Shown here piece after piece: positions 1-64,000 of a stretch of 64,000 nt of DNA; within the stretch, counting starts at the first letter, position 1, and every line of letters begins with the position of its first letter. The translations under genes were made by a program, and so were the position numbers. The notes beneath the pieces were generated by a model. The model did no database searches, was not told the origin of the DNA, and saw only the letters and a program-made list of their open reading frames with translations. The DNA is from Impatiens glandulifera (taxonomy: Eukaryota; Streptophyta; Magnoliopsida; Ericales; Balsaminaceae), in contig NC_061864.1 of assembly GCF_907164915.1 (NCBI RefSeq), forward strand, positions 4,175,389 through 4,239,388, given 5' to 3'.

Positions 1-1332
1 ACATGAATGGAAAGCGGTTTGCTTGGCAGGTGTGTTAATATAAACCAAATGATTTGCCTATTACATGTAACTTTATTTGTTCACTCAACTCTTACTTTAT
101 CTTCCCAACTGTTTCAAGGGTATTGCCAAGTTGCCTTTTATTGATGAAGAACGCCTTCTTACTGAAGTTGCAAAAGTTGAACACACTTTATCGGTACAAA
201 TTGAGATTTGCTTCAAGTAGACATTCTCGCATTTTAGGGTTGTACGCTAGATAGCTGTACCCCCCACTAAGATATTTCATTGTTTCAGGAAGAGGAGGTG
301 CGAAGAAATAGCATCATGTGTAACATGCTCTTTGTGGCATTATCTAACCCTCTTTCTGCATGCATACTTTCTCTTGATGCGCGATGCAAACAATTGTCAG
401 ACAAAAAACGTGTTGAAATAAAAGAGAAACTTGATCCAAAGACGAGGTATGCTATAAGTGAAACAAATAGGAAGATAAACTGTAAATTTTACATTGATCC
501 AAATATAATGATGTTGAGATATTTGTTTCAACTGTTGTGTTAATGTTTTATGGGGTAATTTATGCAGTGGTGGGATGAATGGTTATATCTCGCTTTGTAA
601 TGGAGAACCCTGCCCGCGTATTTTCAGATCACCTGTGAAAGGATTGATGGATATTGCGGACAACCAAGTAATGTAAGTTCATGATTGTGTTGGTTCAGAC
701 ATGAAAGTTGAATTTGGCTGTTCTCTAAAATGTTTTTTCTTTCTTCTGCTGTTGATCAGATGTGCTATATACAGTCTTCCAGATCCACATAAACACATTA
801 CTCGACCACCTCCAGATGTTAAATATCCGGCAAAGGTACTCATATCACTTTGTGACTAATTTTTTCAAGATTTGTCTCTTTCATATAATTTTACGTATAA
901 ATACTATCATTCAATCTCAATGAGGCATTATACTTTTCAATGTTGATTATAATTTGAAGACTAGTTTTGATTTTCCAGATAGTTACATTTGGAGATGTGA
1001 AAGCTAATGGTCCTCTGTGGCATGAAGATAATAGAAAGCCATGGGAGAAGAATAATTCAAGGTAGCTGGCAAATTACATAGCAAAGTTTTGACTGATTTG
1101 TTTTTATCTATTAAATGATAATAACCCACATATGCAAACTAGTGAAAATAACATATTTATTATATCTAGACAAGAAGGTCCTGGATCTGGCTATAATAAT
1201 AATAATAATGGATATGGTAATCGGAAAAATCATGGTGGGAATTTTCGGGGAAACCAACAAAAGGGGCACTACCATCAGCAACATTCAAGAGGTGGTTATG
1301 GTTCGAAATCAAGTCATAATGGAAACAAATAA
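1..1332 (+). CDS. XRN: 5'-3' exoribonuclease (XRN family), 3' part only
   Basis: Seven exons join in frame: 1-29, 119-193, 289-446, 568-672, 760-835, 979-1061 and 1170-1332 (stop TAA). All introns are GT-AG. The translation carries XRN C-terminal hallmarks: [23 protein letters not shown], then [21 protein letters not shown] and HKHITRPP. In the family this region follows the catalytic core and packs against it. XRN enzymes degrade 5'-monophosphate RNA processively (nuclear XRN2/3 or cytoplasmic XRN4 in plants). The last exon codes a low-complexity Asn/Gly/Gln/Arg tail with RGG-like steps, typical of plant XRN C-termini. The N-terminal catalytic domain lies upstream of the window, so nuclear and cytoplasmic forms cannot be told apart. 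Family assignment is firm from the motifs; the exon ends are inferred from splice signals. Confidence 0.9.
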
Positions 1333-3519
1333 AATTTCAGCGCATTAGGTAAGTAGTAGAGATGAAGCTGTTGTATCATTCTTCTTCTACCCATTAGTTA
1401 ATTGGCTGTTGTTTATTCATTTCTTATTCTTTTCATTGACTTGGTCATTGTTGTATCTTCTGATTTCATTGCAATAACAATTAAAAGTATTAGTGTCGGC
1501 AGTTTTGTAGTCATTAGGACAAATGTTATCTAGTTTTCCCTTTATTGTAAGCAACTGGAAAAAAAGAGATGAAAAGCAGGAGGGTTTGTCTGTCTGTCTG
1601 TCTGTTTGTCATACAAAGTTTTCTTTGTTAAGACTTTTGTCATAATATTTTCAATATTCTAATTTTTTTTCTGTTGGCCGACATTACAATTCTTGGAGAA
1701 CATTGGGTGGTTGGTTGCAACCATTGGTAATTTGATGTGTTTTAAGGACTTGTTTGGTTATCAATTAATTGTTAAAAGAATAGAGCTTCTCCAAAATCCC
1801 ACTTTGGAATTGGCAAATTGATATTTATTTCCTTTGTTATTTTCTGGTTTTGCTTATTATTAAATAAACAGGCCTACCTCTTGAAGACCAAGACCTTGTT
1901 TTTTGGAAACAACCTTTTCAACAAACAAACAAAAAAACATTTCTGTTATAAAAAAAAGGTTGGTGTTTTTGGTTTAGGGTTTAGGGTAAAATGAATATCT
2001 TTTTACAAAGAGTAAAAAAAGTAAAAGAGTAGCCGCTGGTCTCAAAGAGGATAAGGTCTGAAGATGTACACGTGGTGGATTTTGATTCATTAATTGCTGC
2101 GGTGGTATAAATTTATGTGTATTTATTTTTGCTATATATTTCATTATCATGCCAGAAAGTAAGTAAAAGTAGTGGGAATACAAATAATCAATCATCCCTA
2201 GTTAGCGCATGCCCTTTTTATTAAATTGAGTTGATGTAATAATCCCCCCTTTTTTATTATAAGTGACATCTTAATCAAGATTTCATTATAAGATATTCTT
2301 TGGAAATATTCAGACCATGAGATGGATCTGGATATGAACAAAAAAAAAATATAAGTTTATTTGGAAATATTCTCTTTTTCAAACCTCTCATTAGAATATT
2401 GATTTAGAATTATATCTATATATAATGATTAAATTCTTTTCCTCACAACTCTAAGATTGGCTCGTTTGATTAAATGTTTAAAAAAAAACAGTTTTTAAGG
2501 ATTTAAAGATAAATTAATTTTATATAATTAAATAAAGGATATTTTTTATATTAATTAAATATATAAAAGGAGTAATTATAGTTGACCGATGAATGGAAGG
2601 TTGAAATAAAATCTTAGAAAAAACCTAATAACCATTACATTAAACGAGTCCCAAGTGTTTTCAAATAAAACTAGTAATTCAACTTACATATTTAGATTTC
2701 AAATCAACAATATATTAATTAATTTTTAGTACTAATCAACATCATTATCACAAACCTTAATCTTAGGAATATACCACATGACAAGTTGAAAAACTACATG
2801 ATAACATGCTAAGACCCTCTTGAAAACAAGTGTTTCACACATGATGTCATCATTTCATTTGCAGATACTTAATCTATTCTTATTAATTTTGTTCTAAAGA
2901 CATAGGGAACCATTCTAATCAAGTGTTAGTAAATCATGTAAATGAAGCTGGTTTTCATAAAGAAATTAACCACCAGGTCAGTTTTAATATTTTTCTTTTA
3001 TTAAATATTGTAATTATAATCTGCCTTGTCTCTTTCTTAGATCCTGTTCTCTTTGGATTTTTTAGAAAATTCATCTAAAACTAATTTTACAATTAATCAC
3101 TTCTCAACAATCACATCACTCATTTCATTAACCAAAATACTAAAATATCATCTATTTTAAATTATTATTTTTTATTTTATTCATATATATCAATACCTTT
3201 TAAGTTTTTTAACAAAAATAATTATCACCTCCTCAAAATCATCATCAATCATTACTTTTTTCACTCTCTAAGTTTTTTCAAAAATCTCAATCCGAACTAT
3301 ATTTATGTGGTCTAATATGAATATGTAAAAAAATATATTAAAAAAAAGTAAAAACTCTTAAATATATAATATACTAATATATTTATTTATTATTATTAAA
3401 TTTTATTATATTAAACTATTTATATTATATAAATCATAACAAAATCAAATTATATTTTAAGATTGTAATAGAAAGTATTAATAGAATGAAAAATGATATG
3501 AGAGGAGAATCTAAAGGAG
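1333..3519. other. XRN 3' UTR, then AT-rich intergenic DNA
   Basis: The first few hundred bases are the likely XRN 3' UTR. A possible splice donor (GGTAAGTAG) lies just after the stop, near 1348. A TGTC microsatellite is at about 1587-1607, and two telomere-like TTTAGGG units are at 1971-1987. The rest is AT-rich with no supported gene. Confidence 0.6.
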
Positions 3520-3522
3520 TAA

Positions 3523-4207
3523 GGGCATCTCCAACCGGACGCCAAATGCAGACGCAAACACGCAAATTTTGCTTCAACCGGACGACAAACGCAATTCCAT
3601 AATGGGAATTCACACCCTCTAAAAAAATCATATATATAGTATTACTATTCATTTACACCATTTTTTATTATTTTTAAAAAATGACCCTAGACTTATTTTT
3701 TTTTAATAATTTTTAATTTCTATTCATATAAATTAATTTTTAAACTTATATTTTTTATTTTTTAAGATAAAAAATTATAATATTTTTTAAATGTATAATT
3801 AAATAATTAAATTTATTATACTTGAAATTTTATCTAATTTATTTTATATTTTTACGTTATATTTGATAACTTAAATTTTATAAATTATAAATTATAAATT
3901 ATACAAATAAACATAGAAAATATTTAATATGTTTGTTTATTTTATTATTGAATTATTTTGTTGTTTATGAATTATTGATATATATACTTAATTTTATTTT
4001 AATATTATTAAATGAATGAAAAAAAATTGGGGTTAAATATGTAAAATTGATAAATATATAAATAATATTAATAAGGTTAAGAAGTTAGTGTAAGAAAATA
4101 ATTTTTTTGGTTTGAAAATAAATTTTTGGGTTGGAGATCAATTACTGTTTGATATGACGTTTACTGTATTTTGAGTTTGAAAATGGGTCTTTGGGTTGGA
4201 GATGGTC
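3523..4207. mobile_element. MITE (PIF/Harbinger-like, TAA target duplication)
   Basis: The left end reads GGGCATCTCCAACC and the right end GGTTGGAGATGGTC, which is its inverted complement except for one base. A TAA is present on each side (3520-3522 and 4208-4210). The 685-bp interior is AT-rich with no coding frame, and imperfect direct repeats of the right-end sequence occur near 4100-4140. A 3-bp TAA/TTA duplication is the signature of PIF/Harbinger (Tourist-type) elements. It is non-autonomous. Confidence 0.8.
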
Positions 4208-4210
4208 TAA

Positions 4211-5183
4211 TGACGCGGTAAAATCTTAGTTAATTTTTTTTTTAATATTTATTGTTTTTTCAGCTAATAATATGTGACAAATTATTATTCTTTCATTTTT
4301 TTTCTCCTCAATTCTCTACCCTAAAATAAAATACTCAAAGTTCATACTGCCTTGATCTGCGTGCCTCATTTGTTCATTCTTTGTTGTGAGGGACCCATTC
4401 CGAGTCATTTTTATGCTTCTTTTGAATATTTCATTATTTAATATTGAAAATAACAAATTGATAAACTAAAATTAATTAGAATGTGATAAAGTTATTAACT
4501 AATTTATTTAATTGTACAGAATATACATAAATATGTACAAACATATGGTCAAGGATCTCCGGTTTATTTCTTTTTTCAAAAATCAATTTATTAAAATAAA
4601 TATATTTTATTTACATTTTAAAATAAATACTTTTAAGTATTTTTCACAAATATTTTAACTTTTCAAAATCTTGTACCAAACAATATTATTTAAATAATTC
4701 AAATCCGAACCAAACAAATAATTTTAAGAAAGAACTGTACTTAAACAACAATATTACATCATACAAAAAGAGAGTCTAATTTTATAAATATTTTTTAATC
4801 TCATAATATGATAATAGAAAGAAACCCTCACTATTGTTAATTATGACTATATATATATTTTTTAAAACCGTGTTGATTATGGTGGTTCACATTATTCTTT
4901 CTTCTAATTTAGCGCTAACAATAGTTTGATATTCTCCGCCTATATTGAGTTCTAAGTTCGAGCTCGTTAGACGAAAAATTTTGCGCTTAATTAAGTGTAT
5001 TTGTGGATTATGTGTTTAACCGTAGTTCAAAAATTCCATTTTAATATTAATTCATATACTGTTGTTGAAAAAATACGACTAATTAATGAAATTAATCTCC
5101 TATTAACTACTCTACCCTATTTATAACTTCCAAATTAGTGGAACCCTAATAATTTTTTTCACTCATCCAAAAAGGCAAGGGTA
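4211..5183. other. AT-rich intergenic DNA
   Basis: No coding frame, RNA gene or clear repeat was seen here on either strand. Confidence 0.5.
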
Positions 5184-5193
5184 ATTCAATTCA

Positions 5194-5497
5194 GAACAGT
5201 TTCCAAAACTAACCTTGTTTGACGTTCACTCTCCCAAACTAACCTAGTTTGTTTATTTATTCCCAAACTAACCTAGTTTACTATTCAAACTCAATTTTTT
5301 TATTTTTTATTTTTTATTTTTTTTAACATTTCAAATTTATTTTATATATATAGATATATATATATTTAAATTATTATTTATATAAACTAAATTATTTATA
5401 TTTTGATATATATTTTAAATTATTATTTTTATAAATTTGATTATTTATATTTTGATATATAATTTAAATTATTTTTTTATAAATTTAATTATTTATA

Positions 5498-5533
<36 letters not shown>

Positions 5534-6139
5534 CATTTCAAATTTATTATATATATATATATTTACATATATATATGTGGCAATATGATTTTCATCCCCA
5601 TAAATTTATTTTTTTTATTATTCAAATTATTATTTATATTTATTGGGTTGTCTTTTATTAAAATAATTTTGACAACTTTTCATTCAAATTATTATTTATA
5701 TTTATATTTATATTTATTTGGTTGTCTTTTATTAAAATAATTTTGACAACTTTTCATTATAATATAATTTCACAATAAAATTTTTATCAATTTTTATTGT
5801 GTTGTCTTCCTAAAAATATGTCTTAAGTTAATGAACTATTAAATATTTATATTAAAATATAAATAATTAAATTTATAAAAAAATAATTTAAATTATATAT
5901 CAAAATATAAATAATTAAATTTATAAAATTAATAATTTAAAATATATATTGAAATATAAATAATTTAGTTTATATAAATAATAATTATATATATATATAT
6001 AATAAATTTAAAATTTTAAAAAAAAAATAAAAAATAAAATAAGTTTGAATAGTAAACTAAGTTAGTTTGGGAATAAATGAACAAAATAGGTTAGTTTGGG
6101 AAAGTGAACGCCAAACAAGGTTAGTTTGGGAAACTGTTC
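5194..6139. mobile_element. Foldback MITE with long inverted repeats (MULE-like)
   Basis: The two ends are long inverted repeats. The left arm (5194 to about 5305) and right arm (about 6030-6139) both carry GAACAGTTTCC(C)AAACTAACC followed by two further copies of CCCAAACTAACC in matching spacing. Both flanks carry the same 10-bp duplication ATTCAATTCA (5184-5193 and 6140-6149). The AT-rich interior is largely self-complementary too, so a transcript would fold into one long hairpin. Two copies of a stretch starting GGTTGTCTTTTATTAAAAT sit in the middle. A 9-11 bp duplication with long TIRs points to a Mutator-type non-autonomous element. Confidence 0.8.
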
Positions 6140-6594
6140 ATTCAATTCATGTAATAGAAACTATTATAAGTTTGCAGTGACACGTGGCGAATCCTTATCC
6201 GGTGGTCATCGAATCCTTATTTCAAGAAAATCTGACTAACCAATTAAACTATATATATATATATTAACATTTAAGTTCATGCATCTAAATACTTTTTTTT
6301 TTTTTTTAATTTAAATCCAAAAATAGGTCATACAATCATCCAAAAATAGGTTTGCCTCTTATCCTATTATCTCCCTCTTTTTCTTCTTTTTATTAATAAA
6401 ATATTTATTTAATTTTTTGTCTTTATGTTTTTCCTTTTCTCTACAATTTCCACGCCACCTATTTAAAACACCAATGGATGTGATGCACATGTAAACATAT
6501 ATATATATTTATCACTCGTCTTCTTTTATATTTCTACTTTACTTTACACCACTCTTTTTCAAATTAAAGATATTATCATACTATATATATATAC

Positions 6595-6782
6595 GATAAA
6601 TGATTAGGTGAGGGAATTTGGTGAGGGAATGACTTGGCATAATCTTATTCGCTGAAAAAATCAAATAATTTCTCTCTTTTTTCTCTTTCCTCCCACTTTT
6701 ACATTTTCCAACCAATGAAGGTGATGCCAAGTCATTCCCTCACCAAATTCCCTTATCGAATTCCCTTTCTCTATCACTCTCC
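6595..6782. mobile_element. Small MITE, family A copy 1
   Basis: Inverted ends: GATTAGGTGAGGGAATTTGG on the left, CCAAATTCCC...TATCACTCTCC on the right, plus an inner pair ATGACTTGGCA/TGCCAAGTCAT. The core ATAATCTTATTCGCTGAAAA recurs in the copies at 52306-52980 and 55807-55974, which define the family. It lies in a TATATA tract, so its own target duplication is ambiguous. No coding capacity. Confidence 0.75.
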
Positions 6783-9700
6783 ATATATATATATACTAAC
6801 TTCATTCTTCCATTCGAGTATCCTCATTATTAATTATATTAATACATTTTTCTTAAATAACATATCAAAATAATTAATTAATAATAATAGTAACAAAACA
6901 TGTGAGTGAATTTTAAATACTCTGCTTGAAATGTGGAAATAATTCTTATTCCCGTGACTACTAAATAAAATAAATTAATAAAAAAATAATTTATTTCTAA
7001 AAGTGTATGAGATAATTTCCCCATACCTCGTCTAATGCTTGAGGAGAGTAATAGTTTACTTCAACTAATGTGTTCTTAAATTAAAATAGAACATTAGTAT
7101 TAATACAAGTCATTCATTTAGTACAAGATTTTTAACTATCACTTAATACATTTATATGATTTAATAATACGTTTTAAACTGTGGGGTGTTATGTTAATTC
7201 TCTTTCATTAAAAAAAAATAAAACAAAAAATAACATTTTTAAACCAAAAAATTGAAATTTAGGTAGAGGGTTATGTAATTGACTTTAAGGCCATCCCACG
7301 TGAAAAATAATGAAGAAAAAATGAGTGAAAATGAAATCAACTTTTTGACCTGTTAGAAAAGCTTGCAAAATGAAAAATTACTGTTTATAAGTCTCTTTTT
7401 CTTTTTCTTCTTTTTGTCAAAAAAAAAAAAAAATGAAAAAGAGCATATGATATAAAAAATGATCAATAAATTAAAGTTAGAAAAGTGAGGATGGGTGATG
7501 AAGGTCTTAAACACGTAAGTGGACCAAAACAACTTTAGAAGAAGTTGATGATATAATTACAACGGCTTTCGTCGGTAGTAATAGATAGTAGTAGTTTAAT
7601 TAAAGTGGTCCAAGCTAAGCTAAGCTAAGCTAAGCTAAGCTAAGGCTAGAGATGATCGATCTCAACTCCACTCGGGGTGGTATATTCTTTTTGCACGGTG
7701 GCCCCTCTTCTCTTCTCTTCTCTTCTCTTCTCTTCTCTTCTCGCCCCCGCCGACGTGCCATTCCTTGTCTCGTCTCCATCACTCCCGTGATACCACCCAT
7801 TTCCCTTCTTTAATAAAAACGTGTTTAAATCTTTTGACACTTCTTCTTATTTACCAACTAGTTTCTCGGAAATTTATGTCTTAATAAAATTCTCAACCAA
7901 GTCTCTAAGATACTCAATTTGTTGATTGAAGTTTTGGAATGTAGCAGTGGTAATAAATTTAGAAGACCTAAAACTCCACCATTTAATTCAATTCTTGAGA
8001 CATTTTAATTCTCTTGACGCGGCGGACTATACAAGATGTAGACGGTTAATCTTCAAATTTATTTTCTCCTGAAAGATAATTATGTTTTAGCTCCTACTCT
8101 TAATATGAAAATAAAATAATAAAAATAAGACCAAAACGAGTGAAGAAACAAAAATAATGAAACAATCAACAAAAACAAAATACTAAGAGAAAATATAAGG
8201 TCTTACACGTTCAACAATGTCACACTCAGAAAGAGTTAAGGGAGCCTCTAATCACACCTCCTCCATTAGATAATTAATGAAAGTAGTGCTCACGACTCTA
8301 TGAGTTGAATTAACCTTAAGATCTTTATATATTCTATTGATCAAGTCAAATCATCTATAAAAAAAAATTGATAAAATCAAAAAATAAATATATATATTAG
8401 TTTGAAATAAGGAGGGATAAAGAGAGAAAATTTGAAAGAGAATGAGTGTCATTATATCATTATCACATTACTGAAAACCGGATAAAAGTAAAAAACGGAT
8501 AAAAGTGGAAGAGAAATAAGAGCTATTTTTTCAGTAAATCAGATTGCACCAACATCCAATCATTTCTCTTATGAAATTAAGACTAATTAAAAACTAAAAC
8601 ATAAGAATAAGATAAATATATATATCTCTATAGTCAAACCAAATCAACCGTAAAAATATATATGTGTACAAAATATAAAATTAATGAAATGAAAAGAAGA
8701 AAATTTGAACAACGACAAACCCAACATCCGGCCTATTTGAGGGCTACTTTTAATGTTTTAAATAAAATAAACGAGTACAATCTATCTATCTATGACACAT
8801 TACCCAATTACAAGATACAATTAATTAAATACACGATCATATCATATCATATCCACTTGCCATGTTATATAAACCTATACCACGTTAATCCCGATCAAAG
8901 TTATAATTCTATTTTATAATATTAATTATTAGCCGGTTAAAAGGAGGATTTTAAGACGCGTCATCTACTCTCTTTTCATTTTTATTTAATACTCCTAAAA
9001 CCCATTAACAAGTGTGTACTCAATTCATTATTTTCTGTTTTAAATAAATTAATCATTTTCAGTGCCAAGATATTTTTTTATACAGTCCGTGTTTATATAT
9101 TAAAATTTTAAAATATGTTCATGTGAAGGTGGACCCAGTAAGACACGTGTGCGTCATTGGGACCAGCAGAGAGGTCCCACTTGATGGCACAATGGAAAAT
9201 AGGTCGCCTTATTGTGTTTTTCTTCTTCAATCTTTTATTTTTTTTCATTTTTAAATTCTGATTTGATTGATTTTTTTTATAAATAATTTCAACTTAATTA
9301 AACATTAAGTTATTATCACTCTAATTAATTAATTAATTAATTCATTCATTAACTTCAAAAAATATTTTATTATTATTCTTTACATTTTTTTTTTATTAAA
9401 AACTTTTATAATATTTTGTTGTGAAAACAAATTAATACTGAAATAGAGAATAAACCTAACAGCTAGTTTGATCACAAATTCACACTGTTCTTTTTTTTTT
9501 AAAGATTTTTCATATCCCTCACAAGTTAAATAGCAATCCATGGAATGATAATTGGGATTATGATCCTTTTTCATAATTTTACATTGACGTTCTCATGCAA
9601 AGATCTACTCGAGCTTCCACAATATTGATAAATGATTTTGGCATAACTCATTCCGATATGTGTAGTTGCTTAGTGTCTCTACAAGACAAATGACATCAGT

Positions 9701-9871
9701 ATATGAATTAAGGATTATGAAAAATTAAGACATTATTAAGGATTATGAAAAATTAAGACATTATTAAGGATTTATGTGCATCATATATTCCTACAATAAA
9801 TAAATGGAAGAATCGAAGTTAGTGGCCATGGGACTCATGCACCGACCTTGGTCGGACCCCCCTAGTAGGCT
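6783..9871. other. AT-rich intergenic DNA with simple repeats
   Basis: Contains about six GCTAA pentamers (7612-7643), about seven TCTTC pentamers (7705-7742) and a 28-bp unit repeated about 2.5 times at 9708-9770. No splice-able coding region or RNA gene was recognised. Confidence 0.6.
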
Positions 9872-9879
9872 AATACAAG
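9872..9879. repeat. Left target-site duplication of the 12.5-kb MULE
   Basis: AATACAAG here is repeated directly at 22394-22401, immediately outside the two ends of the element. Confidence 0.85.
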
Positions 9880-10345
9880 GGGAAATTTGATGAAATGGCC
9901 CCCATAACAGGGGAAATTCCAAAAAGGGCCCCCGCCTACTAAAGTTGGCAAAAAGGGCCCTTTTGCCCCGCGAAATGTCGGAAATACCCCTTCGGCGACA
10001 TTTCTTACGCTCAAAGACGCGAATTACCAATCACGCGATTCATCTAAATCGCGTGAGTTCATCACCGCGATTTAGATGAAACGCGTGATTGGTAATTCGC
10101 GTTTTTAAATGTACGCGATTTACCATGCACGCGATTTAATCTAAATCGCGGTGATGAACTCACGCGATTTAGATTAAATCGCGTCCATGGTAAATCGCGT
10201 CTTTAGTCGTATATATAATATTTCGGCCCTAATTTAAATCAAAACCACCCCGATTCTCCCTCCCACTCCGACTTCCAAAACCACCTCTTCTCAACTGCCG
10301 ACTTCCTTCAACATCGATCAAGATCATCGTTCCTCAACATCGTTC
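9880..10345. repeat. Left terminal inverted repeat of the MULE
   Basis: About 335 bp match the right end with only a few differences, and weaker similarity continues to about 10345. The TIR contains nested palindromes built from CGCGATTTAGAT and its complement. The distal part (ACCACCCCGATTCTCCCTCCC, then CATCGTTCCTCAACATCG) is probably promoter and 5' leader of the protease gene. Confidence 0.85.
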
Positions 10346-10419
10346 CTCGTCCAACATCTTCGACTTTCCACCGTCTATTCGACATCATCGTCTTTCCACC
10401 GTCTTTTTGACATATTCCG

Positions 10420-11274
10420 GTGAGTTTAGGGCTTAATAGTTAGGGTTAGGTGTTGATGTGTATTATTCCGTTTATATTGATTTATATTGATGTATTTAGG
10501 GTTTAGGGTTTGGTTCTGGTTTCGTTTATGTGTGTAAATGCTTTTAGGGTATATGACGAGTATTGTATCAGTGTTCTTATTCTGCATGCATGCATTTCAC
10601 GCTTATTCATTCATTTCTCGTTTAAGAAATGACATTTCCGTTTTTGTTATGTGCTTGTGAAGAAATGGTATTTAGGGTTAGGGTTTAACTTTTGCTGCTT
10701 TACTGCACCTTAATAGAATGGCAATGAGACAGGTTTCGTGTTTGTTATGTGCTTCTGAAGAAATGGTATTTAGGGTTAGGGTTTAACTTTTGCTGCTTTA
10801 CTGCACCTTATTAGAATGCCAATGAGACAGGTTTCGATGTTATATTAAGAAATTTAGTCAACACGTGCTCCTAATTTGCCGTGCTGAATCAAAAGCCATA
10901 AATGATCCACACTGTATGTTCACTTTCTTGGACCATATTGCACTTGCTATAGGAAGCAAATATATCTTTCACTTTTACCTTGATTGAATGCATTTCTAAA
11001 AGTTGATCAAGTGTTAATATGTTTAATTGGAGGCTGCATCTAGATGAGTGTTCTTATATTGAATACATTGATTATAAAATCCTTTTTGATGAGTGGATGA
11101 CTCGGGAATATATATGTGCATCTATACACTAGATGCTATGATTGAACTGGACCAAACTATTTTCTGTCATGATTTATTCTGTTCCATTTTTGTTGTTGGT
11201 CTTACTATTTAATTAAATACTTATTTTGTTTTGCTAATTATCATGGTGATCCCATCTTCTTCCTTGTTTTGTAG
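10420..11274 (+). promoter_or_regulatory. Leader intron of the protease gene
   Basis: A donor (CCG|GTGAGT) at 10420 and an acceptor (TTTTGTAG|ATG) ending at 11274 put the start codon directly after the intron. It contains telomere-like TTTAGGG runs (about 10425-10510) and a 98-bp direct duplication (about 10643-10838) that also carries TTAGGGTTAGGG. Confidence 0.65.
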
Positions 11275-14200
11275 ATGGAGTCCACTACAATACCCGAGTT
11301 TGCTGGGAGGGTATCCTGGAAAACCAATATGGGAAATATTGCTGCCAAGTTTGCCAAGATGAATCTAACTGAAAGGGTAGAGGAAACCCAATTCAGATTC
11401 TTATTCAAAGGGCACCCGTTACTGCGTTTCTCAGGAATGATTATACACCACATGCTCCTCAGGAAGTCCAGCTCAAATTCTATGGAGATGAAGTTCCTTG
11501 TGAATGGAGAAGAGCTGTGCTTCGGGATGAGGGAGTTTGCATTGGTTACAGGTCTCAATTTTGGGAGATTCCCTAATGAGCAAACAATTTTCAACCAGGT
11601 TGAAGAATCTCCAACTTTGGTTCTTAAATATTTTAAACGTATTCCACTTATTAGAATAGCAGACCTTCATTCAAAATTCCTGTCCTGCTCTGATAGGGAA
11701 GATGCATGGAAATTGGGGCTGGTATACCTTGTTTCCCATTATCTCTTTGCCCTTGACCCGAGGAGGATAATAAATATGAAACTCTTCAGCATGGTCGATG
11801 ACATCGACACCTTCCTCAATTTTCCATGGGGAAAGGTGGCCTTTAGAGCAACCATGAAGGGTTTGAGCAGAGACCTTGATCGCTACAGGACGCTGTATCT
11901 GCAGAAGAAGGATGCCGCCTCGGGGAAGAAGAAGAACAAAGACAAAGAAAAAGATGTCGATGTTTCTTATACCGTATATGGGTTCGCACTAGCCTTACAA
12001 GTGTGGACTTATGAGGTGATCCAAACTTTTGTCCCCAATCTTGCAATTAAAACGACGCTTCAAACTGAAGATCCTGTCTGCCCAAGAATAATACAGTACA
12101 AATCAAAGAGGAAGAGCACTGCCTCTGATCTTCAAACTGCCCTGCAAGGCACGATTGTTAAGCAAATGGAATTGTCTGAAGAAGAGAAGATCTTATATGC
12201 TGGGGATGACTTTGAAGATATGGGAGGTAATGTTTATGATGTCTTTTTTGATCTTGACTGCAGAAAGAGGAAATTTGGAGATATTGACGATGGAGTTCCT
12301 TATAAAAAAACTGTCATGAGGAAGAAAAGGCAAATTACTCCAGCCAAAGCCATAACTTCCACAAGAAGAAGAACCCGCAACCCTACCCCCAGCACCAGCA
12401 CCAGCAGCTCTTATTCAGTCGAGAGCGCCACGAGTAGAAAAGACGAAGAAGAAGAAGAAGACGAAGACGAAGAATCCTCTCCCCCAACTCCAACAGCAAC
12501 AACTCCCCACGATAGATGTAGATTGGATCAACTTTCGAAGGAGCTAAATGAATTCAAAACTGTAATGAGAAAGGAACTGACTCTCTTCAAAACTGAAATG
12601 AGAAATGAAATAAGGCTCATCAAAACCGAAATGAGAGATGACATAATTCTCATTAAAGGGATGTTAAAGCAACTACAGCAAGGGGAGAATGATGTGGTGA
12701 ACACTGAGGACAATGATGTGGTGATTTTGGAGAAAGACAATGCTGTGCTTGTGGAGGAGAATGAAGTTGAGGTATGTATTTCTTGTATTTCCTTGCATTT
12801 GTATAATTGGTGCATTTCTTGCATTTCGACTTATTGAAGGCTTTTCTGTTTATTGTAGGATGGACAGGAGGAAGACAATGTTGGGCTTGTGGAGAAAAAA
12901 ATTGTTGAGGAGGACAATGAAAACGAAGAGAAGACAGTTGAAGATGGTGTTAAAAATACTGAGGTATGCATTTCTTGCATTTGGTGCAATTCGCGCACTT
13001 TTCCTAATTCTTGCATTTGGACTAATTGAAGGGCTTTTCTGTTTATTGTAGGATGGACAGGAAAAAGACATTGTTGGTCTCTTGGAGAAAACCACTGTTG
13101 GGGAGGGGGAGGACAATGGCAATGAAGAGCAGACAGTTGAAGATGTGGAAGAAAATTTCGAGGTATGCATTTCATGCATTTGGTGCAATTCGCGCACTTT
13201 GCCTATTTCTTGCCTTTGGACTAATTGAATGGCTTTTCTGGTTTTTGTAGGATGGGCTTTTGTTGGAAATGGAGAAGATAGTTGAAGATGGGGAACACAA
13301 TACTGAGGTATGCATTTCATGCATTTGGTGCAATTCGCGCACTTTGCCTATTTCTTGCCTTTGGACTAATTGAATGGCTTTTCTGGTTTTTGTAGGATGG
13401 GCTTTTGTTGGAAATGGAGAAGATAGTTGAAGATGGGGAACACAATACTGAGGTATGCATTTCATGCATTTGGTGCAATTCGCGCACTTTGCCTATTTCT
13501 TGCCTTTTGACTAATTGAATGGCTTTTCTGGTTTTTGTAGGATGGGATTTTGTTGGAAATGGAGAAGACAGTTGAAGATGGGGAACACAATACTGAGGTA
13601 TGCATTTGGTGCAATTCGCGCACTTTACCTATTTCTTGCCTTTGGACTAATTGAATGGCTTTTCTGGTTTTTGTAGGATGGGCTTTTGTTGGAAATGGAG
13701 AAGATAGTTGAAGTTGGTTGTCACAATACTGAGGTATGCATTTCATGCATTTGGTGCAATTCGCGCACTTTACCTATTTCTTGCCTTTGGACTAATTGAA
13801 GGGCTTTTCTGGTTTTTGTAGGATGGGCTTTTGTTGGAAATTGAGAAGACAGTTGAAGTTGGTTGTCACAATACTGAGGTATGCATTTCATGCATTTGGT
13901 GCAATTCGCGCACTTTGCCTATTTCTTGCCTTTTGACTAATTGAATGGCTTTTCTGGTTTTTGTAGGATGGGATTTTGTTGGAAATGGAGAAGACAGTTG
14001 AAGATGGGGAACACAATACTGAGGTATGCATTTGGTGCAATTCGCGCACTTTACCTATTTCTTGCCTTTGGACTAATTGAAGGGCTTTTCTGGTTTTTGT
14101 AGGATGGGCTTTTGTTGGAAATTGAGAAGACAGTTGAAGTTGGTTGTCACAATACTGAGGTATGCATTTCATGCATTTGGTGCAATTCGCGCACTTTACC

Positions 14201-15802
14201 TATTTCTTGCCTTTGGACTAATTGAAGGGCTTTTCTGGTTTTTGTAGGATGGGCTTTTGTTGGAAATTGAGAAGACAGTTGAAGTTGGTTGTCACAATAC
14301 TGAGGTATGCATTTCATGCATTTGGTGCAATTCGCGCACTTTACCTATTTCTTGCCTTTGGACTAATTGAAGGGCTTTTCTGGTTTTTGTAGGAAATGGA
14401 GAATGTTGGGAATTTGGAGGAGAAGGTGGAGGAGCAGGTGGAGGAGCAGGTGGAGAAGCAGGTGGAGAAGCAGGTGGAAGACAATGAAGATGATGTTGAA
14501 GAGAAGGTTGAAGAGAAGGTTGAAGAGAAGGTTGAAGAGGAGGTGGAAGAGGATTTCGTTGTGAAGAGGGGTAGGAAGGGGGTGCAGAGGGGTAGGAGGG
14601 TGGTGCAGAGGGTGGAGGATAATGAAGATGAGGTATGCAATTCTTGCATTTGGACTAATTGAAGACTTTTGTTGCCTAATTCAATGATTTCTTTGTAGGT
14701 GGACGATGATTTCGTTGTGCAGAGGGGTAGGAAGGGGGTGCAGAGGGGTAGGAAGGGGGTGCAGAGGGGTAGGAAGGGGGTGCAGAGGGGTAGGAGGGTG
14801 GTGCAGAAGAAGGTGGACGATCATTTCGTTGTGCAGAAGAAGGTAGAGAAGAAGGAGGACAAGCGGATAGATGAGGATGTGGTGGTACTGGAAGATGCAT
14901 CCCACATCCTATTTAAGAGAAAGAGGACGGCGTCGAAAGCTGTACTTAGTCCCTACGTCGTCCCTCGGCCAAGAAAGAAGACGATTGTTGTCGATCCTAT
15001 GTCGACTTGTAATGAGCAACTGAGGAAAGAGTTCAGGAAAGAATTTGCGAAAGGGGCTAAATTTAAAGATGTTCAACTCCCAGATGGTGCTGGAGACCTT
15101 AAGTTCTTCACTACAATTCTGAGGTTAAATAAGTGGCTAACTGATGTAGAGATGAATGCAGCAATTTGTCTGCTAAGAGCAAGAGCAGTCGCCTACCCTA
15201 AGTCGTACCCGGAGGATTTCACCATCTTAGATTGCCAGTTTGGCCCTTTGGTTACTTTATACTATGACGATTTTGTTGCTGACTCGGTTGATCCAGAAAA
15301 ACCAGAAGGCCATACTTTCTCTGACGTCTTTTACCACTACCACTGGGGTAGAGAAGATAAACATATGCCCGGTTGGAGCAGTGTTGATGTTATTTACTTC
15401 CCCCTCAACCTCAACAACCTACACTGGGTACTGTGTGTTATTCGATTGCAAGAATGGAGAATTGATGTTTATGATTGCGATCAGACAATTTTCAATGATG
15501 AAGAATTAGGAAAATACATGAAACCCATTTGTGAGATGTTGCCGCCCTTCCTTCATAAAGCAATGTCTGAAGTTGAAATGGCCAGGTATCCTAACATGAA
15601 AAATGAAACTTTTAGATTTCATAGAATCCCACACCCTGAAGTACCAAAAGCAGAATGGAGTGGGGACTGTGGCGTTTTTGTATTAATGTATTTAGAGTAC
15701 CTGACTGCTAAACTTGGTCTAGAAAATTGCATATCAAAGAATATGCAAGTATATAGAGAAAAGTGGGCAGTCAGGTTGTACCACCAGATTTTAGAGCCAT
15801 GA
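11275..15802 (+). CDS. Transposon-borne DUF1985 / Ulp1-like cysteine protease with tandem micro-exons
   Basis: Thirteen exons join in phase 0: 11275-12771, 12859-12963, 13052-13162, 13251-13307, 13396-13452, 13541-13597, 13677-13733, 13822-13878, 13967-14023, 14103-14159, 14248-14304, 14393-14632 and 14699-15802. The model is 1,170 aa. Residues 1 to about 270 look like the plant transposon domain DUF1985 (FLVNGEELCFGMREFALVTG). An acidic, coiled-coil-prone linker follows. The C-terminus is a C48/Ulp1 peptidase with the expected triad: His ~1045 in NLHWVL, Asp ~1062 in VYDCD, and Cys ~1127 in GDCGVFVLMYLEYL. Ulp1 enzymes cleave SUMO or related modifiers. The role of such proteases in MULEs is unknown. 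It converges on the transposase gene. Exons 4-11 are near-identical 19-aa modules. Exon boundaries are inferred from splice signals, not from transcripts. Confidence 0.85.
12964..14392 (+). repeat. Tandem array of intron + 57-bp exon units
   Basis: From 13163 the units are 145, 145, 145, 136, 145, 145, 136 and 145 bp. Each is an 88- or 79-nt intron (GTATGCATTT...GGTTTTTGTAG) followed by a 57-nt exon, and a final intron runs 14305-14392. The 136-bp units lack a 9-nt GCATTTCAT step. A 426-bp higher-order repeat is visible: the exon at 13541 recurs at 13967, and the one at 13677 at 14103. The first two introns and exons (12772-13162) are older, diverged members. Every exon is a multiple of three in phase 0. 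Confidence 0.95.
14549..14830 (+). repeat. Short coding repeats in exons 12-13 of the protease gene
   Basis: The stretch AGGGGTAGGAAGGGGGTGC and variants repeat on both sides of the last intron, coding repeated QRGRKGV modules. Just upstream (about 14415-14550), GGTGGAGAAGCA- and GGTTGAAGAGAA-type repeats code a Glu/Val/Lys-rich stretch. Both probably arose by slippage. Confidence 0.8.
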
Positions 15803-15804
15803 AT

Positions 15805-16220
15805 ATTGTTGTTGTATATTGTTTTGTAAACACTGAATTATTGTTGTAACATGTTTTGTAAACACTGAATTATTGTTGTATATTGTTTTGTAAACACTGA
15901 ATTATTTCAGTATATTGTTTTGTAAACACTGAATTATTTCACGTGGTTGTAATAGGTATCATAAAATTCACGTGTATTGTAATATAATTCACGTGAATTA
16001 TATAAACACGTGTATTACGTGTATTGTGTTCTGGAATATCCCAATATAATTCACGTGGTTGTAATATAATTCACGTGTATTGTAATACGCGTGATTCATA
16101 ACTCACGTGTATTACAATATGACTCACGCGTATTGTAATATTACAATACACGTGAATTACATTACAATACACGTGAATTATGAATCACGCGTATTACAAT
16201 ACAATACACGTGAATTAGCA
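15805..16220. repeat. Inverted CACGTG/CGCG array between convergent genes
   Basis: 15813-15942 holds about four copies of a 31-35 bp unit around TTTTGTAAACACTGAATTATT. 15942-16220 is packed with CACGTG, CACGCG and TGTAATA in both orientations and can form several hairpins, for example around 16125-16160. It fills the gap between the 3' ends of the protease gene (+) and the transposase gene (-), so it may act in termination or as a transposase-binding array. Function is inferred. Confidence 0.7.
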
Positions 16221-16418
16221 TTGTGCAATATATATGCGTGAGTCACTCACTGTATGGCCAACCTGTATGGAAATATCTGTATACAAATTTCAATCACCAT
16301 ACAATATTCGAAAACCAACAACAATCAATCAGCATACAATATTCGAAAACCAACAACAATAATCAGTATACAATATTCAAAATTGCACAGACAATATTCA
16401 AAATTGCACAGACAATAT

Positions 16419-19400
16419 TCATGTTTGTGGCTGAGATGATGGCGGCTGAGATGATGATGCTCTTGCAGCTCTTGCAGTAGAGGGTGCAGGCATTACAGAT
16501 TTGCATGTTGCCCTGTTGTGACCCTGACCACCACATGAGCTACATCTTCTCGGCACCTTACGAATTTCACCTTGGGATGACCTACGCTTTGTTTGAGGAC
16601 GCCCTTTCTTAACCTTAACAGGTGGTTTAAGGCACACTCGTTGTTTGATATGTTCTGGAATATCCCAATACTCTTCATGACAAACTGGATATATTGTTTC
16701 CGCGTAAGCATTGACCCACATTTCACTTGAGTAATACCTGAAACATAACAATTGAACATGTGAGAAATAAAGTTAGTTAGATAAATTCAATAGCAAATAA
16801 TCTAAAGTAAACCTTGAGCAGAACTCATAGGCATCCAATCTATGGGTACGTGATGCAGCCAGGGCATGAGTGCAAGGAAGACCAGATACATCAAATACCC
16901 TACAACTACAACTCATTCCTCTCAAGTCAACTTTATAATCAGATTCACCGTCATGGACATAAAACTCGAAACGGTTAAGTGGATGAACGTTATATAATCT
17001 GGCCTTCTCAGCTTGATCACGTAAGAACTTTTCATAATAAAAAGATAAACGTTCATTGTGATTGGAAGCTTTTTCTCTTCGACTGTTAAACCAATCTTGT
17101 AATGTGAATCTTAAATAATCAGCTAAGATTGATATGGGATACTTTCTAGCTTCCCTACTTTGACTATTGAAGCTCTCAGCGTAATTACTTGTCATTTGAT
17201 TGTATCGTTTACCCGGAAAAAATGCACGACTCCATCTCTCAAACCCAATATCTGCCAAATACATAGCAATACGAGGGTCCTTAGCATTGATCTTGTCAAA
17301 ATGCTGATTAAACTTCAAGATTGTGTATGCTTGAGAAGCCAAACCAAACTCGGCGTGGCAGTGATCGGTTTTGAATTTGGCCATAATATTCATCTTGATA
17401 TGATATGTGCACGCACCGTGGTCAGCTTCTGGAAAAACAGCACACAAGGCATTGGCGATGCTTGGGTGTCTATCAGATACAAACACGAGATCATCAACCA
17501 ATCCAATTGCATCTCTAAGTTTTTGCATGAAATAAGTCCAAGAGTTGTTATTTTCAGAATCAACAACGCCGAATGCAACAGGATAGAGTTGTTCATTCGC
17601 ATCTAATGCTATCGCCACCAATAGCTGACCTCCAACCTTGTGCTTAAGAAAACTGGCATCGACGCACAATACTGGACGACAACAGTTTTTGAAACCCCTA
17701 ATTGAGCAGCCTAAGGACATGAACATATACCTGAAATGACCGTGCTCATCCGTCTGGATGTCTGTTATGGTACCCGGATTGTTCTTCTCCAACATGTACA
17801 GGTATGATGGCAATTTACCGTAAGAATCTTCTACAGTTCCTCGCACCGCCATTAGGGCCTTTTCTCTAGACCGCCAAGCCTTATTATAAGACAACTTTAT
17901 TCCATAAGTAGTCTGTATGTCTTCCATTATTTTCTTGGGCATGTGGTCATGGTGATGGTCCATGTACTTGCTCTTCATGCATTCCCCAAACACCCATGCT
18001 GGTGCTGGCCTTTGATTCTCTTGCCTCGTCACAATTGAACAGGTATGATCTTTTACGAATTTACGAATCTCAAACATTTCCGAGGAATTTACTCTGACAG
18101 CACGCAGTCTCCACTTGCAATTCTTATCCAAACATTTCACAACCCAAAGTTCTTTTTTTGACTTCAACACTTTGAATTCAAAATGATTAGTCATGGCATA
18201 TTTATATAACCTCAGCTGAAGTTCTTTTTTATTCTCAAACAAAGAACCGACTTCCAATCCGATTCCGGTACTTACTGCCTCATGTAAAGGATTTTCACTA
18301 CTTGGTATGCTACTAGCAACCCATTCACTGCAGCTTGGTTGAGTACGAACAACAACATTGTTTTGTTGTGTACTAGGAACCCAAGAACCGCTTGGATTTG
18401 GATTGGTACTAGGAACCCAATCAGAACTACTAGGTTGGGTAATAGGAACCCAATCATCATCAGCATCATCCCCCACATTCAGACGCAAATGTTCATCTTC
18501 AATGTCATTTTCAAAGAAAACCTCACGCTGCATCGGGAAGACGTCGGGGTCATCAATTTCTGGAACAGCTACACTTTCTTGAGTTGGTAGTGACTTCTCT
18601 ACTAAGGATACACACAATGGAGTGCGGTTGTGGACTGAAACTGCTTCATGTAAAAAGAACTCCACATCCACATCTTTTTTTATATCAGTTATATAAGAAA
18701 ATTTGGCAATCATGCCAGGAGCATTATACTTGGCTTGAAGCAATAAATCATATCTAGATTTGTCAACATCGGTAGCAGAATAAATTTGATCAACTAATTG
18801 GGCATAAGTAGAATTTTGGGGAACAATCATACCGCTGTTTGACTTTGCAGAAAAATGAGTAAGATCGTCCGTAGTTTTCCACTCTCCATCAAAGTAAAGA
18901 AGTACAGGTACTTGAGCTGCAATTGAAGTACAAGTCCTTAACCCTCTCTATATTATATTAAAGCTATAATTAAAGTACAACACATACAAGTAAATAGACA
19001 CCAACTAAATAACATCTTCAAATAAGTATTCAAATTGAACAAACTTTGTTTCTTACAAGACTCTAATGAAATCAAGTCTATCAGTACTAACAAATAATAA
19101 CATATAACAATTGTTAGGTGTAAATGAACTAACTGAAAGAGAAATATGATTGAGTAAAGACTGTTTATACCAAAACCATATATATACCCAGCTTTATACT
19201 CTATCAAGTTCAAAATTTATCATCATTGTTAATAAATAAGCCAAGGTTCAATATATAAGAAACAATCCATAGAAGTACAGGTTAGGGTTTGATGATAAAC
19301 AATTTCAGATATTATTCTTCCTTTCAATTCAATTCATTTCTTCTATCTGAATCTTTCATCTCTCTTACTCTCTTAGTAATGATAACTAAGAGTGTTTACG

Positions 19401-19480
19401 TAATCAAATCATTTCAATCATCCACAAATTACCCTTACTTTATTTGAATAGCAATTTAAATATTACATAAACATACCCAT
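16419..19480 (-). CDS. MULE transposase (MURA-like)
   Basis: Three exons: 19480-19477 (only ATGG), 18916-16813 and 16737-16419, giving 808 aa. The tiny first exon is chosen because ATGG|GTATGT joins to CT-CAA-GTA to read MAQVPVLLYFDGEW, a usual MULE transposase start. The MULE DDE domain carries Asp ~421 (CVDASFLKHK), Asp ~483 (VSDRHPS) and Glu ~582 (NYAESFN). A SWIM zinc finger follows at about 670-690 (CSCRVFDVSGLPCTH), and exon 3 adds a CCHC knuckle (CSSCGGQGHNRATC, ~768). An N-terminal repeat region (about 120-190) has WVPS/T motifs. All catalytic and zinc-binding residues are present, so the enzyme could be active. The promoter is probably the internal TIR-like block at 19.6-20.0 kb. It acts in the nucleus on the element's TIRs. 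Confidence 0.9.
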
Positions 19481-19589
19481 TTTGAGAACGAAGATGTGTG
19501 GGTAAGCTGCTGCTGCTCGTGGTCGGGTTCTTCAGGGTATCGTGGTGTCGTCGTAGTCGTCCGCTGCTGCTGCTCGTGGTCGAGTTCTT

Positions 19590-20035
19590 CAGGGGAGGGT
19601 CGAGTCGGAGTGGCGAAAGCGAGAGAAGAGAGAAGGGGAAATTAAGGATTCGTGGTTTTGTTATAAATTAGGGCACAGAAATAATATATACGATGAAAGA
19701 CGTGAATTGTTATTCACGTGTTTCATATAAAACACGTGAATAAACTCACGCGTTTTATTGTGAAATGAATTCACGTGTTTCATCTAAAACACGTGAATAA
19801 ACTCACGCGTTTTAATGTGAAATGCATTCACGCGTTTCATCTAAAACGCGTGAGTTTATTCACGCGTTTTAGATGAAACACGTGAATAGCAACATTGTTC
19901 CTTGTTCCTTGTTGTTTGAGTTATGTGGAGAATATGCGTGAATAACAACATTGTTCCTTGTTGTTTGAGTTATGTGGCGAATAACAACATTGTTCCTTGT
20001 TGTTTGATTATACACAATACGCGTGAGTTATGAGG
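19590..20035. promoter_or_regulatory. Internal TIR-like block, probable transposase promoter
   Basis: GTCGGAGTGG, TGGTTTTGTT, AATTAGGGCA(C)AG, AATATATA and AAAGACG occur in the same order and orientation as in the right TIR (about 22000-22080). They are followed by palindromic CACGTGTTTCATCTAAAACACGTG and ACGCG units in place of the TIR's CGCGATTTAGAT units, then by short repeats of AACATTGTTCCTTGTTGTTTGA (19898-20010). Position and orientation fit a promoter for the transposase gene, which starts at 19480 on the minus strand. Confidence 0.7.
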
Positions 20036-20211
20036 ATAAGTTATGATATTGTTAACATAAGTAATAAAGCATAAATAGAAGAATATTCAGTAATATAAAC
20101 CACCATAAATCATAAATATCCAAATTAAGTATTGTTATAAACCATAAATATCATAAATATCAAAAATAAGCCATAAATAGAAGAAGAACAGTAAGTCTAA
20201 ACAACTCCAAA
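20036..20211. other. Spacer downstream of the BRCT gene
   Basis: AT-rich spacer with repeated CCATAAATATC-type words; likely 3' UTR of the BRCT gene. Confidence 0.4.
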
Positions 20212-21215
20212 TTAAGTAAGCAAATGCTGCAAATCACAAGCAGCAACAGATTGAAGCAACTTTGTATGAGGAACAACATGTTCATCCAATATGCTTGACA
20301 AAGCAGCCGCTGTCTCAAAAAGCCAATTGTCGGGGAGAACATCAAAATCCTTTTCTTCAATTGATCGATACCTGCTGTCTATCTCGAAGTATACTATTAT
20401 AGTTTTCGCATCCCTTGGCTCAGCAAATGGATAATCTGGATTATCCGATTCTTTAATAGTACCACCTCCAGCAACTATTAACTCAATGAGATCCTGTTTG
20501 TAAAGTGTGTTGAAATTCCCTACAAATATAAAAATGTAACCGTCGAACAGTTTCGAACGCTGAAAAACCAACAAAGAAGATAATTTCAGTTATCATGCAA
20601 AAAAAGAAAAAGTACAGATAGGAGGAATAATACCAAACTCACATTATTCAACAACAGAAGTCTGCCTTTTCTAGGACCACCTTGGGCTCCATGATTATCA
20701 TGTTTAACCTCATAAGGTTCCTCATCAACACAGTTTTCTGTTTCCAATGATGATTTTATCCCTAAACAAATGTGTATGAAAATAATTTTTAATCTAATTT
20801 AACAGACATATGTATGAAAATAATCTTGTTAACAGAGACTCACAATCAATAGTAAGGACCCATTTCCCGTTCAGAATTGCCTTCAATACTTTTTGAGTTC
20901 GGCCGCATGCACCATTGGGATCAGTGTAAGCAATAACATGAGTTACATCTTCTCTCCACTTCGGAGACACCCTTGCACCAAAAGTGCGAGCAAATTCAAC
21001 TATCAACAACTGTGTAAAACAATAATATAATGGTTATTACATACAAAACTAGTTAATATGGACATAGTAGAGAGAATAGAACATACATTATTTTCAGGTG
21101 ATAATTGATTGGGACATAAGGTCATAACAGTGTTTGTTGCCTGCATATTATAAAAAAAAAGAGTTGAACGAACTGAGAAAACAATTTTATTAAAATCCAT
21201 TTTAATACATACCAT
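20212..21215 (-). CDS. Tandem-BRCT (BARD1/BRCA1-like) gene captured by the MULE
   Basis: Exons 21215-21213 (ATG), 21140-21087, 21009-20844, 20761-20643 and 20559-20212 join in frame to 229 aa. BRCT1 (residues ~5-75) has PNQLSPENN, FGARVSPKWREDVTHVIA, ACGRTQKVLKAILNGKWV and a Trp split by an intron. The linker carries VDEEPYEV. BRCT2 (~115-225) has KLFDGYIFIFVGNF, LIELIVAGGGTI and DNWLFETAA. Order, spacing and the VDEEP linker match the C-terminus of plant BARD1/BRCA1, which reads phosphoproteins in DNA repair. RING and PHD parts of the host gene are absent, and introns are kept, so capture was at DNA level. The start codon ends a leader exon whose upstream part derives from the right TIR. Homology is from memory of the family. 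Confidence 0.8.
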
Positions 21216-21261
21216 TTTGTTGAACGAACTGAGAAAACCAGACGGCAGCTCCTGATCTAAA

Positions 21262-21880
21262 TACTACAATATCCATCATTATAAACAGCAGAATATACAT
21301 CAATAGCTAACCATACAATATTCATGTAATTGAAAATCAACAATCAATCAGTATATATAGGAAAACCAAACCTTAAACCCTAAATACAACAATATCCATG
21401 AATATGAATGGCAGAATATACATCGAAACCTAACCCTAAACATAAATACTATAATATCTATCAATATAAATGGCAAAATATACATCAAAACCTAACCATA
21501 AACCTAAATACATCAATATCCATTATAAACAGCATAATATACATCAAAACCAAACCCTAAACCTAAATACATCCATATAAATGGCAGAATATACATCGAC
21601 ACCTAACCCTAAACCCAAATACTTCGATATACATAGGAAACGGCATAATATACATCAAAACCAAACCTTTACCCCTAAATACACCAATATCCATGAATAT
21701 AAACGGTAAATATACATCAAAACCTAACCCTAAACCTAAATACTTCGATATACATAGGAAACGGCATAATATACATCAAAACCAATCCTTTAACCCTAAA
21801 TACATCCATATCCATGAATATAAACGGTAAATATACATCAAAACCTAAGTCTAAACCCTAAGCCCTAAACTGACCTGATG
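21262..21880. repeat. Right subterminal tandem repeats of the MULE
   Basis: A degenerate array of units of about 60-125 bp built from AAACCTAACCCTAAACC, TAAATAC(TT/AT)CGATAT and GGCATAATATACATC. It is rich in telomere-like CCCTAAA words. On the minus strand it lies in the leader intron of the BRCT gene, whose probable donor (CAG|GTCAGT) is near 21875. The same words occur once in the left leader intron, so the array grew on the right side. Confidence 0.75.
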
Positions 21881-21904
21881 ATGTTGAAGAACGATGATGT
21901 TGGA

Positions 21905-22393
21905 AGGATCTCGATGATGTTGAGGAACGATGATGTTGAGGAACGATGATGTTGAGGAACGATGATCTTGATGGATGTGGGAATGGAAAGTCGGCCGCAG
22001 TCGGAGTGGGAGGGAGAATCGGGGTGGTTTTGTTTTTAATTAGGGCAGAAAAGTAATATATAGGACTAAAGACGCGATTTACCATGGACGCGATTTAATC
22101 TGAATCGCGTGAGTTCATCACCGCGATTTAGATTAAATCGCGTGCATGGTAAATCGCGTACATTTAAAAACGCGAATTACCAATCACGCGTTTCATCTAA
22201 ATCGCGGTGATGAACTCACGCGATTTAGATTAAATCGCGTGATTGGTAATTCGCGTCTTTGAGCGTAAGAAATGGCGCCGAAGGGGTATTTCCGACATTT
22301 CGCGGGGCAAAAGGGCCCTTTTTGCCAACTTTAGTAGGCGGGGGCCCTTTTTGGAATTTCCCCTGTTATGGGGGCCATTTCATCAAATTTCCC
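21905..22393. repeat. Right terminal inverted repeat of the MULE
   Basis: Inverted copy of 9880 to about 10345. The outer 335 bp are almost identical to the left TIR. The inner part carries several copies of GATGTTGAGGAACGATGAT (21885-21975), expanded relative to the left end. It probably supplies promoter and leader for the BRCT gene. Confidence 0.85.
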
Positions 22394-22401
22394 AATACAA
22401 G
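22394..22401. repeat. Right target-site duplication of the MULE
   Basis: AATACAAG, the direct repeat of 9872-9879. Confidence 0.85.
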
Positions 22402-22892
22402 ATAACCACTGTTTTGATACATGGGTTTGACCCAAATTAATATAAACGGTTGGATCGAATCCCAGACATTAACGTAGGTGGTGCCCCACGATTTTAAAGG
22501 TTTGACCATAAATAATAAACTGGTTGCATTGAGAGAATTAGAGTATAACTTATAAAAATGTAACAATTAATTTGAATTACCCAAAATATATAGGGGGGGT
22601 ATAAACGTGAGGTGCATATATATTTTAAACCCCCAATTGCTAGTTCACGGGTGAATATGTGGCGAGATATTGCCAGATATGATTAAACAATTGGACCTTC
22701 CATTCTTCAGGATCATATAAAGATGGATCAACCAACGGACCTTTCTCTTCATTATTCTCCTCCTAGCTCAATCTCTCTCTCTCTATATATATATATCCCT
22801 TTTAGATTGATTGATAATAATAATAATAATTATTATCTCCAAAGGCAAAGGAGCTGGACAGAATTTAAAGGTTTAATCATTTCCCCCTAATA
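22402..22892 (+). promoter_or_regulatory. LOG upstream region
   Basis: A CT-rich run followed by TATATATATAT (about 22770-22797) lies about 100 bp before the LOG start codon and is a plausible core promoter. The MULE inserted about 500 bp upstream of the gene. No other gene was seen in this stretch. Confidence 0.4.
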
Positions 22893-23277
22893 ATGGAAAA
22901 CAACCTCAACCAACAACAACAACAACTCCTTTCAACCGTCAAATCAAGATTCAAGCGTATCTGTGTCTTCTGCGGGAGCAGCCCCGGCCGAAACCCAACT
23001 TACCAACTTGCTGCGACTCAGCTTGGAACTGAATTGGTACTCTCTCTCTCTCTCTCACTACATATCAACTCTGTTCAAGAACAGAACAGAACAGAGTCGA
23101 CTCAATCATCAACCCATTCCAAGATTGAATATTTTGTTAATTGCTTTTATGATTCATAGAGGATGGATGATGATTGATTGATTATCAGCCTATACTATTA
23201 TTAATACTAGTTAATAATTAGTATACTAAGAAGAAAAAACATGCTTCTTTTTCTTCTTTAATCTGGTATGAGAGAAG

Positions 23278-23315
<38 letters not shown>

Positions 23316-23872
23316 TGCTAGCCAACTGAATTGGGAATTCAAATTTGACAGGTTGAGAGGAACATAGACTTGGTTTATGGTGGAGGAAGCATCGGTTTGA
23401 TGGGTCTGGTTTCTCAAGCAGTATTTGATGGCGGTCGCCACGTCTTAGGGTATAATATGTTATGTTCTTTAATATTTAACTCTATGTAAATTTTGAACTT
23501 TTACTTATCTTCCCATATTTTTAATTTTAGGGTAATTCCAAGAACACTCATGCCGAGAGAGGTACAGAAATCCATGTTTTTTTTTTATATTTTATTTTAA
23601 ATTAAATTAAAGAATATTTTATTGGGATTCGATTTTCAATTAATAAATTTAGAACCGCATAGACCATGTATATTCTCTCTCTCTCTCTCTCTCGACTTCC
23701 ATAGATCATTGGGTCGGTCGTAGGAGAATCAAAACCACCCAGAAAAATGTCAGGTCTAGGTCTGATGAGATAAGAAGATAAGATAGGATCAGAACTTTTG
23801 TTATATATTAATAGAGAGATGAAAATTAATATCTATATTAATTAATTATTTAATTAATTGATCATTAGTTTG

Positions 23873-23906
<34 letters not shown>

Positions 23907-24597
23907 GGGGTGTTTGGTCTTTATATATTAATGCATGCAGATCACCGGAGAGACGGTCGGAGAAGTTAGAGCCGTTTCAGGCATGCACCAAAGGAAGGCC
24001 GAAATGGCTCGTCAAGCCGATGCTTTTATTGCTTTGCCAGGTTTCATTTGTTAATCAAGTCTTGTTTGTTTGGATCATTAATTTAATTAATTAATTAATT
24101 ATTAATATTGATTTCAATTTACAGGTGGTTATGGAACACTAGAAGAACTTCTCGAAGTTATTACTTGGGCTCAACTTGGAATCCACGATAAGCCGGTATA
24201 TATATAACTAATTAGAAACTAATTATTATTTTTTTCAAATAATTAATTAATTAATTAAATTAAATAAAATGAAATGATTGTAGGTGGGGTTATTGAATGT
24301 GGATGGTTACTACAACTCTCTCTTGTCCTTCATAGACAATGCCGTTGATGAAGGCTTCATCACTCCATCTGCCCGCCACATCATTGTCTCTGCCCATACT
24401 GCCCGTGAACTCATTTCCAAGCTTGAGGTGACTAATTATTATTTAATTTAATTTATTTGAATTAAGTATTAATTAATTATTAACCATCGATCCTTAATTG
24501 TATGTAGGATTACGTTCCCATGCATAGCTCTCCCCTCAGTTGGGAGTTAGAGCAGCATATCGGCTACAGTACCAGGTCAGATATTATAGGCCGTTGA
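22893..24597 (+). CDS. LOG: Cytokinin riboside 5'-monophosphate phosphoribohydrolase (LOG)
   Basis: Seven exons join in frame: 22893-23036, 23352-23449, 23531-23561, 23941-24040, 24125-24195, 24284-24427 and 24508-24597, giving 225 aa, the usual LOG size. Family marks are present in order: [15 protein letters not shown] near the N-terminus, [29 protein letters not shown], then the nucleotide-binding and catalytic motif PGGYGTLEE at about residue 124. LOG enzymes remove ribose 5'-phosphate from cytokinin nucleotides to release the active free base, mainly in the cytosol and nucleus. Intron 1 holds a long TA microsatellite (23281-23310) and intron 3 another (23876-23900). Start chosen as the only in-frame ATG ahead of the conserved region. 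Paralogue number (LOG1-9) is not assigned. Confidence 0.95.
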
Positions 24598-25721
24598 TCT
24601 CGATCGATCAATTCCATCACAGCCGCAGATCTTAACTGCCTTCCTGCCTGCCTGCCTGCCTAGAGGAGGACAACAACAACAAGTATAGTACGTACGTACG
24701 TAGTAATCTAGACTTGAGCTGCACTGGATCCATTATTTAATTAATTATGACGTCGTACGCGACTAATTAATTAATTAATTAATTAATTAAGGAAAACAGG
24801 GCATATATACATATTATTATTATTGTTTACTTTACATTATATATTGTCAAACACTTAAATTGATGTTCATGAATGTATAGCTAGCTAGCTAGATAGGACT
24901 TGCATTTTTATTTTATAAAGTTGTGTATTATTATTATTATTATTAATCACATGCGTGAATCTTACTTTTATTAACAAATTAATTAAGGTACTCCAATTTA
25001 ATTGTGTCACACTATTTCTGTCTAAATGATTCAACATCGTATCATGTCATATATAGTTTTAGTCCACCACGTGAGATGAACACGAGTCATTTTGGATCTT
25101 TCTTTGTCTCAACTCCCAAGAGGGAAAAATCTAATTTTTTATTCTTAAATAAAAATTATTTTAGTTGTTTTCTGCTGCCTCTGTCTGCCCCCCGTTTCCC
25201 ACCACCAACTGATTTTATTCTTTTTCTAATTTAAAAAGAAACAATGAAAGAAGGAAAAAACACACACACACTTACAAGAAATATGCCGCAATAAATGGAG
25301 TCTTATTTTCTTTGCTTCCGCGTTACATTATTATTATTATTATAAGAATGATTTTTTCATGTAACTCAAGTCATAACAATATTGTCTAAAATATCACAAG
25401 TTTCAAGTTCTATTCTTGTCTTCAGTTAAAGCGGAGACTAAAATTCAATAAATAAAAAGAACAATCTTCGACATGTAAAGGAATATGATCATATTATTAT
25501 TGAGAAAACAATTTTCAATTTATATATTTACTAATGTTCCAAATAAAATGGTGAAAACCTAACCAAATATAAGTTATCGACACAATTTACAGCACCTCAA
25601 TGCAAAGTCATACATGAACAAAAGTTAGTCGAACTCAACATGATTGAATTAAAAAAAAAATGAAAATAGTTAAAAGCATGTAAAATTAATAATAACAGTT
25701 CTATTCAACACGGTTCCGAAT
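24598..25721. other. LOG 3' UTR and intergenic DNA
   Basis: Short simple repeats occur: CCTG (24642-24661), ACGT (24689-24702) and AATT tracts. Nothing else supported before the copia LTR. Confidence 0.5.
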
Positions 25722-25726
25722 GGAAG

Positions 25727-25959
25727 TGTTAAACAACAAAACTCTTCATCGGTATCAACAACAGAAATTAACCACAAGAGTTAATTTATTTGTAGTTACT
25801 TTACTTGAGTATATCAAAGGTCGCATTGATTAATGTGTATATTTATTGATCATTATATTATGTATTTAATCATGTATTGTAACCACACATTCTTATCAAG
25901 GAAAATAGCCAAAACTTATTTACGGCTAAAATAATTCTATCTATATTTTATTTCTTTCT
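25727..25959 (+). repeat. 5' LTR of the copia element
   Basis: Begins TGTTAAACAACAAAACTC and ends TTTATTTCTTTCT, so it has the usual TG start but ends CT rather than CA. It contains a likely polyadenylation/termination region around TATTATGTATTTAATCATG. Confidence 0.9.
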
Positions 25960-26004
25960 TGGTATCAGAGCATCTCTTGGACTACTCCTTTCTTTTTCGA
26001 TCCT

Positions 26005-28380
26005 ATGGCTGATTCAAACAAAAATCAGTTGTTTCCTAACTTTCTTCAATCGATCTCTGTTAAACTTGATCAGCACAACTTTGTAATCTGGAAAAGTCAA
26101 GTTATACCGGTTCTTAAAGGCAACCGTCTTTTCCGATTTGTTACTGAATCCCACCCAGCCCCCTGTGCAACGATTACTTCTGTACAGGACGATGAAACTG
26201 TTGTTGACGATGACGAAGAGAAACCCACCGTCGTCGCAAATCCTGAGTTTGAAGCATGGGAGGAGAAAGATCAGCGAATCATAAGTTGGCTCCTCTCTAC
26301 CTTATCAGATTCCATTCTTGCTCAAGTTGTTGGCGACGCATGTGAGACCTCTTCGCGTCTTTGGGCTACACTTGAAAGAATGTTCGCAACACAATCTAGA
26401 GCTCGTTTGGTTCAGTTGCGACTACAACTCCAGACTCAGAAGAAAGGTAATAAATCAATGAATGAATACCTTCAATCTATAAAATCTATAGCAGATTCGC
26501 TTGCAGCAATTGGTGAGAGAGTTTCTGAACTCGATTTGTTCACTCATACCTTGAGTGGCCTTGGACCAGAATACGAGGCCTTAGTGGTTGCTGTAACCAC
26601 CCGTTTCGAACCGGTGAGTGTCGAGGAACTCACTGGACTTCTGCTCAACCACGAACAACGGCTAGAACTGGCACATTCTGTTGCCAACAATGCCTCAGCC
26701 AATATTACTTTCGGACGACATAAAGGAGGTGGAAGAAACTCTCGCGGGAATCCATCGCCGCGAGGAAGGGGATCAAATTCAGGATCCTCTGAATATTATA
26801 TGGCTAAAAATTCTTATGTCAATGGACCTGAGTCCGAGTCCGGTGGATGCTGGAGCGGGACGCCTTTATATAGGTCCAACAATAACATAAATAATAATTC
26901 GAGTCGAGTTGGATCGAATTATGGGCCCAATAATCTTCAATTTGGAAACAATTTATTTTCTCGTGACGGGAACCGTCGTAGAAATAATAATGGTGGTAAT
27001 CAACGTCCGAAATGTACCAATTGTGATCGAATTGGACATTCATCGGATAATTGTCGCTCTCACCAACAATGTCAACTTTGTAATGGTATTGGACATCTTG
27101 TCAATACTTGTCGGCGTAGGTTTGATCATAACTTTCAACCTTCGGCTCCGCCTGCAGCTATGATGGCCAGCCCATCAGTGATCTCAGATCCTGCTTGGTA
27201 TCCAGACTCGGGTGCTACTGATCATATTACGGCTGACTTAGAAAATCACCAAACTCACTCGGCATATCAAGGTACTAAACGGATTTCAGTTGGTAACGGT
27301 AACCCTCTATCCATATCTCACATTGGCAATTCTATTATTAATAGTGGAAATCAAACTCTACATCTACGAAATATTTTGCATGTTCCACAAATTGTCAAGA
27401 ATTTGATGAGTGTTGCTCGATTTACCGCTGATAATAATGTATTCTTTGAATTTCATCCTTCTTACTGTTTGGTAAAGGATCGCTCTACGAAGATGGAAGT
27501 TCTTCGAGGCAGACTTAAAGACGGGTTATACTATATTTCTCCATCAACAATCCCTAAACATGCTCTTACAACCTCTCGAGCTTCAACGTCTACTTGGCAT
27601 CATCGTTTTGGACACCCTTGTGCTGCCACCACATCTTATGTTATTTCTCATTTTCAGTTACCTATGTTAGGAAACAAAAACTTTAATGTTTGTGAAGCAT
27701 GCCAGATTGGAAAAGCTCACAAATTACCTTTTCCAATTTCTATATCAAAAACTTTTGCTCCACTTGATTTAATTCATTCTGATGTTTGGGGACCGGCTCC
27801 CGTTTTCTCTACAAATGGTTTTCGTTATATGGTTATTTTTGTTGATGACTATAGTCGGTATACGTGGTTATACCCACTTCAAAAGAAATCGGATGTGTTA
27901 TCTATATTTGTGAAATTTAAGGCACTTGTTGAAAACCAATTCAACCGGAGTATAAAAATGCTTCAGACTGATTGGGGTGGAGAATATCGTAATCTTGGCT
28001 CATTGACAGAACTTCATGGTATACAGCATCGACTCTCGTGCCCATATACGAGCGAACAAAATGGAGTTGCTGAACGAAAATTACGGCATATCACTGAGAT
28101 TAGCCTCACCTTAAGGGCACATGCATCAGTACCTCCTCAATATTGGGATGATGCGTCTCTCACTGCAATATATCTTATCAACCGACAACCATCACCTTCT
28201 CTAGATCATCGCTCTCCATATGAAATATTATTTCGGTGTGTGCCTGACTATATTTCTTTGAAGACTTTTGGGTGTGCTTGTTACCCTCTTATAAGACCCT
28301 ACAACCAATACAAGATGGATTTTCGGTCCACCCGATGTATTTTTCTTGGGTATAGCTCGGTTCACAAAGGCTATAAATGA
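26005..28380 (+). pseudogene. Copia gag-protease-integrase frame ending at a premature TGA
   Basis: 791 aa. Gag occupies the first ~300 residues. Two CCHC knuckles follow at about 337-350 (CTNCDRIGHSSDNC) and 354-367. The aspartic protease DSGAT is at ~401. The pre-integrase motif HHRFGHP is at ~532. The integrase core has acidic residues in HSDVWG (~592), QTDWGGEY (~655) and NGVAERK (~690). It stops at TGA 28378-28380, directly after VHKGYK, where the family normally continues without a stop. Downstream codons in the same frame still look like copia protein for about 25 residues, so the TGA is a nonsense mutation. Confidence 0.9.
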
Positions 28381-30400
28381 CTCCACCTACCAACCGGTCG
28401 TATATACATCTCTCGACATGTTACCTTCAATGAACAAATATTTCCCTTTTCTACAATATCACCTTCGGCACCTACTCACACAACCCAACAACCATCGTTA
28501 TCTATCCTCACATATTCTGTTCCATCTACAACCTCAACCGTTATTACTACACAACCTACCACACCTACCACACCTACCACATCTATCCCTCCTAATAATC
28601 CAATTAATCCAATCACTACCCCACCTCAATCTTTTTCTAACTCATCTACTCCCCACATTGGTTGAATCCACACCTATTCCTAGAAATCCTCTTCCTCGTA
28701 CTTCACCTGTTCGTGCCCCTACATGCTCCATTCATCCCATGGTCACTCGAGCCAAAAACCGGATTCATTCCTTAAATATTAACTTTGCCTTTAGTGTTGA
28801 ACCTACATGTGTTTCATCGGCTAATAAAGACCCTGCTTGGAGGGTTGCCATGACATCTGAGTATAATTCACTACTACATAACAACACATGGACTCTTGTT
28901 CCGCGAACTCAGGCTCGCAATGTGGTTGGATGCAAATGGGTTTTTAAACTTAAACGGAAAATTGATGGGTCAATTGAACGACACAAAGCACGACTTGTTG
29001 CAAAAGGTTTTCATCAACAATCTGGAATTGATTATGAGGAAACCTTTAGTCCGGTTGTCAAACCAACTACTATACGAACCATTCTCTCACTCGCTGTTAC
29101 ACGACAGTGGCCTATCCACCAACTTGATGTGAGTAATGCTTTTCTTCATGGCACATTACTTGAAGAAGTTTATATGGCTCAACCGCCTGGATTTATACAT
29201 CCTGATTTTCCACATCATGTATGTCGTCTACAAAAGGCCATTTATGGACTAAAGCAAGCCCCGCGTACTTGGCACTCCACATTATGTAGGGCTTTATTAT
29301 CCATTGGCTTTATTGAATCCAAATCCGATACATCGCTTTTTATTTATCACAAAGGCGATATTTTGGCTTATCTACTAGTTTATGTGGATGATATTATATT
29401 TACGGGAAACTCTTCACCCCATCTTATGTCTACGATATCTAAATTGTGTAAACTATTTCCTATTAAAGACATGGGTGATATTCATTATTTTCTTGGAGTT
29501 GAAGCTACTCGAACTCCCACCGGTTTGTTTCTTAGTCAAGTTAATTATATTTCCACAATCCTTAAGAGAGCTAATATGGTGGATGCAAAGCCACTTCACA
29601 CTCCTGTTGCCACTGGGTCTTCTCTTTCCAAACATGATGGTGAACCCTTGAGTGACCCACTTCTCTATCGAAGCATTGTTGGCGCTCTTCAATATCTTAC
29701 TCTCACACGTCCTGAGCTCGCCTTTGCAGTTAATCGAGCGTGTCAGTTTATGCACTCTCCCACCACTACTCATTGGGCAGCTGTAAAACGAATATTACGT
29801 TATCTTCGACATACACCGTATCATGGATTACAAATTCGGTCATCGTCACAACTTTCTCTTACAGCATATTCTGATGCTGATTGGGCCGGATGTCCTGATG
29901 ATCGTCGATCCACCACTGGCTATTGTGTATTTCTTGGAGACAATCTCATTTCCTGGAATTCCAAAAAGCAACAGGTTGTTGCTCGTTCTAGTACAGAGTC
30001 TGAATATCGTGCCTTGGCTCATGCTACTGCTGAACTTTGTTGGCTCCAATCTCTTCTAGGAGAACTTCACGTCACTCTGAATCGTCCTCCTATTCTATGG
30101 TGTGACAACATTGGTGCTGCATTTCTCTCTGCAAACCCTGTCTTTCATGCTCGTACCAAACACATTGAGATTGATTTTCATTTTGTTCGTGAACGTGTTG
30201 CTCGTAAGACACTTATCATTCAATACATATCAACTCGTGATCAGATTGCAGATATCCTTACTAAAGGTCTTTCATCTAAATGCTTTTCACTTTTTCGTGA
30301 CAAGCTCACAGTCTGTGCCACACCGTTTCGCTTGCGGGAGGATGTTAAACAACAAAACTCTTCATCGGTATCAACAACAGAAATTAACCACAAGAGTTAA
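28381..30400 (+). pseudogene. Copia reverse transcriptase-RNase H frame, separated by a frameshift
   Basis: After the TGA the reading frame shifts somewhere between about 28430 and 28670, in the Pro/Thr/Ser-rich linker. The new frame then runs open to 30400. It carries the RT motifs YGLKQAPRTWH and LLVYVDDIIFTG and the RNase H motifs SSTESEYRALA and WCDNIGAAFLS. The frame ends inside the 3' LTR. Because it differs from the gag frame and follows a stop, a full polyprotein cannot be made from this copy. Confidence 0.9.
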
Positions 30401-30577
30401 TTTATCTGTAGTTACTTTACTTGAGTATATCAAAGGTCGCATTGATTAATGTATGTATATTTATTGATCATTATATTATGTATTTAATCATGTATTGTAA
30501 CCACACATTCTTATCAAGGAAAATAGCCAAAACTTATTTACGGCTAAAATAATTCTATCTATATTTTATTTCTTTCT
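30343..30577 (+). repeat. 3' LTR of the copia element
   Basis: Matches the 5' LTR except for one T/C change in TTTATTTGTAG/TTTATCTGTAG and an extra AT at TGTATGTATA. Confidence 0.9.
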
Positions 30578-30582
30578 GGAAG

Positions 30583-32289
30583 TTATTACAGATATATCCT
30601 CCTGTTAACTACGGCTAGCCATAGCCAACGACTTGAATAAATAATTTATCGGGATTCTTCATATGGAAGGAGAAAATCTTCTTGAGTTCATGAACAGCTA
30701 GCCCTGATTTCGAAACCGTGATGATCCCTTCCCTCCTCTTTGGAAGATTGATGGGTCATTTATACATTGTGTTATCACGGCTATCACAAACTTGACAGTG
30801 GATCATGGAATGCCTCCAGTTTCTGATTTTTAAGAACGGACTCTGGGATTCAACAACCATCGACACAAACGCGATGAAGATTTCTCACGTGAAACTATCT
30901 TGGAAAAAAATGAAGAATGCGGTATAAAGAATTGCACAGCATCCTGTGACTGTTTCCCGTAATGAGTGGATCTTTGATGAAAATGAGATCAAGAAGTTGT
31001 TGTCAAGCAAAATTGAGTTGGATAAGATGATCGGTGACCTGGAGCAAAACTTGACTATATGAGACTTCGAATGATTTTAAAGATAAGTTAGATAACTTTG
31101 CACGTACAAATTGCAGGTTATTGCATCGACTTGGTACACTCAATTAGGCAAAGTGAAAATGGAGAATTTGATGGAGGATGTGTAAGAATTTAGATGATTA
31201 TGATGATAATAAGGATGATAATGCTAACAAGGATGATCATAATCCAATATTATTCAGGTTGTTTTATCAAATAATTACATTTGTTTATATAAGAGTTTCC
31301 CATAATGAGTGAATAAACGAGAGAATTTGAGTGAGGGAATAAGAAGGAGAATTTGGGTGAAGGGATAAGAGAATGATTTTTCAACCAATGAGGTTATGTT
31401 AAGTTATTTTTTCTCTTATTCTCTCCCCAAATTCCCGGGTTCAAATTTGCTGCTCCAAAGGACATGTTCTGTACTTTCACAAAAATTAATTCTTTTATAA
31501 AATAAGTCAAAAATAATGAAAAAAAAAAGAATGAAAAGTCCACCTATTTCCTAAAATGTTACAAAATGAAACATAAATTTTGACACTCTACATTTAATTT
31601 CCAAATTTCTTCTCTATCAGTACCCCTATATAGTAGGAAAGAAAATTGTTCCCAAAAATGGGAAAGTAACATGTTTTAAAGATGAGACATTTATAGCATT
31701 ATTGATAACTTGTGAATAGTGGGTGGGACTGATCTCATGAGATTGTAGGACATAATTTAAATTAATTAAACAAATAAATAATTGAAGTTGAAAAGTACGA
31801 GTAGTAAGTACTACTATTTGGAGAGGGGGTGCAAGTGGGAAGTGATGGCCTGTTTGGTTAATTGTGACTTATTTGGATCTGTTCTATTATTATACTAAAA
31901 AGAGGTTGGTGTGTCTTTGTCGTAACTCGTACGTACGAAGAAGAAGAATACGATCCAGCTAGCCTTGCCAGGTCATGATCGAGGTACTGTAATTGTCTTA
32001 AAAGTGACAGCTCACTGGACAGCTCATCATATGCCCTTCTTATGTGTACTGCCGATCAGTCACCTTCCATCTTTTTCATCATCAGTATTATATATTAAAC
32101 CTTAATTAATATGTTGTTTTTAAACTCTTCCTATATCCTTCTCCTCAACATAAATGCATGAATCAATGATGACAAAAGTATTAAACACACGAAAAAAAGT
32201 CACTACTTAGACTATATAACCATCCACAAAATAAACATAACATTGAAAACTAGTAGATGACATAATTGGAGCTAGTTTAAAGTGTGTCC
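30583..32289. other. Intergenic DNA, no recognised gene
   Basis: 30600-31300 has more even base composition than its surroundings and short broken reading frames (for example one around 30960-31060 reading SRNEWIFDENEIKKLLSSK), but I could not match it to a family. 31318-31440 holds a possible diverged relative of MITE family A (GAGTGAGGGAATAAG...CTCTTATTCTCTCCCC). Nothing else is supported. Confidence 0.4.
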
Positions 32290-34050
32290 AAATTAAGAGG
32301 TCGTGACCCTTCAAGTTAAAGACTTGAGGTTTTCAGACTAATTAAGTAAATGCTTTGATCAAGCATTATGGTAAGAGGAGGATTAGTGTTTGGAACTCAA
32401 CATTAATTTATCTAATTCATAAGGCTCTTCTTGGAACCATTGATATAAAAGATTTTAGACCGATTAATCTTGTGTCGTCATTCAATAAGATTGTTTCTAA
32501 ATATTTGACGAATATGTTACGTGGGGTTCTTGAACAGGTAATTTCAGCTAATGAAATTGTTTTTACCAAGAGTCAACAAATTTTTGACGCAACACTGATC
32601 GCAAATGAATTGACTCGGCAAACTATAAGGGAATAAATGTGCATTTATTAATAAGTTGGATATCAATAAAGTATATGATCACGTAAAATGAGAATTTTTA
32701 TTTGATGTCATGGGTAGAATAGAAATTGGGGATAAGTGGATCGGTTATATTAGATTCAGTGTTTCGATGACCAAATTCTCTATGATTGTAATTGAATTTC
32801 CTAAAGAATTTTTTGAAAGTTTGAGAGGTATTAGACAAGGTGACCCGTTGTCTCCATTATTGTTGGTCAGTGTCATGGAAGCGTTTACTAAAATGTTGAA
32901 GTTTGCGAAACAAGCTGATCTCATGAGAGTAGAGAAATGATGTCTCATTTTTCCATTTATCTTATGCTATTCGTTGACGATACATTATGCATGATACATA
33001 TCAAATGTAAAAATATCAAACATATGCGTGATATCGAGCATTTTCTGAATTGCGGGTCAATGTCGGTAAGTCTAATGATTTTTCTCGTACTCTATTTTCT
33101 ATAGAAGGAATACATATTTGGTAAATATTATAGGCTTCGATATTGGAATATTTCCGTCTACTTATCTTGGTATGTCTCTTGGTGTTAAATCCCGCTCCAA
33201 AATCACTTGGAACCCAATTATCTTTAAAATGAAGAGAATGTTAGTTATCTAGAAGAGTAAGATGATTTTAAAAGGGGCCGTTTGATCCTCATCAAGACTA
33301 TGCCCAATTTTATGATGTATTTGTTTCTTATTTTCAAGAGTGTGGTCATGAATATGGAAAAAATTGTGTGCAATTTTTTTTTGGATCCTCCATGTCTCCT
33401 TTAAAAATTTGGTGAGTTGGGCTAAAGTGAAGAGATTAAATGATCTAAGGGAGTTAGGAATTAGTGATTTAGATTAATTTAACAAAACTCTCTTATCAAA
33501 ATGGTGCAACAAATTTTCTTCGGACCATATCTATTTATGGGTTGATATGATCAAATTCAAATATGTAAAGAATTGGTCTAGATGGTTCACCAAAGCTAGC
33601 CCCAAACAACTGGTTGTAGCGTGGAGAGACATCTCTACTATGTGGAAATCTTTTCGTGGGTAGTGCAGATTCTTGGTAGGATCAACTTTTGTAACGATAT
33701 TTGGTGCAATGTTAGATGTCTTGCATTGTCATTCTCAATCCTCGCTTCGATCACGATCAATAGAAATGTTCCGGTCAAAGACATGTTTGATCAATATTCG
33801 AATAGTTTCGCGAGTAAAATCAAATACATGAGAAGACTTAATGATGGAGATATAACATTAAATTAAAGGATGTTGCTCTTAGTGGGTCGCAATTTGGTGA
33901 TTCATTTTTCGCGTAATATCTTACGTTGGTAAGATATGTGTTCTTTTAAGGTTAATCATTGTTACACATTATTTGCGGAGATTGCCCCATATGACTTCCT
34001 ATGAGAGAAGTTGTGAGATTTTAAATTTTCTTCAAAATTCTCATTTTTTT
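32290..34050 (+). pseudogene. Degenerate non-LTR (LINE) retrotransposon relic
   Basis: Scattered pieces of LINE reverse transcriptase remain in order but in different frames: IKDFRPINLVSSFNKIVSK with IFDATLIANEL (32436-32630), SLRGIRQGDPLSPLL (32818-32865), a partly readable LFVDDT catalytic loop (~32970-32985), and C-terminal pieces such as LLSKWCNKF (~33490) and DIWCNVRCLALSF (~33700). Many stops and frameshifts separate them, so the copy is old and inactive. Ends and target duplication are not visible. Confidence 0.8.
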
Positions 34051-34249
34051 TGGATAGAGTGTGATGCATAGAGGGATCTTGATGGATTAAATATGCATGA
34101 AAATGGTGCATTATGGTTAGTCGTTTTTGAATGTATTGCGAAAAGTGGAGACAATACATCACTTGTTTTTGCATTGCAAATGAGTGACTGCGATTTGGAG
34201 TCTACTTTGAATATGATTGACATTGAGTAAGTAGTGTCTAAATCAATTA

Positions 34250-34320
34250 TCGATTGTTGGGTGTTTGAATAGAAATCGCGAGCTCGATTGTTGGGTGTTT
34301 GAATAGAAATCGCGAGCTCG
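34250..34320. repeat. 35-bp direct duplication
   Basis: TCGATTGTTGGGTGTTTGAATAGAAATCGCGAGC is present twice in direct succession, a simple local duplication near the end of the LINE relic. Confidence 0.85.
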
Positions 34321-35929
34321 GTTGGATTGAGTCGATTAGTCACTATCCCGATTATTTTTTGGTAAACTATTTGGCTCGAATGAACTGAAGGACGTTCAGT
34401 AATTATGGTAGACCACTGTCTTTTATTCCACAATTCTATTATTATGATTATATCTCTTTTGGAAAACCAATGAAGGTGGTCGGTGAACTCATTGATGTTT
34501 TTGAGAATCTCCGAACTTGTTAATGTTATATTTTATGTTATGCTTGTTGAATGGTGAACATTTTTTATTTATGTTTTTATTATTTATTTTAAATGATTAA
34601 TCTCATTGTGTTCGTATTTTATTATTATTTTTAATGTTAAACTATTGGTATTTATGTCTTATTGTATAGATTTTAAACAAAAACTATTAAGTACTTAGGT
34701 TTTAATGTTGATTAGTGCAATAATAAAGTTATTTAAAATTTATTATTATCAAAATTATAATTGTTTTTAAATTTGTTAAACGTAATCAAAATCGAATAAT
34801 TTTGTTTATATTTGATATAATAAGTTTGATTAAATTAGATAAAATTCATTTTTAAGATAAAAAGTGAAGAAATAGTAATAATAAATATTTAAGTTAAGTT
34901 TTATACTAAAAAAATTATTTTGTCAAACCTTTTCACAAATGGAATATTTTTAACAAAGATAATTCTTTTTGTGACTTTTGATAAAAAAAAATAAAATAAT
35001 TTAATTTAAAGTTTAATTTCAAATCTCCATTGGAATATCTTTTCTTAATTTATATGTGGAGTAATAGAAGATGACCTGACAATTAAAAAAGAAAAAAGTG
35101 TGAAAAAAAAAAAATCATTTATTTTTTTAGTCATTCAGAATCACTTCTCAAATTCTCTCGCAATGATTTCTCAATTTATATGTCTATAGAAAGGGGTGAA
35201 TAGAAATATGAATTGAATTTATTAATAATAACTTACAAAATTAAATTAACTTCTAACTGTTTTGGGATATTTTATTAACCAAAATTAAAAAAAAAAAAAA
35301 AACATTTCACCACATTCCTAAGTTTGAGTTCAAAATTTCATAAGCTAAAAAATTCCAAACCTTAACTTTTATTTAGTTATAATGGTCATTTATATTGTTC
35401 ATTGCATAATTTAATCATACTTAATTTTTAAACTTGGATCATTTAGATTTAGAAGAAGAAAAGTTTTTTTAAGCAAAATTAAATCACTTATTTGGATTAT
35501 TGGATCAATTCACATCTTTTACATAAATATTTTAAAATGCTTTATTATTAGAGTGAGTGAGTGATGTTTATAGGTTAGTGAATTAACTCTAAAATAATTC
35601 ACATCAAACAAGCCTTTAGTTTTCAAAAAATACATTTTTTTATAATTAATATTAGTAATTTAACTTACCATTTTTTAAAATAATAATATTATTTTATTAT
35701 ATATTTTATTTAAATACGTATTAATAAGTTATTTGAAAATAACCTAGTATTGGTTAAATCCAAATAAGAGAAACCCAAACGAGGCCTTAAAGGGAAGGCG
35801 TTTACATTTTCTGAGGTTTGAATAGAGGAGGGGGCTAAGCCAAGACTCTAGAGCGTGATTAGGGTTCGGAATATCATTGAAATCATCGCCGGCGATATTG
35901 ACACTGCAATCCTTCTTCTTCTTCTCTCA
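34321..35929. other. AT-rich intergenic DNA and 5' region of the Myb/SANT gene
   Basis: No gene seen. The last ~100 bases (GC-richer, from about 35800) are probably promoter and 5' UTR of the gene starting at 35930. Confidence 0.5.
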
Positions 35930-37580
35930 ATGTCGTTCGATCGCATGCCATTCATAGGTTTTTCTATCTCTCTCTCTTCATATATCTGTGATTCTGTATG
36001 CATTCTTCTCCTTTTGTCTACTAATCAAGGTTTAGGTTTCTTTAAATATAATCGATACCTTTCTTTTGCTTTCTTATGTATCAGTCAGTGCCGCATTCTT
36101 ATCTGTGGCTTTACAAACGGAATGCCGGATTGGTTCTGTAACAAGTCTAGAATCTAGATAAAGCTTTTAGTAATATAAAAAAAAAGTTCACGGAAAAGCC
36201 CTTTGTGATTAACTAACAAAAAGTTATTAACTTTATGTATATGCGTTTTACCCGATTCTTTCATCCAAAAAAGGAAGAAGACGTCCAAATGAGATGTCAT
36301 AATCCCCGGCCCTCCTTGGATCATGATCACAGGGACTGGTTCTATCTTTTGCATTCTTCTTGCTTGAGAGTTGAATGTATGTCTTCCATAGGTTTAAGTA
36401 TTTTAAGTAAGACCATTTAGTGTTTTGAATCCGGTCTAAGGGATTAGTTTACTTGCTAGGATTGACTGATATCATAACATCTATACTTTTGTTTGATTTG
36501 TTTGAATGAATCTGTTCTTTTATTGCATTTATTGTGACATTTATATTTGTTACTGGTTGTTGAACAGTAGGCAACATGAATTTGCAAATGGAAAGTGAAT
36601 CAAATGAGAAGCAAATTAAGCAAGAGAGATCAAGAACTAGATGGACAACATCTCAAGATAAGATATTTGCGGAATTGGTTGTCGGGCAGATTCAACTGGA
36701 TAACAGACCAGACAGGGTTTTCGACAGGAAAACTTGGAGTATCATAAGAGACGAATTCAACAGGCGGACAGGTGTTAACTTCAACAACAACCAATTAAGG
36801 AAGCATCTTGACGTCCTTCGTGCACGCTACTACAGTATTAAATCTACCTTAAATCAGAACAACTTTGTTATGGAGGATCCAACCTCCATTAGTTTTGACC
36901 TGTGGGAAGACATTGGGGTATTTATATTTTCTTCTCTGAAATCTGCATTTTTCTAAAATTTTTGTTCCTTGTTTAGTATTTTGATTTGAGAAGAACTTCT
37001 GATGAGTTTGTAGTTCCAGGCACAACCGAAGCAAGAGCTGATCAAGATCAAGGACTGCCCTATTTACGATCAACTGTGCTTAATATTTGCTGATTCAGGT
37101 GTCGATGGGAAGTACGCTCAATCGAGTCACTACGAACCGCTTGCTATGTTAGAGAACGGTACTGAAGATCCCAAGAATAATAAGCCGGGAAGTGTTAACT
37201 CTGTTCAAAATACTATCGACACTATACTGGCAAGGAAAAGGAAATGGTCATCTGAGAACAGTTCCACTTTGGAGCAAACAAAGAAGGACCAAGAAACTAA
37301 CGATGTCATGGCCAAGACTTTGAAGGATATGATAGCTGCTTCAAAGTCGAATTTTGTTGCATCGTTCAAACAAGACAGATATACCATAACTGAATGTATA
37401 AGATCATTGGATGGTATGGAGGAGAGGGTTGAGGGTCATTTATACTATGCAGCTTTGGACCTGTTTGATGAGCCTAGTCTAAGGGAGATGTTCCTTTCTC
37501 TGAAAAGCGATCAGATGCGGTTGGCATGGCTTCAGGGTAAATGCTATCATACTACTACTACAGCTAGGCTATGGAAATGA
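35930..37580 (+). CDS. Myb/SANT-like DNA-binding domain protein
   Basis: Proposed exons are 35930-35957, 36568-36917 and 37020-37580, giving 312 aa. The tiny first exon (MSFDRMPFI) joins in frame through ATAG|GTTTTT and AACAG|TAGG. Without it, translation would start at ATG 36576 (300 aa), so the start is uncertain. Residues ~30-125 form a Myb/SANT-like domain (Myb_DNA-bind_3 type): RTRWTTSQDKIFAELV, KTWSIIRDEFNRRTG, LRKHLDVLRARYYSIK, SFDLWEDIG. These domains occur in plant proteins such as L10-interacting MYB-domain protein and in domesticated transposase partners. After it come a short Cys/Asp segment (DCPIYDQLCLIF), a linker with a basic ARKRKW, and a helical C-terminus ending about MRLAWLQGK. 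Probably a nuclear DNA-binding protein; target unknown. Confidence 0.8.
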
Positions 37581-37955
37581 TTGATTAATTGTTGATGATA
37601 GTCTTAGGTTTTCTAGTTGTAGAATCCTAGGTTGTCAAAAGAATGTATATAATTCTCTCTTTCTGACACATGGGTAAGTAAGATCCTCCTCCTCCTCCTC
37701 CTTATATGTTTTGTTTGTTGTAAACTGCATTTTTCCTTGTTCTTCCAGAATATAATTAATGGATGTTGGTAAAATCTGTTATTTGGTACTACAGAATTGG
37801 CTCAATAATTTGTATATGTATAGACAATTTTACAACACATATTTGGGGAGTGGGGGATTAGAGAAATGAGAAAAAATAAACAGAAGAGAAGAAATGGCTG
37901 ATAATTGTTAACCCTCAACACAGCAGTAAAGGTGGATCTCCTTGCTCAATTGAAA
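37581..37955. other. 3' UTRs of convergent genes
   Basis: Short gap between the 3' ends of the Myb/SANT gene (+) and the DnaJ-type gene (-). A TCC microsatellite lies at 37684-37703. Confidence 0.5.
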
Positions 37956-38756
37956 TTAGTCGTCGTCCTTGAATTCTCTGGCCAAATAAAACATGCTTAC
38001 TGGTTTAGTTTCTTATAAAAATTTATAGCATAGAATATAAATAATCTGTGTGTGGGCACATACCTGCGATCTAGGTAGCGAGGTTGAATGCCGGTGCCCT
38101 GACAGGTGGTGCAGGTGAGAGAGCCACCAGCATCACAGTTGATGCATTTAGACACTTCTTTCTCACCTCCTCCAAGCTCTATTACTATACTGCCAGTTCC
38201 TGTGCAAAACCTGCATTTCTCTGGAGAGAAAACCAAGTAGTAGTAGTAGTAGTAAGTAAACAAAAGATTGGATTTTGATATCAATCAGGATGATTGGGAA
38301 AGATATGCTCACGAGCTCCAGAGCCATTGCAAGGGAAGCAGGGTTGAGTATTTTCTCTTTTGGACTGTGAAAAATAAAAACCCATGAGAGTTTTAGAACC
38401 ATCATCACGTATTGGAATGAAGGAGAAGGGGTGGGGGTGGGGGATTTACCGCATTGTCAATTTGAGATTCATAGAAAATAGGAATTCCTATCCCAACTGC
38501 AACACTCACAACCCCAACAGAAATCGCCACTACCTGTTGTTGGGAAACAAAACAATATTTTATATATACTGACAATCAATCATTCATCTCAAGGACACTA
38601 ACCAACCGTGTTTTGGTCGATTTCAGATCTGACGCAAAGATGGGAGCGCTGATTAACTGACGATTTCCTTGTAGAAGAAAGCCTCAGCGGGCTGCTGCTG
38701 GAGACGAAGGGAGAAGAAGAAGAAGAACTAAGGTGAGGAAGAGATATTATTAACAT
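37956..38756 (-). CDS. DnaJ-type Cys-rich (BSD2-like) plastid protein
   Basis: Five exons, 38756-38607, 38533-38450, 38364-38313, 38220-38064 and 37977-37956, join to 154 aa. The N-terminus is Ser-rich with few acidic residues (HLSSSSSSPFVSSSSPLR), a likely chloroplast transit peptide. One hydrophobic segment follows (VVAISVGVVSVAVGIGIPIF, ~51-70). Then come four CxxC motifs of the DnaJ zinc-finger type: PCFPCNGSGA, CRFCTGTG, CINCDAGG and CTTCQGTG, without a J domain. It ends PRYLDRREFKDDD. This layout matches small plant DnaJ/Hsp40 Cys-rich proteins related to BSD2 and ORANGE-like factors, which aid protein folding or assembly in plastids. The acceptor at 38221 is chosen over one 10 nt downstream because only it keeps the frame (GSGAQKCRFC). 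Confidence 0.88.
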
Positions 38757-39948
38757 ATCTTTTTCTTTCTTTCTTTCTTCCTTTTCCAGCCAGCTAGCTC
38801 TATCTTCTTAAAGCAAAATCTTAATTTCTTCTTACTTACTTACTTAGATTGTTTAGAGAAAGAAACAGGGATCAAAGGAAAGGAAGAAGATGACCACTCA
38901 CCACTAGAGCAACGGGATCATGTGGGCTCTCTGTTTCTATCTTATTAACTCCAGCAAAGATTTTGCCACGCTGGCTTCAAATGTGCCCACAACTTAATCT
39001 CTTTTATTTTATTTTATTTTATTTTTAATTTTTAGGGAGCTAGTTCTACTTCTACCCAATTCAATTATGATAACTGTTTGTCATATAATCCATAGATTTT
39101 CATAGATTCCTTTGAAATATGTGAACAGACAACAGAGCTTGTTTCATATTGGGTTATTTGATTTTTCTTTGTTTTATAATAATAGTAGTAGATTATTTGA
39201 GTTTTTAATAAATAGAGTTACTCTAATATTTATTTATATTTAAAATTTAAAATAAAGTATGAGTATTTTAATATTTTACTTGATTAATTGAACAATTTAA
39301 TGGTCTAAAAAAAATAAGACTGTAATCTGCTAGTTTTTGTTAAATAATAAATAAAACCCAATATCAAACAAGCTCTTAAGAGGTAGAATCTAAGTATTAT
39401 TATTATTATTTATTTATTTTGCTGAAAGCCATAATGTTAAGTAGTACTATATTTAATAATTAGAGCTCGTTTGTGGGTTTTTAAGTTTTATATTTTTATT
39501 ATTTTATTCAGTTTTTTTAGAAATTGGTTTTGTATCACATAATATTATATTATAATTATAATATTTGTTAAAACAAATTCTCATAAAGACAAGATCAAAC
39601 AAGCTCACAAACCCATGATCAAGTGACGTAAGGTACACTTATCAGCTGAAATTACTACGTAATTTAGCCGTTATGCTTTGTTGTTCATAATTATAACGGG
39701 AATTTATTAATATAACGGACTTGTTTCAAAAACAAATTAGATATTATTGTATAGTTTTTAAAACATTATAATGCTTGAAAATGTTGTTGTATAACTTGAT
39801 TTTAGTCATTACACATATAATTGTAATTAAATTATTAATCAATAAAGTTCTGATTTGAATTAAAAAAAGTGTAGAAGATTGAAGTTGAATCTCACAGCTC
39901 AAAGCGATAAATGATGGAGCTTTCAAAACAACAACGTGTCAAGTCTGA

Positions 39949-39985
<37 letters not shown>

Positions 39986-40551
39986 TACATTCTCCGTAGA
40001 CTTACCAACGGTTCGCCGACACTCTGCGGCGGCGGCGCTACTCCTCGGCATTGGTATCTTCCAGAAGCGTCTTCTTCAACCACCGCATCACTGTAATAAC
40101 TTACTACTGTCTTCTCTTCTTTCTCTCCCATCTCACCCTTGTGCATTGATTTGTTCTCTTGGCTGCGACTACTTTAAATTCTGGTGCTTTTAGTTCATTT
40201 TCACTTAAATCTGCATAATACAGTTCTAGGTTTAGCTGACATTTTGTACAGTTTTATATTTGATTGTTCATCTATCATGGGCAATTGGGCATTTAACATT
40301 TTGTTTCTGATCTGAGTTCACTGTCTGTCTTGAACTTTTTTAAGGAACCCATTATCTTGATTGGAAAATCCTCTACTTATTGCAGGTCCGATCTTTAACT
40401 GTCTTTTTAATTTCTCATTGTTCACTATTGTGTTTAACAAGCAGATAGATACTTCGTTTGAGGGGCTCCATTACCAGAATAGTCCACTTATGCTAAAACA
40501 TTCAATTTACTGGCTTATTTGTTTCTGTTTTCATTGATTTAGGCATATAAA
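38757..40551. other. Intergenic DNA and HVA22-like leader
   Basis: 38757-39900 is AT-rich with no gene. About 39910-40090 looks like the HVA22-like 5' UTR, with a CT microsatellite (39953-39980). A leader intron from about 40093 (ACT|GTAATA) to an acceptor TGATTTAG near 40542 is plausible, ten bases before the start codon. Confidence 0.45.
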
Positions 40552-41980
40552 ATGATTGGATCATTTCTCACCAGAGGGCTCGGGTAAGCAGTCGATAAAC
40601 TTGTGATTACATTTCTTATAATGTTATTAGTCTTTAAAACTGCTCTGGGTTCTTTCTTGTATCTCCAGGATGGTGTTTGGTTATGCATACCCAGCTTATG
40701 AATGTTTCAAGTGTGTAGAGAAGAACAAACCAGACATTATGGAGCTTCGCTTTTGGTGCCAGTATTGGTATCAAATTTGAGCACTACTTAATCTGGTTTG
40801 AGTCTCATCTTGCCAAGTGCATCATCACTAAGGACATCATAATTTTGCGATTGTCAGGATTTTGGTAGCTGTTTTGACAGTTTCTGAGAGAATTGGCGAT
40901 ACTTTCATTTCATGGTTAGTCGTGCTATCTATCTATAAATGGTTTTGTTCCAATTTGTTTTTTCTTAATAATCGAGTTTTTACCATTTTGAAGGGTTCCA
41001 ATGTATAGTGAAGCTAAATTGGCATTTTTCATATATTTGTGGTACCCCAAAACTAAGGTGTGTGTGTGTGTTCACTCCTCTGTGCAATAGTGATGACTAT
41101 GGCATATATAAATTTTCGTGTTGTTTGGTTATAACAGGGTACAACATACGTCTATGACTCATTCTTTAAGCCATATGTAGCAAAGCATGAAACAGAAATT
41201 GATCGCAATTTATTAGAACTGAGGACTAGGGCTGGAGATGTTGCAGTTGTGTATTGGCAGAAAGCTGCTAACTATGGTCAAACCAGAGTGTTTGAGATTC
41301 TTCACTACTTTTCTGCACAATCATCTACACCAAGACAACAAACCACACAGGTATAGATATATAATCTCATTTAGCTGACATAATACGCATTAATGGTTTT
41401 GTTGAATGCTAAACCAAATGAAAACATCCGAATTTTAAGTACTTAAAGGTTCAGTTCAAGTTATCTTTTGTAGGTTCTTAATATATTATCGAGTCAAGTC
41501 ATTAAAATTAGCATTGAACACTAAATTTTCAATTGTGTGTTAGCTTATACTGAACTGGCTCTTATGAACCAGCAGCAGACTACTTCTACTGGACAGAAAC
41601 CAGGACCTAAGGTTCGCCAACAAGAACCCAAGGACAACCCGCCTTCTCCAACTTCCAGTAGAACATCTTCTTCTAGTAGTCATCATAAAGAAGAAGACGT
41701 ATCGGTAGATAAGTTGATCCCTTCTCAAGTCGCTAGAACCAGTTCTCTCCCAGGAAGTTTAAATGTTCTAAAGAAAACACTAGTGGATAATTCGAAGCCT
41801 CCAAGAAAAGGTGAAGAATCTGAGGCAATGCAGATTGAACTAGTGGCCTCGTCGTCTTCTTCCTCTTCCACTTCTACTTCAGCAAACGAAAAAATGGACA
41901 AACCAATTGGGCAAGAGATGGTAGATAATAGTATCCGAGGCATGCGATCAAGATTGAGGAAAACACGCAGTAGCACATAA
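40552..41980 (+). CDS. HVA22-like (TB2/DP1 family) membrane-shaping protein
   Basis: Six exons, 40552-40583, 40669-40767, 40858-40914, 40994-41057, 41138-41350 and 41573-41980, give about 290 aa. The N-terminal 140 residues are the TB2/DP1/HVA22 domain: GMVFGYAYPAYECFKCVE, a hydrophobic hairpin around LRFWCQYWILVAVLTVSE, then EAKLAFFIYLWYPKTKGTTYVYDSFFKPY. The C-terminus is a Ser/Pro/Gln-rich disordered tail ending RGMRSRLRKTRSST. The length fits the long plant HVA22-like i/j/k forms. Family members shape ER tubules; barley HVA22 is induced by abscisic acid and stress. The last acceptor is uncertain because the site reads AACCAGCAGCAG; any choice keeps the frame and changes only the number of Gln. 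An acceptor at TGTGTTAG (about 41533) would break the frame. Confidence 0.9.
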
Positions 41981-42223
41981 TAATTGTATCCACTTTTTCT
42001 TTATGCTATAATAAAATTAGACCCATCTACTCAATTTGCATTATTTTGTTGTACTTGAAATTTGAAACACTTGTATTACTTTTATTGTAGTATTTATAGA
42101 TGATGACAACAATTGCAGAGCGCCAACCCTACCCTACCTTGAAGTGGTGGGTGGACCAGTCAGATAATAAAGGAAATTAAAACAGAGCCAGCCACACAAA
42201 AGAGATAGAATTCTAATATGGTT
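41981..42223. other. 3' ends of convergent genes
   Basis: Likely 3' UTRs of the HVA22-like gene (+) and the ADH-like gene (-). Confidence 0.4.
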
Positions 42224-44025
<1,802 letters not shown>

Positions 44026-47000
44026 TGTTGATTCGATTGTTCCGAGCGAGCGAACAAAGTAGTAAGCTTTTTAAGGACGTTCGCTGCTCAAGTCATGTGA
44101 CACACATCACCTCCTCCTGTTAAGCCATAATTATAGGATTATTATTATTATTAAGTTAACTTTCAGTTCAGACAACTTTCCATCGCTGAATCGCATGTCT
44201 CTAATCTCCTTTCGTCACGTCAAGTTTTTCTTTCTTTGTCTCCTTTTCTTACTCTTTTATCTTTTTTAACAAAAGTAATATTGACTTATTCAATCTTTTC
44301 TTTATCGATTCAAATTGGATGGTAAGTTTTTTCATTTTAAAAAAAAATGTATTTGGTATAAAATATTTAAAAATTCACTTTTTACCTTAAAAAAATTCAC
44401 TTTTTACCTTAAAAAAATTCACTTTTTACCTTAAAAAAATTCACTTTTTACATAAAAAAAAAAAAAGTTTTATATCATTCAATTAAAGCTTTTATATTAA
44501 ATAAAAATAAAATTACTTTTCACTTTTTATTTTTACAATAATCAAAATTTATAATTATGAGAAAATTATATTTTTTTTAAAATATATTAGGTAGGACTTG
44601 TTATATGGTTATTTAAATAAGGAATAATTAAATCTTTTTCACCAACTTTATATCAACTCTCCGATCATAATACTTTTTATAAAAGATTTTGGTTGGTATA
44701 CTATTAATTAAAAGATTTTTTTTTTATCAATTTTAAAATTTAATGTTTTCAACTTTTTTGTTTTTTTAATTTATTTTTATTGAACTTTTTGTTTAATAAT
44801 ATTTTTTAAAAATAATATAATTACTTTTTTATTAAAAACTTTTTTTACTTAATAATCATAATATAAAATTTTATGTAAATAATGTACAATTATAATAATA
44901 TTATAAATTAAAATAATTATTATTTATCAATTATCTCAAATAAATTAAAATAGAATAGAATAATTTTTATTTGTATATTATTTAATTATATATATTTTAT
45001 CATATTTATGAATTTATTTTATATATATATATATAAATAATTAATAATTTTAAAATATTAATATATTAATATAAAATTAGATATAAATAATGTGTTAAAT
45101 ATATTAGTTATTCTAATTAAGTTTTTAACAAAATTTATAATTATATTAAATTTTTTAAAAATATAATTGAGAAGAAGACCATTACATTTAATAATTAATA
45201 TTATAACCTATTTTAAAATAATTAAGTAAAATAAACTAATATAAATATAATTTAAATATTTTTTTATTAAAAAATAAAAAAATAAAGTTGGTATTCATTA
45301 ATTATAATATTAATTAATATATTTTTATTGTGTATGTATTGGTTAAAAGCTATTTGACTGTTATTTTATATTCTACTAATTAAATAATGAAGTCGACATA
45401 ACAGTTGACTGTTGAGATTGATTTAAATGTTCAACTTAGAGCGAGCTAAAATAGTGTTAGATTTTAGGTTCCAAAATGTCTTATATATTTTTAAGTTGAC
45501 ATAAGCAGAGCAATATCAAAATTTAAGTACAAAAATAACAAACTTGCATACAAAGTACTATAAACTGCTGTGATTTATAAGTGTTGATATATAATTTACT
45601 CATTCCTATTTATCAAGGATAAAAAAAAAATAGAAATACTATTATTGAGACCTAACTTATGCAATGGGTCCACCGATGAATTAATAATAAAAACAAAACA
45701 GAGCAACCTGGAAAGGGCTATCTGCTTTTTTCCATAAGCTTCTTTCTTTTTTTACTTTCTTTAAAACATGGTGTGGTCGGCAAAACATTTACAAAATCCA
45801 TCATAACTCATGCAAAGACAATATCCCAAAATCTTGTTATGTAAGGGTTTTGCGGTCTGTTTAATATTGTTCATAGTGGCATGCATGCATGGAGATGAGG
45901 ACAGGTCAATATTTTGGTTGTAATACAAAGTTAGCATGTTATAATTATGTTACTCATTCTACAAATGTCCAAAGATCCTAACCAGGAATGATTTAGACAA
46001 AGCGTCAACCAATAAAACTATAAACGGATAGCATTAAAAATAAAGTTTGTCTTTCCAAATTAGTAGATTTAACTTATAAATGTAATTTATATATATTGTA
46101 CATGTGACCATAAAGGCTAAAGTAGATTGAGACCACATTTGATTCAGCGTTTAAACATTACTTATCGTGTTTGCGTAATAATGTGTTAGAGTATTAACGC
46201 AAAAATTATAATCAACACATTTTTTGTTTAAACGTAATTTTCTCTCATTCAGCGTTTAATTGTATAATCTCAGTATTTAATATTTTTTTATTCATTTTCT
46301 CGTCTATTCCATATTTTCTAATATATTTTATTTATTCTCTCTCATTTATTCAATCTATTTTTTATATTTTTTTAATAATTCTATCTCATTTTTTTCATTT
46401 CTTTCTAATTTTTTTTATATATTTATATAAAATTATTATAATAATAATAATAAAACATAAATATATATATATATATCTTCACCTTCTTCATTAAAATATT
46501 TTTAAAAAAATTAATTTATATTAAAAATTGAAGAAAAAAATTAAGTAAAACGACAAAATGACATGAAATGAAAAAGTTAAAAAAAATTAAAAAGGAGAAA
46601 AAACGGTATTTAATAAGTTGTTGATTTCGTAAGTTTTCGAGAAAAACTATTAACTCCTCGAAAGACTCTATTGGCATTCATATCAAACCTAACAAATGTC
46701 ATTTATAAATTTTAAATAATAACATGCTAATACTCAAGAGTAATGGGAGATAGCATAAATTTGATGTTATGAATGGTGTTGGGAATGATGTGTCAACACG
46801 TGATTGAACTTAAATTTAATAAGAGAAAGCAATTTAATTTTTTAAGTTCTATCACGTGTTACCACATCATTTCCGACAACATTAATGACACTAAATTTTC
46901 GTTCTTTATCATTACTCAATATTATATATATATATTATATTATATTATATTATATTATATTCAAACTATATATTTAAAATTATATATTAATAATTATTTT

Positions 47001-47899
47001 ATAAAAATTAATATATTAATATTTATTTTAAAATATATTATTTTTTAATTTAAATAATTTATTAATATTTAAAATAAAATTAATAATATATATATATTTT
47101 ACATTATATATAATTTTAATTATTAAATAATATTATAAATATAAAAAATAAATAAGTTAGACGTATAAAAGTTGAATCAAACTTATAATCCAAGAGTTAA
47201 TAATTAAATAAGCTTAATCATATAATAATAAACGTACCATTAACAAGTAATCCTAATGTGAATGGATTACCAAGGATTTTTATTCTTCTTAGCCTATATT
47301 GTTACTTCAATGAATTAGGTTGAGAATAATCTGAAACAAAATAAGATCGATCATGAGATATCTTTCTGTAATTTGTTGAAATCTTTCTTTGGTTGCGTGA
47401 AGATTAAGATTCTGAAATCTATCATTTTTTCTTAACATGTGTTATTTTGGATTATGCGAATCATGTTAATTGTTGTCTCCTTAATTTGATTGATCACATC
47501 TTAATTTCCAGCCTCCTCTAGCCACTATTACTATTGTTATTGTTTGTTCGATGAATATATAGTTTTGGCGAGCGAGTTGAATGAATTACCGATGTCAAAT
47601 TAAACTCATGAACTCTGAATTAACTCCTTCAAAATTTAAAGTATAAAAGTCTATTTTTATTATATTCATTCATGCATGCACATTTAATAAAAATAAGAAG
47701 AAAAAAGAAGTTTTAAGCCATCTTTAAAATTGGAACATAAATTTGAGTATTTGTTTTTTCAATTTAGAAAGTTATATAGGTTGATCACCTCTAATCTAAG
47801 TCATGAACTTCACGTACTTAGCTTAAGGTACTGTTACAAGTGTGAATCAAACATTCAAACAATTATGAGCAATGCGCGCATGATCTGTTTTAATTTGTT
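44026..47899. other. Long AT-rich intergenic DNA
   Basis: A 22-bp unit (AAAAATTCACTTTTTACCTT) repeats four times at about 44369-44455. A TATAT run is at 46922-46960. Otherwise very AT-rich with no gene, RNA or mobile element I could define. Confidence 0.6.
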
Positions 47900-48123
47900 A
47901 AATCAATCAAGGGTTGTGGAGGAGGATCAAGTAAGCCAAGGAGATTACGTGATCCCAACTTTCTTTCATGGAAGATTGTGGTACGTACGTGAATGTATAT
48001 AAAGATTGCAAGTCCAAAAAGAGCAACCTTTGCCCAATTGGATGCATATGATGCCAAGAAAGTTGGGATCACGTAGTCCCACCAAACAGAGCGCATGTCT
48101 CCTCAGCTGCGGTGTCTCCACAG
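47900..48123 (+). pseudogene. Rearranged ADH-like exon-4 fragment
   Basis: On the + strand, opposite to the two intact genes, the end of intron 3 (GTTAAATCAATCAAG) and the start of exon 4 (VSQGDYVIPTF) are recognisable. A piece matching the DCKSKKSNLC region follows (48004-48033), then an inverted copy of the VIPTFL region (48055-48078), then the end of exon 4 (48078-48122, coding PNRA...SCGVST with a changed frame). The similarity is closest to copy 2, including the intron bases. It cannot code an enzyme. Confidence 0.8.
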
Positions 48124-48868
48124 ATACTCTAAACTAATTCAGAAGTTCATCTTTTGGATTGTCTTGTTTATAGATTTGATTATTAGCACGAGGGTTTTCA
48201 GGTGTTGGGAGCTGTTTTATTGCGTTATTTGAATGAAATGTAAGGAGTTGGAGGTGTCCCGTTTTTATTTTCATCATTCAGAGTTGAGTTTGTGTGGTAT
48301 TTTGTTCGATGGCATCTTATTTAGTCATATCATACTTTTTATCCCGTCGTTTGCTGTTTATATATATCTGATTTTGTTTGTAATGTTTTTTCAAATCCGT
48401 CCCCGTTTGTAGAGGTAAAAAAGACGAAATTATTGAATTTTGAGTTGTTTTCATGTTTTCTATAATTAATTATTTGATTTATATTTAATATAAAAGTCCC
48501 TCTTAAATATTAATACATTTTAAATCTTTATAAAATAAAAAACCAAACATTAAAATATCTAAGTATAATTTTTATTGTGATTACAAAAATAAATAAATAT
48601 ATCAAACAACATTTATTATGTACTCTCACATTTGCATTTGTACCCATGTCTGATAAGATGTTATTTGAAATTTTAAACAAATTATTATTCCATCATCGAT
48701 CACTTATTTTTATAAATCACTTTATAAACTAAAACACCAAATAAAACAAGCCAAAATGAAAAAGTGTTTTCCAACATTTATGATATTACTCATAATAGGG
48801 ATAAAATAGAGGGTCACACAACAACAACAACAAAAAATAGATAGATAGAATTATTAGATAGTTTGATT
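48124..48868. other. AT-rich intergenic DNA
   Basis: No supported feature. The last part is probably 3' UTR of ADH-like copy 2. Confidence 0.4.
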
Positions 48869-50720
<1,852 letters not shown>

Positions 50721-52296
50721 TGTTCTTCTGAGTAAGCTTTAGTTTCCCACTTCCCCTTTTAAGCAGTATACCATAAATGGTACTCGTTTACTCAATCATG
50801 CAAGCGGTTGGACTTTTGGTTTCTTAATAAATAGTATTTTTTATAAATTAATTTTATTATTATGTTTTTCTTAACTTAATAAACTAGACTTATCAAGCAT
50901 GAAAGCAATCGATGTAATTGAGTCGAGTTTATAGATATAAATAAAATATTTTGGATACATAATTAAATTTGACAAAATCATTCTTTTTCTTTCTCTTCTT
51001 CTATTAATAGTGTGTGTAATTGGATGAGATATTTTATTTTAAATATAAATATATATATTCTACTTTTTAGATTAATATGTTTAAATTATTAATTTTTATT
51101 ATTTAATATATTCATTATAAAAGGAAATGTTCTTTTATTAAATACCTCATGCTACATTTGGTTTGTCATACTAAAATGTACTTTTTAAAAATAAAAAAAC
51201 AATTGGTATTTGTCATGATCAGTATTATTAAAGTCAAAGTTTGGGCTTAGTTGAAAAAAAATATTCTTATTTTGTATTTAATTTTTTTATGTTATCTTAA
51301 AATATATAATAGTTTTGTATTTAAATTAATAAAAATAATATATTTTAATTGTTTAAATGCTTTAAAAGTGGTACTAAAATTATGATTAAAATTTTGTAAA
51401 GTAGCTTTTTACTCTGATTATTATTCAGATTTGAATGTATATATATTTTTTAAAAAGTTTTGTGTAGATATACAATTTTGATTAAAAATATTAGTTAATT
51501 TTTTTTAAAAAAAAATCTATGTATATTGTAAAAGATAAAATCGTTTAAGCAAAATAAAAAAAAATGACATGAAAAGAAAATAAATAAAAATATAAAATAT
51601 AATATATAAAACAAAAAATAAAAAATGTTATTCAATATGCGAACTCGTAATTCCTTGATAATAAACGATTAACCCCGATGAACTCTACCGGCTTTTCGAA
51701 ATAATCTCAGAAAGTATGATATTATATTATGAATGATACGCATTTAACGACTATGATCAATGAAAATCGACAATTTCTCTTAAACCATATAGTAAACCAA
51801 AAATTAATTGGATTGGTAACTCATTGTGTAGATATGTCATATTAGTCGTGTCAATCCAAAACTAGACAAATATTATTTCTAAAAATATTTAATTTTTAAT
51901 AAATAAAATATAAATTTTCAAATTTAATATTAAATTTTATAAAATTCTAATAAAAAAAACAATCAAATTAAGATTAAGGGGTTATTTTTCTTAAAGTTAT
52001 TAAGAAAACTTGGTTATTTGAAAAATAAATATTGGTAATAATTTTGAGGATTCGTTGATTATTTTTTATAAAAAAAATTAAAAATTTAATATATATAATG
52101 ATAAAATAAAAAATTAATAATTTAAAAGAAATAGTATTTTAATAATTTAATTAATGAAAAAAATAATGTAATAAATGAGAGATCAGTGTGATGTAATATA
52201 TTTTGGTTATAGTTATATATCACAGACCTAAGGTCCAAGCAATCCAAAATTTGGGCATTAATTAAAAAACAAGTTAAACATATTTAATTATCAAAA
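50721..52296. other. AT-rich intergenic DNA
   Basis: Probable promoter of ADH-like copy 2 at the left edge. No other feature is supported. Confidence 0.5.
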
Positions 52297-52305
52297 TTAT
52301 ATAAA

Positions 52306-52980
52306 GAGAAATGATTAGGTGAGAGATTTGGTGAGGGAATAAAAGCATCCCTATCCTTATACCCATACATAGGTACAAATATGTGGCACATCATCAGCCA
52401 CATTAAAAATAAATTATACCTCTCAATTTATACTTCTATTCACCAACCATCTCAAGTACAATTGTGGTCCCACCATCCATATCATTTAATTCATACAATA
52501 TTTTTTAATTTAATAATTCAAGTAATTTTGTTTTATTTTTAATTATATTAATTTGTTTAAATTAAAAAAAACACATGTTAACTTTTTAGAAAAAAAGGTC
52601 ATATTTATTTTTAAATGTTTATTTTTTAAAATGTTTAAAAGTTTACTTTTTAAAAATTTTAAATGTTTATTTTTTTTTCCATAAAAAGTGGGGTGGGGAC
52701 CACTTTTTTTTTTTTTTTGGTATTTTCTCATTTGTACCCGGTAGCAACTACTCATCTTTCTCCCTCCAAATTTGTACTCATCTCCCCATTAGTGTACTCA
52801 GGTACAAATTCTGTCCACATTAGATTTGTACCTACCGATGGGGATGCTCTAACTTGACATAATCTTATTCGCTGAAAAAATCAAATAATTTCTCTCTTTT
52901 CTCTTTTTCCTTCCACTTTTACATTGTCAAGTTATTCTCTCACCAAATTCTTTCACCAAATTCTCTCTTTATCACTCCTC
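52306..52980. mobile_element. MITE family A copy 2, split by a nested MITE
   Basis: Outer parts 52306-52342 and 52850-52980 together match copies 1 and 3 (GAGAAATGATTAGGTGAG...TTATTCGCTGAAAAAATC...TATCACTCCTC is the family layout). Flanks TTATATAAA (52297-52305) and GTATATAAA (52981-52989) agree at 8 of 9 positions, which fits a 9-bp duplication. Confidence 0.8.
52343..52849. mobile_element. Nested MITE (Harbinger-like) inside family A copy 2
   Basis: Inverted ends AAGCATCCCTATCC and GGGGATGCTC, with longer similarity (CATAGGTACAAAT / ATTTGTACCTACCG). A TAA duplication is at 52340-52342 and 52850-52852. Removing the element and one TAA restores the family A sequence seen at 6620-6640. 507 bp, AT-rich, no coding frame. 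Confidence 0.85.
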
Positions 52981-52989
52981 GTATATAAA

Positions 52990-55516
52990 ATAGTTCGAAA
53001 ATTATTTTTATTTATGATTCTTTAGAATGATTTGCTTTTTTAATTTTAATTTTAATTAAAATAATACATAATTAAAAATTTATTAAAAAGATATTTTAAT
53101 CAATAAAATAATATTTTTAAGATAATATTTAATAAATTATCTTAAAATTATGTAAATATTATAATAATCAATTATAATAGTCAATGTGTGAGCTGTAAGC
53201 CAACCACTTATCTTCATAAATGTTTGAAAATGATTTAATGATTTATTGGATGCAAAACCGGGTGGGTGGATTATCCCGTTTCCAAGTTTCCAAACAAGTA
53301 TGCCCCCACTTAGGAACAGTCCACACTCCAGTCTCATGCGTGATGCGACCTCTTAAATTATTTATATTTTTATAATATTTCATCTTCGATTTTCATCCAG
53401 CAAATTATTAAGAAAAATTATTTTAAGTGTGTTGGGTAACTTTGAAGTTGGTATTGGAATTGAAATTAACATTGAAATTAAAATTGGAGGGTCTAATTTC
53501 AATTATTATGTTTGTTAAACACTTTAATATTAAGAATTGGAATTTTAATGGAATTCAATATAATATAATTTGAGAGTTCTCAATTCCAATCTTTTTAGGT
53601 CGGAATTGTAATTTCAAATTAACACGTTTTTCTCGTTTTTGACATGTTTAATACGTTTTTCACACATAAAATAATTTATGTTTTTTTTATTGAATAACTT
53701 ATTTTGTATTTACAAAGTTCTGAAAAACTCAAATAATTAAAATATTAGCCCTTGTTTATTTAAGGTAAACTTACCTGAATCCAAACAAAGTAAAGGGATG
53801 GGAGTTTCTTCTCTATACTAATCAGATAAACTCAACCCAAATTATATTATTTTAAAAATAAAATAGTTAATGTAACAATTTAAGTATAAGAAATTAAATA
53901 TTATTTAATTGTAATGAGTGGTTATCTGATTCTCTCCGTCCCTAATTCTCACTATCATATCTTATCCTTATTTCTATCCCTAATTATCATTCTTTATTTA
54001 AAACCTCTAGTTTTCTATTCCTCTCTAGAAATATCATGTAGTTATATTATTTTTTTCATTTTTCTTAATATGACAATGTCATACAAAAAAAATTAGATGA
54101 CTTCAGATTTTAAAAAGACCGCTCACAAACGCATTTCCCGCATCACAATATATTTTATTTTATTTGAAATCTAGAATCCAATTAAATAATTTTATTTAAT
54201 ATCTTAATTTAATTGTTAATTTACTTCTCAATTTATTTTAGAATTAAAATTTTAATTTATGAATAGAATTATGAAAAATGTATAATGTCTCAAGTTTTAA
54301 CGTCTTAAATTTATAAAATATGAATAGAATTATGAAAAATGTATAATGTCTCAAGTTTTAACGTCTTAAATTTAATTTTATAAATTAAGAAATATTAATA
54401 TTTAATGTTAAGTTTAAATAACGAAAAGAGTAATATAAATGATAACAGCGAAAAAAGTTTCAAAAATATAAGTAGGATGTTTGTAAAAAAATAATGAAAA
54501 ATAAATTATTAGTTGATTAAAATTTTAAACTGTTAAATAAAAAAATATTATTATATTAATATTTGTGATATAATTATAAAAAATTATATATATATATATT
54601 TTTTAAGTTTATAATAATTATAATTTTTTAAATAATGTTTTTGTACGGGCATCCCTATTCCCTACTCTAAACCTGCCGGGCCAATAATACATGATATATA
54701 CCAACAATATCTTAGGTTATATATAAATTATAGATTATTCAATATACTAAACAGTCTTTTGAAAAGTTGATAAAATGACTTATAACCTTATTTATTACAT
54801 TATTTAATATAATTTATTTCATATATATATTTATAATCACTTAACTTTGTTGATTTAATTTAAAATATGTTTAAAAAATTAAATTATTTAACTTATTTTA
54901 AACAAGTAAAAAAAGTAAACATGTTACTCTAAAAAATAAATACTAAAATATTAATTAATTAATTTTTTTATTTAAATTTAATAAAATTATTAGTATATAT
55001 AGTGTATTAAATTTTGTATATTTGTTTCCTTACATAACAATAAAACAATAAATTTGTTCTTATTATTTATTTTATTATAAGATTGATTAAATATAATAGT
55101 TTTGAATTATAATTAAAAATAATAATATAATTTAGTTAGTTAAATATGTTAATAATATCTTGATTTAAAGTTTAAATCTTATTAGTGTATTTTTGGACTG
55201 ACAGCCGTTGGATTATTTAAATAAATAAATAAAATTAAATATTATTTTATTTACTATCCTTCACTATATCATTTAATTTATTAAATATAAAATATTTTTT
55301 ATTTTAAATTATTATTTTTTAAATTATTTATATATCATATCTTTAAGTATTATTACTGCTTTTTAAAATATTATTATATATTATTATTCAAATAATTCCA
55401 ATCCAAATAAGATGTGAGACGTGCAAACTAAGTGTGCAAACTAAGTGTTGTCTTGTGAACACAACTTTATTTTCTAATATAATTAAATTATCTTGCTATA
55501 AAAAAGAAAGAATAAC

Positions 55517-55586
<70 letters not shown>

Positions 55587-55685
55587 AATAAAATAAAAAT
55601 AAACTATTTTTTAACAATATTTAAAAATTGAGGTTGTGTTTTTTATATAATTAAATTATTTGGATATAGAAAAGAAAGAATAACA

Positions 55686-55731
<46 letters not shown>

Positions 55732-55797
55732 CAAATAAAATAAAAATAAACTATTTTTAATAATTTTTAAATAAAGATGAGGTTACATTATTTGCAT
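52990..55797. other. AT-rich intergenic DNA with local repeats
   Basis: A 60/61-bp direct duplication (ATGAATAGAATTATGAAAAA...) lies at about 54259-54375. Long AT microsatellites occur at 55521-55584 and 55688-55730. Sequences around the two AT runs (AAAGAAAGAATAACAA...TCAAATAAAATAAAAATAAACTATTTTT) are duplicated and occur a third time near 55998-56110. No gene seen. Confidence 0.6.
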
Positions 55798-55806
55798 ATA
55801 ATTAAA

Positions 55807-55974
55807 GAGAAATGATTAGGTGAGGGAATTTGGTAAGGGACATAATCTTATAATTTTATTCGCTGAAAAAATCAAATAATTTCTCTCTTTTCTCTCTTTC
55901 CTCCCACTTTTATATTTTCCAACCAATGAATATATATCACTCCCTCACCAAATTCCCTCTCTCTATCACTCCTC
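55807..55974. mobile_element. MITE family A copy 3 with 9-bp target duplication
   Basis: 168 bp between perfect direct repeats ATAATTAAA (55798-55806 and 55975-55983). Ends GAGAAATGATTAGGTGAGGG and CCCTCTCTCTATCACTCCTC are inverted copies with mismatches. This copy fixes the ends of the family and its 9-bp duplication, which suggests a Mutator-type element. Confidence 0.85.
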
Positions 55975-56669
55975 ATAATTAAATTATCTGGATATAGAAA
56001 AGAAATAATAACAAATTATATATATATATATTATATAATAGTTTATAGAGAAAATTCAAATTTTTATTTAGTTATTATTTCAAATAAAATAAAAATAAAA
56101 AAACAATTTTTTAACAATTTTATATAAAAATAAAGTTATGTTTTTTTCATATAATTATTAAATTAGGAAAAAAACTCATTTAGATGTATATACTTGTACA
56201 ACTCGCTCATTTAAACGTATATACTAATGAAAGATCATTAAACATACTATAAAAATTTGGCTCATCTAAACGTATGTACTAATAAAAGATTATCTAAACA
56301 TACTATAAAACTAGGAAAATTTTCGTACTATGCACACGGATAAGGATAAAAATAAAATAAAATAAAAAATTATAATAATATTTATTCAATGTTTAAAATT
56401 ATTAAAATAAAAAATATAACGCTCTCATTACACATTTTATTCACTTCGATAAAATAACTTATTTTCTCACATTTTTCATCATATATTTTTTCTGAATGAA
56501 TATCTATTTTCATAACTTTACACTTTCACTTTGTCAATCAAATATTTGATTTATATTTTTTAATAATTAGCATCATTACTCACACTTTGGTCAATTAAAT
56601 ATTTGATTCATATTTCTTTAACCAGTTTCTAATGATACCAGTCTATTATCCCTCGACAAACCACATCTC

Positions 56670-58488
56670 AATCACATTTGGTTAAATGTTATACTTGTTT
56701 TTGTTAGTTTGCAAGTTCGAAACCTACAAATAACATTTTTAAATACATTTTTAACCGTTTTATGTTTATGGGCGGGTCAACCCTTAATCCGACCCAAATA
56801 TCCATTTACTCTCATATAAATATCCAAATTAACCACAGCTCTCGACCCCTGGTAATCCGGACACTTTAAAAATTAAGCATCATTATATATATATAGATTA
56901 GTTAGTTAAAAATTTGAACTTTTAATGTCTCGCGTTCATCAAATTTGATGTTGAATCTTAAATATAAAGTGTTGTTAGCCTAGTTGTTAAAGAGTTGTAC
57001 TTGTTTTGTTAGGTTGCAAGTTTGAAACTTACAAATAACATTTTTAAATTTATTTTTAACCGTTTTAAGTTTATCGGCGGGTCAACCCACAATCCGACCC
57101 AAGTATTCATTTACTCTCACATAAATATTCAAATTAACCACAACTCTCGACCCGACAATCCGGACACTTTAAAAATTAAGCATCATTATATATATAGATT
57201 AGTTAGTTAAAAATTTGAACTTTTAATGTCTCGCGTTCATCAAATTTGGTGTTGAATCTTAAATATAAAGTGTTGTTATCCTAGTTGGTTAAAGAGGTGT
57301 ATTTATTTTGTTAGGTTGCAAGTTCGAAACCTACAAATAAAATTTTTAAATTTATTTTAACCGTTTTAAGTTTATGGGCGGGTCAACCCACAATCCGACC
57401 CAAATATCCATTTACTCTCACATAAATATTCAAATTAACCACAGCTTTCGACCCCGCAATCCGGACACTTTAAAAATTAAGCATCATTATATATATATAT
57501 ATATTAGTTAGTTAAAAATTTGAACTTTTAATGTCTCGTGTTAATCAAATTTGGTGTTGAATTTTAAATATAAAGTGTTGTTAGCCTAATTGGTTAAAAA
57601 GTTGTACTTGTTTTGTTAGGTTGTAAGTTCGAAACCTATAAATAATACTTTTAAATTTATTTTTAATCGTTTTAAGTTTATGGGCGGGTCAACCCATAAT
57701 CCGACCCAAGTATCCATTTACTCTCACATAAATATCCAAATTAACCACAGCTCTCGACCCGGCAATCCGGACACTTTAAAAATTAAGCATCATTATATAT
57801 ATATATGTAATAGTTAGTTAAAAATTTGAACTTTTAATGTCTCGCATTCATCAAATTTGATGTTGAATCTTAAATATAAAGTGTTGTTAGCCTAGTTGGT
57901 TAAAGAGTTGTATTTGTTTTGTTAGGTTGCAAGTTTAAAACCTACAAATAACATTTTTAAATTTATTTTTAACCGTTTCAAGTTTATGGGCGGGTCAACC
58001 CACAATCTGACCCAAGTATCCATTTACTCTCACATAAATATCCAAATTAACCACAACTCTCGACCCGGCAATCCAGACACTTTAAAAATTAAGCATCATT
58101 ATATATATATAGATTAGTTAGTTAAAAATTTGAACTTTTAATGTCTCGCGTTCATCAAATTTGGTGTTGAATCTTAAATATAAAGTGTTGTTAGCCTAGT
58201 TGGTTAAAGAGTTGTATTTGTTTTGTTAGGTTGCAAGTTCGAAACCTACAAATAACATTTTTAAATTTATGTTAAACGTTTTAAGTTTATGGGCGGGTCA
58301 ACCCACAATCCGACCAAGTATCCATTTACTCTCACATAAATATCCAAATTAACCACAGTTTTCCACCCCGCAATCCAGACATTTTAAAAATTAAGCATCA
58401 TTATATATATATATTAAATTAACCACAGTTTTCCACCCCGCAATCCAAACATTTTAAAAATTAAGCATCATTATATATATAGATTGAC
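56670..58488. repeat. Tandem array of ~305-bp tRNA-like SINE units
   Basis: About six units with spacing of 303-308 bp; the GTTCGAAACC-type word lies near 56707, 57015, 57318, 57623, 57927 and 58230. Each unit carries an A-box-like TAGCCTAGTTGG (for example 58192-58203) and, about 34 bases on, a B-box-like GTTCGAAACC (58237-58246), as in RNA polymerase III promoters of tRNA-derived SINEs. Next come TTTATGGGCGGGTCAACCC and an AT-rich end, ATTAAGCATCATTATATATA. The last ~67 bp (58325-58480) are duplicated once more. Function as a SINE is inferred from the boxes. Confidence 0.75.
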
Positions 58489-59316
58489 TCATTTAGACTC
58501 TTTTAGTAAATAATAGTTAATTTTTATTTATTAATTAAAAATTAATATAATTTCTCTCTCCTTCTTTTTTTATTAATAAATTAACTATCTATTTTTATTT
58601 TTTTCATAATTTTTTTATTATTTTTATATGAGTATTTATTATTTTAATTTTATTTTACATATATGAGCATTAATCATTAATTATTTTAATTTTAAATTTC
58701 TTCTCTTTTTTATGTTTTTTTATATTAATATTGATTATTAATTATTTTAAAATTGTTTGGTCCCAAATTATTAACTATTTAAAAATTATTTGGTCTTGAA
58801 TATAAAAATGACTTATCATTTTAACAATAAAAATTCTTAACACAAAAATAAATTAATTAAGAATTAAGAATTGAATAATAATAATAACAAACAATGTTTT
58901 TTACTACTATTATAAGTCATTAATCAAAAAGTAAATAAAAAATTATTAATTTTATTTTTGTTAATATTAAAATAAATAAGAAATAAATATTTTAAAAAAA
59001 TATTAAAGAAAACATAAAATTCATAAATAAATTATAAAAAAAAAATTTAAATAAGAATTTAAGAATTTTGAGAAAATAAAAATTAATAAAAAAAATAAAA
59101 AAAAAAAGAAACTAATATAAAAGTAATAAGAATTTAAGAATAAAATAAATTTAATTAGTTTAATTAATGAAAAATAAGGAAAGAGAAAATATATTAATAT
59201 TTAATTAATAAATATATAAATAAAAAAATAAAAATAAATATATTTTATTAAAAAATGCTAAATAAGCTAATTTTTGATAATACGTAAGTTTTAATGACCT
59301 TTTATTAATACATCTC
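58489..59316. other. Extremely AT-rich intergenic DNA
   Basis: Long A/T runs and no supported feature. Confidence 0.6.
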
Positions 59317-59633
59317 ACAGGCCGGCCCTGGGAAGCCCTGAGATTTTGGGGTCCTATGCAAATTTAAATTTTGGCCTTAAAATAGTAAAAATAATAATAA
59401 TAATTTTAATTAATTAAATAAAATATAAATAATTAATATATTATAATACTAGACTAAAAATAGACTAAAAGAGATAAAAAAAAGTTATTTTATAATATAT
59501 ATTTAATATTAAAGGAGAAAAAAAAGGAAAAAATAATATTAATAATATAATATTATTAAATATAAAAAAAATGGGGGCCCTATAAAAGTGGGAGGCCCTA
59601 TGCAAGTGCATTGGTTGCCTTATAGGGGTCGGC
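59317..59633. mobile_element. Possible hAT-like MITE
   Basis: The left end reads CAGGCCGGCCCTGGG and the right end GGGGTCGGCCCTG, roughly inverted. Subterminal CCTATGCAA and GGGGCCCTATA-type words occur on both sides of an AT-rich middle. CAGGG...CCCTG ends are typical of hAT elements, but I saw no matching 8-bp duplication, so the ends are provisional. Confidence 0.45.
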
Positions 59634-61403
59634 CCTGTATGTGAGCTAGTTGTACAAATAAATACGAACTTTTTTCATCAAATTATCTAGTTTATAAAAA
59701 AAATAACAAATTATATATATGATAAATGATTTGGAAGGGAATTTGAAAAAAAGAATGAAAAAAGGAATACTAAATCTGATTAATTAAAAAATAATAAAAT
59801 TTATCTCTTTATTATTTCTTGTTATACTTTTATCTTATTCCAAGCAAATAATGTGATGAAAACGTTCATTTCCCTATCATTCTTATTATATTTATTATAT
59901 TAATGATATTATTTATTTTATATATAAATTAATTATCTAGTATATATAAATTAATAATTTATTTTATTATTTAATATATTAAATTATATTATTTAATTAT
60001 ATAATTCAATACATTGAATTTTATAATCAATAAAACAATATTTCTCTTATATATATATATATAATCATTTTATTATAATATATTAATAAATGTTAAATCG
60101 CAGTATAATTAAGTTATTAACCTCGAAACAAAACCTATAAATAACTAAAAAATAGCTAGAAAAACCAATTGTATAAATATTAGTAAAGGGTGGCCACAAG
60201 AAAATAAAAGCACACATAGAGTAGTAAGACCATTTTTACTTCAAAAATTTATTATTCAACTCAAAATATTGTATATGTGATTAAACACTAATTATTTTTA
60301 ATTTAAAAATTAATTTTCAAAATCTCAAAAAAAAAAAAATCTTTTTATACATATTGTTAAACTTTTTTTTAATAATTACTTATATATTTATTAACTTTAT
60401 AAATTAGCAAAGACAAAATGCAGAGAAAGAAAGGAAGGAAATCTAATATTTTTTCAAACCCATACCAATTAAAGAAAATGATGACAAAATTTATTATACA
60501 TCAATAATTTATATTTATATAAAAACAAATTAAACATCATTAAATTAAATGAACGCAAATTATATTACACCAGAAAAAAAAATTACATCAAAACAAACAT
60601 TATTAAAAAAAAAATAAACATAAAAAAATAAACTCAAATTTCATATTTAATATTATTAAAAAAACAACCATTAAATTAAATGTATATATAAATTATATAT
60701 AAAAAAAAATATATAAAAATTCAATTTAAATAAAAGTTAAAGGATCAAATTAAAATTTTAAAATAAATTTTATAAAAAAAAGTTAAATATTCAAAATTCG
60801 AACTTTTTAAACTTTAGGAGCTTTTTAAATTTTAATTGCACATGCATTTAATGAATAGTAATTTCTGCATATTTTGGTTTTGAAGGGTGAGAAAATACTA
60901 ATAATGGATTATGAGTTTGCATTTGTTAAATGAGATGACCCAAAAAAAATATATATAGGGACCGATTATTTATTTTTTATTAATATTAAAGAAATTCCTT
61001 TATTTGTTTTTACATTGCACAAACTAACTCCATTTCGTCTCCAATTGGGGTCTACGCCCTCTTTGTTTTAGCCATGGATAATTGGGTGGGCATGTCTTTT
61101 TATAAATAAAAAATATATACTTTCTGGCATGTCTTTTTATAAATAAAAATATATACTTTCTTAAAATCAACATTAAATTGAAATAATTTAAGTTGAATCA
61201 AATAAGACTAATAGAAAAAGCCCTAATTTTGATATTTTCATTGAAGCTTAATGAATTAGATAAATTTAATAATTCGCAGCTAGTGAAGTTTATTCGTTGT
61301 TAATAGCTAGCTACCAGCTAGAGCGTGACGACCGTACTAATCTCGTAGGCAAACAAACGGGACATCAGCTGTTCCTTGTCATCGCCATTTTTGATTCCCG
61401 ATT
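59634..61403. other. AT-rich intergenic DNA and CTU1 upstream region
   Basis: A very diverged relative of MITE family A may lie at 59720-59885. A 38-bp direct duplication (GGCATGTCTTTTTATAAATA...) is at about 61089-61162. The sequence becomes GC-richer from about 61270, probably the 5' UTR of CTU1. Confidence 0.5.
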
Positions 61404-64000
61404 ATGGAGGGAGGAGGAGGAGGAGGAGGAGGAGGAGTCGTGGTGGTTAGACCCACAAAGAAAAACGAAGGCCGCCTTTGTTCCGTTTGCAACCAAAGAA
61501 GACCTGCCCTCAAGAGACCCAAAACCCTAGAACAGGTAATTATTGCACTCTCAGTTCGAATTACTTTCTTCCGACCGATGCTAACTAAATAATGCTCCAC
61601 ATTTGAAGATCTGCAAGGAGTGTTTTTATACTGTGTTCGAGGAGGAGATTCATAGAGTCATAGTCGACAACCAGCTGTTCAAGCCCGGGGAACGCATTGC
61701 AATTGGAGCTTCTGGGGGAAAAGGTTCTAAAATGGTTATCTTTAGAATTGTTAATGGATTCTGGCATGGCTTTGAATCATCATATACGTCTGATCCAAAC
61801 GCATTCTTGGTTATTAATTGACGATTTCTTATATTTGATGGGCAGACTCCACTGTGCTTGCTTATGTTCTATCCGAGTTAAATCGTCGGCACAACTATGG
61901 TTTAGATCTCTTCCTATTGTCAGTGGATGAAGGCATCACGGGTTACAGAGATGATTCACTTGAAACCGTCAAAAGAAATGAAATCCAGGTGTAAATACCT
62001 TTCTTATGCAAACACCTCAATACCTGATTCCCAATCATTTTTCTTGCGATTTTTAAAACTAGGATAATAAGTTTTATTGAGTTTGGAGCCTAAATAATCA
62101 GCTGCGTGGTAGAAATTATTTTACTTATAGTTTCTCAATTAACTTTCTATTATTGTTTCCTTTCTGCCTTCACTAGTATGGGTTGCCACTGAAAGTTGTA
62201 TCCTACAAGGAGTTATACGGATGGACAATGGACGAGATAGTAAAGCTGATAGGTTTAAAGAATAATTGCACCTTTTGTGGTGTTTTCCGTCGCCAGGTTA
62301 GTGCCGTTGGTTAGCGTGGCATCAGAATTGTAGTATATATTGTATCTTCCTACAAGTTTTCTTCCCATATACGAGTGTTGGTAGTAAAATCATGTAGGTA
62401 GTTTTTCTAATTGATAAGTGATTAACCTGTTACATTTTCTGTATTCATATATTGGAAGGCACTTGATCGTGGTGCAGCATTGTTGAAAGTAGACAAATTA
62501 GCTACAGGGCATAATGCTGATGATATTGCTGAAACAGTTCTCTTGAACATATTACGTGGTGATATTGCTAGGTATATGATATTTGAGGTTTCTCATTATT
62601 ATTCTTGTTCTTTCTGCATATTTTCTTGGTTCAAACAATGTCATCCTTTTTGTTATATTACAGATTGAGCAGATGCACTTCCATAATCACTGGTGAAGAT
62701 GGGCCCATTCCAAGATGCAAACCATTCAAGTACACCTACGAGAAGGAGATTGTTATATATCCTGCATTTGGAAAGTTGGTTTTCTGAAGTTTATTTACAT
62801 TTTTGTTAATTATCGATGTTTTTAATTACAAAGCCTTAACTGGATTTTCACGTATGCCTACTTTAAGAGACTGGATTACTTCTCTACTGAATGTAAGTAT
62901 TCAAGCACATCCTTTGAAGTTGTTCTCGTGTTTATGGTTACATGTACCTAGGTGTTTTAGTGCTGTTTGAGCCTTATTTGGGGAGAAGTGGATATCCCCA
63001 AAAAATAAAACTCTCAAAAGTCAATTTTATGAAATGATGTTATTTTGACCCCAGATTTTACTTAGTTATGTAAATGTATATTTTGAAATATTTATTTTTT
63101 ACAAATACATTTCAAACAAAATTCACTTATCCTAGAAAACCCCAAAACAAACAAATTCATGTTCTATCATTTTGTTTGTTTTGGGTGTCAGTAGTTAGTA
63201 AGCATGCCAATGTTCTAGAAACTCTTCTCTATTTTCCACTCTCAATCCTTCTTCATTGGATGCGCGACCAACCATAACTGGATTGGTTATATCAAAGTTT
63301 AAGACTGTCAATGTTTGATAAAAGGATTTCATAAACCACTTCAAGGGTTGCTCACACCATATTGATATTCCTTTTCCCTCTATGTTCCTTAAATTTGTAT
63401 ACAAATGAAACTGCAGGCTTATATTCACCAAATGCCTACCGGGGGTTTGCCCGTGAGTTCATCAAGGACTTGGAAAGAATCAGGTGGTCTTCTTCATCCA
63501 TCCTTCAAACTCAGCCATTGTTATCTCATTGATTTTGTATATGGGATTACTATAATCTATCTTAGTTTATTTATAAATGTAATTTTACCTTGTTGCCACA
63601 GACCAAGAGCCATACTTGACATAATCAGATCAGGTGAGAATTTTAGAATCTCAACTTCAACAAAAATGCCAGAGCAGGGGAACTGTGAAAAGTGTGGATA
63701 CATCTCTAGTCAGGTATTTTATGTGACAAATTTTGCTGACATAAGGTTTATAGAAATATTGAGTAGAGTTGGTGCGTATATGATTTCAATACTTTACCTG
63801 CTCACTTTTACTTACTGGATTAGGTTCAAAATGTAAAACATACATTATTCATGGTGTTGATTTTGACCCATTTGTGTACAGAAATGGTGTAAAGCCTGTG
63901 TTTTGTTGGAGGGACTAAACCGGGGTTTGCCAAAAATGGGGATCAGTCGAAGTCGAGGCGTGAACAATGAACAGAATAAGGTGGTTGACGTGAGGACAAA
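61404..64000 (+). CDS. CTU1: Cytoplasmic tRNA 2-thiolation protein 1 (CTU1/NCS6), 3' end cut by the window
   Basis: Ten exons: 61404-61535, 61609-61723, 61846-61988, 62177-62296, 62459-62571, 62664-62756, 62852-62892, 63417-63483, 63602-63713 and 63882-64000 (open). They give 351 codons so far, about full family length. A Gly-rich start is followed by zinc-type motifs CSVC and CKEC, the PP-loop ATP pyrophosphatase motif GASGGKDSTVLA, then [26 protein letters not shown] and the C-terminal CEKCG...KWCKAC pairs. CTU1 with CTU2 thiolates U34 of cytosolic tRNAs for Lys, Gln and Glu, using sulfur carried by URM1. All key motifs are intact. Intron 6 does not have GT-AG ends (next entry). The stop codon lies just past the window. 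Confidence 0.93.
62757..62851 (+). other. AT-AC (U12-type) intron in CTU1
   Basis: The intron begins ATATCCTGC and ends TTTTCAC. A U12-type branch sequence GCCTTAACT (62833-62841) puts its adenosine about 12 nt before the 3' end. Splicing here joins GTT-AT to G-TAT and restores the expected [14 protein letters not shown]. No GT-AG pair gives this join. ATATCCT, CCTTAAC and terminal AC are the known marks of AT-AC introns removed by the minor spliceosome. Confidence 0.88.

Follow-up and report, generated by a model that had tools for sequence, protein, structure and literature searches.

A tandem intron-exon array, probably of minisatellite-like origin, in a predicted VANC/Kaonashi-like gene of a TIR-bearing MULE from Impatiens glandulifera

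In a window of 64,000 nucleotides of Impatiens glandulifera DNA (the whole stretch that was analysed, and to which all positions refer), a predicted DUF1985-Ulp1 gene of a MULE contains a tandem array of small introns and exons (12772-14392, + strand; introns i1-i11 and exons e2-e11, according to the gene model and the unit alignment). We consider it probable that the gene is VANC/Kaonashi-like, that its MULE is a TIR-bearing one, and that the array arose by intragenic, minisatellite-like growth where the linker tolerates it; the repeat unit of this minisatellite happens to comprise a complete small exon together with a complete small intron. The best reading is that of a new, apparently recent and unusually clean case of a kind already described, a VANC/KIU-like gene with a minisatellite-like intron-exon array. 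As such, it would be a clean example of exon gain in a VANC-like transposon gene, in which intron and exon are copied together and the frame is safe at every step.

The element and its DUF1985-Ulp1 gene

The MULE measures 12,514 bp (9880-22393), as delimited by its TIR arms and end sequences. Its 8-bp target duplication, AATACAAG, was read by eye as a direct repeat at 9872-9879 and 22394-22401. Alignment of the TIR arms places the left TIR, which is dense in CpG-rich repeats, at 9880-10273 (+ strand) and the right TIR at 21999-22393 (- strand); the TIRs are about 395 bp long and identical in 383 of 395 aligned columns. Domain matches (MULE, PF10551; DBD_Tnp_Mut, PF03108; Transposase_mut, PF00872; and SWIM, PF04434) define a MuDR-type transposase ORF on the - strand (16773-18830), opposite to the Ulp1 gene. 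When viral contigs were scanned with the transposase, seven stretches fitted a pattern, none of which (0/7) encodes a relative, and the core of the array intron had no match in such contigs. Two further minus-strand ORFs inside the MULE (20212-21009) match BRCT domains: that at 20794-21009 matches BRCT (PF00533, E 1.7e-8) above the curated cut-off, while the matches of that at 20212-20574 (NIBRIN_BRCT_II, BRCT_2 and BRCT) are all below it. Judged by these matches, they are perhaps a third, intron-bearing gene or a captured host gene fragment within the MULE.

The predicted DUF1985-Ulp1 gene (11275-15802, + strand; splice-site model and Pfam) has 13 exons and a product of 1170 amino acids. The model takes GTATG[CT] as donor and TGTAG as acceptor on the + strand, with an ATG at 11275 and a stop codon ending at 15802, and yields exons of 1497, 105, 111, eight times 57, 240 and 1104 bp. 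It agrees with the earlier note in that all exons are multiples of three (13/13) and all 12 GT-AG introns are in phase 0, hence every unit is frame-neutral, and the joined exons form an open frame of 1170 codons for amino acids. Each of the 12 introns holds an in-frame stop when read through in phase 0, therefore the possibility that the introns are coding sequence was rejected. A CTAAT/CTTAT site, which we take to resemble the plant branch site, is present in all 12 introns according to a script count, 25-26 nt from the 3' end in 11 of them and 40 and 19 nt from the 3' end, as two sites, in i12.

Pfam places DUF1985 (PF09331) at amino acids 67-195 of the product (E 3.7e-23; 82.5 bits against a cut-off of 35.1) and Peptidase_C48/Ulp1 (PF02902) at amino acids 948-1168 (E 1.2e-31); the Plant mobile domain gives a sub-threshold match, and no Pfam match to DUF287 is found in the 1170-aa product up to E 0.01. 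In the Ulp1 domain (14699-15802), a His, an Asp and a Cys, presumably with catalytic roles, align with those of SENP1, although that match is weak (E 0.0016). Six residues ahead of the Cys the domain has an Ala, in place of the Gln of SENP1 and SENP2, both weak matches. Between the two conserved domains lies the linker that had been described as acidic, and the eight 57-bp exons are indeed so, encoding 48 D+E against 8 K+R in 152 amino acids.

Anatomy and growth of the array

Eight near-identical 57-bp exons, each with its own intron, had been recognized in a transposon gene, and the gene model, the small unit differences and the MULE context all bear this out. These exons, e4-e11 (+ strand), occupy 13251-14304 with the introns between them: e4-e7 are at 13251-13307, 13396-13452, 13541-13597 and 13677-13733, and e8-e11 at 13822-13878, 13967-14023, 14103-14159 and 14248-14304. 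The interval assigned to them in the earlier note, 12859-14392, does hold all eight, but it also includes two more diverged exons, e2 (12859-12963, 105 bp) and e3 (13052-13162, 111 bp), both placed on the + strand by the gene model and the unit alignment; the array consequently has ten exon units rather than eight. Introns i2-i11 are 88 bp long except for two of 79 bp, so that the 57-bp units measure 145 or 136 bp, as had been stated. The last intron of the gene, i12 (14633-14698, + strand), is partly homologous to the array introns according to the unit alignment.

In pairwise comparison, 0-10 of 145 sites differ between any two of the eight 57-bp units (gap columns left out), and the units e10+i10 and e11+i11 are identical. 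The mean distance between units is 5.0, 6.2, 4.0, 5.8 and 7.3 at lags one to five, with the minimum at lag three, and the 9-bp deletion common to the two 79-bp introns recurs at positions three units apart. Unit alignment and TRF reveal two copies of a 426-bp higher-order block (13453-14304, + strand), of which 13453-13878 and 13879-14304 differ by 3 mismatches in 426 positions. TRF detects periods of 145, 281 and 426 over the array with 91-97% matches, the 145-bp array scoring 2095 (93% matches) and the 426-bp period 2295 (97% matches), both far from chance. At the diverged end the likeness of the introns is 77% between i1 and i2 and 92% between i2 and i3. Adjacent homologous exons are thus accompanied by homologous introns of the same phase, which is the hallmark of tandem exon duplication with symmetric exons. 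The proposal that the genomic intron-plus-exon unit was amplified in at least two rounds is upheld by the 426-bp block, and from the layout of the units we infer that the array grew in at least three layers, namely old long units, then the 57-bp form, then three-unit blocks.

Arrays of near-identical units are easily collapsed or expanded in assembly, and the identity of e10+i10 and e11+i11 might be seen in this light; the number of units could be misassembled, or splicing could differ from the prediction. However, the units differ in a patterned way, the array, of about 1.6 kb, is short for a long read, splice sites and frame are intact in every unit, and domains are found on both sides of the array. 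We therefore regard an assembly artefact or a wrong gene model as very improbable.

On the preferred reading, minisatellite-like growth, the units would have been multiplied by unequal exchange or replication slippage, the longer exon (105/111 bp) probably first, the 57-bp form next and the three-unit blocks last. Each new unit would bring its own splice sites and 19 in-frame residues into an acidic linker without strong sequence constraint, for which reason growth of the array may have been tolerated.

Constraint on the linker and its possible use

Repeat growth in the linker does not depend on introns, since TRF finds coding repeats inside its exons: a 33-bp repeat in exon 1 (12554-12657, + strand) and 12-bp and 21-bp repeats in the last two linker exons, split by i12 (14415-14807, + strand).

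Among the eight 57-bp exons 8 of 57 sites are variable and 7 of these 8 are non-synonymous (counted by hand), whereas the nine introns i3-i11 show 3 substitutions in 88 sites and one 9-bp indel, 11 further raw variable columns of the intron alignment being read as placement of the 9-bp gap. On this ground the claim that the introns are as similar as the exons holds. By raw sites (8/57 against 3/88) variability is higher in the exons (Fisher p 0.025); however, five changes lying close together in one cluster account for most of this excess, and when the clustered exon change at 38-45 and the indel are taken as one event each, the comparison becomes 4/57 against 4/88 (p 0.71). The exon/intron comparison within the array gives no clear support for purifying selection on the peptide repeats, and with no deficit of variable sites in the exons, conservation of the peptide does not exceed that of the intron. 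The higher raw variability of the exons could reflect diversifying selection, with counts that are too few to tell it from drift.

These data bear on a second explanation, which regards the array as an adaptive device. Recombination or exon skipping would change the number of units and with it the length and charge of the linker, and an anti-silencing protein engaged in an arms race with its host could in this way be adjusted in its activity or in the targets it chooses. Any internal exon can be skipped with the frame kept, as the length of each of the 11 is divisible by three; the acidity of the 57-bp exons and the raw excess of mostly non-synonymous exon variation point the same way. In Arabidopsis, VANC genes contain tandem peptide repeats, their exon/intron layouts are linked to tandem repeat formation, and Hosaka et al. 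(2017, PMC5735166) speculate on a role of the repeats in target choice, so the statement in the earlier note that no described role was known needs to be corrected. The disappearance of the exon excess when events are counted weighs against an adaptive device, as does the growth of plain coding minisatellites in the same linker, which makes it needless to invoke anything special about the introns, and we judge this explanation unlikely. Within minisatellite-like growth, the linker repeats may do nothing specific or may tune target choice, and it is possible that splicing or recombination varies the array in functional ways. Should copies of the element differ in their number of units, the idea that target specificity is set by VANC repeats could be put to a direct test.

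A candidate target motif and the array introns

VANC proteins of Arabidopsis VANDAL MULEs bind short motifs in the non-coding tandem repeats of their own family, whereby silencing is removed. By analogy, the product of the predicted gene probably binds motifs within non-coding repeats of the MULE itself and would counter silencing. The element supplies a candidate target motif family, HTCRCGY, a pattern derived by eye from the MULE following a k-mer scan and counted on both strands. With counts inflated by duplication, it occurs 53 times in the 2,822 bp of four element parts (13 in 9881-10433, 14 in 15803-16418, 13 in 18953-20210 and 13 in the right TIR) against 34 in the 51,301 bp that lie outside the element. 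The motif scan delimits two non-coding arrays of the family, one between the two genes (15938-16242) and one upstream of the transposase (19700-20027), both of which are dense in CACGTG/CACGCG-like motifs. CpG o/e is 1.51 in 15803-16418, 1.14 in 18953-20210 and 1.67-1.71 in the TIR ends, compared with 0.67-0.75 outside the element. The 3513 bp of ULP exons contain no HTCRCGY and the transposase ORF contains three; elsewhere in the element the motif is sparse, with one copy in 10434-11274 (841 bp) and none in 20211-21998, which includes 789 bp of non-coding sequence (21210-21998). Work on eudicot VANC systems in EMBO J in 2022 reportedly describes a helical spacing of the motif. A spacing of this type is not supported for the dense arrays, where no clean multiple of 10.5 bp is seen by eye and spacings are mostly 14-33 bp, a few being 56-85.

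One copy of HTCRCGY is present in each of ten of the 12 introns (i2-i11) and none in i1 and i12. This distribution raises the idea that the intron, carrying one candidate target motif of anti-silencing, was amplified for its own sake and took the 19-aa exon along; the density of the motif in the four element parts and its absence from the ULP exons are in its favour, as is the finding in VANDAL21 that motif-bearing target arrays also occur in VANC21 and VANB21 introns (PMC5735166). Against it, the motif was defined by eye from the same element, and the introns, with one copy per 136-145 bp across most of the array, carry it less densely than the TIR and intergenic arrays do. The CpG o/e of the introns is 0.58, lower than in the flanks. 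Other non-coding parts of the element are nearly without the motif, as the counts for 10434-11274 and 21210-21998 illustrate. Moreover, among random stretches of 88 bp, HTCRCGY is present in 219 of 4648 taken outside the element, in 48 of 880 from its coding sequence and in 16 of 491 from its remaining parts; shuffling the intron produces it 160 times in 5000 when dinucleotides are shuffled and 310 times in 5000 when the shuffle is simple. According to these controls a single hit in one ancestral intron is only weakly beyond chance; it is the TIR and intergenic arrays that are striking. The sharing of 8-mers between the intron and the motif regions is weak evidence, since the intron is equalled or exceeded in this by 3277 of the 4648 stretches from outside the element, though an 8-mer with two CpGs common to the motif regions, as found in the intron, occurs in only 92 of the 4648. 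Amplification driven by the intron is, in our view, improbable. The two ideas may be combined in a two-sided cassette, where the exon of each 136-145 bp unit adds 19 linker residues and its intron adds one copy of a motif bound by the protein, which would amount to self-targeting in anti-silencing. Exon and intron being in one unit, a single recombination event would then alter the protein and its DNA target together, a scheme that we hold to be very improbable.

Relation to known genes and arrays

By domains and setting the gene fits a VANC/KIU-like assignment: it combines DUF1985 and Ulp1 (C48), lies in a MULE beside a MuDR transposase and is accompanied by non-coding arrays of a candidate motif. 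With the VANC genes of VANDAL MULEs it shares, as far as the available text of PMC5735166 goes, a DUF1985 gene in a MULE, a repeat-bearing variable region and non-coding motif arrays. A Pfam match to DUF1985 alone is no proof of VANC function. It departs from Arabidopsis VANC in its Ulp1 protease domain, in the failure to detect DUF287 and in the long, near-identical TIRs of its element; some VANC genes do carry Ulp1 (KIU), according to a 2026 review (PMC13317346). In a comparison with VANC genes made through their description in the available text, the repeat unit here differs in being a clean intron plus exon with a 426-bp block. VANDALs are described with degenerate TIRs (PMC10398659); absent or degenerate TIRs are not what is found here, nor is the DUF287 of an Arabidopsis-type VANC. 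We do not file the MULE, with its TIRs of about 395 bp that are identical in nearly all aligned columns, as a VANDAL; the VANDAL clade of one paper does include TIR-bearing elements (46-174 bp; PMC6446971).

An Ulp1-domain sequence within a MULE is also known from Kaonashi (KIU) genes and the ULP1-bearing MULEs of grapevine, melon and rice, and in KI-MULEs this sequence is in reverse orientation (PMC2528002 and PMC13317346, both in excerpt). The Arabidopsis KI-MULEs, in the same excerpts, are described as non-TIR, unlike the present element with its TIRs, and the portions of the two papers that were available mention no intron-exon array for Kaonashi/ULP1-bearing MULEs. For intron-exon arrays in transposon genes more widely, the matches listed, which cover few subscription papers and in which the term may differ, hold no account outside PMC5735166.

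Whole-exon blocks in tandem, prone to copy-number change, are described in the nebulin triplicate region and the titin repeat (PMC9142044 and PMC9109913). Those blocks are multi-exon and belong to host muscle genes, whereas here one 57-bp exon and one 88-bp intron are repeated in a transposon. Schistosome micro-exon genes contain many small frame-neutral exons. The array resembles them in this layout. Outside the MULE, the window contains a separate 306-bp tandem repeat of 5.7 copies (56678-58413, TRF).
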